Shown: positions 1-32,699 of the stretch, piece by piece
How the letters are laid out: each line of letters opens with the position of its first letter
How positions within the stretch are numbered: position 1 is the stretch's first letter
Assembly (NCBI GenBank): GCA_029863585.1
Contig: JAOTVC010000017.1
Coordinates: forward strand, 1 to 32,699
Length of the DNA: 32,699 nucleotides
DNA from: Alphaproteobacteria bacterium
Lineage (GTDB): Bacteria; Pseudomonadota; Alphaproteobacteria; SMXQ01
Direction of reading: 5' to 3'
The notes under the pieces: generated by a model
Told to the model about the DNA's origin: nothing
Database searches by the model: none
What the model saw: only the letters and a program-made list of their open reading frames with translations
Position numbers and translations under genes: made by a program

Positions 1-647
1 AGCCAGGTGGCCAGCACCATGGAGGCGATCATCGCGGCCATCAGCGGCGCATAAACGCCGATCGCGACGCCCGCCAGCATGAAGGCACCCATCTTCGCCG
101 TGTGCGCGATGGCCATCACGGCCCCGAACGTGGCGACGTAGTTGCGCCGGTCGGGGCTGGCGCTGTTCAGGAACGGAGCCACCAGGGTGCCGGTGGCGCT
201 GACGAAAACGCCGATGAAGGTCGAGAGGAAACCGACCATGGCGAAGCGCCCCCGCTCGGGGCCGAAGCTGCCCACCTGGGGCACCCAGAGGGCGAACAGG
301 ATGAAGGAGGCGATGATCCCTTGCAGTAGGCGGGGCGGCAGCGCGACGAAGATCTGGGCGCCGGCGATGCCGCCGATGATGGAGCCGACGACGAAAGGGA
401 TCAGGATGGGCCGGAGCACGAATTCGTGCATCATCATGACGCGCCCGATATTGCCGCCGAGCTGCACCGCCGTGTGCAGCGGCACCAGGACCACCGGCGG
501 AAACACCGTGGCGAGGATCGCCAGCAGCAAGAGACCGCCCGCCGCGCCCGTGACCATGCCGAGGAACGTGGTCAGGAAGGATGCGAAGGTGAGCCCGGCG
601 AACAGCCAGACATCGACCCCGGGCATGCCTAGAAAATCGGTTTCCAT
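1..647 (-). CDS. TauE/SafE-family sulfite/anion exporter (partial, runs off window)
   Basis: This is the first 215 residues of a polytopic membrane protein on the minus strand; the 3' end lies beyond base 1. I translated it from ATG at 647, which has an AGAAGG ribosome-binding site nine bases upstream. The sequence is almost entirely hydrophobic helices rich in Gly and Ala, with the repeated pattern of TauE/SafE proteins (an early GMVTGAAGGLLLLA segment, and later a segment beginning FVSATGTLVAPFL). The family exports sulfite, sulfoacetate or related organosulfur anions across the inner membrane. The gene is downstream of, and co-directional with, a TauD-type dioxygenase. Because TauD enzymes release sulfite from sulfonates, sulfite export is a reasonable job, but the substrate is inferred only from context. 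Confidence 0.85.
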   Translation of the reverse strand, partial: METDFLGMPGVDVWLFAGLTFASFLTTFLGMVTGAAGGLLLLAILATVFPPVVLVPLHTAVQLGGNIGRVMMMHEFVLRPILIPFVVGSIIGGIAGAQIFVALPPRLLQGIIASFILFALWVPQVGSFGPERGRFAMVGFLSTFIGVFVSATGTLVAPFLNSASPDRRNYVATFGAVMAIAHTAKMGAFMLAGVAIGVYAPLMAAMIASMVLATW

Positions 648-720
648 CGAATTGGGCCTTCTTGCGGCGCGGGGTGGGGGAACGCGGGACGGACGCGAGA
701 ATGCGCGTCGGCCGTCAAAC

Positions 721-738
721 TGCGCCGAAGGCGGCGCA
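721..738 (-). terminator. Hairpin between the TauD-like and TauE-like genes
   Basis: TGCGCC (721-726) and GGCGCA (733-738) form a perfect 6-bp stem around a 6-nt loop, about 40 bp past the stop codon of the dioxygenase in its reading direction. In that direction it is followed only by GTTT, so it is a weak terminator or an attenuator rather than a classical intrinsic terminator. Confidence 0.3.
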
Positions 739-779
739 AATGCAAGCGGGCGTTGGGCACGCGCCGCTCCCGGCGGGCC

Positions 780-1649
780 TCAGAAGGCCGCTTCGGCGAG
801 CGGCTTTCCCCTGACGATGGAACGGCGCAGCAGCCGGGTCTGGTCGGCCGGGAAATCGGTGCGGGCATGGGCCGTGCCCCAATTGTCCCAGATCACCAGA
901 TCGCCCTTGCGCCAGACGTGTTCGTAGATGAGGTCCGGGTTTTCAGTGTAGGCGAAGAGGCGCGTCAGCAGGCTCGCGCTCTCCGCCGCGTTCATGCCTT
1001 CGATCCGCGCCGTCTGCAAGGGGCTGACGTAGAGGACCGGGCGCCCGTTGTGAGGGTGGCGGATCACGGCGGGGTGGCGGGCATGGCGCACCTGGTCGAG
1101 GTCCGGGTTGGGATCGGCCCGCTCGGCATAGGTGACATGATCGAAATAATGCAGGCAGGTCCGGCCCCGAAGGACCGCCCTCGTGTCGGGATCGAGCGCA
1201 TCGAACGCCCGGTACATGTCGGCGAACAGGGTGTGCCCGCCGCTGTCGGGCACTTCCACGGCGTAGAGCAGGGTCGCCCGGTAGGGCGCGTCGATGAAGG
1301 CGCCGTCGTAGTGGAACCACAGCTCTCCATCGGGAAGCGATCCGATCGGCTTGCCGTTTTCGCGGATATTGGTGACCAGGCCGATGGCCCGCGCATGGGC
1401 GGTGGTCTCGGCGCGTTTTTCATCGGGGTGGGAGCGCAGCGTGCCGCCGCCGAACACCTCCGCCAGGCGCAGCTGGTCGTCCTCGTTCAGGTCCTGGCCG
1501 CGAAACACTAGCACCGTATGGGCATCGAGCGCGGCGTCGAGTTCCGCGGCGGCCTCGGCGGGGACCTCCCCGGCCAGATCGATCTGCCTCACCTCGGCGC
1601 CGAAACCGCCGGGAAATGGGGCAATGGTCAAGCCTGTATTCCGTGTCAT
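780..1649 (-). CDS. TauD/TfdA-family 2-oxoglutarate-dependent dioxygenase
   Basis: A 289-residue Fe(II)/2-oxoglutarate oxygenase of the TauD/TfdA family. These enzymes hydroxylate a substrate carbon next to a sulfonate, ether or carboxylate while converting 2-oxoglutarate to succinate and CO2. The iron-binding facial triad is visible: His113 and Asp115 in WFHYDG, and distal His261 in WDNWGTAHART. The 2-oxoglutarate-binding Arg lies about 14 residues further on (TRLLRRS). I chose the start at MTRNTG because the family normally begins a few residues before the conserved GAEV segment; the frame stays open 26 codons upstream but that stretch is atypical. Length fits the family (about 280-300). 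It precedes a TauE-like exporter on the same strand, which supports sulfonate breakdown. Substrate specificity (taurine, other sulfonate, aryloxyacetate) cannot be read from the sequence. Confidence 0.88.
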   Translation of the reverse strand: MTRNTGLTIAPFPGGFGAEVRQIDLAGEVPAEAAAELDAALDAHTVLVFRGQDLNEDDQLRLAEVFGGGTLRSHPDEKRAETTAHARAIGLVTNIRENGKPIGSLPDGELWFHYDGAFIDAPYRATLLYAVEVPDSGGHTLFADMYRAFDALDPDTRAVLRGRTCLHYFDHVTYAERADPNPDLDQVRHARHPAVIRHPHNGRPVLYVSPLQTARIEGMNAAESASLLTRLFAYTENPDLIYEHVWRKGDLVIWDNWGTAHARTDFPADQTRLLRRSIVRGKPLAEAAF

Positions 1650-1822
1650 GGCCGATCTCGTCCAGGCCACCCGGCAGGGTGGAAAATCATTGGAAAAATC
1701 TTCCCATGACGGACCCGCCCGGCGCAAGGGCCGGGGGTCTTTGGTTCCGGCGCCGATGGACGAGCCGCACGCGATGTTCTAGGCTTCCGCCAATCAAGGG
1801 CTCAAGAATGGAGGAACGCGCG

Positions 1823-2671
1823 ATGGTGAGCGAAAGTCACTTCAAGGGCGAATTTCATTGGCCCGAGGACCAGCGGGTCGCCGTGACCCTGACCTTCGAT
1901 TTCCAGGGCGGCGAGGACATCCGGCCGTTGCCCGACGGCAAGATCAATCACGAAACCTATACCCAGTGCGAATACGGCCCCCATACCGGCATTTGGCGCA
2001 TATTGCGCATCCTGGAGCAGGAGGAGGTCAAGGCCACCTTCATGGTCTGCGGCGCCATCGCCGAACGCTTCCCCGATGCGGTGGCGGCCATCGCCGCCGC
2101 GGGCCATGAGGTCGCCGGCCACGGTTACCATCACGAGGTGGCGCGGGACCTCAGCCGGGAAGAGGAGAACGAGGTGATCGCGAAGACCACCGCGATGAAC
2201 ACCTCGCGGGCCGGCACCCGGCCGATGGGCTGGCGGTCCTGCACCCAGAGCCCCAACAGTCTTGAGCTCCTGATGGACCACGGGTATCTGTGGAACTCCA
2301 ACACCTTCTCCCACGACCTGCCCTTCCTGTGGCAGGACGGTGGGCGCACCCTGGTGGAGCTGCCGCGCCAGCCCTTCGGCGATGGGCGCACCTATTGCGG
2401 CGGCGGCCGGGACACCGGAAACCCGGAAGACACGCTGACGATCTGGAAGAGCATGTTCGACACCTTCCACGACGAATCGGATTTCGCGCCGACCTACTGC
2501 CCTTACCAGTTCCACCCCTATATCTCGGGGCGGCCCGGCCGGGCGACGACCCTGAGAAGGATCATTCGTCACATGAAGGATGCCGGCGGGGTATGGTTCG
2601 CCACCGGGTCCGAGGTCGCCAATTGGTCCCTGGACGAGATCTTCAAGCTCGAGCGTGAATCCGCGGCCTAG
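1823..2671 (+). CDS. Polysaccharide deacetylase (NodB-fold, PuuE/imidase-like) hydrolase
   Basis: A 282-residue carbohydrate-esterase-4 fold protein. The first metal-site motif is VTLTFDFQGGED (Asp26), and the His pair is in GHEVAGHGYHHE (His100 and His104). The last third carries FHPYISGRPGR, typical of the soluble allantoinase/PuuE and cyclic-imide-hydrolase branch, not of secreted peptidoglycan deacetylases. There is no signal peptide, so it is probably cytoplasmic. The start is MVSESH at 1823, with GGAGGA seven bases before it; an upstream in-frame ATG at 1808 sits on that same ribosome-binding site and is less likely. Its TAG stop shares the palindromic bases CTAG with the stop of the convergent methyltransferase gene. 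Substrate is unknown: amide or imide hydrolysis is more likely than polysaccharide deacetylation. Confidence 0.85.
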   Translation: MVSESHFKGEFHWPEDQRVAVTLTFDFQGGEDIRPLPDGKINHETYTQCEYGPHTGIWRILRILEQEEVKATFMVCGAIAERFPDAVAAIAAAGHEVAGHGYHHEVARDLSREEENEVIAKTTAMNTSRAGTRPMGWRSCTQSPNSLELLMDHGYLWNSNTFSHDLPFLWQDGGRTLVELPRQPFGDGRTYCGGGRDTGNPEDTLTIWKSMFDTFHDESDFAPTYCPYQFHPYISGRPGRATTLRRIIRHMKDAGGVWFATGSEVANWSLDEIFKLERESAA

Positions 2672-3504
2672 GCCGTTTTCCAGCCGATCCCGAGGCGCGC
2701 GTAATTGGGAACGAGCAGGACGCCGTCCTCGATGAACGGCGCCCAGGCGTCCATCACGGCCGCCTTGAAGGCACCGAATTCGGCCTCGCTCATGGCCTCG
2801 ACCCGTTTGGCGAAGCTGCGCTTGAGGCCGGCGGTGACGTAGGTCTCAGGGTCCTCCACCGGGCGCCGGTAGCGCAGCTCGCGCTCTTCGGCGTTCTCGA
2901 ACCCGGCGGCATCGAGAATCCGGGTGAGCGTCCCCGGCGTGCTCATGGAATGACGGTCGGCGGGCGGGCCTTCCTGTTCGCCGAAGAATTGCGCGGCGGC
3001 GCGCCGCGGCACGTAGAAAGGCGGGTTCTCGTCATAGGCGCCCCACACCACGTAGGCCGCCCGCCCGCCCCGCTTGAGCGTCCGCCTGGCTTCCTCCGCC
3101 GCGGCGACCTTGTCGGCGGGAAACATCAGGCCGAAGCGGCAGGTGACGCAGTCGAAGCTCTCGTCCTCGAACGGCAGGTCGGTCATGTTGGCGGCGACGA
3201 AGCGCATGATGGAGAGCTCCAGGTTCCTGGCGCGCTCCCGCGCCGCTTCCAGCATGCGCGGCGTCAGGTCGGTGCAGGTGACCGTGCCCGCCCCGTTCAT
3301 GGCCCCTTCCTGCATAGAGAGGGCGATGGAGACGGCCGGGTTGCCGGTGCCCGATGCGATGTCGAGGACGGCTTCGCCCGGGCGGATGCGGGCTTGCGCG
3401 ATGATCATCTGATTGAAGCTGTCGTCCTCGGATCGCCCGGCGACCGAGGTCGCGGCCCAGACCTCGGACCGTTCGGCCCAATCGGTGCGGCTGCGCTCCG
3501 CCAT
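2668..3504 (-). CDS. Class I SAM-dependent methyltransferase (UbiE/Methyltransf_11 type)
   Basis: A 278-residue Rossmann-fold methyltransferase. SAM motif I is VLDIASGTGNPAVSIA (about residues 46-61), followed by the acidic CTDLTPRML segment, then FVAANMTDLPFEDESFDCVTCRFGLMF (split by motifs II/III), and LKRGGRAAYVVWG as the post-core strand. This layout matches ubiquinone/menaquinone-type C- or O-methyltransferases acting on small molecules. The start at 3504 is preceded by AGAAGGAG with good spacing. The gene heads the minus-strand group upstream of nothing obvious and converges on the deacetylase-fold gene, sharing 4 bp at the stops. The methyl acceptor cannot be predicted. Confidence 0.87.
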   Translation of the reverse strand: MAERSRTDWAERSEVWAATSVAGRSEDDSFNQMIIAQARIRPGEAVLDIASGTGNPAVSIALSMQEGAMNGAGTVTCTDLTPRMLEAARERARNLELSIMRFVAANMTDLPFEDESFDCVTCRFGLMFPADKVAAAEEARRTLKRGGRAAYVVWGAYDENPPFYVPRRAAAQFFGEQEGPPADRHSMSTPGTLTRILDAAGFENAEERELRYRRPVEDPETYVTAGLKRSFAKRVEAMSEAEFGAFKAAVMDAWAPFIEDGVLLVPNYARLGIGWKTA

Positions 3505-3601
3505 CTTGTTGTTCTCCTTCTGAAATCTCGGTCCGCCGGGCGGCATTATACACCGCCCGGGGCTTTGGTCCGTGCGGGCCTGAGCCGGCTTCGCCAGAGG
3601 C

Positions 3602-4402
3602 TTACTCGCGGATGTCGATCAGGACGCCGTCGGAATCCGCCATGTGGAAATGGCCCAAGGGGCAGGTCGCCTTGAAGCGGTCGAGCCGGGCCAGGCCCTC
3701 CTTGCCGATGCCGACACCGACCGGGCGGAGATGCGGGTTGGCGGAGGCCGCCTCCACGTCCGCCTTCAGGGCCTCGATGCTTTCCACCTTGAAACCGATA
3801 TGGTCCATGCCCGGCATGATGATGCTCATGCCCTTGGAATCGGCGACCGACCAGGGAATCAGTTCGATCGTCACCCGCCCGTCGGAGAGATACGAATTGG
3901 GATCGTCCGGGGCCTTGTTCAGGAGCGCCAGATCGAACACGTCGGCGTAGAACTTCGCCATGCCGCCGGCGTTCATGGTGCGGATGGCGATGTGGTCGAT
4001 GGTCCTGTCCTGGCTCCATTCTTCAGCGGCGTAGAGGTCGGTGCGGTTGGCCATGTCCTTCTGGGAAATGTCGAAAACGTTGCCGTCCGGATCATGGGTC
4101 GTGAGCCCGGCGAAGGGCCGGGTCGAGGGCCGCTCCAGCCAGGTGACGCTCGGATACCCCGAGCGGATGCGGTCGAGCGTCTCCGGGACGTCGTCGACCT
4201 CGATCCCGAAGTGATCGAGCCGCGCCTGGCGTCCCTCGCGCCGGGGGTTGATGTTGAGGCCGACATAGCCGTCGCCCACGGTGATGGCGCGGCCGGCGCG
4301 CTGGCGGCCCGACGACTTCATGCCGAACACCGCCTGATAGAACTGGCCCAGGATGGCGTAGTTCGAACTCACGATGGCGACGTGGTTGATCTTGGCGGGC
4401 AT
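3602..4402 (-). CDS. Two-domain VOC (glyoxalase/extradiol dioxygenase-like) protein
   Basis: A 266-residue protein with two vicinal-oxygen-chelate modules (about residues 4-115 and 135-265). Each starts with the usual metal-ligand His strand (INHVAIV, and IDHIAIRT), has a second His strand (LDHFGIEV, and MDHIGFKV), and ends with an acidic strand (PDGNVFDIS, and DGVLIDIRE). Families with this layout include type I extradiol ring-cleavage dioxygenases, glyoxalases and methylmalonyl-CoA epimerases. The start at 4402 has GGGAGGAG upstream. It follows the UbiD-family decarboxylase gene (223 bp away, same strand), so an aromatic ring-cleavage or isomerisation role is possible but not shown by residues alone. 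Confidence 0.82.
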   Translation of the reverse strand: MPAKINHVAIVSSNYAILGQFYQAVFGMKSSGRQRAGRAITVGDGYVGLNINPRREGRQARLDHFGIEVDDVPETLDRIRSGYPSVTWLERPSTRPFAGLTTHDPDGNVFDISQKDMANRTDLYAAEEWSQDRTIDHIAIRTMNAGGMAKFYADVFDLALLNKAPDDPNSYLSDGRVTIELIPWSVADSKGMSIIMPGMDHIGFKVESIEALKADVEAASANPHLRPVGVGIGKEGLARLDRFKATCPLGHFHMADSDGVLIDIRE

Positions 4403-4549
4403 CGCCGTCTCCTCCCAAGCCTTTTTTGTTGTCGTCGATTGCCGCGAATTATCCGCTTGGCAACGATCCCCTGTCAAACGGCGGCGGGGGAGGAGATGGG
4501 CCGTTCGGGCGATTTTCGAAACGCGGGACGATCCGCGAAATGTCTTTAT

Positions 4550-4581
4550 TTAAATGAAAGTGCAATTAAACGATCATTTAA
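4550..4581. promoter_or_regulatory. AT-rich inverted repeat between the UbiD and VOC genes
   Basis: TTAAATGA (4550-4557) and TCATTTAA (4574-4581) form a perfect 8-bp inverted repeat with a 16-bp spacer in an unusually AT-rich island, about 150 bp upstream of the VOC gene. The spacing suits a dimeric repressor or activator site, or it could be part of the VOC promoter. No regulator can be named. Confidence 0.35.
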
Positions 4582-4625
4582 CAATGGCTCTTGTTTCGAA
4601 TGTCGCAACCCGGGGCCGCAGCGCC

Positions 4626-6074
4626 TCAGATGTCCCACTTCTTGCGCATCTTGGCGCGGTAGGCGTCGGAGAACACGTTGACGGCGGGGAAGTCTGCGCG
4701 CCAGCGGTAGGGGCGGCAGGCGTCGATCAGCACCCGGTCCATGGTGTAGCCGTGGGGCGAGCGGTCGGCGGGGGCGATGGCCGGGTCGGCGGGCGAGGTC
4801 CAGACGTCGCGGATCAGGTCGAGCCCGTCGCGCGGGTTGCAGCGGGTGGCGACGGCCCAGATCACGTCCTCGGCCTTGGAGATGTCGATGTCGTCATCGA
4901 CCACGATGACGAACTTGCCGCCGTAGCAACCGGCCCGGGCCGAGGCCGCGGCCATGGCGGTCTGCTTGGCGTGCCCGGCATAGCGCTGCTTGATCGAGAC
5001 CACAGTGAAGGGGCCCGACTGCCCGCCGTAGACGAAGCCCCAGACCCCGGTGACGTCGGGGATGCCTGCGGCCTCCATCTGGTCCCACAACTGGGCCGCG
5101 CCGAGCGGCACGGAAACGTAATTGTTGGGCGGTTTCAGGGGCGGCACGCCGAGGATGATGGGATCGTCGCGGTGATAGACCGCCTCGACATGCATCAGCG
5201 GCACCTCGCCCACGGTGGTGTCGGCGAAATAGCCCGGCCATTCGCCGAACGGGCCTTCCTTGGGCAGATCGGTCTCATCGAGCGGCGGCACCACGCCCTC
5301 GATGACGATCTCCGCCGTCGCCGGGATGGGCAGGCCGTAAAGCGGGCTTTCCACCACCTCTACGGCTGAATCCTGCAGCCAGCCCGCGACCTCGTATTCC
5401 CGTTGATCGGGCGCGAGCGGCATCTGGGAGACCATGAAGATCGGCACCGCCTGGCCGAAGCCGATGGCGACGGGGCAGGGCTCGCCCTTGGCGTGGTACT
5501 TGTCCATGGCGATGCGGCCGTGCTTGCCCTTGTTCATCTTGACGCTGATCTTATCCTTGCCCTGGACCATGCAGCGGTAGGTGCCGATGTTGACGGCGCC
5601 GGATTCCGGGTCCCGGGTGATCACCGCGCTGCCGGTGCCGAGATACCGCCCGCCGTCATGTTCGTGCCACACCGGGGCGGGGAAGGATTCAAGGTCGAGG
5701 GCGTCGCCCTCGATGCGGTTTTCGAACACCGGGCCGTCGGCCACGGTCACCGGCGGGATGGGGCGAAGCGTCTTGATGCGCTTGCGCCAGGCGTCCAGCA
5801 GCGCCACGCCGGCAAGGCCCTTGTCCAGGCCCAGCACCCGGGCGGTCCGCGCATGGGTGCGCAACACATTGGAGAAGACGCGAAAGCCCTTCGGATAGCC
5901 GGCAATCTCGTCGAACAGCAGCGCCGGGCCTTCGTCCTCGCCCAGGATCTCGGTGATGGCGCCGATCTCGAGCTTCCAGTCGGCGCCGGCGATCTCGCGC
6001 AGGTCGCCGGACTCCCTCAGATCCTCGATAAAGGCGCGCAGGTCGTTGGCGCGGTTTGACTGCGGTGTGGTCAT
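4626..6074 (-). CDS. UbiD-family prenylated-FMN-dependent (de)carboxylase
   Basis: A 482-residue UbiD-family enzyme. The family uses prenylated FMN to decarboxylate (or carboxylate) aromatic, heteroaromatic or alpha,beta-unsaturated acids. The catalytic Glu pair is in EGPFGEWPG (Glu273 and Glu278, the E-x4-E spacing of Fdc1/UbiD), and the partner Arg is probably Arg167 in NIGTYR. PPLKPPNNY and the C-terminal DDDIDISKAEDVIWAVATR are also family hallmarks. Length matches UbiD, AroY and ShdC (about 480-500). A UbiX flavin prenyltransferase, needed to make the cofactor, is not in this window. Neighbours (VOC protein, and further on a gallate-dioxygenase type enzyme) suggest use on aromatic acids rather than ubiquinone synthesis, but this is inference. 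Confidence 0.9.
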   Translation of the reverse strand: MTTPQSNRANDLRAFIEDLRESGDLREIAGADWKLEIGAITEILGEDEGPALLFDEIAGYPKGFRVFSNVLRTHARTARVLGLDKGLAGVALLDAWRKRIKTLRPIPPVTVADGPVFENRIEGDALDLESFPAPVWHEHDGGRYLGTGSAVITRDPESGAVNIGTYRCMVQGKDKISVKMNKGKHGRIAMDKYHAKGEPCPVAIGFGQAVPIFMVSQMPLAPDQREYEVAGWLQDSAVEVVESPLYGLPIPATAEIVIEGVVPPLDETDLPKEGPFGEWPGYFADTTVGEVPLMHVEAVYHRDDPIILGVPPLKPPNNYVSVPLGAAQLWDQMEAAGIPDVTGVWGFVYGGQSGPFTVVSIKQRYAGHAKQTAMAAASARAGCYGGKFVIVVDDDIDISKAEDVIWAVATRCNPRDGLDLIRDVWTSPADPAIAPADRSPHGYTMDRVLIDACRPYRWRADFPAVNVFSDAYRAKMRKKWDI

Positions 6075-6200
6075 AGGTGAGCGAGCCCCTCGATAGCGTA
6101 TCGGGGGCCATTGTGGCAGCCGTCACTTCGCGAATCTAGGACTTGTGTCGCCCGTATCTCTTGTGTTGGACGCCGCTTCCTCTCGCGGGGCGTCCTTCAC

Positions 6201-6638
6201 CTAGGTGCTGTTGGCCTTTCGGGATAGCTTCAGCGCGCCAGGAGACAGCAGGAGTTCTGCTCCGCAGGTAGGGAGGTCCGCGCCGGATTCTTCGGCAATC
6301 GCATTGAGGACGGAGAACAGCAAGGATTGGATACGCCGGAGGGTGTCACCCTCATCGTGGACAAGGCGCTCTTCGATCCGTTCCACAAGCGAAATCGCGA
6401 GCATTACCTGCACGGCGGCATCGGTGAGATTCAGGGCTAGGGTGCGGCTGATGTTGTCCTCCAGCACGGCCAGATGTTCGAGGGCGTCCCGGGTTTCCGG
6501 GTCCAGGTCGGTGACCTGGGTAACTTCGAAGGTTTGCCTTAATTCCGTGGATAATGACTGTATCGCAGTGGTCGACGCACGGTCGGCCAATTCAGGCAAT
6601 TGGCTATCGCGTCTCAGGATCAGAGATAAAAGCCCCAT
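6201..6638 (-). CDS. Small unknown protein, helical
   Basis: A 145-residue protein that I do not recognise. It is predicted mostly helical and acidic in the middle (DLDPETRDALEHLAVLEDN), has no membrane segment or signal peptide, and has no cysteines except one near the C-terminus. AGGGGGT lies six bases before the ATG, and the codon use is plausible for this genome, so I think it is real. It stands alone on the minus strand between the UbiD gene and the AraC regulator, with a 438-bp gap upstream. No function is proposed. Confidence 0.55.
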   Translation of the reverse strand: MGLLSLILRRDSQLPELADRASTTAIQSLSTELRQTFEVTQVTDLDPETRDALEHLAVLEDNISRTLALNLTDAAVQVMLAISLVERIEERLVHDEGDTLRRIQSLLFSVLNAIAEESGADLPTCGAELLLSPGALKLSRKANST

Positions 6639-7077
6639 GCCACACCCCCTATGGTTAGCCGCAGTGCGGCGGTTGCCGTGGTGGCGTCAACGCATTGAAT
6701 TGTGGTTATTCTTATTGGCCGAATTGGCTCGGATAACGCGGAACGCGAGTCTGTCGGTCGGGGTGTTTTCGCAGTTGCTCTGCTTTTCGCACCGCTTGGG
6801 CCGGATGCCGGCGCCAACTCCGTCCGGACTCCCGTATGCCTATCACGGGCGGTTGCCGCCTATTGGTCGGGGACAACCTTGATTTCGAACGGAAGCCAAA
6901 CTTTATTCAAATAAATCATAGAACTATTTCGAAGGCCGGTCCTTCGCGGTTGCGCCAATCGCTTGCAGAATTATGCCAATTTATTAAGCACTGCGCCCAA
7001 ATATTGGAGATGGTTTTTCGATTTAGCGCCAAAAATTTCAGATCCGCGCCATCGTAATTTTCACTATCATTCGCGAT
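6639..7077. other. Intergenic gap between small unknown gene and AraC regulator
   Basis: I find no convincing gene here. The right half is clearly more AT-rich than the surroundings and contains a short palindrome, TTTATT-CA-AATAAA (6902-6915). It probably holds the promoter of the small unknown gene and the 3' untranslated region of the AraC-family gene. Confidence 0.5.
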
Positions 7078-8094
7078 TCATGCCGCGTGGTTCTCGCGGT
7101 ATTGGCGCGGCGTTTCCCCGGTCCAGCGTCGGAACGCCGTCTGGAAAGCCGACAATTCTGAGTAACCCGCCATATAGGCGACATCGATGAGTGTGTAGGC
7201 CGTCGCGGTCATTAAATTTATTGCCAGGTTTCGCCGCACTGTTTGCACCACTTCGCGATAGGTGCGTCCTTGAATAGCCAGCCGCCTTTGCAGAGTTCTG
7301 CTGCTCATGCCAAGTTCCCGGGCGGCGTCCCGCAAGGTTGGGGGCTTGCCGGCCAAACGTGTGGCGATGAAGGTCTGTAGACTTTGTGTCAGACTTGAAG
7401 GGCCTTCGGTGCTTGCCAGCGCGACTTCGGCTGAATTCAGCAAAATCTGCAGGAGCACTGGATCGGAAAGAGGATTGTTCAACTCCATATCCGATTTTTT
7501 GAGTGTCACCGCGTTTTTGTTGGAGGAAAAACAGATTGGGCAACGGAAGAAGCGCTCGTGCTCAGCCGTGTTTGGTGGGCGGGCATGACCAAAATGGATC
7601 GTGATAGGGCTCCACTGCGGTCCCATGATTTGGCGGCATGCGGATACCGCTTTAGCGGTGACAGCCTCCATGTATTGCCGGCTGTCCTGCGGCGGGTCGA
7701 GGAGATTGCGTATTTCGAATTCGATGCCCCCGTCGCCATGGCACGTCAGATCGAAGATGGTGCCCTCGCGGTGAATACGATGAAAGCGAAGGAGATTCCT
7801 CAACGCCTCGCCCAGGGTTCGGGAAGCAATGAATATATATCCCACCAAACCCAGGGTCCGCATATCGTGGGTTTCTCCCACATGAATCCCATAGAATGGG
7901 TCATGGGTGACGACGGCGGCAGCTTCCCAGAAACGCGCGTAAAGATAATGGGCGACGTGCCCGTTCGGATCGGCCAAAACCTCGGGCTTCAATCCTAGAG
8001 CATCCATGATTATTCGGGGATTTCCGCCTGCCAGCCGTACTTTAGCCAAGCCCCGGTTGATGACTTCAACCGGGACAGACAAACCAGTCCGCAT
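7078..8094 (-). CDS. AraC-family transcriptional regulator (Arabinose_bd N-domain)
   Basis: A 338-residue one-component regulator. The N-terminal two thirds resemble the Arabinose_bd domain of the OruR/ArgR-like/MmsR group (conserved FWEAAAVVTHDPFYGIHVGE and LGLVGYIFIASRTLGEALRN). The C-terminus is the double helix-turn-helix, with RDAARELGMSSRTLQRRL as the first and DVAYMAGYSELSAFQTAFRRW as the second recognition unit, ending in TPRQYR. I prefer ATG 8094 because GAGG lies seven bases upstream; ATG 8127 is also in frame but has no good ribosome-binding site. It is on the same strand as the bicupin-EutA pair, 293 bp downstream of it, and could control that operon; this is only positional. Confidence 0.88.
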   Translation of the reverse strand: MRTGLSVPVEVINRGLAKVRLAGGNPRIIMDALGLKPEVLADPNGHVAHYLYARFWEAAAVVTHDPFYGIHVGETHDMRTLGLVGYIFIASRTLGEALRNLLRFHRIHREGTIFDLTCHGDGGIEFEIRNLLDPPQDSRQYMEAVTAKAVSACRQIMGPQWSPITIHFGHARPPNTAEHERFFRCPICFSSNKNAVTLKKSDMELNNPLSDPVLLQILLNSAEVALASTEGPSSLTQSLQTFIATRLAGKPPTLRDAARELGMSSRTLQRRLAIQGRTYREVVQTVRRNLAINLMTATAYTLIDVAYMAGYSELSAFQTAFRRWTGETPRQYRENHAA

Positions 8095-8387
8095 CTCATG
8101 ACCTCGCGATCCCACGACGCGCGACATCTCGGCCCGACATGTTTTTGTTGTATTGGCTTTTGATTCCGCAACCCGAGCAGGCTACGTTGAATGCCAAATT
8201 TTTCAGTGCGGCCGAAAGTCGGCGCCGCCTCCCATTCAGCGACAGATTTTTAAGTAATTCTATTTATCAGTCCACAACTATTTAGGTAGCCCCATAATTA
8301 ATAGACACCTAAGCATGTAGGGCGTCATGGACATGGATCCGCCAGCGAGACAGGGCCCGCCCGGAAGGCTTGTCGCCCAAAAGGCGT

Positions 8388-9881
8388 TCAGCGGCTGGCG
8401 GGGAAGACCAGGGATTTGATCACCACCGGCACGGCGCCGGAAGAGGGGATCAGGTTGCCGATATCGATGAAGTCGAACTCGTTCAGTTCGATCCCGTCGA
8501 TCGAGATGCAGGCGGCTTCCACCCCCATTTCTTCCTTCAGGTGCAGGCCCAGGAGGCCGCCGACGTCGCCGTCGTTGACCAGGATGATGGGATGGTCCCG
8601 GGCCGTGAAGTCGCGCAGGCCCTCGCGGATGCCGGTGCAGAAATCGTGCAGCCGCTTGAATGTGGCGGAACCGCCCCAATGGAAGGCGACGGCCACCGCC
8701 TGGTCGGCATGGGCGAGGTCGAGCCGGTTGAGCGCGACGTCGATCGCCTGATGAAGGGCACCGGGCTCGATCTCCTCGCCGGTCAGGTCGATGTCGGGCG
8801 CGATCACCGGCACGTTGCGCACCGGCACGGTGTCTTCCGGGTCGATGAAGATGGTGCTGCCCGAGACCTGGATAGTGTATTGCGAGGCGCCGATCACGGT
8901 CGCCCGGATGGTGGCCCTGGGCTCTTCGATGGTGAGGCCCAAGGGATCGATGCGGGCGCGGACCGCCTTGGCGATAAGCGGGCCGAGATCCCCGAACGTG
9001 GTGTCTGCCCGGCCGTAGACGAATTCCGACACCCCGCCGGAGAAGATCAGGGCGCTGACCTCCGTCTTGTCCGACAGGGGCGGCAGGCGAAGGAGGCCCT
9101 CTGTCTCTGGGCTGATGGGGCTGAGCCCCGCCGCCTCGACGATGCGCATGGCCATGCGGTCGGCGATCTTCTCCAGCTGTTCCGCGCTCGGCTTGTCGCC
9201 GAGGGCCAGCGTGACGCCGACCTCTTCGGCGTATGCGGCCCCGGTGGGCTCCAGCCGTTCGATGGCGCCGTTCTGGTCGGTGACGATCAGCCGGGCGCCG
9301 CCCTCCACCGCCGTCACTTCCGCCACATGGCCGCCGATGCAGCGGGCGAATTTGGTGGTGCCGCCGCCGATATCGATATTGAGGACGGTGCCCTCGACCT
9401 CGTCGGAGCGCGCCGCCGCGCCGGAACCGTGCGCCGCCATGGTCGCTTCCAGGCCGTCGCCCGCCGACACGGCCACGAACTTGCCGGCCTCGTCGGCGAA
9501 CAGTTCGCCGATGGTGCGCGCGTTGCGCCGGAGCACGGCGACGCCGGTCAGGATCAGGGCCCCGGTATCGATGTCGTCATGGGTGAGGCCCGCCTCCTCA
9601 TAGGTCTTCTTGATGAAGGCGGCCAGCCCATCGGAATCGATCACGTTTTCCCGGTCCGCATTCTCCACGTAGGGCGTGAAATGGATCGGCGATTCGTGGA
9701 CCAGCTCGCGCTTGGTCACGACGTAGCGTGCGTTGCGCTGCTCCAACGTCAGTTTCGAAAACGCGAGATGCGAGGTCGACGAGCCGATATCGACACCGAC
9801 GCTGACCAACTCGATCTCGTCCTCGCCCAGGATGTTGCGTTCGGCGTTCGAGAACTGAGCGCCTACATCGTCCGCTGTCAT
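8388..9881 (-). CDS. eutA: EutA-like ethanolamine ammonia-lyase reactivase (ASKHA ATPase)
   Basis: A 497-residue ASKHA-fold ATPase of the EutA family. EutA exchanges damaged adenosylcobalamin on ethanolamine ammonia-lyase in an ATP-dependent way. The phosphate-1 motif is SVGVDIGSSTSHLAFSK (residues 27-43), phosphate-2 is LNIDIGGGTTKFARC (167-181), and an adenosine-type motif is ALIFSGGVSEFVYGRA. SGAVPVVIKSLVFP at the C-terminus is also EutA-like. Length is slightly over the enteric form (about 467). It starts 15 bp after the bicupin gene stops, so the two are probably co-transcribed. No eutB or eutC is in the window, so either its client lies elsewhere or it serves another B12 or radical enzyme. 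The family call is firm; the physiological client is unknown. Confidence 0.82.
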   Translation of the reverse strand: MTADDVGAQFSNAERNILGEDEIELVSVGVDIGSSTSHLAFSKLTLEQRNARYVVTKRELVHESPIHFTPYVENADRENVIDSDGLAAFIKKTYEEAGLTHDDIDTGALILTGVAVLRRNARTIGELFADEAGKFVAVSAGDGLEATMAAHGSGAAARSDEVEGTVLNIDIGGGTTKFARCIGGHVAEVTAVEGGARLIVTDQNGAIERLEPTGAAYAEEVGVTLALGDKPSAEQLEKIADRMAMRIVEAAGLSPISPETEGLLRLPPLSDKTEVSALIFSGGVSEFVYGRADTTFGDLGPLIAKAVRARIDPLGLTIEEPRATIRATVIGASQYTIQVSGSTIFIDPEDTVPVRNVPVIAPDIDLTGEEIEPGALHQAIDVALNRLDLAHADQAVAVAFHWGGSATFKRLHDFCTGIREGLRDFTARDHPIILVNDGDVGGLLGLHLKEEMGVEAACISIDGIELNEFDFIDIGNLIPSSGAVPVVIKSLVFPASR

Positions 9882-9896
9882 GTCGGGATCCCGCGC

Positions 9897-11117
9897 TTAT
9901 TCGGCGGCGTTTGGCGTGACGTAGAGCTCGGGCTCCATGCGGGACTTGGTGCCTTCCTTGTCGAGGGTTTCCTCGAACTCCTTGCGCAGGTAGGGGTCTT
10001 CCATGTCGTAGGGGATGGCGGTGCCGCCGTCGCGCAGGTCGATGGCGCCGTAATCCGTCATCTTCGAGCCCGGCGCCCCCGAGCGCGAGTTCTTGCCCGG
10101 GTGCACCGGACCGAACCACGCCGTCAGCCGCAGCGGCCCTTGCGACGCGCCGAAGTGCTGGTGGAACCACTCGCCGCTCATCGGCGCCGCCGTCACCATG
10201 CCCACCGGCTCGTAGTCCTGGCGCATCACCTTGTCCATCTTGCCGTCCTTCCACGGCGTCGGCCCGATGTCCGACGGCCAGGTGTAGGTGTAGCCCTTGC
10301 CCTTGATGCAGATCAGCACCGCCGCCGAGCCGTGGGCATGGGCCTTGGAGTACCGCCCGGTCTCGTGCTGCGCGATCCACAGGTAGAAGTTCTGGTTCGC
10401 CATGTGCGGCTCGATCCGCCGGTAGCCCGGAGACCGCCGGTTGTCCAAGGGCAGCTCGCAATTGACGATGTCCGGGATGATGTTGGTCTTCTTCATCGCC
10501 AGGCCCCGGATCGGGTCCGCCTCGATGTCTTCGTTGGGCTTGTAATAGTCCGCCGCGTTGGGGTCGAACCGGTCGCGGAAGTTGTACGGGCAATTGAGGA
10601 TGAAGTCCTCGTTCTTGAACAGGTTGAACACCTGCGGCGCCAGGTTGCCGCCCAGCAAAAGCGCCGGCGAGGACGCCGCGTTGACGATCCGGTAGCGCGC
10701 GTTGATCGGGATCGCGAACAGCGACCCCGCCTGCCATTCGAACACGTGCTTCTGGTCCTCGTGACCGTCTTCCCACACTTCCGTCGTGCCGCGACCCTCG
10801 ACGATGAAGTACTGCTGCTCGAACAGGTGCTTCACCGGATTGAGCGCGCCGGCGCCCGGAACCTCGATCACGTGGCAGCCCCACAGGTTCTCCGTCCCCC
10901 ACAACTGGATGAAGGTCGCCTTGCCCCCCATCAGCTTCCACGGCTTCAGCGGCAGGTCCTGCACCTTGCGCACCCCGATGCCGCGGAAGATCGGGATCTC
11001 CTGCGCTTCCATCCAGTCGTCATAGGGCATGTTCGGGCGCATGAACTCGCCAACCCCAGACTTGGTCTTGAGGTCGGTCGGTTCCGTCCATTCCTTCTTC
11101 GGCGCGTCGTCGGCCAT
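9897..11117 (-). CDS. Bicupin protein (gentisate-dioxygenase-like fold)
   Basis: A 406-residue protein with two cupin domains. The second has a clear metal motif, SKAHAHGSAAVLICIKGKG (HxH plus later His in GEWFHQHFG); the first is less canonical, around VKHLFEQQYFIVEGRGTTEVWEDG, with a His instead of the first HxH pair. This two-cupin layout resembles gentisate/1-hydroxy-2-naphthoate dioxygenases and uncharacterised cupins. The start MADDAP has GGGGAG five bases before it; nine upstream in-frame codons are unlikely. It is followed 15 bp later by eutA on the same strand, a pairing that hints at a shared pathway. A ring-cleaving or metal-dependent role is plausible; substrate unknown. Confidence 0.8.
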   Translation of the reverse strand: MADDAPKKEWTEPTDLKTKSGVGEFMRPNMPYDDWMEAQEIPIFRGIGVRKVQDLPLKPWKLMGGKATFIQLWGTENLWGCHVIEVPGAGALNPVKHLFEQQYFIVEGRGTTEVWEDGHEDQKHVFEWQAGSLFAIPINARYRIVNAASSPALLLGGNLAPQVFNLFKNEDFILNCPYNFRDRFDPNAADYYKPNEDIEADPIRGLAMKKTNIIPDIVNCELPLDNRRSPGYRRIEPHMANQNFYLWIAQHETGRYSKAHAHGSAAVLICIKGKGYTYTWPSDIGPTPWKDGKMDKVMRQDYEPVGMVTAAPMSGEWFHQHFGASQGPLRLTAWFGPVHPGKNSRSGAPGSKMTDYGAIDLRDGGTAIPYDMEDPYLRKEFEETLDKEGTKSRMEPELYVTPNAAE

Positions 11118-11145
11118 CTCTGCTCCCCGCTCTAAATGGGTCAAC

Positions 11146-11180
11146 GGCCCGAAACAACGCGCTAAAGCGCGCTCCGGGCC
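11146..11180. promoter_or_regulatory. Two-stage hairpin in the leader of the bicupin-eutA operon
   Basis: GGCCCG (11146-11151) pairs with CGGGCC (11175-11180), and inside it CGCGCT (11158-11163) pairs with AGCGCG (11166-11171). The structure begins 29 bp upstream of the bicupin start codon. It could be an operator, an RNA leader structure, or a terminator for transcription arriving from the right. No T-run follows it. Confidence 0.35.
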
Positions 11181-11467
11181 AAAGAAATTATCTGCCAGTT
11201 TTTAGCACCCAAGCCCGCAGAAGGGCAACTGGCGCAGCCCGTGATGGCGCCCCTCAGGCCGCACTGGCCGCTTGCCTTGAATCCAATTCGCCCAAACGCG
11301 GAGCCAAACAGAGCGACAACCATTGGATCGAACCGTGCTGACACACGCCGTGCCGCTGCCAATGCCATGGCAATCGATAACCAGCAGGGCCAATAGCTTT
11401 ACGTGGCAACACCAAAAAAGGGGTTTATACTTGCATTAATCATAATCATGAAACCCAGGGGAGAAAG
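11181..11467. other. Gap upstream of the cytochrome c gene
   Basis: No gene is supported here. Weak open frames on the minus strand have atypical composition. The 60 bases before the cytochrome gene are AT-rich (TTTATACTTGCATTAATC around 11423-11440) and probably contain its promoter. Confidence 0.45.
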
Positions 11468-11893
11468 ATGAGACACATCATCGCGATTTCCGCCATCGCG
11501 GTTAGCCTTGCGTTTTTGGCCAGCGAAGCGCGTGCCCAGTCTGGCTCCGACTACGGCAAGGCCGAATACGAATCTAACTGCGCAAGTTGCCACGGATTGA
11601 GTGGAAAAGGTGACGGCCCGCTTGCGCGGCTTTATTTCAAGAACTCGACCAACCTGACCACTCTGGCGAAGAGAAATGGCGGTGTGTTTCCTGCACAACG
11701 CGTTTTCGAGGTCATTGATGGGCGAAAGGAAGTGAAAGCCCATGGGCCCCGTGAGATGCCGGTTTGGGGCAGCGACTACCGCAAAACCGTACCCGATCTC
11801 TTGGAATACGGATTTACCAATTTGCGCGGCGCGATAGCGCACACCAAGATCATCTCGCTCGTGGACTACTTGCGGCGGATCCAAGAAAAATAG
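11468..11893 (+). CDS. Small exported c-type cytochrome
   Basis: A 141-residue mono-haem cytochrome c. Residues 1-23 are a Sec signal peptide with an ARA cleavage site before Gln24. The haem attachment motif is CASCH (Cys38, Cys41, His42) followed by GLSGKGDGP, typical of class I periplasmic cytochromes; the likely axial ligand is Met97 in PREMPVWG. The ATG is preceded by GGGGAG. It would carry electrons in the periplasm, but no redox partner gene is adjacent: the next gene (+ strand, 386 bp away) is a decarboxylase-like protein. It resembles the c552/SoxX-like small cytochromes only in a general way. Confidence 0.85.
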   Translation: MRHIIAISAIAVSLAFLASEARAQSGSDYGKAEYESNCASCHGLSGKGDGPLARLYFKNSTNLTTLAKRNGGVFPAQRVFEVIDGRKEVKAHGPREMPVWGSDYRKTVPDLLEYGFTNLRGAIAHTKIISLVDYLRRIQEK

Positions 11894-12279
11894 TGCGCGG
11901 CACCGGTAAAGAAGCGGGTTCCTCGGCGTTGACCAGGATTCATGCCCTGACGCAAGACAAAGGGCGGTAATCTCACCGCCGTTGCTACCGTGGCAAGTCG
12001 TTGGTGCCGGCGGAGAATCGAGCCTCGCACCATGGGGACCACCGGGACATAATCCGACGCTCCCAGCCTTGTCTTTGGATCCGGAGCGGTCATCAGGCCA
12101 GCGGTGGCTGGTTTTCCGGGGTGGCCCTAAACGGATATCGGCGCCGGGCCGATCGCGGGACACGTCCAAGAATGCCATACCGCCCTGCCCTGCCGACAGC
12201 CGGCCCCTGGGCCGCACGGCAACGCGCAAGATGCCCTATCCCGGGCAGGGATCATAAACAGGAGCAAGGAAACACGAAG
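11894..12279. other. Gene-free stretch between cytochrome c and dihydroxyphthalate-decarboxylase-like gene
   Basis: Several frames are open on both strands but none has a credible start or recognisable protein. A perfect small hairpin, GGCGGT-AATCTC-ACCGCC (11963-11980), lies 70 bp after the cytochrome stop and may help end its transcript. The last 20 bases hold the AGGAGCAAGG ribosome-binding site of the next gene. Confidence 0.45.
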
Positions 12280-13221
12280 ATGGTGACACTCAGCATGCCG
12301 ACGCGGGATTACGGCCTGATGCGGCACATGAAAAAAACCGTCAGCAGGCTGAATGCCGATATCGAGATTGCCTACCCCAAATTCACCGACATCCTGGTCG
12401 CGGTGCGCAAGATGGTGCGTGAACGCCCCTTCGATATCTGCGAAATGCCGTTCACCACGTACATCTGCGCCAAGGAATACGGCAAGAAGTTCACCGCCCT
12501 GCCCGTCTTCATCACCCGCAACTTTCACCACTGGGCGATCTTCGCCAACCGTGGGTCGGGGATCAAGACGCCCAAGGACTTCGAAGGTAAAACCGTCGGC
12601 GTGGTGCGTGGCTACACGGTGACCACCGGCGTCTGGGCACGCGGCATGCTGGCCGAGGAATACGGCGTCGATCTCTCCAAGGTGCGTTGGGCCGCCACCG
12701 ACGACGAACACGTGGCCGAATTCAAGCTGCCGCCCAATGTGGATTACGAATTCATGGGCCGCGATATCGGGGACCTGTTCCGCTCGGGCGAGATCGTCGG
12801 CGCCGTCGGCGCGGTGACCGACGACATCCCCGGCGTCGGGCCGCTGATCCCCGACGCGATGGAGGCCGGTTTCGCCTTCTATCGTAAGACCGGCATCTAC
12901 CCGGTCAACCACGGCATCGTGGTGCGCGACGAGCTGCTGGAACGCTATCCCAGCCTGGCCGTCGATCTGTTCCACGCGCTCAAGGAATCGAAGGAGGCCT
13001 ACTTGGCCAATCTCGACCGCATGGGCGAGCTTTCGGCGGAGGATGCCCTGACCGCGCGGCTGGAACAGGGCCTCGGCGGCGATCCGTTCCCCTACGGGGT
13101 CGAAGCCAACCGCAAGGGACTGGAAGCGCTGACCCGCTATGCCTTCGACCAGAACATCACGTCGCGGAAATACGCGGTCGAGGAACTGTTCGCGCCGGGC
13201 ACCCTCGACCTCGCGGGCTGA
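12280..13221 (+). CDS. 4,5-dihydroxyphthalate decarboxylase-like (periplasmic-binding fold) protein
   Basis: A 313-residue protein resembling 4,5-dihydroxyphthalate decarboxylase (Pht5). From memory, the shared segments are FDICEMPFTTYI, ALPVFITRNFHH, FEGKTVGVVRGYTVTTGVW, MLAEEYGV and YRKTGIYPVNHGIVV. The fold is that of type 2 periplasmic binding proteins, but there is no signal peptide, which favours a cytoplasmic enzyme over a transporter subunit. Decarboxylation of 4,5-dihydroxyphthalate gives protocatechuate. The start at 12280 has AGGAGCAAGG upstream; longer in-frame starts back to 12001 lie in atypical sequence. It converges on the gallate-dioxygenase-type gene, 42 bp away. Many members of this family are annotated simply as ABC substrate-binding proteins, so the exact reaction is uncertain. 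Confidence 0.75.
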   Translation: MVTLSMPTRDYGLMRHMKKTVSRLNADIEIAYPKFTDILVAVRKMVRERPFDICEMPFTTYICAKEYGKKFTALPVFITRNFHHWAIFANRGSGIKTPKDFEGKTVGVVRGYTVTTGVWARGMLAEEYGVDLSKVRWAATDDEHVAEFKLPPNVDYEFMGRDIGDLFRSGEIVGAVGAVTDDIPGVGPLIPDAMEAGFAFYRKTGIYPVNHGIVVRDELLERYPSLAVDLFHALKESKEAYLANLDRMGELSAEDALTARLEQGLGGDPFPYGVEANRKGLEALTRYAFDQNITSRKYAVEELFAPGTLDLAG

Positions 13222-13263
13222 CCGGGGCTGGCACCCAACCGGCGGGCGCCGACCGCGGTTCCC

Positions 13264-14523
13264 TCAGTCCTCTTCCTTGCCGGCGACCGAATACTGCATG
13301 TTGACGTTGCGCGTCTTCTGGAACTCTTCCAGGGTCTCGCCGCGCATCTGGGCATAGACGTCCGGGTTGGAGAGGCCCAGGACCGCCGCCATTTTCTCGA
13401 TGGAAAAGAAAATCACGCCGTAGTGGATGAGGCCGATGAAGTCCCGCGCCTCCAGCAGCTTGCGCTCCTCGGCGCTCAAGCCGAATTCTTCGTAGAGCGC
13501 CTCGGGCTCTTCAAGGAAACGGCGGCGGTGCGCAGGATTCACCAACCGGTGGAGGAAATCGTTCAAGCGATAGGCTTTATGGGCCCTCTCCAGGGTGAAG
13601 GGATGGGTGCCCTCGATCTCCTCGATCCCGGCGAGCTGGCGGCCAATCAGGTCGCGCTGAGCCTGAGCCGCCTGGGGCTGCGGTTCGGCGAGATTTTCGT
13701 ATATGACCGTGGCGATGGTGGTCATCGACGGCAGCGTCATGTCACGATGGACGCAGCGCACGGTATTGGACAACGCGCCGCGCATGATCAGCCAGGTGAT
13801 GACTTCCGCCCCTTCCAAGCCGCCGCGCTTGGCGTATTCGGCATGGGTGATCCGGGTCAGCGCCTCGGGGTCATTTTCCAGCAGGTCCAGGAACTCGGCG
13901 TCCCAATCGAGGTTGTTGAAACCGCAGCGTTCGCCGTGAACCTGGTGGGACAGGCCGCCGGTGGCGGCGATGGCGACACTGAGGTCTTCCGGGTAGCTCA
14001 GAATCGCGCGACCCAGCGCCTGGCCCAACCGGTAGCACCGGTTGGCGCTGGGGATGGGGAACTGCAGCACCCCCACCTGGAACGGGATGATCGCCTTGTT
14101 CCATGCGGCCCCCCGGTCGGTCATCATCGACAGTGGCGAGAACAGCCCGTGATCGATGGGCCGCTTCTGGAAGAACGAGATGTCGAACTCATCGGCGAAC
14201 AGCGACTGGCCGATATGGCGCGCCAAGCCCATATGACCCGCCACCGGCGGGTAATCGCGCGGGCCCCCGCCCTCGTCCGCTGTGCGGTAGTCGCCGTCGA
14301 CCCCCAGCACGAAGGGTGAATAATGATCGAGGAAGAACGACGTGACGTGATCGTTGTAGATCACGAACAGGACGTCGGGGTCATTGGCCTTGAGCCAGTC
14401 GGTGACCGGCGCGAACACCTTGAACACAGCCGCCCAGGCGGGGTCGTCTGCCGCCTTGTTGTCCTTGGCGAACCCGATGGTGGGCGAGTGGGAGGCCCCA
14501 AGCCCCGCGATGATCTTCGCCAT
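13264..14523 (-). CDS. Gallate dioxygenase-type extradiol enzyme (LigB-LigA fusion)
   Basis: A 419-residue class III extradiol dioxygenase in which the catalytic LigB-like domain (about 1-280) is followed by the small LigA-like domain (about 310-405). This fused order and length are those of gallate dioxygenases GalA and DesB (about 420). Fe(II) ligands His12 (GLGASHSPTIGF), His59 (YNDHVTSFF) and Glu240 (GLEGAEVITW) and the catalytic His193 (GGLSHQVHGE) are all present. The C-terminus MQYSVAG also matches GalA-like proteins. It opens gallate or protocatechuate-type rings to 4-oxalomesaconate or an analogue. AGGA lies eight bases before the ATG; the 26 in-frame codons upstream are not typical. 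The dihydroxyphthalate-decarboxylase-like gene converges on it. Gallate versus protocatechuate versus another catechol cannot be decided by eye. Confidence 0.87.
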   Translation of the reverse strand: MAKIIAGLGASHSPTIGFAKDNKAADDPAWAAVFKVFAPVTDWLKANDPDVLFVIYNDHVTSFFLDHYSPFVLGVDGDYRTADEGGGPRDYPPVAGHMGLARHIGQSLFADEFDISFFQKRPIDHGLFSPLSMMTDRGAAWNKAIIPFQVGVLQFPIPSANRCYRLGQALGRAILSYPEDLSVAIAATGGLSHQVHGERCGFNNLDWDAEFLDLLENDPEALTRITHAEYAKRGGLEGAEVITWLIMRGALSNTVRCVHRDMTLPSMTTIATVIYENLAEPQPQAAQAQRDLIGRQLAGIEEIEGTHPFTLERAHKAYRLNDFLHRLVNPAHRRRFLEEPEALYEEFGLSAEERKLLEARDFIGLIHYGVIFFSIEKMAAVLGLSNPDVYAQMRGETLEEFQKTRNVNMQYSVAGKEED

Positions 14524-14857
14524 GATCCCAATCCTCGTGTGACCGGCCAAACGATGAAAGCTCGGCCGGGACCGGCGCCGGCCGCCGAGACCGGCCGGCA
14601 CTTCGTCGATCCCTTGGCCCGCATCTTATCAGGTGCCGCCGCTGCGGCTAGTGCCGAGAGCATCCATGCCCACGCGCGCCCACCCCGGCAACGCCGATTA
14701 CACGGGCCCAGCGGGGCCCGGCGCAAGCGCTCGTCGCGCCAAAAATGCGTGAGTATTTCGTCTGCAATCTGGATATAGTTTCGCCCGATCAAGACACGGA
14801 TGTCCCCAACCTCGGGATTGCCGGTTTTCAACGACGACAGGATAGGATTGACCAACG
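14524..14857. other. Divergent promoter region between the dioxygenase and the TctC-type gene
   Basis: No gene is visible. The region contains GC-rich inverted repeats (for example GGGCCC-AGC-GGGGCCC near 14704-14719) and a possible TATAGT -10 element at 14774-14779 for the TctC-type gene. It should carry promoters for both divergent genes. Confidence 0.4.
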
Positions 14858-15901
14858 ATGAACCTCATTTTGCGTGGAACGGTGCTTGCCACCGCTGTGG
14901 CCGTAGCATCCCTTTCCCAGTCTTTCCCCGCGCAGGCCGCGGATGTTTTCAAGAATAAGACAATCAAGGTTTCCATCGGCTTCGGACCGGGCGGCGGGTA
15001 CGACGCTTACGGGCGCCTGTTGGCGCGGCACTGGGGGCCCCATATTCCCGGTCGTCCGCAGGTGATCGCACAAAACATGCCGGGCGCCAGCAGCCTCAAG
15101 GCCGTGCAGTACCTTCAGACGGCCGCCCCCAAGGACGGTACGGCCGTGGTCATCTTCAACTTCGGCCAGATCACCAATTCGATCGTGAATCCATCCAAGA
15201 CGATCAAGGTGGATTTCCGGAATTTCGCCTGGATCGGGTCGATGAACCGCGACGTCTCCGTGTGCTACGTCTGGAAGGCGCGCTTCCCCGCGATCAGGAA
15301 CGCCGCCGACCTCAACAAGGTCAAGACGATCAACTACGGCCTTACCGGTGTCGGTTCGGCCTCCTACTTCAACCAGGCGATTCTGCTTGGCGTTTTCAAT
15401 GCACCGCTCAAGCAGGTCAAGGGCTACAAGGGCTCGAAAGAAAAACAGATCGCGATCGAACGCGGCGAGCTCGACGGCGATTGCGGTGACTGGACCAGCG
15501 TTCCCGACGACTGGGTTCGCGACGGCAAGGTTACCTACCTGATGAAGTCCTCGCCCTCGACGCCCGAAGGACTCAATCCGGCCATCCCCTACGCCGGCGA
15601 CCTCGCAGCGACGGCGGAAAAGAAACAGATTCTCAAGCTGCTGTCGGCGGCGGGGGAAATCGGCCGCCCGTTCATCACCCGCAAGGAAGTGGCGGCCGAC
15701 CGTTTGAAAGTCCTGCGCGCCGGCTTCGATGCGGCCATGAAGGACCCCAAGCTGTTGGCGGAATCCAAGAAGATCGGACGCCCGATCTCGCCGATGACCG
15801 CAAAGGAGGCCGTGGAAACCCTCTCGGAGCTTTACGCGATGCCGACCGACATCATCGCCAAGGCCAAGGCGATTCTGCCCGGTCAAAAAAAGAAGAAGTA
15901 G
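14858..15901 (+). CDS. TctC/Bug-type tricarboxylate transporter substrate-binding protein
   Basis: A 347-residue periplasmic binding protein of the Bug/TctC family. It has a Sec signal peptide (residues 1-27, cleavage after AQA), followed by the family core: VSIGFGPGGGYDAYGRLLARH, IPGRPQVIAQNMPGASSLKA, and a C-terminal region ending in ELYAMPTDIIAKAKAIL. Such proteins bind carboxylic acids (citrate, aromatic carboxylates, amino acids) for the three-component TctABC transporters. No TctA or TctB permease gene is in the window, so it is an orphan binding protein. The tail KKKK is unusual but sits after the structural end. A strong hairpin follows the stop. Nearby aromatic-acid genes suggest an aromatic ligand, without proof. 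Confidence 0.87.
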   Translation: MNLILRGTVLATAVAVASLSQSFPAQAADVFKNKTIKVSIGFGPGGGYDAYGRLLARHWGPHIPGRPQVIAQNMPGASSLKAVQYLQTAAPKDGTAVVIFNFGQITNSIVNPSKTIKVDFRNFAWIGSMNRDVSVCYVWKARFPAIRNAADLNKVKTINYGLTGVGSASYFNQAILLGVFNAPLKQVKGYKGSKEKQIAIERGELDGDCGDWTSVPDDWVRDGKVTYLMKSSPSTPEGLNPAIPYAGDLAATAEKKQILKLLSAAGEIGRPFITRKEVAADRLKVLRAGFDAAMKDPKLLAESKKIGRPISPMTAKEAVETLSELYAMPTDIIAKAKAILPGQKKKK

Positions 15902-15913
15902 CCGATCCACCTA

Positions 15914-15940
15914 GCGGCGGGGCCAAGAAAGCCCCGCCGC
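15914..15940 (+). terminator. Strong GC hairpin after the TctC-type gene
   Basis: GCGGCGGGGC (15914-15923) and GCCCCGCCGC (15931-15940) form a perfect 10-bp stem with a 7-nt loop, 12 bp after the stop codon. It has no U-tract, so it is either a factor-assisted terminator or a transcript-stabilising stem. Confidence 0.6.
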
Positions 15941-16002
15941 CGCCCCTCGGTAGCAGCACGATTTCGGGAGCTTGCGGTGTGACGCCCGGTCCCCGGTGAC
16001 GG

Positions 16003-16060
16003 AATTCTTGGGCGCTCTTCCGAAGAAGACCGGTGTCAAGTGCTCCTCTCGTTAGGATTT
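16003..16060 (-). pseudogene. Decayed 58-bp fragment of a prfC (release factor 3) gene
   Basis: This stretch aligns without gaps to the prfC gene at about 19654-19711, with roughly 50 of 58 bases identical (counted by eye). Read on the minus strand in the prfC frame it gives S-stop-REEHLTPVFFGRAPKN, against SYREGHLTPVFFGSALKN in the intact gene. The Tyr codon has become TAA and other conserved residues are lost. Flanking bases on both sides show no similarity. It is a non-functional remnant, either of a duplication of the local prfC or of a second, now lost, prfC-like gene. Confidence 0.7.
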
Positions 16061-16339
16061 GGTTCGGTTCCCAAGCCTGGGATCATTCGCGCCTGTAATC
16101 TTCTCTCCCCTCAATCATCCCCTCCCTCCTATCGTCGATGTCGGCCTCCGGACGCACGCGGCCGGCGCGGCAGGCAGCTCCCGAAGAACGGAGATTTCTT
16201 AACCTGTCCCGGGCCGAATTGTTACGCTGTGGCAAAGCTTGAGGTTATCCTGACGCATCGGGCCACGAGGGGAGCGAAAGACGATGAACAGCAGCAACCC
16301 GGTCATCGGCAGGTCTCGGCCGAATACGAGGGCGAGACG
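16061..16339. other. Leader region of the racemase-like gene
   Basis: Together with the hairpin and the prfC remnant this completes a 438-bp gap without a full gene. It contains a well-placed ribosome-binding site (AGGGGAGCG) and ATG at 16284 that open only a 19-codon frame; that frame stops at TGA 16341-16343, overlapping the GTG start of the racemase-like gene. It may be a translationally coupled leader or chance. Confidence 0.35.
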
Positions 16340-17053
16340 GTGATTCGCGTCGCCTTCGTCATCGGTGATTATCCAGACGACCAGCGGCGTCTGCGCGAGG
16401 AAACCGCCATCGGGTATTCTTCGGCGGAGGTCGAGGTCGGCATCGTCTCCGTCGCCGCCCGTCCCTTCGACGGCTTGGGCCCCGGCGAGATCCAGGCTGC
16501 GGCGCCCCTCTTCCACGAGGCTTTCCGCGAGGCCGAATGCCAGGGGTATGACGCCGTGGTGCCGCTCGGCATGCTCGACCTTGGGGTCGACGGCGGCCGC
16601 GCGGTCGTCGATATCCCCGTGATCGCGCCCTTGCAGGCGGTCTACCATGTCGCGGCGGAGCTCGGCGATCAGTTCGGCGTGGTCTGCTACCACCCGTCCG
16701 CCATTGCCCGGCATCGAGCCCAGACCGTCGCCTACGGGTTCGAACCCTGGATCGCCGGCCGGCGCGCCAGTGGCTTCTATGTCCAGCACATCGCCGAAAA
16801 CAAGGACCAGATGGTGGAATCGTTCCTCATGGCGGCGCGCGACCTGATCGAGAAGGATGGCGCCCAGGTCATCATCCCCCAGGGGATCACGCAATGCCCG
16901 GTCCAGATGAAGCCCGACTGGCTGACGCGGGAGTTGGGCGTCCCCGTGGTGGAAGGCATCGGCGCGCCGATCCGCATGGCGGCCCTGCTTGTGTCACTGG
17001 GGCTTCGCCACAGCCGTGTCCGCTGGAAAAAGGCCGGCTCGCAGCCGCGCTAG
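16340..17053 (+). CDS. Asp/Glu/hydantoin-racemase-fold protein
   Basis: A 237-residue protein with the Asp/Glu racemase superfamily layout: GYDAVVPLGMLDLGVDGGR, VDIPVIAPLQAVYHVAAEL, then DQFGVVCYHPS, then KDGAQVIIPQGITQCPV and VPVVEGIGAPIRMAALLV. In cofactor-independent racemases two Cys act as acid/base; the first site is here PLGM (about residues 76-79) with no Cys, and the second is shifted to Cys186 (GITQC). It may therefore be a decarboxylase or isomerase relative (arylmalonate decarboxylase uses a single Cys), or a non-catalytic member. The start is GTG at 16340, preceded by GAGGGCGA; upstream in-frame sequence back to 16040 is low-quality and partly overlaps a prfC remnant. It lies 107 bp before an acyl-CoA ligase on the same strand. 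Confidence 0.7.
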   Translation: MIRVAFVIGDYPDDQRRLREETAIGYSSAEVEVGIVSVAARPFDGLGPGEIQAAAPLFHEAFREAECQGYDAVVPLGMLDLGVDGGRAVVDIPVIAPLQAVYHVAAELGDQFGVVCYHPSAIARHRAQTVAYGFEPWIAGRRASGFYVQHIAENKDQMVESFLMAARDLIEKDGAQVIIPQGITQCPVQMKPDWLTRELGVPVVEGIGAPIRMAALLVSLGLRHSRVRWKKAGSQPR

Positions 17054-17160
17054 AACCGGACACCGGCGATGACCCACAACGCGACAAGACGTTCCCTCAG
17101 CCCCCCTTGGGGCGGGCGCCGGCCCTGCCGGTGCGCCACGGCAGCGCGGAGCGTCGCCTC

Positions 17161-18714
17161 ATGCTAGGGCGCCTGGTCATCCGGAACTGGAAGCTGCGGG
17201 CCGATCACCCGGCGGTTCTTTTCGAGGGCCGGACGATCACCCATGGCGCCTTGGCGGAGCGATCGTTCCGACTGGCCAATGCGCTGCTTGGCCGCGGCGT
17301 GCGCCGCGGCGATCAGGTCGCGATCCTCGCCCAAAACTGCCCCGAATATATGGAGGTCTTTGCGGCCGGCGAGTTGGGCGGCTGGGCCACGGTCACGGTC
17401 AATTACCGGCTCGCGGCACCGGAAGTGGATTATGTCCTGGAAGACAGCCAGCCCAAGGTTCTCGTCCTCGATCCGCAATTCGCCGGCAGCGTCAGCCCGC
17501 GGGCCCGGGCCCGGCTGGAGCAGGTCCTGATCCTCGGCGGCGACGAAGGGGATGAAGGTTACGAAAGGCTCCTGGCGTCGGGAGAGCCGCTCCCCCCGGC
17601 GGTGGAGCCGCAACCCGAGGACTGCGCCTACGTGGTCTACACCAGCGGCACCACGGGGCGCCCCAAGGGTGTCATGCTCAGCCATCGTGGCGAACTGCAA
17701 GCTGCCCAGATCAACGCCCTCGTGTCCTCTATCGATCCCCGGGACAGGTGCGCCGTGACCATGCCGCTCTATCATATCGGCGGGAAGATCACCCTTCTCA
17801 GTCATTCCCTTCACGGCTGCCCGATCATCCTCCACCGGGCATTCCGGCCCGAAGCCTTCTTCGAAAGCCTACGATCCCTCGCGGTGACGAAGACCCTGCT
17901 GGCGCCGACGATGCTCAAGGACTTGATGGACGCGTGTCCCTGCAATCCGACCACGCTGCCCGATCTTCGGAAATTGCTTTATTCGGCGGCGCCCATGCCG
18001 GAGACCATATTGCGGCGGGGCATGGAGGCTTTCGGGCCGATCTTCCTCCAGTTCTACGGCATGACCGAATCGGGCGGGCCGGGATGCGCGCTGCTACCCC
18101 ATCAGCACGTCCTTGACGGTCCCAAGAAGGCTGTCCGCCGCCTGCGGTCCGCGGGCCAACCGGCGATCGGGTGCGAGGTGCGCATCGTCGGGCCGGACGG
18201 CTCGGAGTGCGAAATCGAGCAGCCCGGCGAAATCCTGATAAGAAATCCATGCCTGATGATGGGTTATTTGAACAATGACGCGGCCACCCGCGAGACGCTG
18301 CGGGACGGCTGGCTCCATACCGGCGACATCGGGACGGTCGACGAGGAGGGCTTCGTCTTTGTCGTCGACCGGCTCAAGGATATGATCGTTTCAGGCGGCG
18401 AAAACATCTACTCGCGCGAAGTCGAGGACGCCCTGATGCGCCACCCCGCCGTCGCCGAGGCGGCCGTTGTCGGCCGGGCCGACGAGCGCTGGGGCGAATC
18501 GGTGTTCGCTTTCGTGACCTTGGCCAGCGGCAAGACCGCCTCGGAAGAAGAATTGGGCGCGCATTGCCGGCAGGTGATTGCCCCCTATAAGAGACCGCGC
18601 GGGTTCAGTTTCGTCGACAACCTGCCGAGATTACCCAATGGCAAGATCGAAAAGACCAAACTGCGCCAGCGACTTGCCGCGATTTCGGACAGTTCGGAGG
18701 CGAATAAGGGATGA
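17161..18714 (+). CDS. Acyl-CoA synthetase / AMP-dependent ligase (ANL superfamily)
   Basis: A 517-residue ANL-superfamily ligase that activates a carboxylic acid with ATP, then transfers it to CoA. The P-loop-like motif A3 is VVYTSGTTGRPKGVML (about 158-173), A5 is LQFYGMTESGG, A7 is GWLHTGDIGTVDEEG, A8 is VDRLKDMIVSGGENIYSREVE, and the catalytic Lys (A10) is in RLPNGKIEKTKLR. All core motifs are intact. I use ATG 17161 because GGAG lies nine bases upstream and the family starts at this point; the frame remains open further left. It follows the racemase-fold gene and together they could form a short carboxylic-acid pathway. Medium-chain, aromatic and fatty acids are all possible substrates. 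Confidence 0.87.
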   Translation: MLGRLVIRNWKLRADHPAVLFEGRTITHGALAERSFRLANALLGRGVRRGDQVAILAQNCPEYMEVFAAGELGGWATVTVNYRLAAPEVDYVLEDSQPKVLVLDPQFAGSVSPRARARLEQVLILGGDEGDEGYERLLASGEPLPPAVEPQPEDCAYVVYTSGTTGRPKGVMLSHRGELQAAQINALVSSIDPRDRCAVTMPLYHIGGKITLLSHSLHGCPIILHRAFRPEAFFESLRSLAVTKTLLAPTMLKDLMDACPCNPTTLPDLRKLLYSAAPMPETILRRGMEAFGPIFLQFYGMTESGGPGCALLPHQHVLDGPKKAVRRLRSAGQPAIGCEVRIVGPDGSECEIEQPGEILIRNPCLMMGYLNNDAATRETLRDGWLHTGDIGTVDEEGFVFVVDRLKDMIVSGGENIYSREVEDALMRHPAVAEAAVVGRADERWGESVFAFVTLASGKTASEEELGAHCRQVIAPYKRPRGFSFVDNLPRLPNGKIEKTKLRQRLAAISDSSEANKG

Positions 18715-18739
18715 ACACGATCCGGTCCGATTGAACCAC

Positions 18740-18767
18740 CCGGCGCCGATTGGGGATTGGGCGCCGG
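18740..18767. terminator. Inverted repeat between convergent ligase and prfC genes
   Basis: CCGGCGCC (18740-18747) and GGCGCCGG (18760-18767) form a perfect 8-bp stem with a 12-nt loop in the 133-bp gap between two genes that face each other. It may serve both directions as a terminator. No T-run is present. Confidence 0.45.
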
Positions 18768-18847
18768 CCCTGTTTCGCACCCGCTGGGCGGAGCGGGCCC
18801 ACCGGGCGAACTTCCGCCGAAGACCCTAATATTCCTTCAGGCTCCCG

Positions 18848-20458
18848 TCACGTGCGTTCACGCGTCTCGAGGAATTTGACGTTGGGCCATTCCCGCACCG
18901 CGTAATCCAACTCCCAGGCATTGCGTGCGAGGAAGACCGGTGCGCCGTCACGGTCCTCGGCAATGTTCGCGGCGTTGCTCTTCGTGAACCGCTTCACCAG
19001 ATTTGGATCATCGGCCGTGACCCAGCGCGCGACCTGATGGGGCGACGGCTCGAACTGCACCTTGATCTTGTATTCCTCAGCGATCCGGGCCTCCAGCACG
19101 TCGAGTTGAAGCTGACCCACCACGCCCACGATCCACTGCGCCCCCAAGACCGGGCGGAACACCTGGGTCACACCCTCCTCAGCCAGATCTTCCAGCGCGC
19201 GGCGCATCTGTTTGGCCCGCATGGGATCGCCGAGGCGCACCCGGCGGAGGATTTCCGGCGCGAAATTGGGGATACCGGTAAAGCGCAGCTCCTCGCCGTC
19301 GGTCAACGTATCGCCGACACAGAGCGTGCCGTGGTTGGGAATACCGACGATGTCTCCGGGCAGGGCCTCTTCAGCCAGTTCACGCTCGCGGGCAAAAAAG
19401 AACATCGGGTTGTGGATCGTGATGCTTTTTCCGGTGCCCGACTGGCGCAACTTTATGCCCCGCGTGAGGCGGCCGGAGCACAGCCGAAAGAAGGCGACAC
19501 GGTCCCGGTGATTGGGGTCCATATTGGCCTGCACCTTAAAAACGAACCCCGCGACCCCGGGCGCGTCCGGGGCAACGGGCTGCGGCTCCGCCGGTTGCAG
19601 GCGGGGCGGCGGCGCCCAGTCCGCGATGGCAGAGAGAATTTCTTCCATGCCATAATTCTTGAGCGCGCTGCCGAAGAAGACCGGCGTCAAGTGGCCCTCT
19701 CGGTAGGATTGGAGGCTGAACTCGGGGTAAGCGGAAAGCGCGAGCTCGGCCGTTTCCCTGAAATCACCGAGCACGGCTTCGCTGATATGGTCTGCCAGCT
19801 TGGGATCCCGGGGCCCGGTGCAATCAATTTGCTTGTCGAAACCCTGGTGCGCCGCCGCGGCGGTGAAAAGACGGGGATTGCGCAGGTCAAACAGGCCCTG
19901 AAAGGTCGTGCCCATGCCGACCGGCCAGGTGACGGGGCACACGTCGAGCGCCAAGGTACTCTCGATCTCATCGAGCAGTTCGAACGGATCCCGCCCTTCG
20001 CGATCCACCTTGTTGATAAACGTGATGATTGGGATGTCGCGGAGCCGGCAGACTTCGAACAGCTTGCGCGTTTGGCTCTCGATCCCCTTGGCCGCGTCGA
20101 TCACCATCACCGCGGAATCGACGGCCGTCAGGGTCCGGTATGTGTCCTCGCTGAAGTCTTCGTGGCCCGGCGTATCGAGCAGATTGAAGGTAAGGCCCGC
20201 ATGCTCGAAGGTCATGACCGAGCTTGATATCGAGATTCCCCGCTGGCGCTCGATCTCCATCCAGTCGGAGCGCGTGCGGCGGCGTTCGCCGCGGGCCCTG
20301 ACATTGCCGGCCAGATGTACGGCGCCCGCCGCCAACAGGAGGCGCTCCGTGAGCGTGGTCTTGCCCGCGTCGGGGTGCGAAATGATCGCAAACGTCCTCC
20401 GCGTGGCGAAACCGCGACGGGTGGCCACGGGACTTTCAAGTGATGAGTGATCGGGCAT
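18848..20458 (-). CDS. prfC: Peptide chain release factor 3
   Basis: A 536-residue translational GTPase. RF3 removes RF1/RF2 from the ribosome after peptide release and acts in the cytoplasm. The GTPase motifs are complete: G1 SHPDAGKTTL (27-36), the switch I region RQRGISISSSVM, G3 DTPGHEDFSEDTYR and G4 FINKVDREGRDP. LTPVFFGSALKNYG and the domain III segment GVVGQLQLDVLEARI are RF3-specific. Length matches E. coli PrfC (529). I chose ATG 20458, with AAGG six bases upstream; the open frame continues far to the right, into recQ territory, and is not coding there. It diverges from recQ across 99 bp. Confidence 0.95.
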   Translation of the reverse strand: MPDHSSLESPVATRRGFATRRTFAIISHPDAGKTTLTERLLLAAGAVHLAGNVRARGERRRTRSDWMEIERQRGISISSSVMTFEHAGLTFNLLDTPGHEDFSEDTYRTLTAVDSAVMVIDAAKGIESQTRKLFEVCRLRDIPIITFINKVDREGRDPFELLDEIESTLALDVCPVTWPVGMGTTFQGLFDLRNPRLFTAAAAHQGFDKQIDCTGPRDPKLADHISEAVLGDFRETAELALSAYPEFSLQSYREGHLTPVFFGSALKNYGMEEILSAIADWAPPPRLQPAEPQPVAPDAPGVAGFVFKVQANMDPNHRDRVAFFRLCSGRLTRGIKLRQSGTGKSITIHNPMFFFARERELAEEALPGDIVGIPNHGTLCVGDTLTDGEELRFTGIPNFAPEILRRVRLGDPMRAKQMRRALEDLAEEGVTQVFRPVLGAQWIVGVVGQLQLDVLEARIAEEYKIKVQFEPSPHQVARWVTADDPNLVKRFTKSNAANIAEDRDGAPVFLARNAWELDYAVREWPNVKFLETRERT

Positions 20459-20557
20459 TAAAACCTTGATAGATTGGCTGGATGACGATGTCAGAGGAAA
20501 CCGGGGCACCGGCTCGCGGCCCCGCCCCGCTCGGTTGGACGATCTGTAACACATAGT

Positions 20558-22381
20558 ATGATTCATTCCTCTGAAAACCCCGTAATGAAAAGAAAAATCC
20601 TGAAGGACGTCTTCGGCTTCGACGATTTTCGACCAGGTCAGGAGCAGGCGATGGATGCCCTTCTGGCCGGGCGCAACGTGCTGACCGTCATGCCGACGGG
20701 ATCCGGCAAGTCGCTGTGTTTCCAGGTGCCCGCCCTGGTCCTCGGCGGGATCACCATCGTCGTCTCTCCGCTGGTCGCCCTGATGCAGGATCAGGTGGCG
20801 GCATTGCGCCTCGCCGGCGTCGCGGCCGATGCCATCAATTCCTCGCGGAGCCGCGATGAGAACGTCGCCGCATGGCGAAGGGTCGTTTCCGGCGAGACTA
20901 ACCTTCTCTACATGGCGCCGGAACGCCTCATGACCGAGCGCATGCTTGCCGCGCTGAGCCGGCTGCAGGTGCGCCTCATTGCCATCGATGAAGCCCATTG
21001 CATCTCGCAATGGGGCCCCTCCTTCCGCCCGGAATACAGGGATCTCAGCCGTCTCCGCGAGCTATTCCCGGCCGCCCCCATCGCCGCGCTCACGGCAACG
21101 GCGGACGAGGTCACCCGGCAAGACATAACGGCGCAGCTGTTTGCCGGCAATGGCGAGACCATTGTTCTCGGTTTCGACCGGCCGAACATCAAGCTGACGG
21201 TGGAGATGAAGCGAACCTGGAAGTCCCAGTTGCTTTCCTTCGTCGACCGCCATCGCGGGGAGAGCGGCATCGTCTACTGCCTTTCGCGCAAGAAGACAGA
21301 GGAGGCCGCCGGATTTCTCGCCGAAAATGACGTCCGCGCCCTGCCCTATCACGCCGGCATGGATAAAGCGGCGCGCGACGCCAACCAGAATGTCTTCATG
21401 ACCGAACCGGGCGTCGTCATTGTCGCAACGATCGCCTTCGGCATGGGGATCGACAAGTCGGACGTCCGGTTTGTCTTCCACGCCGACCTGCCCGGAAGCA
21501 TCGAGGCCTATTACCAGGAGATCGGACGCGCCGGACGGGACGGGCTTCCCTCCGAGGCGCACATGCTCTACGGACTGGGCGACATCCAGATGCGCCGCAT
21601 GTTCATAGAACGGGAAGATGCCGGCGAGGAGCGCAAGCGCCGGGAGCATCAGCGCCTCGATGCGCTGCTGGGCTATTGCGAATCGCCCGCCTGCCGGCGC
21701 CGCGCCCTGCTCGACTATTTCGGTGAACCGAGCGAGGATTGCGGGAACTGCGACCTGTGCCTCGACCCGGTCGGCACGGAGGACGGGACCGCCGAGGGGC
21801 AAATGGTGATCTCGGCGGTTCTCGGCACCGGACAACGATTCGGCGCCGCCCACATTATCGACGTGCTGCGCGGCGCGAAGACGGAGAAGGCCGCCGCGGC
21901 GGGACATCATCGCCTGCCCGTATTCGGGCTCGGCACGAAGCACAAGAAAGAGCAGTGGCGCTCCCTGATCCGCCAGCTCGTCGCCGCCGGGTTTCTCACT
22001 CTCGACGTCAAGGGTTTCGGCGGGATCACGATCACCGCCAAGGGCGAGGCCCTGGCAAAGGGAGAAGAGACCTTCCACTACCGCCCGGACACCGTGCGTC
22101 CCGCTCGGCCCTCAAAGGGCAAGTCCCGGCCTCCGGAACAGGACCAGGAATTTTCATCGGCGGAGGCGGCGCTTTTTGCCAGGCTCAAGGAGCTGCGCCT
22201 TCGTCTCGCGAGACAGCGCGACGTGCCCGCCTACGTCATCTTTTCCGACCGTTCCCTTGCCGACATGGCACGCAGGCGCCCGAAGAATCCCGCGGAGTTC
22301 GCCGAGATCAACGGCGTCGGCGCCGCCAAACTGGAAAAATTCGCCGCCCCGTTCCTCGAGGCGATCGCCATCGCGGGATGA
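20558..22381 (+). CDS. recQ: RecQ-type ATP-dependent DNA helicase
   Basis: A 607-residue 3'-5' DNA helicase of the RecQ family, used in recombination and replication-fork repair. Order of domains: helicase core with motif I MPTGSGKSLCF (46-55), DEAH (144-147), motif VI region QEIGRAGRDG; zinc module with four Cys (CESPACRRR... DCGNCDLC); winged-helix RQC region (about 405-510); and a C-terminal HRDC domain (about 530-605, NPAEFAEINGVGAAKLEKF). The aromatic-rich loop reads QWGPSFRPEY where E. coli RecQ has QWGHDFRPEY, so the usual His-Asp pair is Pro-Ser. Start at 20558; ATG 20585 is also in frame and neither has a clear ribosome-binding site. It converges on the senA-like gene with a 54-bp gap. 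Confidence 0.95.
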   Translation: MIHSSENPVMKRKILKDVFGFDDFRPGQEQAMDALLAGRNVLTVMPTGSGKSLCFQVPALVLGGITIVVSPLVALMQDQVAALRLAGVAADAINSSRSRDENVAAWRRVVSGETNLLYMAPERLMTERMLAALSRLQVRLIAIDEAHCISQWGPSFRPEYRDLSRLRELFPAAPIAALTATADEVTRQDITAQLFAGNGETIVLGFDRPNIKLTVEMKRTWKSQLLSFVDRHRGESGIVYCLSRKKTEEAAGFLAENDVRALPYHAGMDKAARDANQNVFMTEPGVVIVATIAFGMGIDKSDVRFVFHADLPGSIEAYYQEIGRAGRDGLPSEAHMLYGLGDIQMRRMFIEREDAGEERKRREHQRLDALLGYCESPACRRRALLDYFGEPSEDCGNCDLCLDPVGTEDGTAEGQMVISAVLGTGQRFGAAHIIDVLRGAKTEKAAAAGHHRLPVFGLGTKHKKEQWRSLIRQLVAAGFLTLDVKGFGGITITAKGEALAKGEETFHYRPDTVRPARPSKGKSRPPEQDQEFSSAEAALFARLKELRLRLARQRDVPAYVIFSDRSLADMARRRPKNPAEFAEINGVGAAKLEKFAAPFLEAIAIAG

Positions 22382-22435
22382 CAAGGGTGCCCGCCGAACG
22401 GTTCAGGTCGATTTGGTCCGCCACCGCCGTGGCTT

Positions 22436-23746
22436 CTATGGGAGACAGGTCCTGAAGCCGGCGAAGACGTCGCGCCGGTGGGCTTCGAAATAGTTCCGAT
22501 AGGTGCCGTGGATCATTCGCCCGCGGGTCGTCCAGGCGCCGCCGCGCAGCACCTTGGTGTCGCCGAACAGCATGGCCGAATATTCCTTATAGGCGTCTGC
22601 GGCGAAACCGGGGAAGGCGTTGAACGTGTCCGCCGTCCATTCCCAAACATTGCCGAGCATCTGGCGGCAGCCAAACGCACTGTCGCCGGCGGCCAACGCC
22701 GCCACGTCGACCGGTCCCAGGGCCCGGCCGTCCAAATTGGCGCGGCTCGGGTCGGGCGGCGCCGCGCCCCACGGGTAGCGTCTCTTGAACGGCGACAAGG
22801 TGCCGTCGGCGGCCGGCTCGCCAAGGGCCGCCGCTTCCCATTCCGCTTCCGTCGGCAGCCTCAACCCGGCCCAACGGCAATAGGCCGCGGCTTCGAACCA
22901 ATTGACATGAATGACCGGCTCGTCGGGCGGCAGCGGCAATGTACGGTCGAACCGCCGTACCAGCCAGTCGCCAGGCCCGTTGCGCTGCCAGTACACCGGA
23001 TGCTCCGCGCCGGCCTTCCGGCGCCAGGTCCAGCCGTCGGCGGTCCACAACGCTTCCCGGCCATAGCCGCCATCGTCGACGAAATCCTGGAACGCCCGGT
23101 TGGTGACCGGCGCCTTGGCGATTGCGAACGGCTCCAGGGCCACCGGATGGGCCCATTTTTCATTGTCGAACAGGAACGGCGCGTCCCGAGGCGCCCCCAA
23201 CTGGAACGTCCCCCCCGGCACCTCGGCCCATCCCGGGTGAGCCCCCCTCGCCCGCTCGGCTGCGACATCGGTGGCAACGGCCAAGACAGGCGTTGGATAG
23301 GAAAGCGTCTGGCGGGCCCAAAGGAAGGCTTCGGTGTGCATATCTTCATGGAAGATGCCGAATTGATAGATGAAGCTGTCCTGCTCCGTCGCCATGCCGC
23401 CCTCGAGGCGTTCGGCCAGGCGGTCGTAAACAGCCTGCAGGTAGGACAGCGTCTCGGCCCGGGTGAGCAGCGGCAGGTCCCACCTGAGGTCATGGTCGAT
23501 GGCGATGGAATCGTAAAGTTTGTCGGCACTCTCGCCGATTACGGACTCGTGACCGTAAAGCTGGCGCAGGATGAAGTATTCGTAAAAATAGGCGACATGG
23601 GCGATTTCCCAGCGCATCGGATTGACGGTGGGTAGTTTGGGCCCCATGAGCTGGGCGTCGTCCAGGTCGCGGACCAGTTCCAAGGTCCGGTTCCGGGCGT
23701 CTTGCATGTTATCGATCAAACGTGCGGTACTGACAGGCGCGGTCAC
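22436..23746 (-). CDS. senA: Selenoneine synthase SenA-like (EgtB family, DinB + FGE domains)
   Basis: A 436-residue two-domain protein of the EgtB family: an N-terminal DinB-like four-helix bundle (about 5-155) carrying the three iron-binding His (His50 in WEIAHVAYF, His133 and His137 in GIFHEDMHTEAF) and a C-terminal formylglycine-generating-enzyme-like domain (about 175-436: RLPTEAEWEAAA, MLGNVWEWTADTF, VLRGGAWTTRGR). EgtB joins cysteine-type sulfur to hercynine; SenA is the relative that joins a selenosugar to hercynine. I call SenA rather than EgtB because the next gene is a SenB-type protein and the third is selD; no egtA/egtD is near. The start is uncertain: GTG 23746 or TTG 23758, both without a clear ribosome-binding site. 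It diverges from senB by only 15-27 bp. Confidence 0.82.
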   Translation of the reverse strand: MTAPVSTARLIDNMQDARNRTLELVRDLDDAQLMGPKLPTVNPMRWEIAHVAYFYEYFILRQLYGHESVIGESADKLYDSIAIDHDLRWDLPLLTRAETLSYLQAVYDRLAERLEGGMATEQDSFIYQFGIFHEDMHTEAFLWARQTLSYPTPVLAVATDVAAERARGAHPGWAEVPGGTFQLGAPRDAPFLFDNEKWAHPVALEPFAIAKAPVTNRAFQDFVDDGGYGREALWTADGWTWRRKAGAEHPVYWQRNGPGDWLVRRFDRTLPLPPDEPVIHVNWFEAAAYCRWAGLRLPTEAEWEAAALGEPAADGTLSPFKRRYPWGAAPPDPSRANLDGRALGPVDVAALAAGDSAFGCRQMLGNVWEWTADTFNAFPGFAADAYKEYSAMLFGDTKVLRGGAWTTRGRMIHGTYRNYFEAHRRDVFAGFRTCLP

Positions 23747-23773
23747 GGGACAATCCAAGGTCGGAGAAAGCGG

Positions 23774-24730
23774 GTGAAGATTAGCCTAATCACGCCAGCG
23801 GACAAACTGTCCAAAAGCGGCAACCGGACAACCGCGCTTCGCTGGGCCCGAATGCTGCGCGAGGCGGGCCACCGCGTGCGGATCGGAATGGACTATGGTG
23901 GCGAGGACGCGAAACTGATGATTGCCATTCACGCCTGGCGCAGCGCCGACGCCATAGGACGCTACCGGGCCCGCTTTCCGGGCGGGCCGTTGGTGGTCGG
24001 TCTCGGCGGGACCGACGTTAACACGTTCCTGAAAACCCATCCGGAAACGACGCTCCGCTCCATGGAGATGGCGGACGCCCTGATTTGCCTGCACAACCTC
24101 ATCGGCGAGGCCCTGCCGGCGGCGCTCCGAAAGAAGCTCCATGTGGTCCACCAATCTGCCTTGCCCCTGCCCGGGCCGCGGCATCCGTCCAAACGGAACT
24201 TCGATGTCTGCGTCATCGGTCATCTGCGCGATGAGAAGGATCCCTTCCGGACGGCCCTGGCCGCCAGGCGCCTGCCGCGCCAATCAAAACTCCGGGTCTT
24301 TCACCTGGGCAAGGCCCACACCTCCGAATTCGCCAGCCGTGCCAAAGCCGAGATGAAGATCAACCCGCGCTACCGGTGGCTCGGTGAAGTGCCGGGGTGG
24401 CGGGTTCGGCGGGAGCTGGCCAAGACCCGGGCCATGGTGATCAGTTCAAATCAGGAGGGCGGCGCCAACGTGGTGTCCGAAGCCATCGTCGCCGGCGTGC
24501 CGGTGATTGCCAGTGACATTGCCGGAAACGTCGGCCTTTTGGGGCGCGACTATCCCGGCACCTACCCGGTTCGAGATGAAGCCGCGCTGGCGCATCTGCT
24601 GGACCGTGCGGAAACCGAGCCCGCATTCCTCGAACGCCTGGAGCGTCATGTGCGGAAGCTGCAACCGCTGTTTCGACCCGCCCACGAAAAGGCCGCCCTG
24701 AAACGGATTGTCGGTTTGGTCACGCGATGA
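23774..24730 (+). CDS. senB: Selenosugar synthase SenB-like glycosyltransferase
   Basis: A 318-residue GT-B-fold glycosyltransferase. SenB makes a selenosugar from selenophosphate and a UDP-sugar in selenoneine biosynthesis. Features that match, from memory, the SenB family: N-terminal SLITPADKLSKSGNRTTALR (split here from WARMLREAGHRV), AIHAWRSADAI, LVVGLGGTDV, then the second Rossmann domain with CVIGHLRDEKDPF and a nucleotide-sugar site SNQEGGANVVSEAIVAGVPV. The start is GTG 23774, with GGAG seven bases before it; the frame extends further left only through the 5' end of the opposite gene. Its 3' end overlaps the convergent selD fusion gene by 11 bp. The pairing with an EgtB-like gene and selD makes the assignment much stronger than similarity alone. 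Confidence 0.83.
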   Translation: MKISLITPADKLSKSGNRTTALRWARMLREAGHRVRIGMDYGGEDAKLMIAIHAWRSADAIGRYRARFPGGPLVVGLGGTDVNTFLKTHPETTLRSMEMADALICLHNLIGEALPAALRKKLHVVHQSALPLPGPRHPSKRNFDVCVIGHLRDEKDPFRTALAARRLPRQSKLRVFHLGKAHTSEFASRAKAEMKINPRYRWLGEVPGWRVRRELAKTRAMVISSNQEGGANVVSEAIVAGVPVIASDIAGNVGLLGRDYPGTYPVRDEAALAHLLDRAETEPAFLERLERHVRKLQPLFRPAHEKAALKRIVGLVTR

Positions 24731-26987
24731 GAGTGACGGGTTCCAGATGCTCGCTTTCCGCCATGACGCGGCCGATGACGGCTGCTTCCGCATAGCCGAG
24801 ATCACGAAGCTCTCGCAAGCAGGGCTCCGCCTGTTCGGCGGGAAGGCTGGCCAGCAAGCCGCCCGATGTCTGGGGATCGAAAACCAGCGGATAGCGTTCA
24901 TGTTTCTGGGCTTCGCTCAAGTTTCGTATCGCCCGGCGCAACCGAACGTTCGCCGGTTGCAGCGAACTGAGGATCCCGAGGCGCACCGTTTCCTGGGCGC
25001 CGTCCAATATCGGCAACTTTTCGAGGTCGACCTCTACGTCCACGTTCGAGGCCTTGGTCATCTCCACCAAATGACCCAATAGCCCAAATCCGGTGATATC
25101 CGTGCAGGCGCTGGCGCCATGATTGAAGAGGCATCGGGCCGCGTCCCGGTTCGACTGGACCATGCAGCTCAGCGCTCCCTCGATCCACCTTCCCTTGGCT
25201 TTCTGCTGCATGTCGGCGGCGAACAGCGTGCCGGTGCCAAGCGGCTTGGTGAGAATCAATACCTCGCCCTCTGTCATGCCGCCCTTGCGCAATATGTGTT
25301 CTTTGTCGGCCAAGCCATTGATCGAAAATCCCAATGCCAGTTCCGGTCCTTCGCTGGTATGGCCGCCCACCAGGGTCGCGCCGGCCGCGTTGAGGACCTT
25401 CATGGCGCCGGTCATCATTTCACGGAGGGTCGTTTCGACCTTCGCCTCCAGGCCGTAGGGAACGGTTGCGATGGCGAGCGCCGTCTGAGGCTCGGCGCCC
25501 ATGGCGAAGATGTCGCTCAGGGCGTGGTTCGCGGCAACTTGCCCGAACACGTAGGCGTCATCGATGAAGGCCCGGAAATAGTCAACCGTATAGACGGCGA
25601 CCTTGCCGTCGGGGATCTGAACGACGGCCGCGTCGTCCGGCGCGTGCAGGCCGACCAGAACATCATCGTTGCCGAGCGGCTCCAAACCGGCCAGGGCCTG
25701 GGACAGCACATTGGCCCCCACCTTGGCGCCGCAGCCGCCGCAACGCATGGCGATGGCCGAGATGTCTTTGAGCGTGGCCTGGTCGGCAAGGCCGGGGTCC
25801 AACGGCGTCGCCTCCTCGGCGGCCATCTCGGGCAATTCATTGAACTTTCTCATGAAGCGCCGATCGATCCAGTCCTTCCACCTCCAGACCCAGCGGCCTT
25901 CGGCCGACCATCCCCATTTGGCCGCTACGGCGCGCTTGTCACCGGCGCTGATGAGAACCAGGAAGGCGCGTTGCGGAACAAAGGGCCGGGCCGGCCGGCC
26001 GACCAGGACACGGCGCAGGTTCGCGGTCAGCGGCGGTCCCTGGCGGACCGCGAAGACGCCGGCCTTTGGACGCGGGTGATTGACGACCGCGGCAATGTCC
26101 CCGGCCGCGAAGACGTCCCCATGGGAGGTTGATTGCAGCGTGTCACCGACCTGGATGAACCCGTTCTCATCCACGTCGAGGCCGGACTCGCGAAGCCAGG
26201 GCGGCGCTCCGGCCGCCGTGACCCAAAGGATCTGGTCCAGTTCGATGGTCTTGCCGCCGGCGATGGTGATTGCGCCGTGCGTCACTTTTTCCGCCGGGGC
26301 GCCGGTGTGGACGCGCACCCCCCGCGCCGCGAAGAGGCGTTCGAAGCGGCGGCGCACGGCGGCGCTGACATTGGGCAGGATGGTCTCTGACTTGGAGATC
26401 AGATGGAACTCCAACCGGTCCGTATCCTGGCCCCGTTCCGCAAGGAGATTGCCGAGCCGATGATGCGCGGCCAACAGCAGTTCGGTGCCGCCCGCGCCGG
26501 CTCCGACGACGCCGATGCGGTGCGGGCCCGGGCTGTCCAGCACGCGGTCCAGAAAACGTTGCCAACGATCGACAAAATTGTTGATCGGCTTGACCGGGGT
26601 AGCGAATTCCTCGGCCCCGGGAATGCCGTTGAAACTGGGCGTCGAACCGATATTGATCGAAAGGAGGTCATAGGGAACCGGAGGGCGCCCCTTGCAGACG
26701 ACCTGCTTGGCCTCGAGGTCGAGCATGGTCGCCTCGTCGTGGTACAGGCGCGCGCCGGCGAACTGGCAAAGCGGGCGCAGGTCGATATGCACCTCGTCGA
26801 AATCGTAGTGGCCGGCGACGTAACCCGGCAGCATGCCCGAATAGGGCGTGTGCACGTCGCGTGCGATCACCGTCAGGCGGACCCCGGACAGCGGCTTCAT
26901 GCCGAACTTCTTGAGCAGGATCACGTGGCTGTGTCCGCCGCCGACGAGGACGAGGTCTTTGACGATGGCGTTTTGGCTGGATTTCAT
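24720..26987 (-). CDS. selD: NDH-2-like FAD oxidoreductase fused to selenophosphate synthase SelD
   Basis: A 755-residue fusion. Residues 1-385 are a pyridine-nucleotide-disulfide oxidoreductase related to type II NADH dehydrogenases: FAD motif LVGGGHSHV (14-22), NAD(P) motif GVVGAGAGGTEL (159-170) and the second FAD motif DVFAAGDIA (291-299). Residues about 405-755 are selenide,water dikinase, which makes selenophosphate from selenide and ATP. The catalytic pair is Cys419 and Lys422 in CGGCGAKVG (a Cys, not selenocysteine), with TVDYFRAFIDDAYVFGQVAANH (split after 20) and GGHTSEGPELALGFSI following. It fills the SenC/SelD role in selenoneine synthesis and could also feed tRNA or protein selenation. 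It lies 22 bp after the permease gene of an ABC transporter, same strand, so it is probably in that operon. Confidence 0.92.
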   Translation of the reverse strand: MKSSQNAIVKDLVLVGGGHSHVILLKKFGMKPLSGVRLTVIARDVHTPYSGMLPGYVAGHYDFDEVHIDLRPLCQFAGARLYHDEATMLDLEAKQVVCKGRPPVPYDLLSINIGSTPSFNGIPGAEEFATPVKPINNFVDRWQRFLDRVLDSPGPHRIGVVGAGAGGTELLLAAHHRLGNLLAERGQDTDRLEFHLISKSETILPNVSAAVRRRFERLFAARGVRVHTGAPAEKVTHGAITIAGGKTIELDQILWVTAAGAPPWLRESGLDVDENGFIQVGDTLQSTSHGDVFAAGDIAAVVNHPRPKAGVFAVRQGPPLTANLRRVLVGRPARPFVPQRAFLVLISAGDKRAVAAKWGWSAEGRWVWRWKDWIDRRFMRKFNELPEMAAEEATPLDPGLADQATLKDISAIAMRCGGCGAKVGANVLSQALAGLEPLGNDDVLVGLHAPDDAAVVQIPDGKVAVYTVDYFRAFIDDAYVFGQVAANHALSDIFAMGAEPQTALAIATVPYGLEAKVETTLREMMTGAMKVLNAAGATLVGGHTSEGPELALGFSINGLADKEHILRKGGMTEGEVLILTKPLGTGTLFAADMQQKAKGRWIEGALSCMVQSNRDAARCLFNHGASACTDITGFGLLGHLVEMTKASNVDVEVDLEKLPILDGAQETVRLGILSSLQPANVRLRRAIRNLSEAQKHERYPLVFDPQTSGGLLASLPAEQAEPCLRELRDLGYAEAAVIGRVMAESEHLEPVTLIA

Positions 26988-27009
26988 TCTGGCTACTCTC
27001 GATTCGCCT

Positions 27010-28527
27010 TTATGCCCGTCCGGCCTGGGTGCTCAGGTGCAGGCGGCTCCGAATGCGGCGGGACAAAGCATCGATTCCCATGTTTAGAATCGCCGTGACC
27101 ACGATCAAAATCATTGCCCGGTCGAGGCGAATATCGGATAGCGCGCTGTCTATGTAGAATCCTAGGGTGGCAATTCCAAGGATCCCCAGGATCGCCGTCT
27201 CCCGCATGATGACCTCCCAACGATAGAACAGGAACGCCAGGAACTGTCCGTAAATACGGGGCACGATCTCGAAACCGTAAAGATTGAGACCGCGAGGGCT
27301 GTCGGGCCGCAGCCGTACCTCGTCACTGAAGCGTCCCACGAGATGGCCGATAATGGCGCCGTTGTGAAGTGACAGGGCGACAATGGCCGGCAGCATGGAC
27401 GGCCCCCAGAGCTGCAGGAAGATGTAGGCGAGGATGAACTCCGGCGTCGAGCGCAGGACCACCAGAAACACATGTCCCACGGTCCGCCCCGCCGGGCCGA
27501 AGAATTTTTGCGAAACCAGCGGGAAAAGGACGAGGGCAAGGACGCCCGTGGCGACCAGGGCGATCTGAGTCAGCAGCAATGTCCCGATCATGCCGAGCAG
27601 CGCCTGGTCCACCAGCATGGTCCAGGCCCAGTCACCCATGTTGCTCCAGGTCTGGCCGTCGAGAAGGCCGCCCTGGCGCAACGGCGAAGGCACGATATCC
27701 ACGGTCAGGAACCTGACGATGTTGCCCAATTCTATGGCCTGGCCGCCGCCCAACAGGAACGGGGCAGCAAGCAGATAGAACCCTACGAGTTTCGGCCGCA
27801 TCCAATAGCGCAAGGTGGCGATGAGCACGTAGAAAATGATCAGCAAGGCCGCGGCTTCGGAATAGTTTCCTTCGCTGAAGGCAGTCTCCAGATGGAATCC
27901 CAGGGTCGGCAAACCGACGAATCCCAAAACGGTGGCGGAGCGCAGCCCGCATTCGAATCGGTAGCTGGTGTAGGTCTTGAGATGCACCCAGACATCCGGT
28001 AGGCGGGCGAAGAAAAAGGCGGAGATGATGCCGGTCCCCTTCGGCAAGCTCCGGAGCGCCGGCAATTCCGCTTCCTCCAGCGTTTCCGCATAAACCTTGG
28101 CGCAGATTCCGGCGTAGGGAATGGCGATGGCCAGCACGCCGGTAAGCGGCGACAGCCCCAGAATCTGCAGGAAAATCAGGGCCCAGAACAATTCGTGGAT
28201 GGCCCGGGCGGATGCGCAAACCCAACGAACGGGCCCCAGATGGAACACCTGGGACAGCAGGAACCCCCCGACGGCGCCCAGCGCCACCCCTGATAACGCA
28301 AAGGCTATGGTTTGCACGATGACCAGGCCAATTCCGGAGACCGCGGCGAAATCAGGCGTCAAAGCCCCCCAGGCCATGCGCTTCATTTCCGACCAGGGGT
28401 CGAGAGTGGTCACGGAAATATCCGCGAACAAGAGGCAGATGACCGCCACGGCGAGAAATCCCAGGCTCGTCTTCACAGCCGACGAATAGCGAGGGGCCCT
28501 CGGCGCGGATAGGATTGAAACCGCCAT
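27010..28527 (-). CDS. PhnE-like ABC transporter permease, two fused copies
   Basis: A 505-residue inner-membrane protein made of two tandem PhnE-type permease halves (about 1-255 and 260-505), each with several membrane helices and a cytoplasmic loop in the EAA position (EEAELPALRSLPKGTG in the first, GFEIVPRIYGQFLAFLFYR in the second). A single chain thus replaces the usual permease dimer. In the phosphonate family PhnE pairs with PhnC and PhnD, which are the two genes upstream here. The start is ATG 28527, nine bases after GGGA and 5 bp past the ATPase stop; TTG 28536 would overlap that stop (TTGA). selD follows 22 bp later. Selenium oxyanion or a related anion is the likely cargo by context; phosphonate or phosphite is the alternative. 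Confidence 0.82.
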   Translation of the reverse strand: MAVSILSAPRAPRYSSAVKTSLGFLAVAVICLLFADISVTTLDPWSEMKRMAWGALTPDFAAVSGIGLVIVQTIAFALSGVALGAVGGFLLSQVFHLGPVRWVCASARAIHELFWALIFLQILGLSPLTGVLAIAIPYAGICAKVYAETLEEAELPALRSLPKGTGIISAFFFARLPDVWVHLKTYTSYRFECGLRSATVLGFVGLPTLGFHLETAFSEGNYSEAAALLIIFYVLIATLRYWMRPKLVGFYLLAAPFLLGGGQAIELGNIVRFLTVDIVPSPLRQGGLLDGQTWSNMGDWAWTMLVDQALLGMIGTLLLTQIALVATGVLALVLFPLVSQKFFGPAGRTVGHVFLVVLRSTPEFILAYIFLQLWGPSMLPAIVALSLHNGAIIGHLVGRFSDEVRLRPDSPRGLNLYGFEIVPRIYGQFLAFLFYRWEVIMRETAILGILGIATLGFYIDSALSDIRLDRAMILIVVTAILNMGIDALSRRIRSRLHLSTQAGRA

Positions 28528-28532
28528 CGCGC

Positions 28533-29186
28533 TCAATCCCGATAGAGAAAATCGAGATCGGACCGTGTCAGGTCCCGGGCCGCCGCATCCAACGCGATGC
28601 CGCCGTCCTTGATGCCGATGATCCGAGTCGAGAATTCAAGCGCCAGATCCACGTCGTGCATGGCCAGGATGACGGTTTCGAAGGTTTCCCTGAGCGCCTC
28701 GAGGACAACGCGGGACTGGTGGTTGTCGGTGGCGGAAACCGGTTCATCGCCGAGCACCGCGTCACCGCCCTGGAATATCGCCCGGCATATGGCCGTCCGT
28801 TGTTGCTGTCCACCCGACAGTTCGCCGGCCCGCTCAAACAGTTTGTCGCCAAGCCCCAGGCGTTGGACGATGGGATAGATACGCTCCACTTCCTTGCGGC
28901 GCGGCCAAACCAGGTTCATGAGATTGTAGGCGGCGGAATGCCGGTGCAGGCTGCCCATATAGACATTGTGGAAGACGCTTAAGCTGCGGACCAGGCCTGG
29001 GTCCTGGGGGATCAGGGCGGCGTTGCCGTCGTAGCGCCTTTGCAGGACGGAGAGCAGGGTCGATTTACCGGCCCCGCTCTCCCCGACGAATGCCACCCGC
29101 TCACCGGCGGCGACGGTGACGGAGATACCGCGAAGTACGGGATCTCCATTGTAACCAAGGTCTTCGTTATCGAGCTGGAAAGCCAC
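28533..29186 (-). CDS. PhnC-like ABC transporter ATP-binding protein
   Basis: A 217-residue ABC ATPase, compact for the family. Walker A is GESGAGKSTL (35-44), the Q-loop is LIPQDPGLV, the signature is LSGGQQQR (123-130), Walker B is VLGDEP (144-149), and the switch His177 is in LAMHDVDLALEF. All catalytic residues are present. The start is GTG 29186, only 2 bp after the stop of the binding-protein gene, so the two are translationally coupled. It powers the permease encoded just downstream. The D-loop reads SATD rather than the common SALD. Confidence 0.88.
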   Translation of the reverse strand: MAFQLDNEDLGYNGDPVLRGISVTVAAGERVAFVGESGAGKSTLLSVLQRRYDGNAALIPQDPGLVRSLSVFHNVYMGSLHRHSAAYNLMNLVWPRRKEVERIYPIVQRLGLGDKLFERAGELSGGQQQRTAICRAIFQGGDAVLGDEPVSATDNHQSRVVLEALRETFETVILAMHDVDLALEFSTRIIGIKDGGIALDAAARDLTRSDLDFLYRD

Positions 29187-29188
29187 CT

Positions 29189-30064
29189 TCAGTCAATCAG
29201 CTTGATCTTTTTGGCCACGTCCACGATGGGTTGGTAGTCGGAATTCGATGCCGGGATGAAGCTTTTCCTGGGAAAAGAGGCCAGGAGATCGGGATCCTTC
29301 ATGCCCAGCAGGGCGGCCTTGACCTTCGCTTTGAACCCGGCTTTCCACCGCTTATCGACATCGCCGCGGATGGTCCACTGATAATCCGGGTATGGCGGCG
29401 TTTTCCAGATGATGGAAACCTTCGCCGGATCGATCTTCCCGGCCTTCAATTCGTTTTGCCAGACCGTGAAATTGACCGCCCCCACCTGGTAGGCGCCGGA
29501 TTGGACGAGGGCGATGGTCTTGGAATGATTGCCGCTGAAACCGACCTTTGTGAACACCTTGCCCGGCGCCATATTGAAAGCTTTACGAATGTGGTGCTCC
29601 GGCATCAGACGGCCCGACGTCGACCCTTTGGAACCGAAGGTGAAAGTCTTGCCCGCGATGCCTTTCGGGAATGTGTCCGACGCTTTCAGCCCGGTGCTTG
29701 CATGGGCGATGAAATATGTCACGAAGGCCTGATCCTCGTATCCCTGGGCTATGGCTTGTGAGCCGGGAACAAGATCTCGGGCGCGCACCCCGGAAAGGCC
29801 CCCGAACCAAGCCAGCTGAACTTGGTTGTTGCGGAACGCCGTGACCGCCGCCGCATAGGACTTGACCGGGATGTACTTGGTCTCGACACCGAGCGCCCTG
29901 GACAGGTAAACGGCGACCTTGTCGAAGCGTTGGCGCAGGCGCGCCGAGTCCTCGTCGGGTATGGCGGTGAAGACGAATGTATCGGCGCTGGCCTGCTTCG
30001 CGGTGCCGCCGAAGAGCAGCATTACGGCGGCCGAACACAACAGAAGTTTCTTAATGGACATCAT
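29189..30064 (-). CDS. PhnD-like periplasmic binding protein, candidate selenium oxyanion transporter
   Basis: A 291-residue binding protein with a Sec signal peptide (cleavage after ASA, about residue 27). It has the PhnD-family pattern: FTAIPDEDSARLRQRFD, VTAFRNNQVQLAWFGGLSGV, AIAQGYEDQAFVTYFIAH, FTFGSKGSTSGRLMPEHHI, then VGFSGNHSKTIALVQSGAYQVG. From memory, a branch of this family sitting next to selD has been catalogued as putative selenate ABC transporter binding proteins; I cannot verify that here. The start is ATG 30064 with GGGAG five bases upstream (an in-frame GTG lies at 30088). It heads the operon with the ATPase, permease and NDH-SelD genes. A phosphonate-type ligand remains possible. 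Confidence 0.85.
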   Translation of the reverse strand: MMSIKKLLLCSAAVMLLFGGTAKQASADTFVFTAIPDEDSARLRQRFDKVAVYLSRALGVETKYIPVKSYAAAVTAFRNNQVQLAWFGGLSGVRARDLVPGSQAIAQGYEDQAFVTYFIAHASTGLKASDTFPKGIAGKTFTFGSKGSTSGRLMPEHHIRKAFNMAPGKVFTKVGFSGNHSKTIALVQSGAYQVGAVNFTVWQNELKAGKIDPAKVSIIWKTPPYPDYQWTIRGDVDKRWKAGFKAKVKAALLGMKDPDLLASFPRKSFIPASNSDYQPIVDVAKKIKLID

Positions 30065-30652
30065 GGCGTCTCCCTGAATGATGGTCACGGCAAAGCGTGC
30101 GACGGAGTCTTTTCGGAAAAACGGGGCGTCAGGCGTTCAACCTAATACGCGGCCAAGTGGCAGTGGCAGAGTAACTGCTCGTGGCCTGGCTGATCAATAG
30201 CTCGCGGCCCGTAGCCGGATGAAAAAGCGAGGACCGACGGGCTTCGGTCGTACAGATCGGCGATGAAGGCCGTCACCAATGCCGCACATCACGACTGCGG
30301 TCGCTGGCGGACCAAGAGGGACGAAACCTGAAACCAGCCGCGCCGACGACAACGCGACGTGGTTCGCCCTTACACATGAACATCAACTGGATGTCCTTTT
30401 TTACCCAAAGCGGGCACACGCTGTCGCGTAGACTCGGGTGGGGTTCCCTCCTAATATCCACGCTCACAGAAAGTGTCTGGGTAGGCGCCAAACGCGCCAC
30501 GGCCGAAGGACGCGTTCAATGCAGGCTTGCGGCGATCATTGCCGCCGACACGGCCGCCTCTGGTCTTTGCAGATGGGCGGAAAAGCGGCCACGCATGCGT
30601 TCAGAAGGAAACGAAAACCCCGGGCCCACGCAATCCTAGAGGGAGGTTTCCC
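30065..30652. other. Gene-free region between divergent transporter operon and second TctC-type gene
   Basis: This 588-bp region should carry the promoter of the selenium transporter operon (leftwards) and that of the TctC-type gene (rightwards). I see no intact gene. It does contain a likely remnant of an adenylate cyclase N-terminus (about 30512-30600) and, upstream of it, an imperfect inverted repeat around 30391-30418 (ATGTCC ... AAAGCGGGCAC). Confidence 0.5.
30512..30600 (+). pseudogene. Possible remnant of class III adenylate cyclase N-terminus
   Basis: In one frame the translation reads QCRLAAIIAADTAA, close to the RRLAAILAADVAGYSRLMG opening of many alphaproteobacterial class III adenylate/guanylate cyclases. 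A +1 frame change then gives WSLQMGGKAATHAF, which fits the YSRLMG... part. After that no similarity is visible, and no catalytic domain follows. It is therefore a short decayed fragment with a frameshift, not a gene. The call rests on about 20 residues. Confidence 0.4.
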
Positions 30653-31870
30653 ATGAAATCGGCGTATGCTTCTCTACGGACCAGGTCCGCAAAACAATTC
30701 CTCATCCCCATCCTGGGCATCGGTCTCGTCGCCGGCATATTCACCACGGCGATGTCCTCCGTATCGCGGGCCGACCCGGTCAGCGACTTCTACAAGGGTA
30801 AACGCTTGAACATCCTCATCGGCTTCGGCGCGGGCGGTGGCTACGACACGACGACACGCCTGGTGGCACGGCACTACGGCCGGCACGTGCCGGGGCGTCC
30901 GACCGTCGTCGTCCAGAATATGCCGGGCGGTGGCAGCCTCAAGGTCCTCAACTTCCTCTATAACCAGCCCTCGCTCCGCGATGGCGCTACGCTCGGTGTG
31001 TTCAACTCCGCCGCGGTGCTCGAGCCGCTCTACGGCAACAAGAAAGCGCAGTTCGAGGCGCGGAAGCTTTCCTGGATCGGCAGCATGCACAGCGACGTTC
31101 AGGCCTGCGCCGTATGGAAGGGCGCCGGGGCCGGCATCAAGACGTTGCAGGACATGATCAAATCCAAGAAAACCGTCGTGTTCGGCTCAACCGGTCCGGC
31201 AGCGCCAACCAGCCTCTTCCCGCTTTTCTTCAAGAACGCGCTGGGCGCCCCCATCAAGGTGGTGACCGGCTACAAGGGCACCAAGGACGTCAATCTGGCA
31301 ATGCAACGCGGCGAGGTAGACGCGACTTGTGGCATGTTCGAATCCACCGTTCGGGGGGCGTTCTACAATGACTTCAAGTCGGGCGACCTGGTCATGTTCG
31401 TCCAGGTCAGCATGGGTCTCCCGGTCCCCGATATCTTCGCAAAGGCGACGCCGGTCACCGCCCTGCTCACAACGCCGGAGCTTAAGAAAGCCGCCCAGTT
31501 GGTGTTCGGGCCGTCGGCGCTGACCCGCCCCCTTTCGGCGGCGCCGGGCGTGCCGAAGGACCGGGTCGCGGCGTTACGCAAGGCGCTTCTCGACGCGATG
31601 AAGGATCCCGCGATGATCGCGGACGGAAAGAAGATCAAGGTGACCTTCAGCCCGATCGCGGGCGACCAGGTCGAAAAGATGATCGAGGAATTCTACGCAA
31701 CGCCGACCGACGTGGTGAAGAAGGCCTACGCCTACACCCACACCCCTAGAGGGGGACCGTGTCGCGACGCCGTTCCGCGGGCCGCGCCTTATGAGAGCGT
31801 CCCATGCCGTTCAAGATGTTCCGACCAAAGCCTAAGGCTGGCTGGCGCAGGCCCGGACATTGGATTTTGA
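30653..31870 (+). CDS. TctC/Bug-type substrate-binding protein with aberrant C-terminal tail
   Basis: A 405-residue periplasmic binding protein of the Bug/TctC family. The long signal peptide ends at about SRA (residue 40). The core motifs are ILIGFGAGGGYDTTTRLVARHYG, VPGRPTVVVQNMPGGGSLKV and the conserved end EEFYATPTDVVKKAYAY (split by motifs). The ATG has GAGGGAGG upstream. It is a paralogue of the gene at 14858 and again lacks TctA/TctB partners nearby. The last 45 or so residues are Pro/Arg/Cys-rich, unlike the family, and a TAG at 31747-31749 lies in another frame exactly where the normal end is expected, so a late frameshift is likely. It is divergent from the selenium transporter operon. 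Confidence 0.82.
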   Translation: MKSAYASLRTRSAKQFLIPILGIGLVAGIFTTAMSSVSRADPVSDFYKGKRLNILIGFGAGGGYDTTTRLVARHYGRHVPGRPTVVVQNMPGGGSLKVLNFLYNQPSLRDGATLGVFNSAAVLEPLYGNKKAQFEARKLSWIGSMHSDVQACAVWKGAGAGIKTLQDMIKSKKTVVFGSTGPAAPTSLFPLFFKNALGAPIKVVTGYKGTKDVNLAMQRGEVDATCGMFESTVRGAFYNDFKSGDLVMFVQVSMGLPVPDIFAKATPVTALLTTPELKKAAQLVFGPSALTRPLSAAPGVPKDRVAALRKALLDAMKDPAMIADGKKIKVTFSPIAGDQVEKMIEEFYATPTDVVKKAYAYTHTPRGGPCRDAVPRAAPYESVPCRSRCSDQSLRLAGAGPDIGF

Positions 31871-32229
31871 GAAGCCCGCCTTCGCAACGAATGGCCCGTA
31901 GGGGGGGTGAACTGTCCGGCCCTGATGGCGGTGTGGTCCTGACTGTTGACTTCGGCGGCTGAACCGGCGGCCCTTGCCAAGGGCTGCCGCGTCTGCTTTT
32001 TGCCGATAAGCCGACGCGGGGTCAGCCCTCGCTGTTGGCAAGAAAGCGGTGACAGGATAAAGGGCTGAACAGCGCCCAATGGTCATCGCGCATTTAAATC
32101 CCCATTTTTACAAGAAGTCACGCCAGTTGGAGGCGCGCCAACGACCGAGAAAAAAGTAGATTGCAGTTTTCCAAAAGTTTCGCTAAGAACACTCGCTCTT
32201 GGGGCAATAACAAAATTAAGGGATGACAG
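31871..32229. other. Gap before mucR
   Basis: No gene is supported. A 52-codon frame (31804-31962) that overlaps the tail of the binding-protein gene has no recognisable product. The right half is AT-rich and contains a small hairpin GTTGG...CCAAC (32126-32142) and the probable mucR promoter. Confidence 0.4.
32161..32189 (+). promoter_or_regulatory. Possible mucR promoter
   Basis: TTGCAG (32161-32166) and TAAGAA (32184-32189) are spaced by 17 bp, a plausible sigma-70 type promoter about 40 bp upstream of the mucR start. The surroundings are AT-rich, as expected for MucR autoregulation. Confidence 0.3.
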
Positions 32230-32658
32230 ATGAATACAAATGCACCTAGGAATGCACCGGCAGACAATCCTAATATTTTTCTGCAACTAACTGCCGAGGT
32301 TGTGTCCTCGCACGTGTCGAACAACAAGGTCTCAACCGAGGATCTTCCGACGCTGATTCGCGAAATTTATTCTACGCTATCAACCGTTGAGACACCGTCC
32401 GATCTAAGGGCGAAACCTGAACCCGCCATCGCGATCAAGAAATCGGTACAGCCCGACTACATCGTTTGTTTGGAAGACGGCAAGAAGCTCAAAATGCTGA
32501 AGCGGCATCTTATGAGCGCCTATGGAATGACTCCCGAGCAGTATCGCGAACGCTGGAATCTGCCCTCGGACTATCCCATCGTCGCCCCCAACTACGCCAA
32601 ACAGCGATCCAAACTGGCCAAGAAAATCGGGCTTGGGAAGAAACGGGCGTCGGAATAA
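32230..32658 (+). CDS. mucR: MucR/Ros-family zinc-finger transcriptional regulator
   Basis: A 142-residue DNA-binding protein of the MucR/Ros family, typical of Alphaproteobacteria. The N-terminal oligomerisation part (about 10-55, helical) is followed by the zinc-finger core CLEDGKKLKMLKRHLMSAYG (Cys80 and His93 visible), then MTPEQYRERWNLP and the conserved VAPNYAKQRSKLAKKIGLG tail. MucR proteins bind AT-rich sites and repress genes for exopolysaccharide, motility and host interaction. AAGGGATGACAG precedes the ATG. Many genomes carry several copies, so which MucR paralogue this is cannot be told. Confidence 0.93.
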   Translation: MNTNAPRNAPADNPNIFLQLTAEVVSSHVSNNKVSTEDLPTLIREIYSTLSTVETPSDLRAKPEPAIAIKKSVQPDYIVCLEDGKKLKMLKRHLMSAYGMTPEQYRERWNLPSDYPIVAPNYAKQRSKLAKKIGLGKKRASE

Positions 32659-32699
32659 TCGGAGCAATGGCATTGTCAGACTAATTCGGCTCGAGGCTC

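Follow-up and report, generated by a model that had tools for sequence, protein, structure and literature searches.

The window analyzed here, a 32,699-nt stretch of DNA, carries six adjacent open reading frames at positions 22436–30064. All six genes proposed by the sequence-only reading are real, and their profile scores pass curated cut-offs where such exist:

22436–23746, minus strand: SenA, putative selenoneine synthase, long form, EgtB/OvsA superfamily (NF041186, 484 bits, cut-off 420)
23747–23773, no strand: very short divergent intergenic region between the senA and senB start codons (divergence seen in relatives)
23774–24730, plus strand: SenB, selenosugar synthase (TIGR04348, 395 bits, cut-off 300)
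24720–26987, minus strand: pyridine-nucleotide-disulfide-type oxidoreductase fused to SelD, selenophosphate synthetase (TIGR03169 and TIGR00476)
27010–28536, minus strand: ABC permease, two fused PhnE-type domains, 508 aa (TIGR01097 over two stretches, 196 bits, cut-off 216.7)
28533–29186, minus strand: ABC transporter ATPase, PhnC-like (PF00005; TIGR02315, 152 bits, cut-off 266)
29189–30064, minus strand: periplasmic substrate-binding protein (SBP), TIGR04553/PhnD1-like (TIGR04553, 377 bits, cut-off 250)

The SBP, ATPase, permease, and SelD-fusion genes are operon-like because of their tight spacing on the minus strand, with gaps of +2, −4, and +22 nt; the first places the ATPase start 2 nt past the SBP stop. 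The SBP likely begins at the ATG at 30064, downstream of AGGGAG, with a GTG at 30088 as a possible alternative. Convergent with selD (11-nt overlap), senB diverges from senA, whose start is GTG at 23746 or TTG at 23758; the senA and senB start codons lie 15–28 nt apart. This divergence holds in all 21 relatives with both genes (21/21), mostly with starts within tens of nucleotides. Within the window, an Rfam scan gave no match, a promoter scan came close to shuffled expectation, and a terminator scan exceeded it just modestly.

The source genome is a MAG with 7% contamination. The order SBP–ATPase–permease–SelD fusion, convergent with senB and followed by divergent senA, recurs in many independent contigs, including that of a same-family relative with 1% contamination (G113), and is kept in many marine Alphaproteobacteria; the locus is therefore neither chance nor a binning artefact.

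The SelD fusion scores 511 bits against TIGR03169 in its N-terminal part (cut-off 310) and 313 bits against the SelD model TIGR00476 (cut-off 125), does not reach the cut-off of TIGR04369 (“fusion_not_SelD”), and keeps the catalytic Cys and Lys in a catalytic-type GGCGAKV motif at residue 417. It had been proposed as new or little studied; we rejected that novelty, as an oxidoreductase–SelD fusion was described for Prochlorococcus and Synechococcus in 2005 (PMC1273633). Fusion is moreover the usual SelD form in the class Alphaproteobacteria, since about 40 of 59 SelD matches in class genomes fall in open frames of at least 700 aa. The assignment of the glycosyltransferase to SenB also survives the refuting outcome named for it beforehand: It passes TIGR04348, and SenB structures (8k5u, 8jjq, 8jjn, 8fbx) are its sole PDB matches.

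For SenA, the NF041186 score alone is insufficient, because a true OvsA (locus L112) reaches 425 bits. In the tree, the window protein lies in the Se-clade, apart from sulfur-type EgtB (100/99 support), and an identity as sulfur-type EgtB, the outcome named beforehand as fatal to the SenA assignment, was rejected on this basis. Its score against the EgtB model TIGR03440 is 351 bits, under 360, and Met replaces Gln in the iron-ligand motif; the genome’s own EgtB (TIGR03440, 560 bits) sits in the EgtB clade. It is very improbable that the protein is OvsA-type, yielding ovoselenol or another selenohistidine instead of selenoneine. OvsA is its best PDB match (324 bits vs. 204 for Variovorax paradoxus SenA) and, as noted, passes the SenA model, but OvsA clusters with L112 only, apart from the window protein; no OvsM-type methyltransferase exceeded the cut-off in 14 genomes including the source genome, whereas L112 has one beside OvsA; and EgtD adjoins SenA in close relatives (L066, L072, L073). 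On these three grounds, the ovoselenol reading suggested by the PDB ranking was rejected.

As first reported, the window contains no EgtD; of the two hercynine sources then proposed, elsewhere in the genome or uptake, the first is supported by an EgtD at C6:4517–5419 (374 bits, cut-off 290.9), identified by searching that genome family by family. EgtD occurs in 14/14 surveyed genomes with the SBP or SenA. With EgtD encoded, the host is predicted to be able to make hercynine, from which, together with a selenosugar, SenA would form selenoneine, a putative activity assigned from homologues.

By score, the window SBP belongs to TIGR04553, which NCBIfam lists as a hypothetical equivalog under the name “putative selenate ABC transporter SBP,” giving no basis for it. 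Among proteins with solved structures, the nearest to the SBP are the picocyanobacterial PhnD1 proteins (PDB 5LQ5, 5LQ8, and 7S6G; 41–44% identity), themselves TIGR04553 members at 297 and 331 bits. The oxyanion pocket is conserved: Against Synechococcus PhnD1 (7S6G; 44% identical), the contact residues Y44, STS, H156, D203, and Y204 are all identical. The phosphonate SBP model TIGR03431 is not passed (143 bits vs. 261), and at the PtxB pocket positions Y60, P63, S127, and Q203 the window SBP has W, G, G, and D. A permease accompanies the SBP and ATPase in 72/80 relatives; because TIGR01097 and TIGR02315 scores fall below their cut-offs, we label the permease and ATPase only as PhnE/PhnC-like, not established as true phosphonate subunits.

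Genomic context ties the transporter to selenium. Among 398 phylum genomes, 34 carry an SBP above cut-off, and SelD is present in 32 of these vs. 97/364 others (P = 3.7e-15); in the class sample the figures are 10/11 vs. 47/278 (P = 4e-7), the exception (G007) having SBP, ATPase, permease, selA, and selB together on one contig. Where class genomes have PhnD relatives below the cut-off and none above it, SelD occurs in 23/77. The two SBP-carrying phylum genomes that lack SelD are one that is 78% complete and one (G413) whose SBP has changed pocket residues and no neighboring ABC genes. SenA and the SBP also co-occur (P = 1.2e-9). The linkage is physical as well: The SBP lies within 12 kb of SelD in 14/32 genomes with both, and in an unbiased ranking of neighbor families around 80 SBP relatives, the leading families past the ABC genes were SelD fusion (37), SenB (33), SenA (23), a crotonase (11), SelU (10), and stand-alone SelD (10), with EgtD (6) among further families. 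Physical proximity of the PhnD-like gene to sen genes, first noted for this locus, recurs in 22 of 46 full-flank loci.

Across lineages, SBP neighbors include SelD, SenA/SenB, SelU, SelA/SelB, EgtD, and, once, OvsA/OvsM. Independent arrangements comprise senA–selD–SBP–ATPase–E–E–egtD plus senB in a single stretch (L189), an SBP adjoining selD–selU (L188), and a Paracoccus plasmid on which the SBP adjoins formate dehydrogenase-N, selA, and selB (L145). Selenium genes are absent within the flank at 10/46 full-flank loci, and three plasmid members (L146–L148) have none nearby. By context, the selenium link of the transporter is well supported. The word “dedicated,” as applied to the transporter in the sequence-only reading, does not extend to selenoneine: The source genome also encodes selA/selB, and elsewhere the transporter adjoins selU, selA/selB, or ovsA.

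We favor, at a probability of roughly 0.75, a selenium import-and-use locus in which a predicted selenite-type importer feeds SelD and then SenB/SenA. A small selenium oxyanion, most probably selenite, would be bound by the periplasmic SBP and carried into the cell by the PhnC/PhnE-like transporter at the expense of ATP. Cellular thiols, possibly aided by the oxidoreductase half of the fusion, would reduce the imported selenium to selenide. By the reactions known from literature on homologues of SelD, SenB, SenA, and EgtD, the SelD half would then produce selenophosphate, SenB a selenosugar, and SenA would place selenium into EgtD-derived hercynine to give the antioxidant selenoneine; selenophosphate would also supply SelA/SelB-dependent selenocysteine synthesis in the source genome.

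PhnD1 binds phosphite, phosphate, and methylphosphonate, with phosphite strongly preferred over the other two and ~10-fold or more over phosphate (PMC10284923), and its pocket matches that of the window SBP, so the transporter might import phosphite, phosphate, or a phosphonate, the selenium neighbors being incidental or reflecting a phosphate need. We consider this quite unlikely given the SelD linkage in both genome samples, the several different selenium gene sets involved, C-P lyase genes near just 1/95 SBP loci, the failed phosphonate model, and the five pocket-region positions that differ in true PtxB proteins; in addition, phosphorus starvation does not induce the PhnD1 operon, and strains without ptxD cannot use phosphite. 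Import of selenate, as the NCBIfam name has it, is unlikely: Strong discrimination by PhnD1 against four-oxygen phosphate indicates a preference for three-oxygen anions, no selenate reductase was recognised in the locus, and selenate resembles sulfate and tetrahedral phosphate. Reliance on that name was dropped once PhnD1 proved to be a TIGR04553 member. Against the favored selenite reading, PhnD1 relatives bind phosphite with Kd 0.05–4 μM, its P–H bond meeting a capping tyrosine (PMC5700983), and selenite has a lone pair at that position, so pocket fit is uncertain. Finally, the transporter may serve selenocysteine or general selenium supply only, with senA/senB nearby as part of a selenium-gene island lacking functional coupling; selA/selB in the source genome and the sen-less loci beside selA/selB or selU in other lineages speak for this somewhat unlikely alternative, but a 93%-complete genome (G124) has the SBP, SelD fusion, SenA, and SenB yet neither SelA nor SelU, and sen genes recur beside the SBP at the frequency given above.

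We know of no selenium-specific importer proven in any organism, and the TIGR04553/PhnD1 family is a strong, testable candidate. To our knowledge, all sequenced marine picocyanobacteria carry the PhnD1 “phosphite” transporter as part of their core genome. Its physiological role is an acknowledged puzzle, as PhnD1 binds phosphite tightly and most hosts cannot use it. PhnD1 is nested among selenium-linked members in our tree (AU P = 0.005); selenium is not mentioned in the PhnD1 main text, and viral contigs searched with PhnD1 yielded none. Selenium may be the true PhnD1 cargo, which would offer a possible answer to the PhnDCE puzzle. The broader proposal, that the whole TIGR04553/PhnD1 clade performs selenite-specific ABC import as the first dedicated selenium transporter, including Prochlorococcus/Synechococcus PhnD1C1E1 feeding a SelD fusion and SelU, is evenly balanced in our judgment. 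With PhnD1 in the family, the idea is testable at once; PhnD1 proteins have already been purified by other groups. The family would join uptake to the four SelD-dependent products of selenium encountered in this survey, namely selenoneine, ovoselenol, selenouridine, and selenocysteine.

Measured against known systems, the kinds of SelD fusion, SenA, and SenB are established and NCBIfam had suspected a selenium ligand; what is new is how strong and how wide the linkage to selenium proves to be, together with the connection to PhnD1. TIGR04553 is named, by prediction alone, for selenate, whereas the evidence here favors selenite. PhnD1C1E1 has been described as a phosphite/phosphate transporter or a constitutive phosphate transporter, without link to sen genes (PMC10284923, PMC5700983), and its hosts share the window’s kind of SelD fusion, plus SelU (PMC1273633). 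PtxB and E. coli-type PhnD have the Pfam family and STS/His oxyanion pocket in common with the window SBP, but PtxB differs by W60Y, G63P, G127S, N174S/A, and D203Q, and the TIGR03431 score and absence of nearby C-P lyase genes separate the window SBP from PhnD. OvsA/OvsM (PDB 8UX5) involves a homologous synthase, and in L112 OvsA and an OvsM-type methyltransferase adjoin the same transporter type, SenB, and SelD fusion; the window synthase belongs to another subclade and lacks OvsM. The closest match is the selenoneine pathway SenA/SenB/SenC (Kayrouz 2022, summarised in PMC9814287): Window SenA and SenB pass curated cut-offs, SelD (= SenC) is adjacent, and the genome supplies EgtD. The window departs from it as follows: its SelD carries an oxidoreductase fusion, senA and senB point away from each other, its SenA is a long form keeping ~50 aa absent from the V. 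paradoxus enzyme, and the sen genes are joined by a four-gene operon of transporter and SelD.

Six open reading frames occupy positions 22436–30064 of the window, contig C357 of a 4.09-Mb MAG (383 contigs; completeness 100, contamination 7). The six adjacent genes described by the sequence-only reading are confirmed: SenA, SenB, SelD, and the substrate-binding protein (SBP) all exceed curated profile cut-offs.

Genes of the proposed selenium locus (22436–30064)
SBP, ATPase, permease, SelD fusion: minus strand, consecutive, gaps of +2, −4, and +22 nt
Permease: minus strand, 508 aa, two PhnE-like domains
Oxidoreductase–SelD fusion: minus strand, 755 aa
SenB: plus strand, 11-nt overlap with the selD end
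SenA: divergent from SenB, with 15–28 nt between the two start codons

The SBP scores 377 bits on TIGR04553, "putative selenate ABC transporter SBP" (cut-off 250); SenB scores 395 (300), the N-terminal part of the fusion (Nterm_to_SelD) 511 (310), and its SelD part 313 (125). SenA reaches 484 bits on NF041186 (420) and 351 on the EgtB profile, under that cut-off of 360. ATPase and permease both score under the phosphonate-family cut-offs. In all 21 relatives carrying both genes, senA diverges from senB with start codons mostly within tens of nucleotides (window intergenic region, 23747–23773); because the starts are so close, each promoter must lie inside the opposite gene, or the start codons are misplaced. 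The window also encodes a gallate dioxygenase (13264–14601, 699 bits), an EutA-like protein (8388–9881), and a UbiD-type decarboxylase (4626–6074), a group of catabolic genes that shows no obvious link to selenium.

Over-cut-off SBPs occurred in 34 of 398 genomes in the phylum sample. SelD accompanied 32 of these 34 vs. 97 of 364 others (Fisher P = 3.7e-15), and 10 of 11 vs. 47 of 278 in the class sample (P = 4e-7); both P values are optimistic, as related genomes are counted as independent. The sole class exception (G007) carries SBP–ATPase–permease–selA–selB on one contig. SelD was found in just 23 of 77 class genomes having only sub-cut-off PhnD-like proteins; the signal is therefore specific to this SBP family rather than to PhnD-like proteins generally. 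SBP and SelD lay within 12 kb in 14 of the 32 genomes carrying both. Among 80 relatives fetched by SBP similarity, with ORFs clustered without prior labels, the commonest neighbors beyond the three ABC genes were the SelD fusion (37 loci), SenB (33), and SenA (23), then crotonase (11), SelU (10), stand-alone SelD (10), and, lower down, EgtD (6); as nearest relatives, these 80 favor the window arrangement, a bias from which the genome samples are free. Of the 46 loci flanked on each side by 6 kb or more, 36 contained a selenium gene; C–P lyase genes, the negative control, were present at 1 of 95 loci. That one (L143) has PhnH and PhnI within the SBP flank, beside SelU. In one genome lacking SelD (L185, G413:C1), no ATPase or permease was recognized beside the SBP, whose pocket carries N174D, D203N, and Y204T; it looks like a lineage drifting from function.

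The association recurs in other, independent gene arrangements. A complete 1.9-Mb genome (L189:5450–13069) encodes senA–selD–SBP–ATPase–permease–permease–egtD with senB convergent, its SBP only 33% identical and its SenA short. Elsewhere the SBP is divergent from selD–selU (L188) or, on a Paracoccus plasmid, lies beside formate dehydrogenase-N, selA, and selB. At L112:16923–20308, OvsA (61% to PDB 8UX5) and an OvsM-type methyltransferase share a locus with the SBP transporter, SenB, and the SelD fusion; the putative importer also accompanies an ovoselenol-type cluster. By eye, an ArsP-like permease lies immediately upstream. One genome (G124) has SBP, SelD fusion, SenA, and SenB and lacks SelA and SelU; selenoneine is therefore the sole selenium sink identified there.

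OvsA is the top PDB match of the window synthase (324 bits, vs. 274 for EgtB 4x8b and 204 for Variovorax SenA), and an ovoselenol identity was therefore tested. In the maximum-likelihood tree, window-type SenA, Variovorax SenA, and OvsA form a selenium clade apart from sulfur-type EgtB (support 100/99), upholding the SenA assignment. OvsA is partnered only by the L112 protein, whose gene precedes the OvsM-type gene (TIGR04345 328 bits, cut-off 170); the window protein sits among other alphaproteobacterial SenA. Selenium-clade members carry Met at the Gln position of EgtB's HxxQH iron-ligand motif. EgtD adjoins SenA at five loci (L066, L072, L073, L099, L140) and is encoded in all 14 surveyed SBP- or SenA-positive genomes, none of which has an OvsM-type gene over cut-off. 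Tree, EgtD neighbors, and lack of OvsM make the OvsA identity unlikely, and for these reasons selenoneine is the expected product. A profile search of its contigs found EgtD in the window genome, placing a predicted hercynine source outside the window. A separate sulfur-type EgtB is also present (L179:5357–6700, TIGR03440 560 bits), by eye within a heat-shock cluster hrcA–grpE–egtB–dnaK–dnaJ (L179:3409–10142, G000:C373). The NF041186 cut-off of 420 does not cleanly split SenA from OvsA: true OvsA (L112:18068–19507) passes at 425 bits, and SenA of a complete sen cluster (L189:5450–6601) fails at 379.

The oxidoreductase–SelD fusion is a known form: in 2005, a NADH-dehydrogenase-like extension of ~320 aa was described on the SelD of Prochlorococcus and Synechococcus (PMC1273633), and ~40 of 59 class SelD matches lie within open frames of at least 700 aa. 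Five genomes (G187, G281, G091, G123, G227) have a stand-alone selD containing a single in-frame TGA, which probably encodes a selenocysteine form of the enzyme; the first two also carry a Cys-type fusion.

We place the probability that the transporter is a selenium importer feeding SelD and the sen enzymes at roughly 0.75. The SBP transporter would import a selenium oxyanion, to be reduced to selenide; SelD would convert this to selenophosphate, SenB would form the selenosugar, and SenA would make the C–Se bond on hercynine. Phosphite, like selenite, is a small, pyramidal XO3 anion; on chemical grounds, a selenite binder should have a pocket that prefers XO3 anions whose fourth substituent is minimal. 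Selenite is our somewhat favored ligand, although its lone pair, rather than a P–H bond, would face the capping tyrosine, and sulfite shares its shape. The sen pathway and SelD fusion are already known, and NCBIfam already names the family a putative selenate binder; the literature searched yielded no paper naming TIGR04553 and only three with the phrase "selenate ABC transporter," and the original sen-cluster (2022) or ovoselenol papers may already comment on the neighboring transporter. According to three recent sources, no dedicated selenium transporter has been established (PMC11097638, PMC13188914, PMC9312934), a long-standing gap that this family makes directly testable.

The closest solved structures to the window SBP are picocyanobacterial PhnD1 (7S6G, 5LQ5/5LQ8), and both of these PhnD1 proteins exceed the TIGR04553 cut-off (331 and 297 bits). 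In a tree, PhnD1 nests within the SBP family, with a selenium-linked outer clade (including L188, L189, L174, and L175) branching earlier; placing it outside all selenium-linked members was rejected (AU P = 0.005), a result softer than its P value suggests given long branches and a group chosen knowing an earlier tree. PhnD1 binds phosphite at 0.05–4 µM, phosphate at 7–182 µM, and methylphosphonate at 17–109 µM and is core in 97 of 97 picocyanobacterial genomes examined; P starvation does not induce it, and phosphite cannot be used by hosts lacking ptxD (PMC10284923). Its authors considered phosphite binding fortuitous and proposed a phosphate role, their main text naming no selenium compound (PMC10284923); an earlier paper called the in vivo function unknown (PMC5700983). 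That the selenium-import role extends to PhnD1 we regard as an even bet. The window SBP keeps the 7S6G ligand contacts (Y44, S124-T125-S126, H156, D203, Y204; PMC10284923), as do all 120 family members compared, which were drawn from the 80 relatives and from both genome surveys (class and phylum); in six of them Asn replaces Asp203, a substitution that picocyanobacteria also show. Genuine PtxB, in contrast, differs from the window-type SBP at five pocket-region positions.

Follow-up and report, generated by a model that had tools for sequence, protein, structure and literature searches.

Background

How cells take up selenium and convert it to selenide for selenophosphate synthase (SelD) is unsettled. 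According to a passage of a 2026 review, prokaryotes have no identified specific high-affinity transport system for selenium (PMC13188914). For the partner domain of the commonest SelD fusion, the parts of the literature cited here have since 2008 offered no more than a predicted role (PMC2398784, PMC2432076, PMC4561486). The locus described in this report bears on both steps: its operon joins candidates for import and for selenide preparation in four adjacent genes, which makes them testable together. It is located in a stretch of 32,699 nucleotides, called the window below, whose host is probably a marine alphaproteobacterium, judged by its nearest named relatives.

The locus is very probably a selenium cassette, devoted to acquisition and use of this element. 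What a flavoprotein fused to SelD contributes to such a cassette is the question addressed here. As the best single reading we propose, with a slight leaning in its favour, that import is combined with reduction of a selenium substrate for SelD by the flavin half.

Gene content of the locus

Gene identities and operon order, as well as the conserved residues and genomic associations presented below, were read from sequence. The central gene is a single ATG-started open reading frame at 24720-26987 on the minus strand, coding for 755 amino acids. An NDH-2-like flavoprotein (residues ~9-386) is followed in it by selenophosphate synthase SelD/SenC (~407-755). The N-terminal half belongs to NCBIfam TIGR03169 (Nterm_to_SelD; 511.5 bits against a cut-off of 310, residues 11-382), the C-terminal half to TIGR00476 SelD (312.6 bits against a cut-off of 125, residues 414-719), and the Pfam domains Pyr_redox_2, AIRS and AIRS_C are present. 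The initial annotation had described exactly this frame as SelD fused to an NDH-2-like oxidoreductase, of a type already known; both family matches bear this out, and the type was indeed described in 2008 and is covered by TIGR03169. Another family, TIGR04369 (fusion_not_SelD), was rejected, its score of 470 bits being below the curated cut-off of 700. The AlphaFold model of the whole fusion has pLDDT 91.9 and pTM 0.91.

Three importer genes precede the fusion, all on the minus strand. The first (29189-30088) codes for a periplasmic binding protein (SBP) of TIGR04553, "putative selenate ABC transporter substrate-binding protein" (377 bits against a cut-off of 250). It is followed by a PhnC-like ABC ATPase of 217 amino acids (28533-29186; TIGR02315 151.7 bits, below the cut-off of 266), whose gene overlaps by 4 nt that of a PhnE-like ABC permease of 508 amino acids with two PhnE-type stretches (27010-28536; TIGR01097 196 bits, below the cut-off of 216.7). 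The permease gene lies 22 nt upstream of the fusion. Because the genes share one strand and their gaps or overlaps do not exceed 22 nt, the four are considered a single importer operon, SBP-ATPase-permease-fusion, in which the fusion comes fourth.

On the other side, selD is adjoined by two genes scoring above the cut-offs for a sen cluster: SenA, selenoneine synthase (22436-23758, minus strand; NF041186, 484 bits against 420), and SenB, selenosugar synthase (23774-24730, plus strand; TIGR04348, 395.5 bits against 300). The senB gene is divergent from senA and its 3' end overlaps the 3' end of the fusion by 11 nt. In Variovorax paradoxus, whose sen cluster encodes SenA/SenB/SenC (Kayrouz 2022, via PMC9814287), senA and senB are likewise next to selD. 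The window cluster differs in having its own predicted selenium importer; its SelD/SenC takes the form of a flavoprotein fusion. The protein type is thus known; as far as our searches of the open-access literature show, the operon of sen genes, importer and fusion is an undescribed variant, as no paper linking the Ndh-SelD fusion to a sen cluster and a TIGR04553 importer was found there, nor any biochemical study of an Ndh-SelD fusion.

The draft of the host genome comprises 383 contigs and shows 7% contamination. Elsewhere it carries SelA, SelB beside SelA and tRNA-Sec on the same contig, and, on another contig, EgtD for hercynine supply (TIGR03438, 374 bits against 290.9); MnmH was not found in it. 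An orphan, selenoneine-only role of the fusion in this genome is ruled out by SelA, SelB and tRNA-Sec. Since the fusion is the only SelD detected in the genome, its selenophosphate would also go to SelA/SelB for selenocysteine.

Three elements were absent from the initial annotation: the upstream importer operon, the downstream senA and senB, and Cys416, which completes the CxxC described below. An Rfam scan of the window gave no match. Scans for promoter-like sites (2, against a shuffle mean of 1.3) and terminator-like sites (13, against 7.5) were not used as evidence.

Fold and motifs of the flavin half

Closest structural neighbours of the N-terminal half are NDH-2 enzymes (Z 42-44 over 374-375 residues), followed by sulfide:quinone reductase (SQR, Z ~36) and FSP1 (~32). 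Against the NDH-2 structure 5kmq_D, Z is 42.4 and rmsd 2.2, with 374 aligned residues and 22% identity; by sequence, YjlD and Caldalkalibacillus NDH-2 are nearest. With NDH-2 (e.g. YjlD, 9a63) this half has in common the whole fold of two dinucleotide-binding domains, the FAD and NAD(P)H motifs and the catalytic Glu and Lys. All three nucleotide-binding motifs seen by the initial annotation are kept and conserved (GGGHSH at 16-21, GxGxxGxE at 162-169, GD at 296-297). The Glu of GxGxxGxE (Glu172 in S. aureus) and the nearby Lys correspond to E169 and K371, both present in 47/47 aligned sequences; relative to Caldalkalibacillus NDH-2 (4nwz), this Glu, Lys376 (K371), Ile379 (I374) and Asp380 (D375) are retained. 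At position 198, where an acidic residue would be expected for NADH, conservation is lacking: 10/47 sequences have an acidic residue there, and 7/47 have E.

Such a protein could be a plain NAD(P)H:quinone reductase of NDH-2 type, with the fusion serving only to hold SelD at the membrane next to the importer. Besides the fold and the equivalents of E169, K371 and I374, this is favoured by a predicted helix (365-383) at the position of the first C-terminal helix of NDH-2. The quinone site itself speaks against it. In the alignment to 4nwz, the AQxAxQ motif is replaced by G310 V311 F312 A313 V314 R315, with V311 and R315 in 47/47 sequences (GVxAVR signature). The first Gln of AQxAxQ, which clamps the quinone head according to the relevant part of PMC6167311, is Gln317 and corresponds to this invariant Val. 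Neither AQxAxQ nor AQxAxR or APxAxQ, the main variants among 1762 NDH-2s in the data taken from PMC5299459, is found. Moreover, the chain runs on into SelD at the place of the second membrane helix of NDH-2. In the model the helix 365-383 is followed by a linker and an 11-residue helix 403-413. Quinone reduction is an improbable function of this half. The description "NDH-2-like" is right for the fold and fails for the quinone motif.

The SQR fold is shared as well, and a crystal structure of an SQR with selenide exists (3sz0). Both facts would suit a reverse or regulatory use, in which the flavoprotein removes excess selenide by oxidation, in a detoxification of SQR type, or acts as a redox sensor that gates SelD. 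SQR uses conserved redox cysteines. In the N-terminal half no cysteine is conserved at the level of at least 90% of the aligned sequences (C74 19/47, C98 17/47), and the NAD(P)H-type GxGxxGxE site, intact in the window, is invariant at G162, G164 and E169 across the family. We regard such use as still a little less probable than quinone reduction, and the proposal of the initial annotation that selenide might be the electron donor is disfavoured on the same two grounds.

The SelD half and its CxxC

By its sequence the window protein is a SelD, that is, a putative selenide water dikinase with ATP-dependent selenophosphate formation. Cys419 and Lys422, pointed out by the initial annotation, are indeed present here and in all 58 fused SelDs of the class sample (385 genomes of the class) that keep the region; one more, L096, is truncated and has lost it. 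Together with Cys416, Cys419 forms a CxxC in the active site. This CxxC is found in 58/58 fused SelDs keeping the region and in 0/24 standalone SelDs of the class sample. Among 80 importer loci from named genomes, 43 hold SelD, and the CxxC is present in 28/28 fused (7 of which overlap the class sample) and 0/14 standalone forms; one truncated SelD also has it. The presence of CxxC in fused SelDs was found in 2008 (PMC2398784, as far as its cited part goes), and the present count repeats that finding in a new sample. In the SelD tree fused and standalone forms are parted by one deep split. Because of this single split, the count of 58 to 0 does not represent 58 independent events; it points to one ancient event, kept since. 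Fusions linked to sen genes form one clade with 99/96 support, on which neither the badly cut L121, with its very long branch, nor the omitted L096 has any bearing.

Previously described Ndh-SelD fusions (Zhang and Gladyshev 2008, PMC2398784, PMC2432076; Mariotti 2015, PMC4561486) have, in the parts of these papers considered, the same domain order, an active-site CxxC and Cys instead of Sec. The window fusion differs from them by its place in a sen cluster and importer operon.

Invariance of the CxxC in fused SelDs, its absence from standalone ones and the lost quinone motif would also agree with a built-in thiol reductase: the flavin half would keep the CxxC reduced, so that a Cys pair sensitive to oxygen is protected when cells live aerobically, and would not act on any selenium substrate. 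The N-terminal half is, however, devoid of a conserved dithiol for electron relay as in disulfide reductases, and direct transfer from flavin to disulfide would require close approach. Of the alternatives to selenium reduction this seems the most plausible, although we consider it unlikely.

The importer

TIGR04553 scores above the cut-off in 18/385 genomes of the class, and all 18 carry selenium genes. SelD is present in 17 of them, against 80/385 overall (Fisher p 8.7e-12); in the 18th (G007), the importer is directly upstream of selA-selB. The 80 loci from named genomes, mostly alpha- and gammaproteobacteria and including 8 contigs already in the class sample (recognised by their equal lengths), contain another selenium gene in 50 cases, a raw count. 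For full-length loci the figure is 32/42; the 30/80 loci with no selenium gene in view include 10 on full-length stretches. Where importer and fusion occur together, the fusion lies at most 200 nt behind the permease gene in 33/41 loci, or in 26/34 distinct ones after removal of 7 contigs taken as duplicates for their equal lengths. On this genomic association the importer is predicted to be a selenium oxyanion transporter.

The nearest solved binding proteins are of PhnD, PtxB and HtxB type, thus of the phosphonate and phosphite kind. An importer of these compounds that only rides along with selenium genes might be concluded from them, yet selenium genes accompany it in 18/18 importer genomes of the class sample, and selA-selB, selD-mnmH and sen genes are among its direct neighbours; such a substrate is the least probable of the alternatives weighed here. 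The window SBP is well above the curated cut-off of TIGR04553 (ABC_peri_selen). The NCBI name of this family says selenate, whereas its solved relatives of PtxB/HtxB type point to a predicted substrate of smaller size, for instance the oxyanion selenite.

Standalone SelDs also occur in importer loci. A substitute reductase beside them was looked for and no obvious one was found, strong recurrence being limited to selD, mnmH and the three importer genes; this implies that SelD can in some cases do without the flavin half.

Proposed mechanism

The preferred reading, import with reduction by the flavin half, rests on inference as to what the importer carries, which way electrons flow, what the CxxC does and whether anything is channelled. 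SBP, ATPase and permease would bring in selenium as an inorganic oxyanion, with selenite as the likeliest form. The flavoprotein half would draw electrons from NAD(P)H via FAD and pass them to an oxidised selenium species (e.g. glutathione- or CxxC-bound) at or near Cys416/Cys419, instead of to membrane quinone as in NDH-2. With ATP, the SelD half would convert the selenide so released to selenophosphate, to be used by SenB and SenA for selenoneine. That the oxidoreductase prepares the substrate of SelD was already predicted in 2008 (PMC2432076, in the part cited). The initial annotation had similarly suggested that a selenium precursor is reduced and passed on; this fits the importer in the same operon, the invariant CxxC and the lost quinone glutamines, and stays at the level of that older prediction.

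A more elaborate version, which we offer only tentatively, sees a dedicated, selenium-specific line of import, reduction and activation. A high-affinity importer would deliver the oxyanion to the fused flavoenzyme, which would reduce it on the CxxC of SelD and phosphorylate it without free selenide, the NDH-2 fold having been turned to selenium chemistry by GVxAVR.

Distribution of the fusion and selenium use

Of the 385 class genomes, 61 have TIGR03169 above cut-off and 80 have SelD. The fusion is carried by 59 of the latter, a standalone SelD by 24 and both by 3; with 59/80, the fusion architecture is far beyond chance. Genomic p values given in this report are descriptive only, because related genomes are not independent.

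Selenium in the 59 fusion genomes is used for selenocysteine only (Sec, 28), SeU only (15), Sec and SeU (1), selenoneine and Sec (10, of which 3 have a second, standalone SelD), all three (1) or selenoneine only (2), with no use found in 2. As any of the three products may be involved, the flavin half appears to serve selenophosphate supply and not one product. In the two selenoneine-only genomes (G124, and G011, which is just 77% complete), both with fusion and SenA, neither SelA nor MnmH was found, so that fused SelD here stands next to selenoneine genes in the apparent absence of Sec and SeU genes. Sec machinery was present in all genomes with extended SPS genes according to the cited part of Mariotti 2015 (PMC4561486); these two genomes, and the 15 fusion genomes with MnmH and no SelA or SenA, contrast with that.

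SelD accompanies SenA in 14/14 genomes, in 13 of them as the fusion. A preference of SenA for fused over standalone SelD is not significant (13/59 fusion against 1/21 standalone-only genomes, p 0.099). For five loci (L040-L042, L044, L045) with SenB and no SenA, a new selenometabolite path was considered and rejected, as senA is located elsewhere in all five genomes. Three genomes (G187, G281, G359) have two SelDs: the fusion, which is part of the sen locus, and another, with an in-frame TGA, located elsewhere.

Standalone relatives of the flavin half

Seven standalone homologues of the N-terminal half were found, more distant and all below 42% identity to that of the window. Four are in genomes with a standalone SelD lacking the CxxC, and three in genomes with no SelD match (G165, G035, G145). 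GVxAV is present in 7/7 and the following R in 6/7. Since members with GVxAV occur in genomes with no detected SelD, the flavin half has at least one job apart from SelD, and the existence of standalone homologues shows the domain to be older or broader than its SelD partnership. Those in SelD-free genomes argue against a purely selenium-specific flavin domain. Neighbours of some standalone homologues are other ABC transporters and MerA-like proteins.

Results and Discussion

Three genomes of a single genus (G359, G187 and G281) each carry a pair of SelDs (loci L048/L119, L049/L118 and L052/L117, respectively). The fusion of flavoprotein and SelD sits in the sen locus, which encodes selenoneine and selenosugar synthases (senA and senB), and the second SelD is standalone, with an in-frame TGA at its active site. 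A division of labour between the two SelDs, selenoneine versus selenocysteine, is suggested for this genus. In one family (f105; L042, L044 and L045), three ORFs come after senB: the first is amidohydrolase-like, the second encodes a large subunit of xanthine-dehydrogenase type and the third is 398 aa long, these names being assigned by eye.

Fusions of G030 and G337 (L097 and L099) are strongly diverged, with 25-26% identity to the SelD half of the window's protein; they retain the CxxC active site, as MYCQGCGSK. Within the 385-genome sample of the class, SelA, MnmH and SenA were found neither in the fusion genomes G314 and G370, the latter with a truncated SelD, nor in the standalone-SelD genomes G073, G285 and G079 (L122, L120 and L123). 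These five genomes may use selenium otherwise, or their assemblies may be incomplete.

Flavoproteins of GVxAV type also occur standalone (L093 and L127, L128, L129, L130 and L131). Three genomes of this set (G165, G035 and G145) gave no SelD match. Several of these flavoproteins neighbour ABC transporters of YnjB type (NF008633) or PhnD type, or large MerA-like fusion proteins.

In the window, the operon is adjoined by an ORF with a weak match to TctC-type proteins of tripartite tricarboxylate transporters (30647-31870, forward strand), which the ORF at 14858-15901 (forward strand) resembles, as judged by eye.
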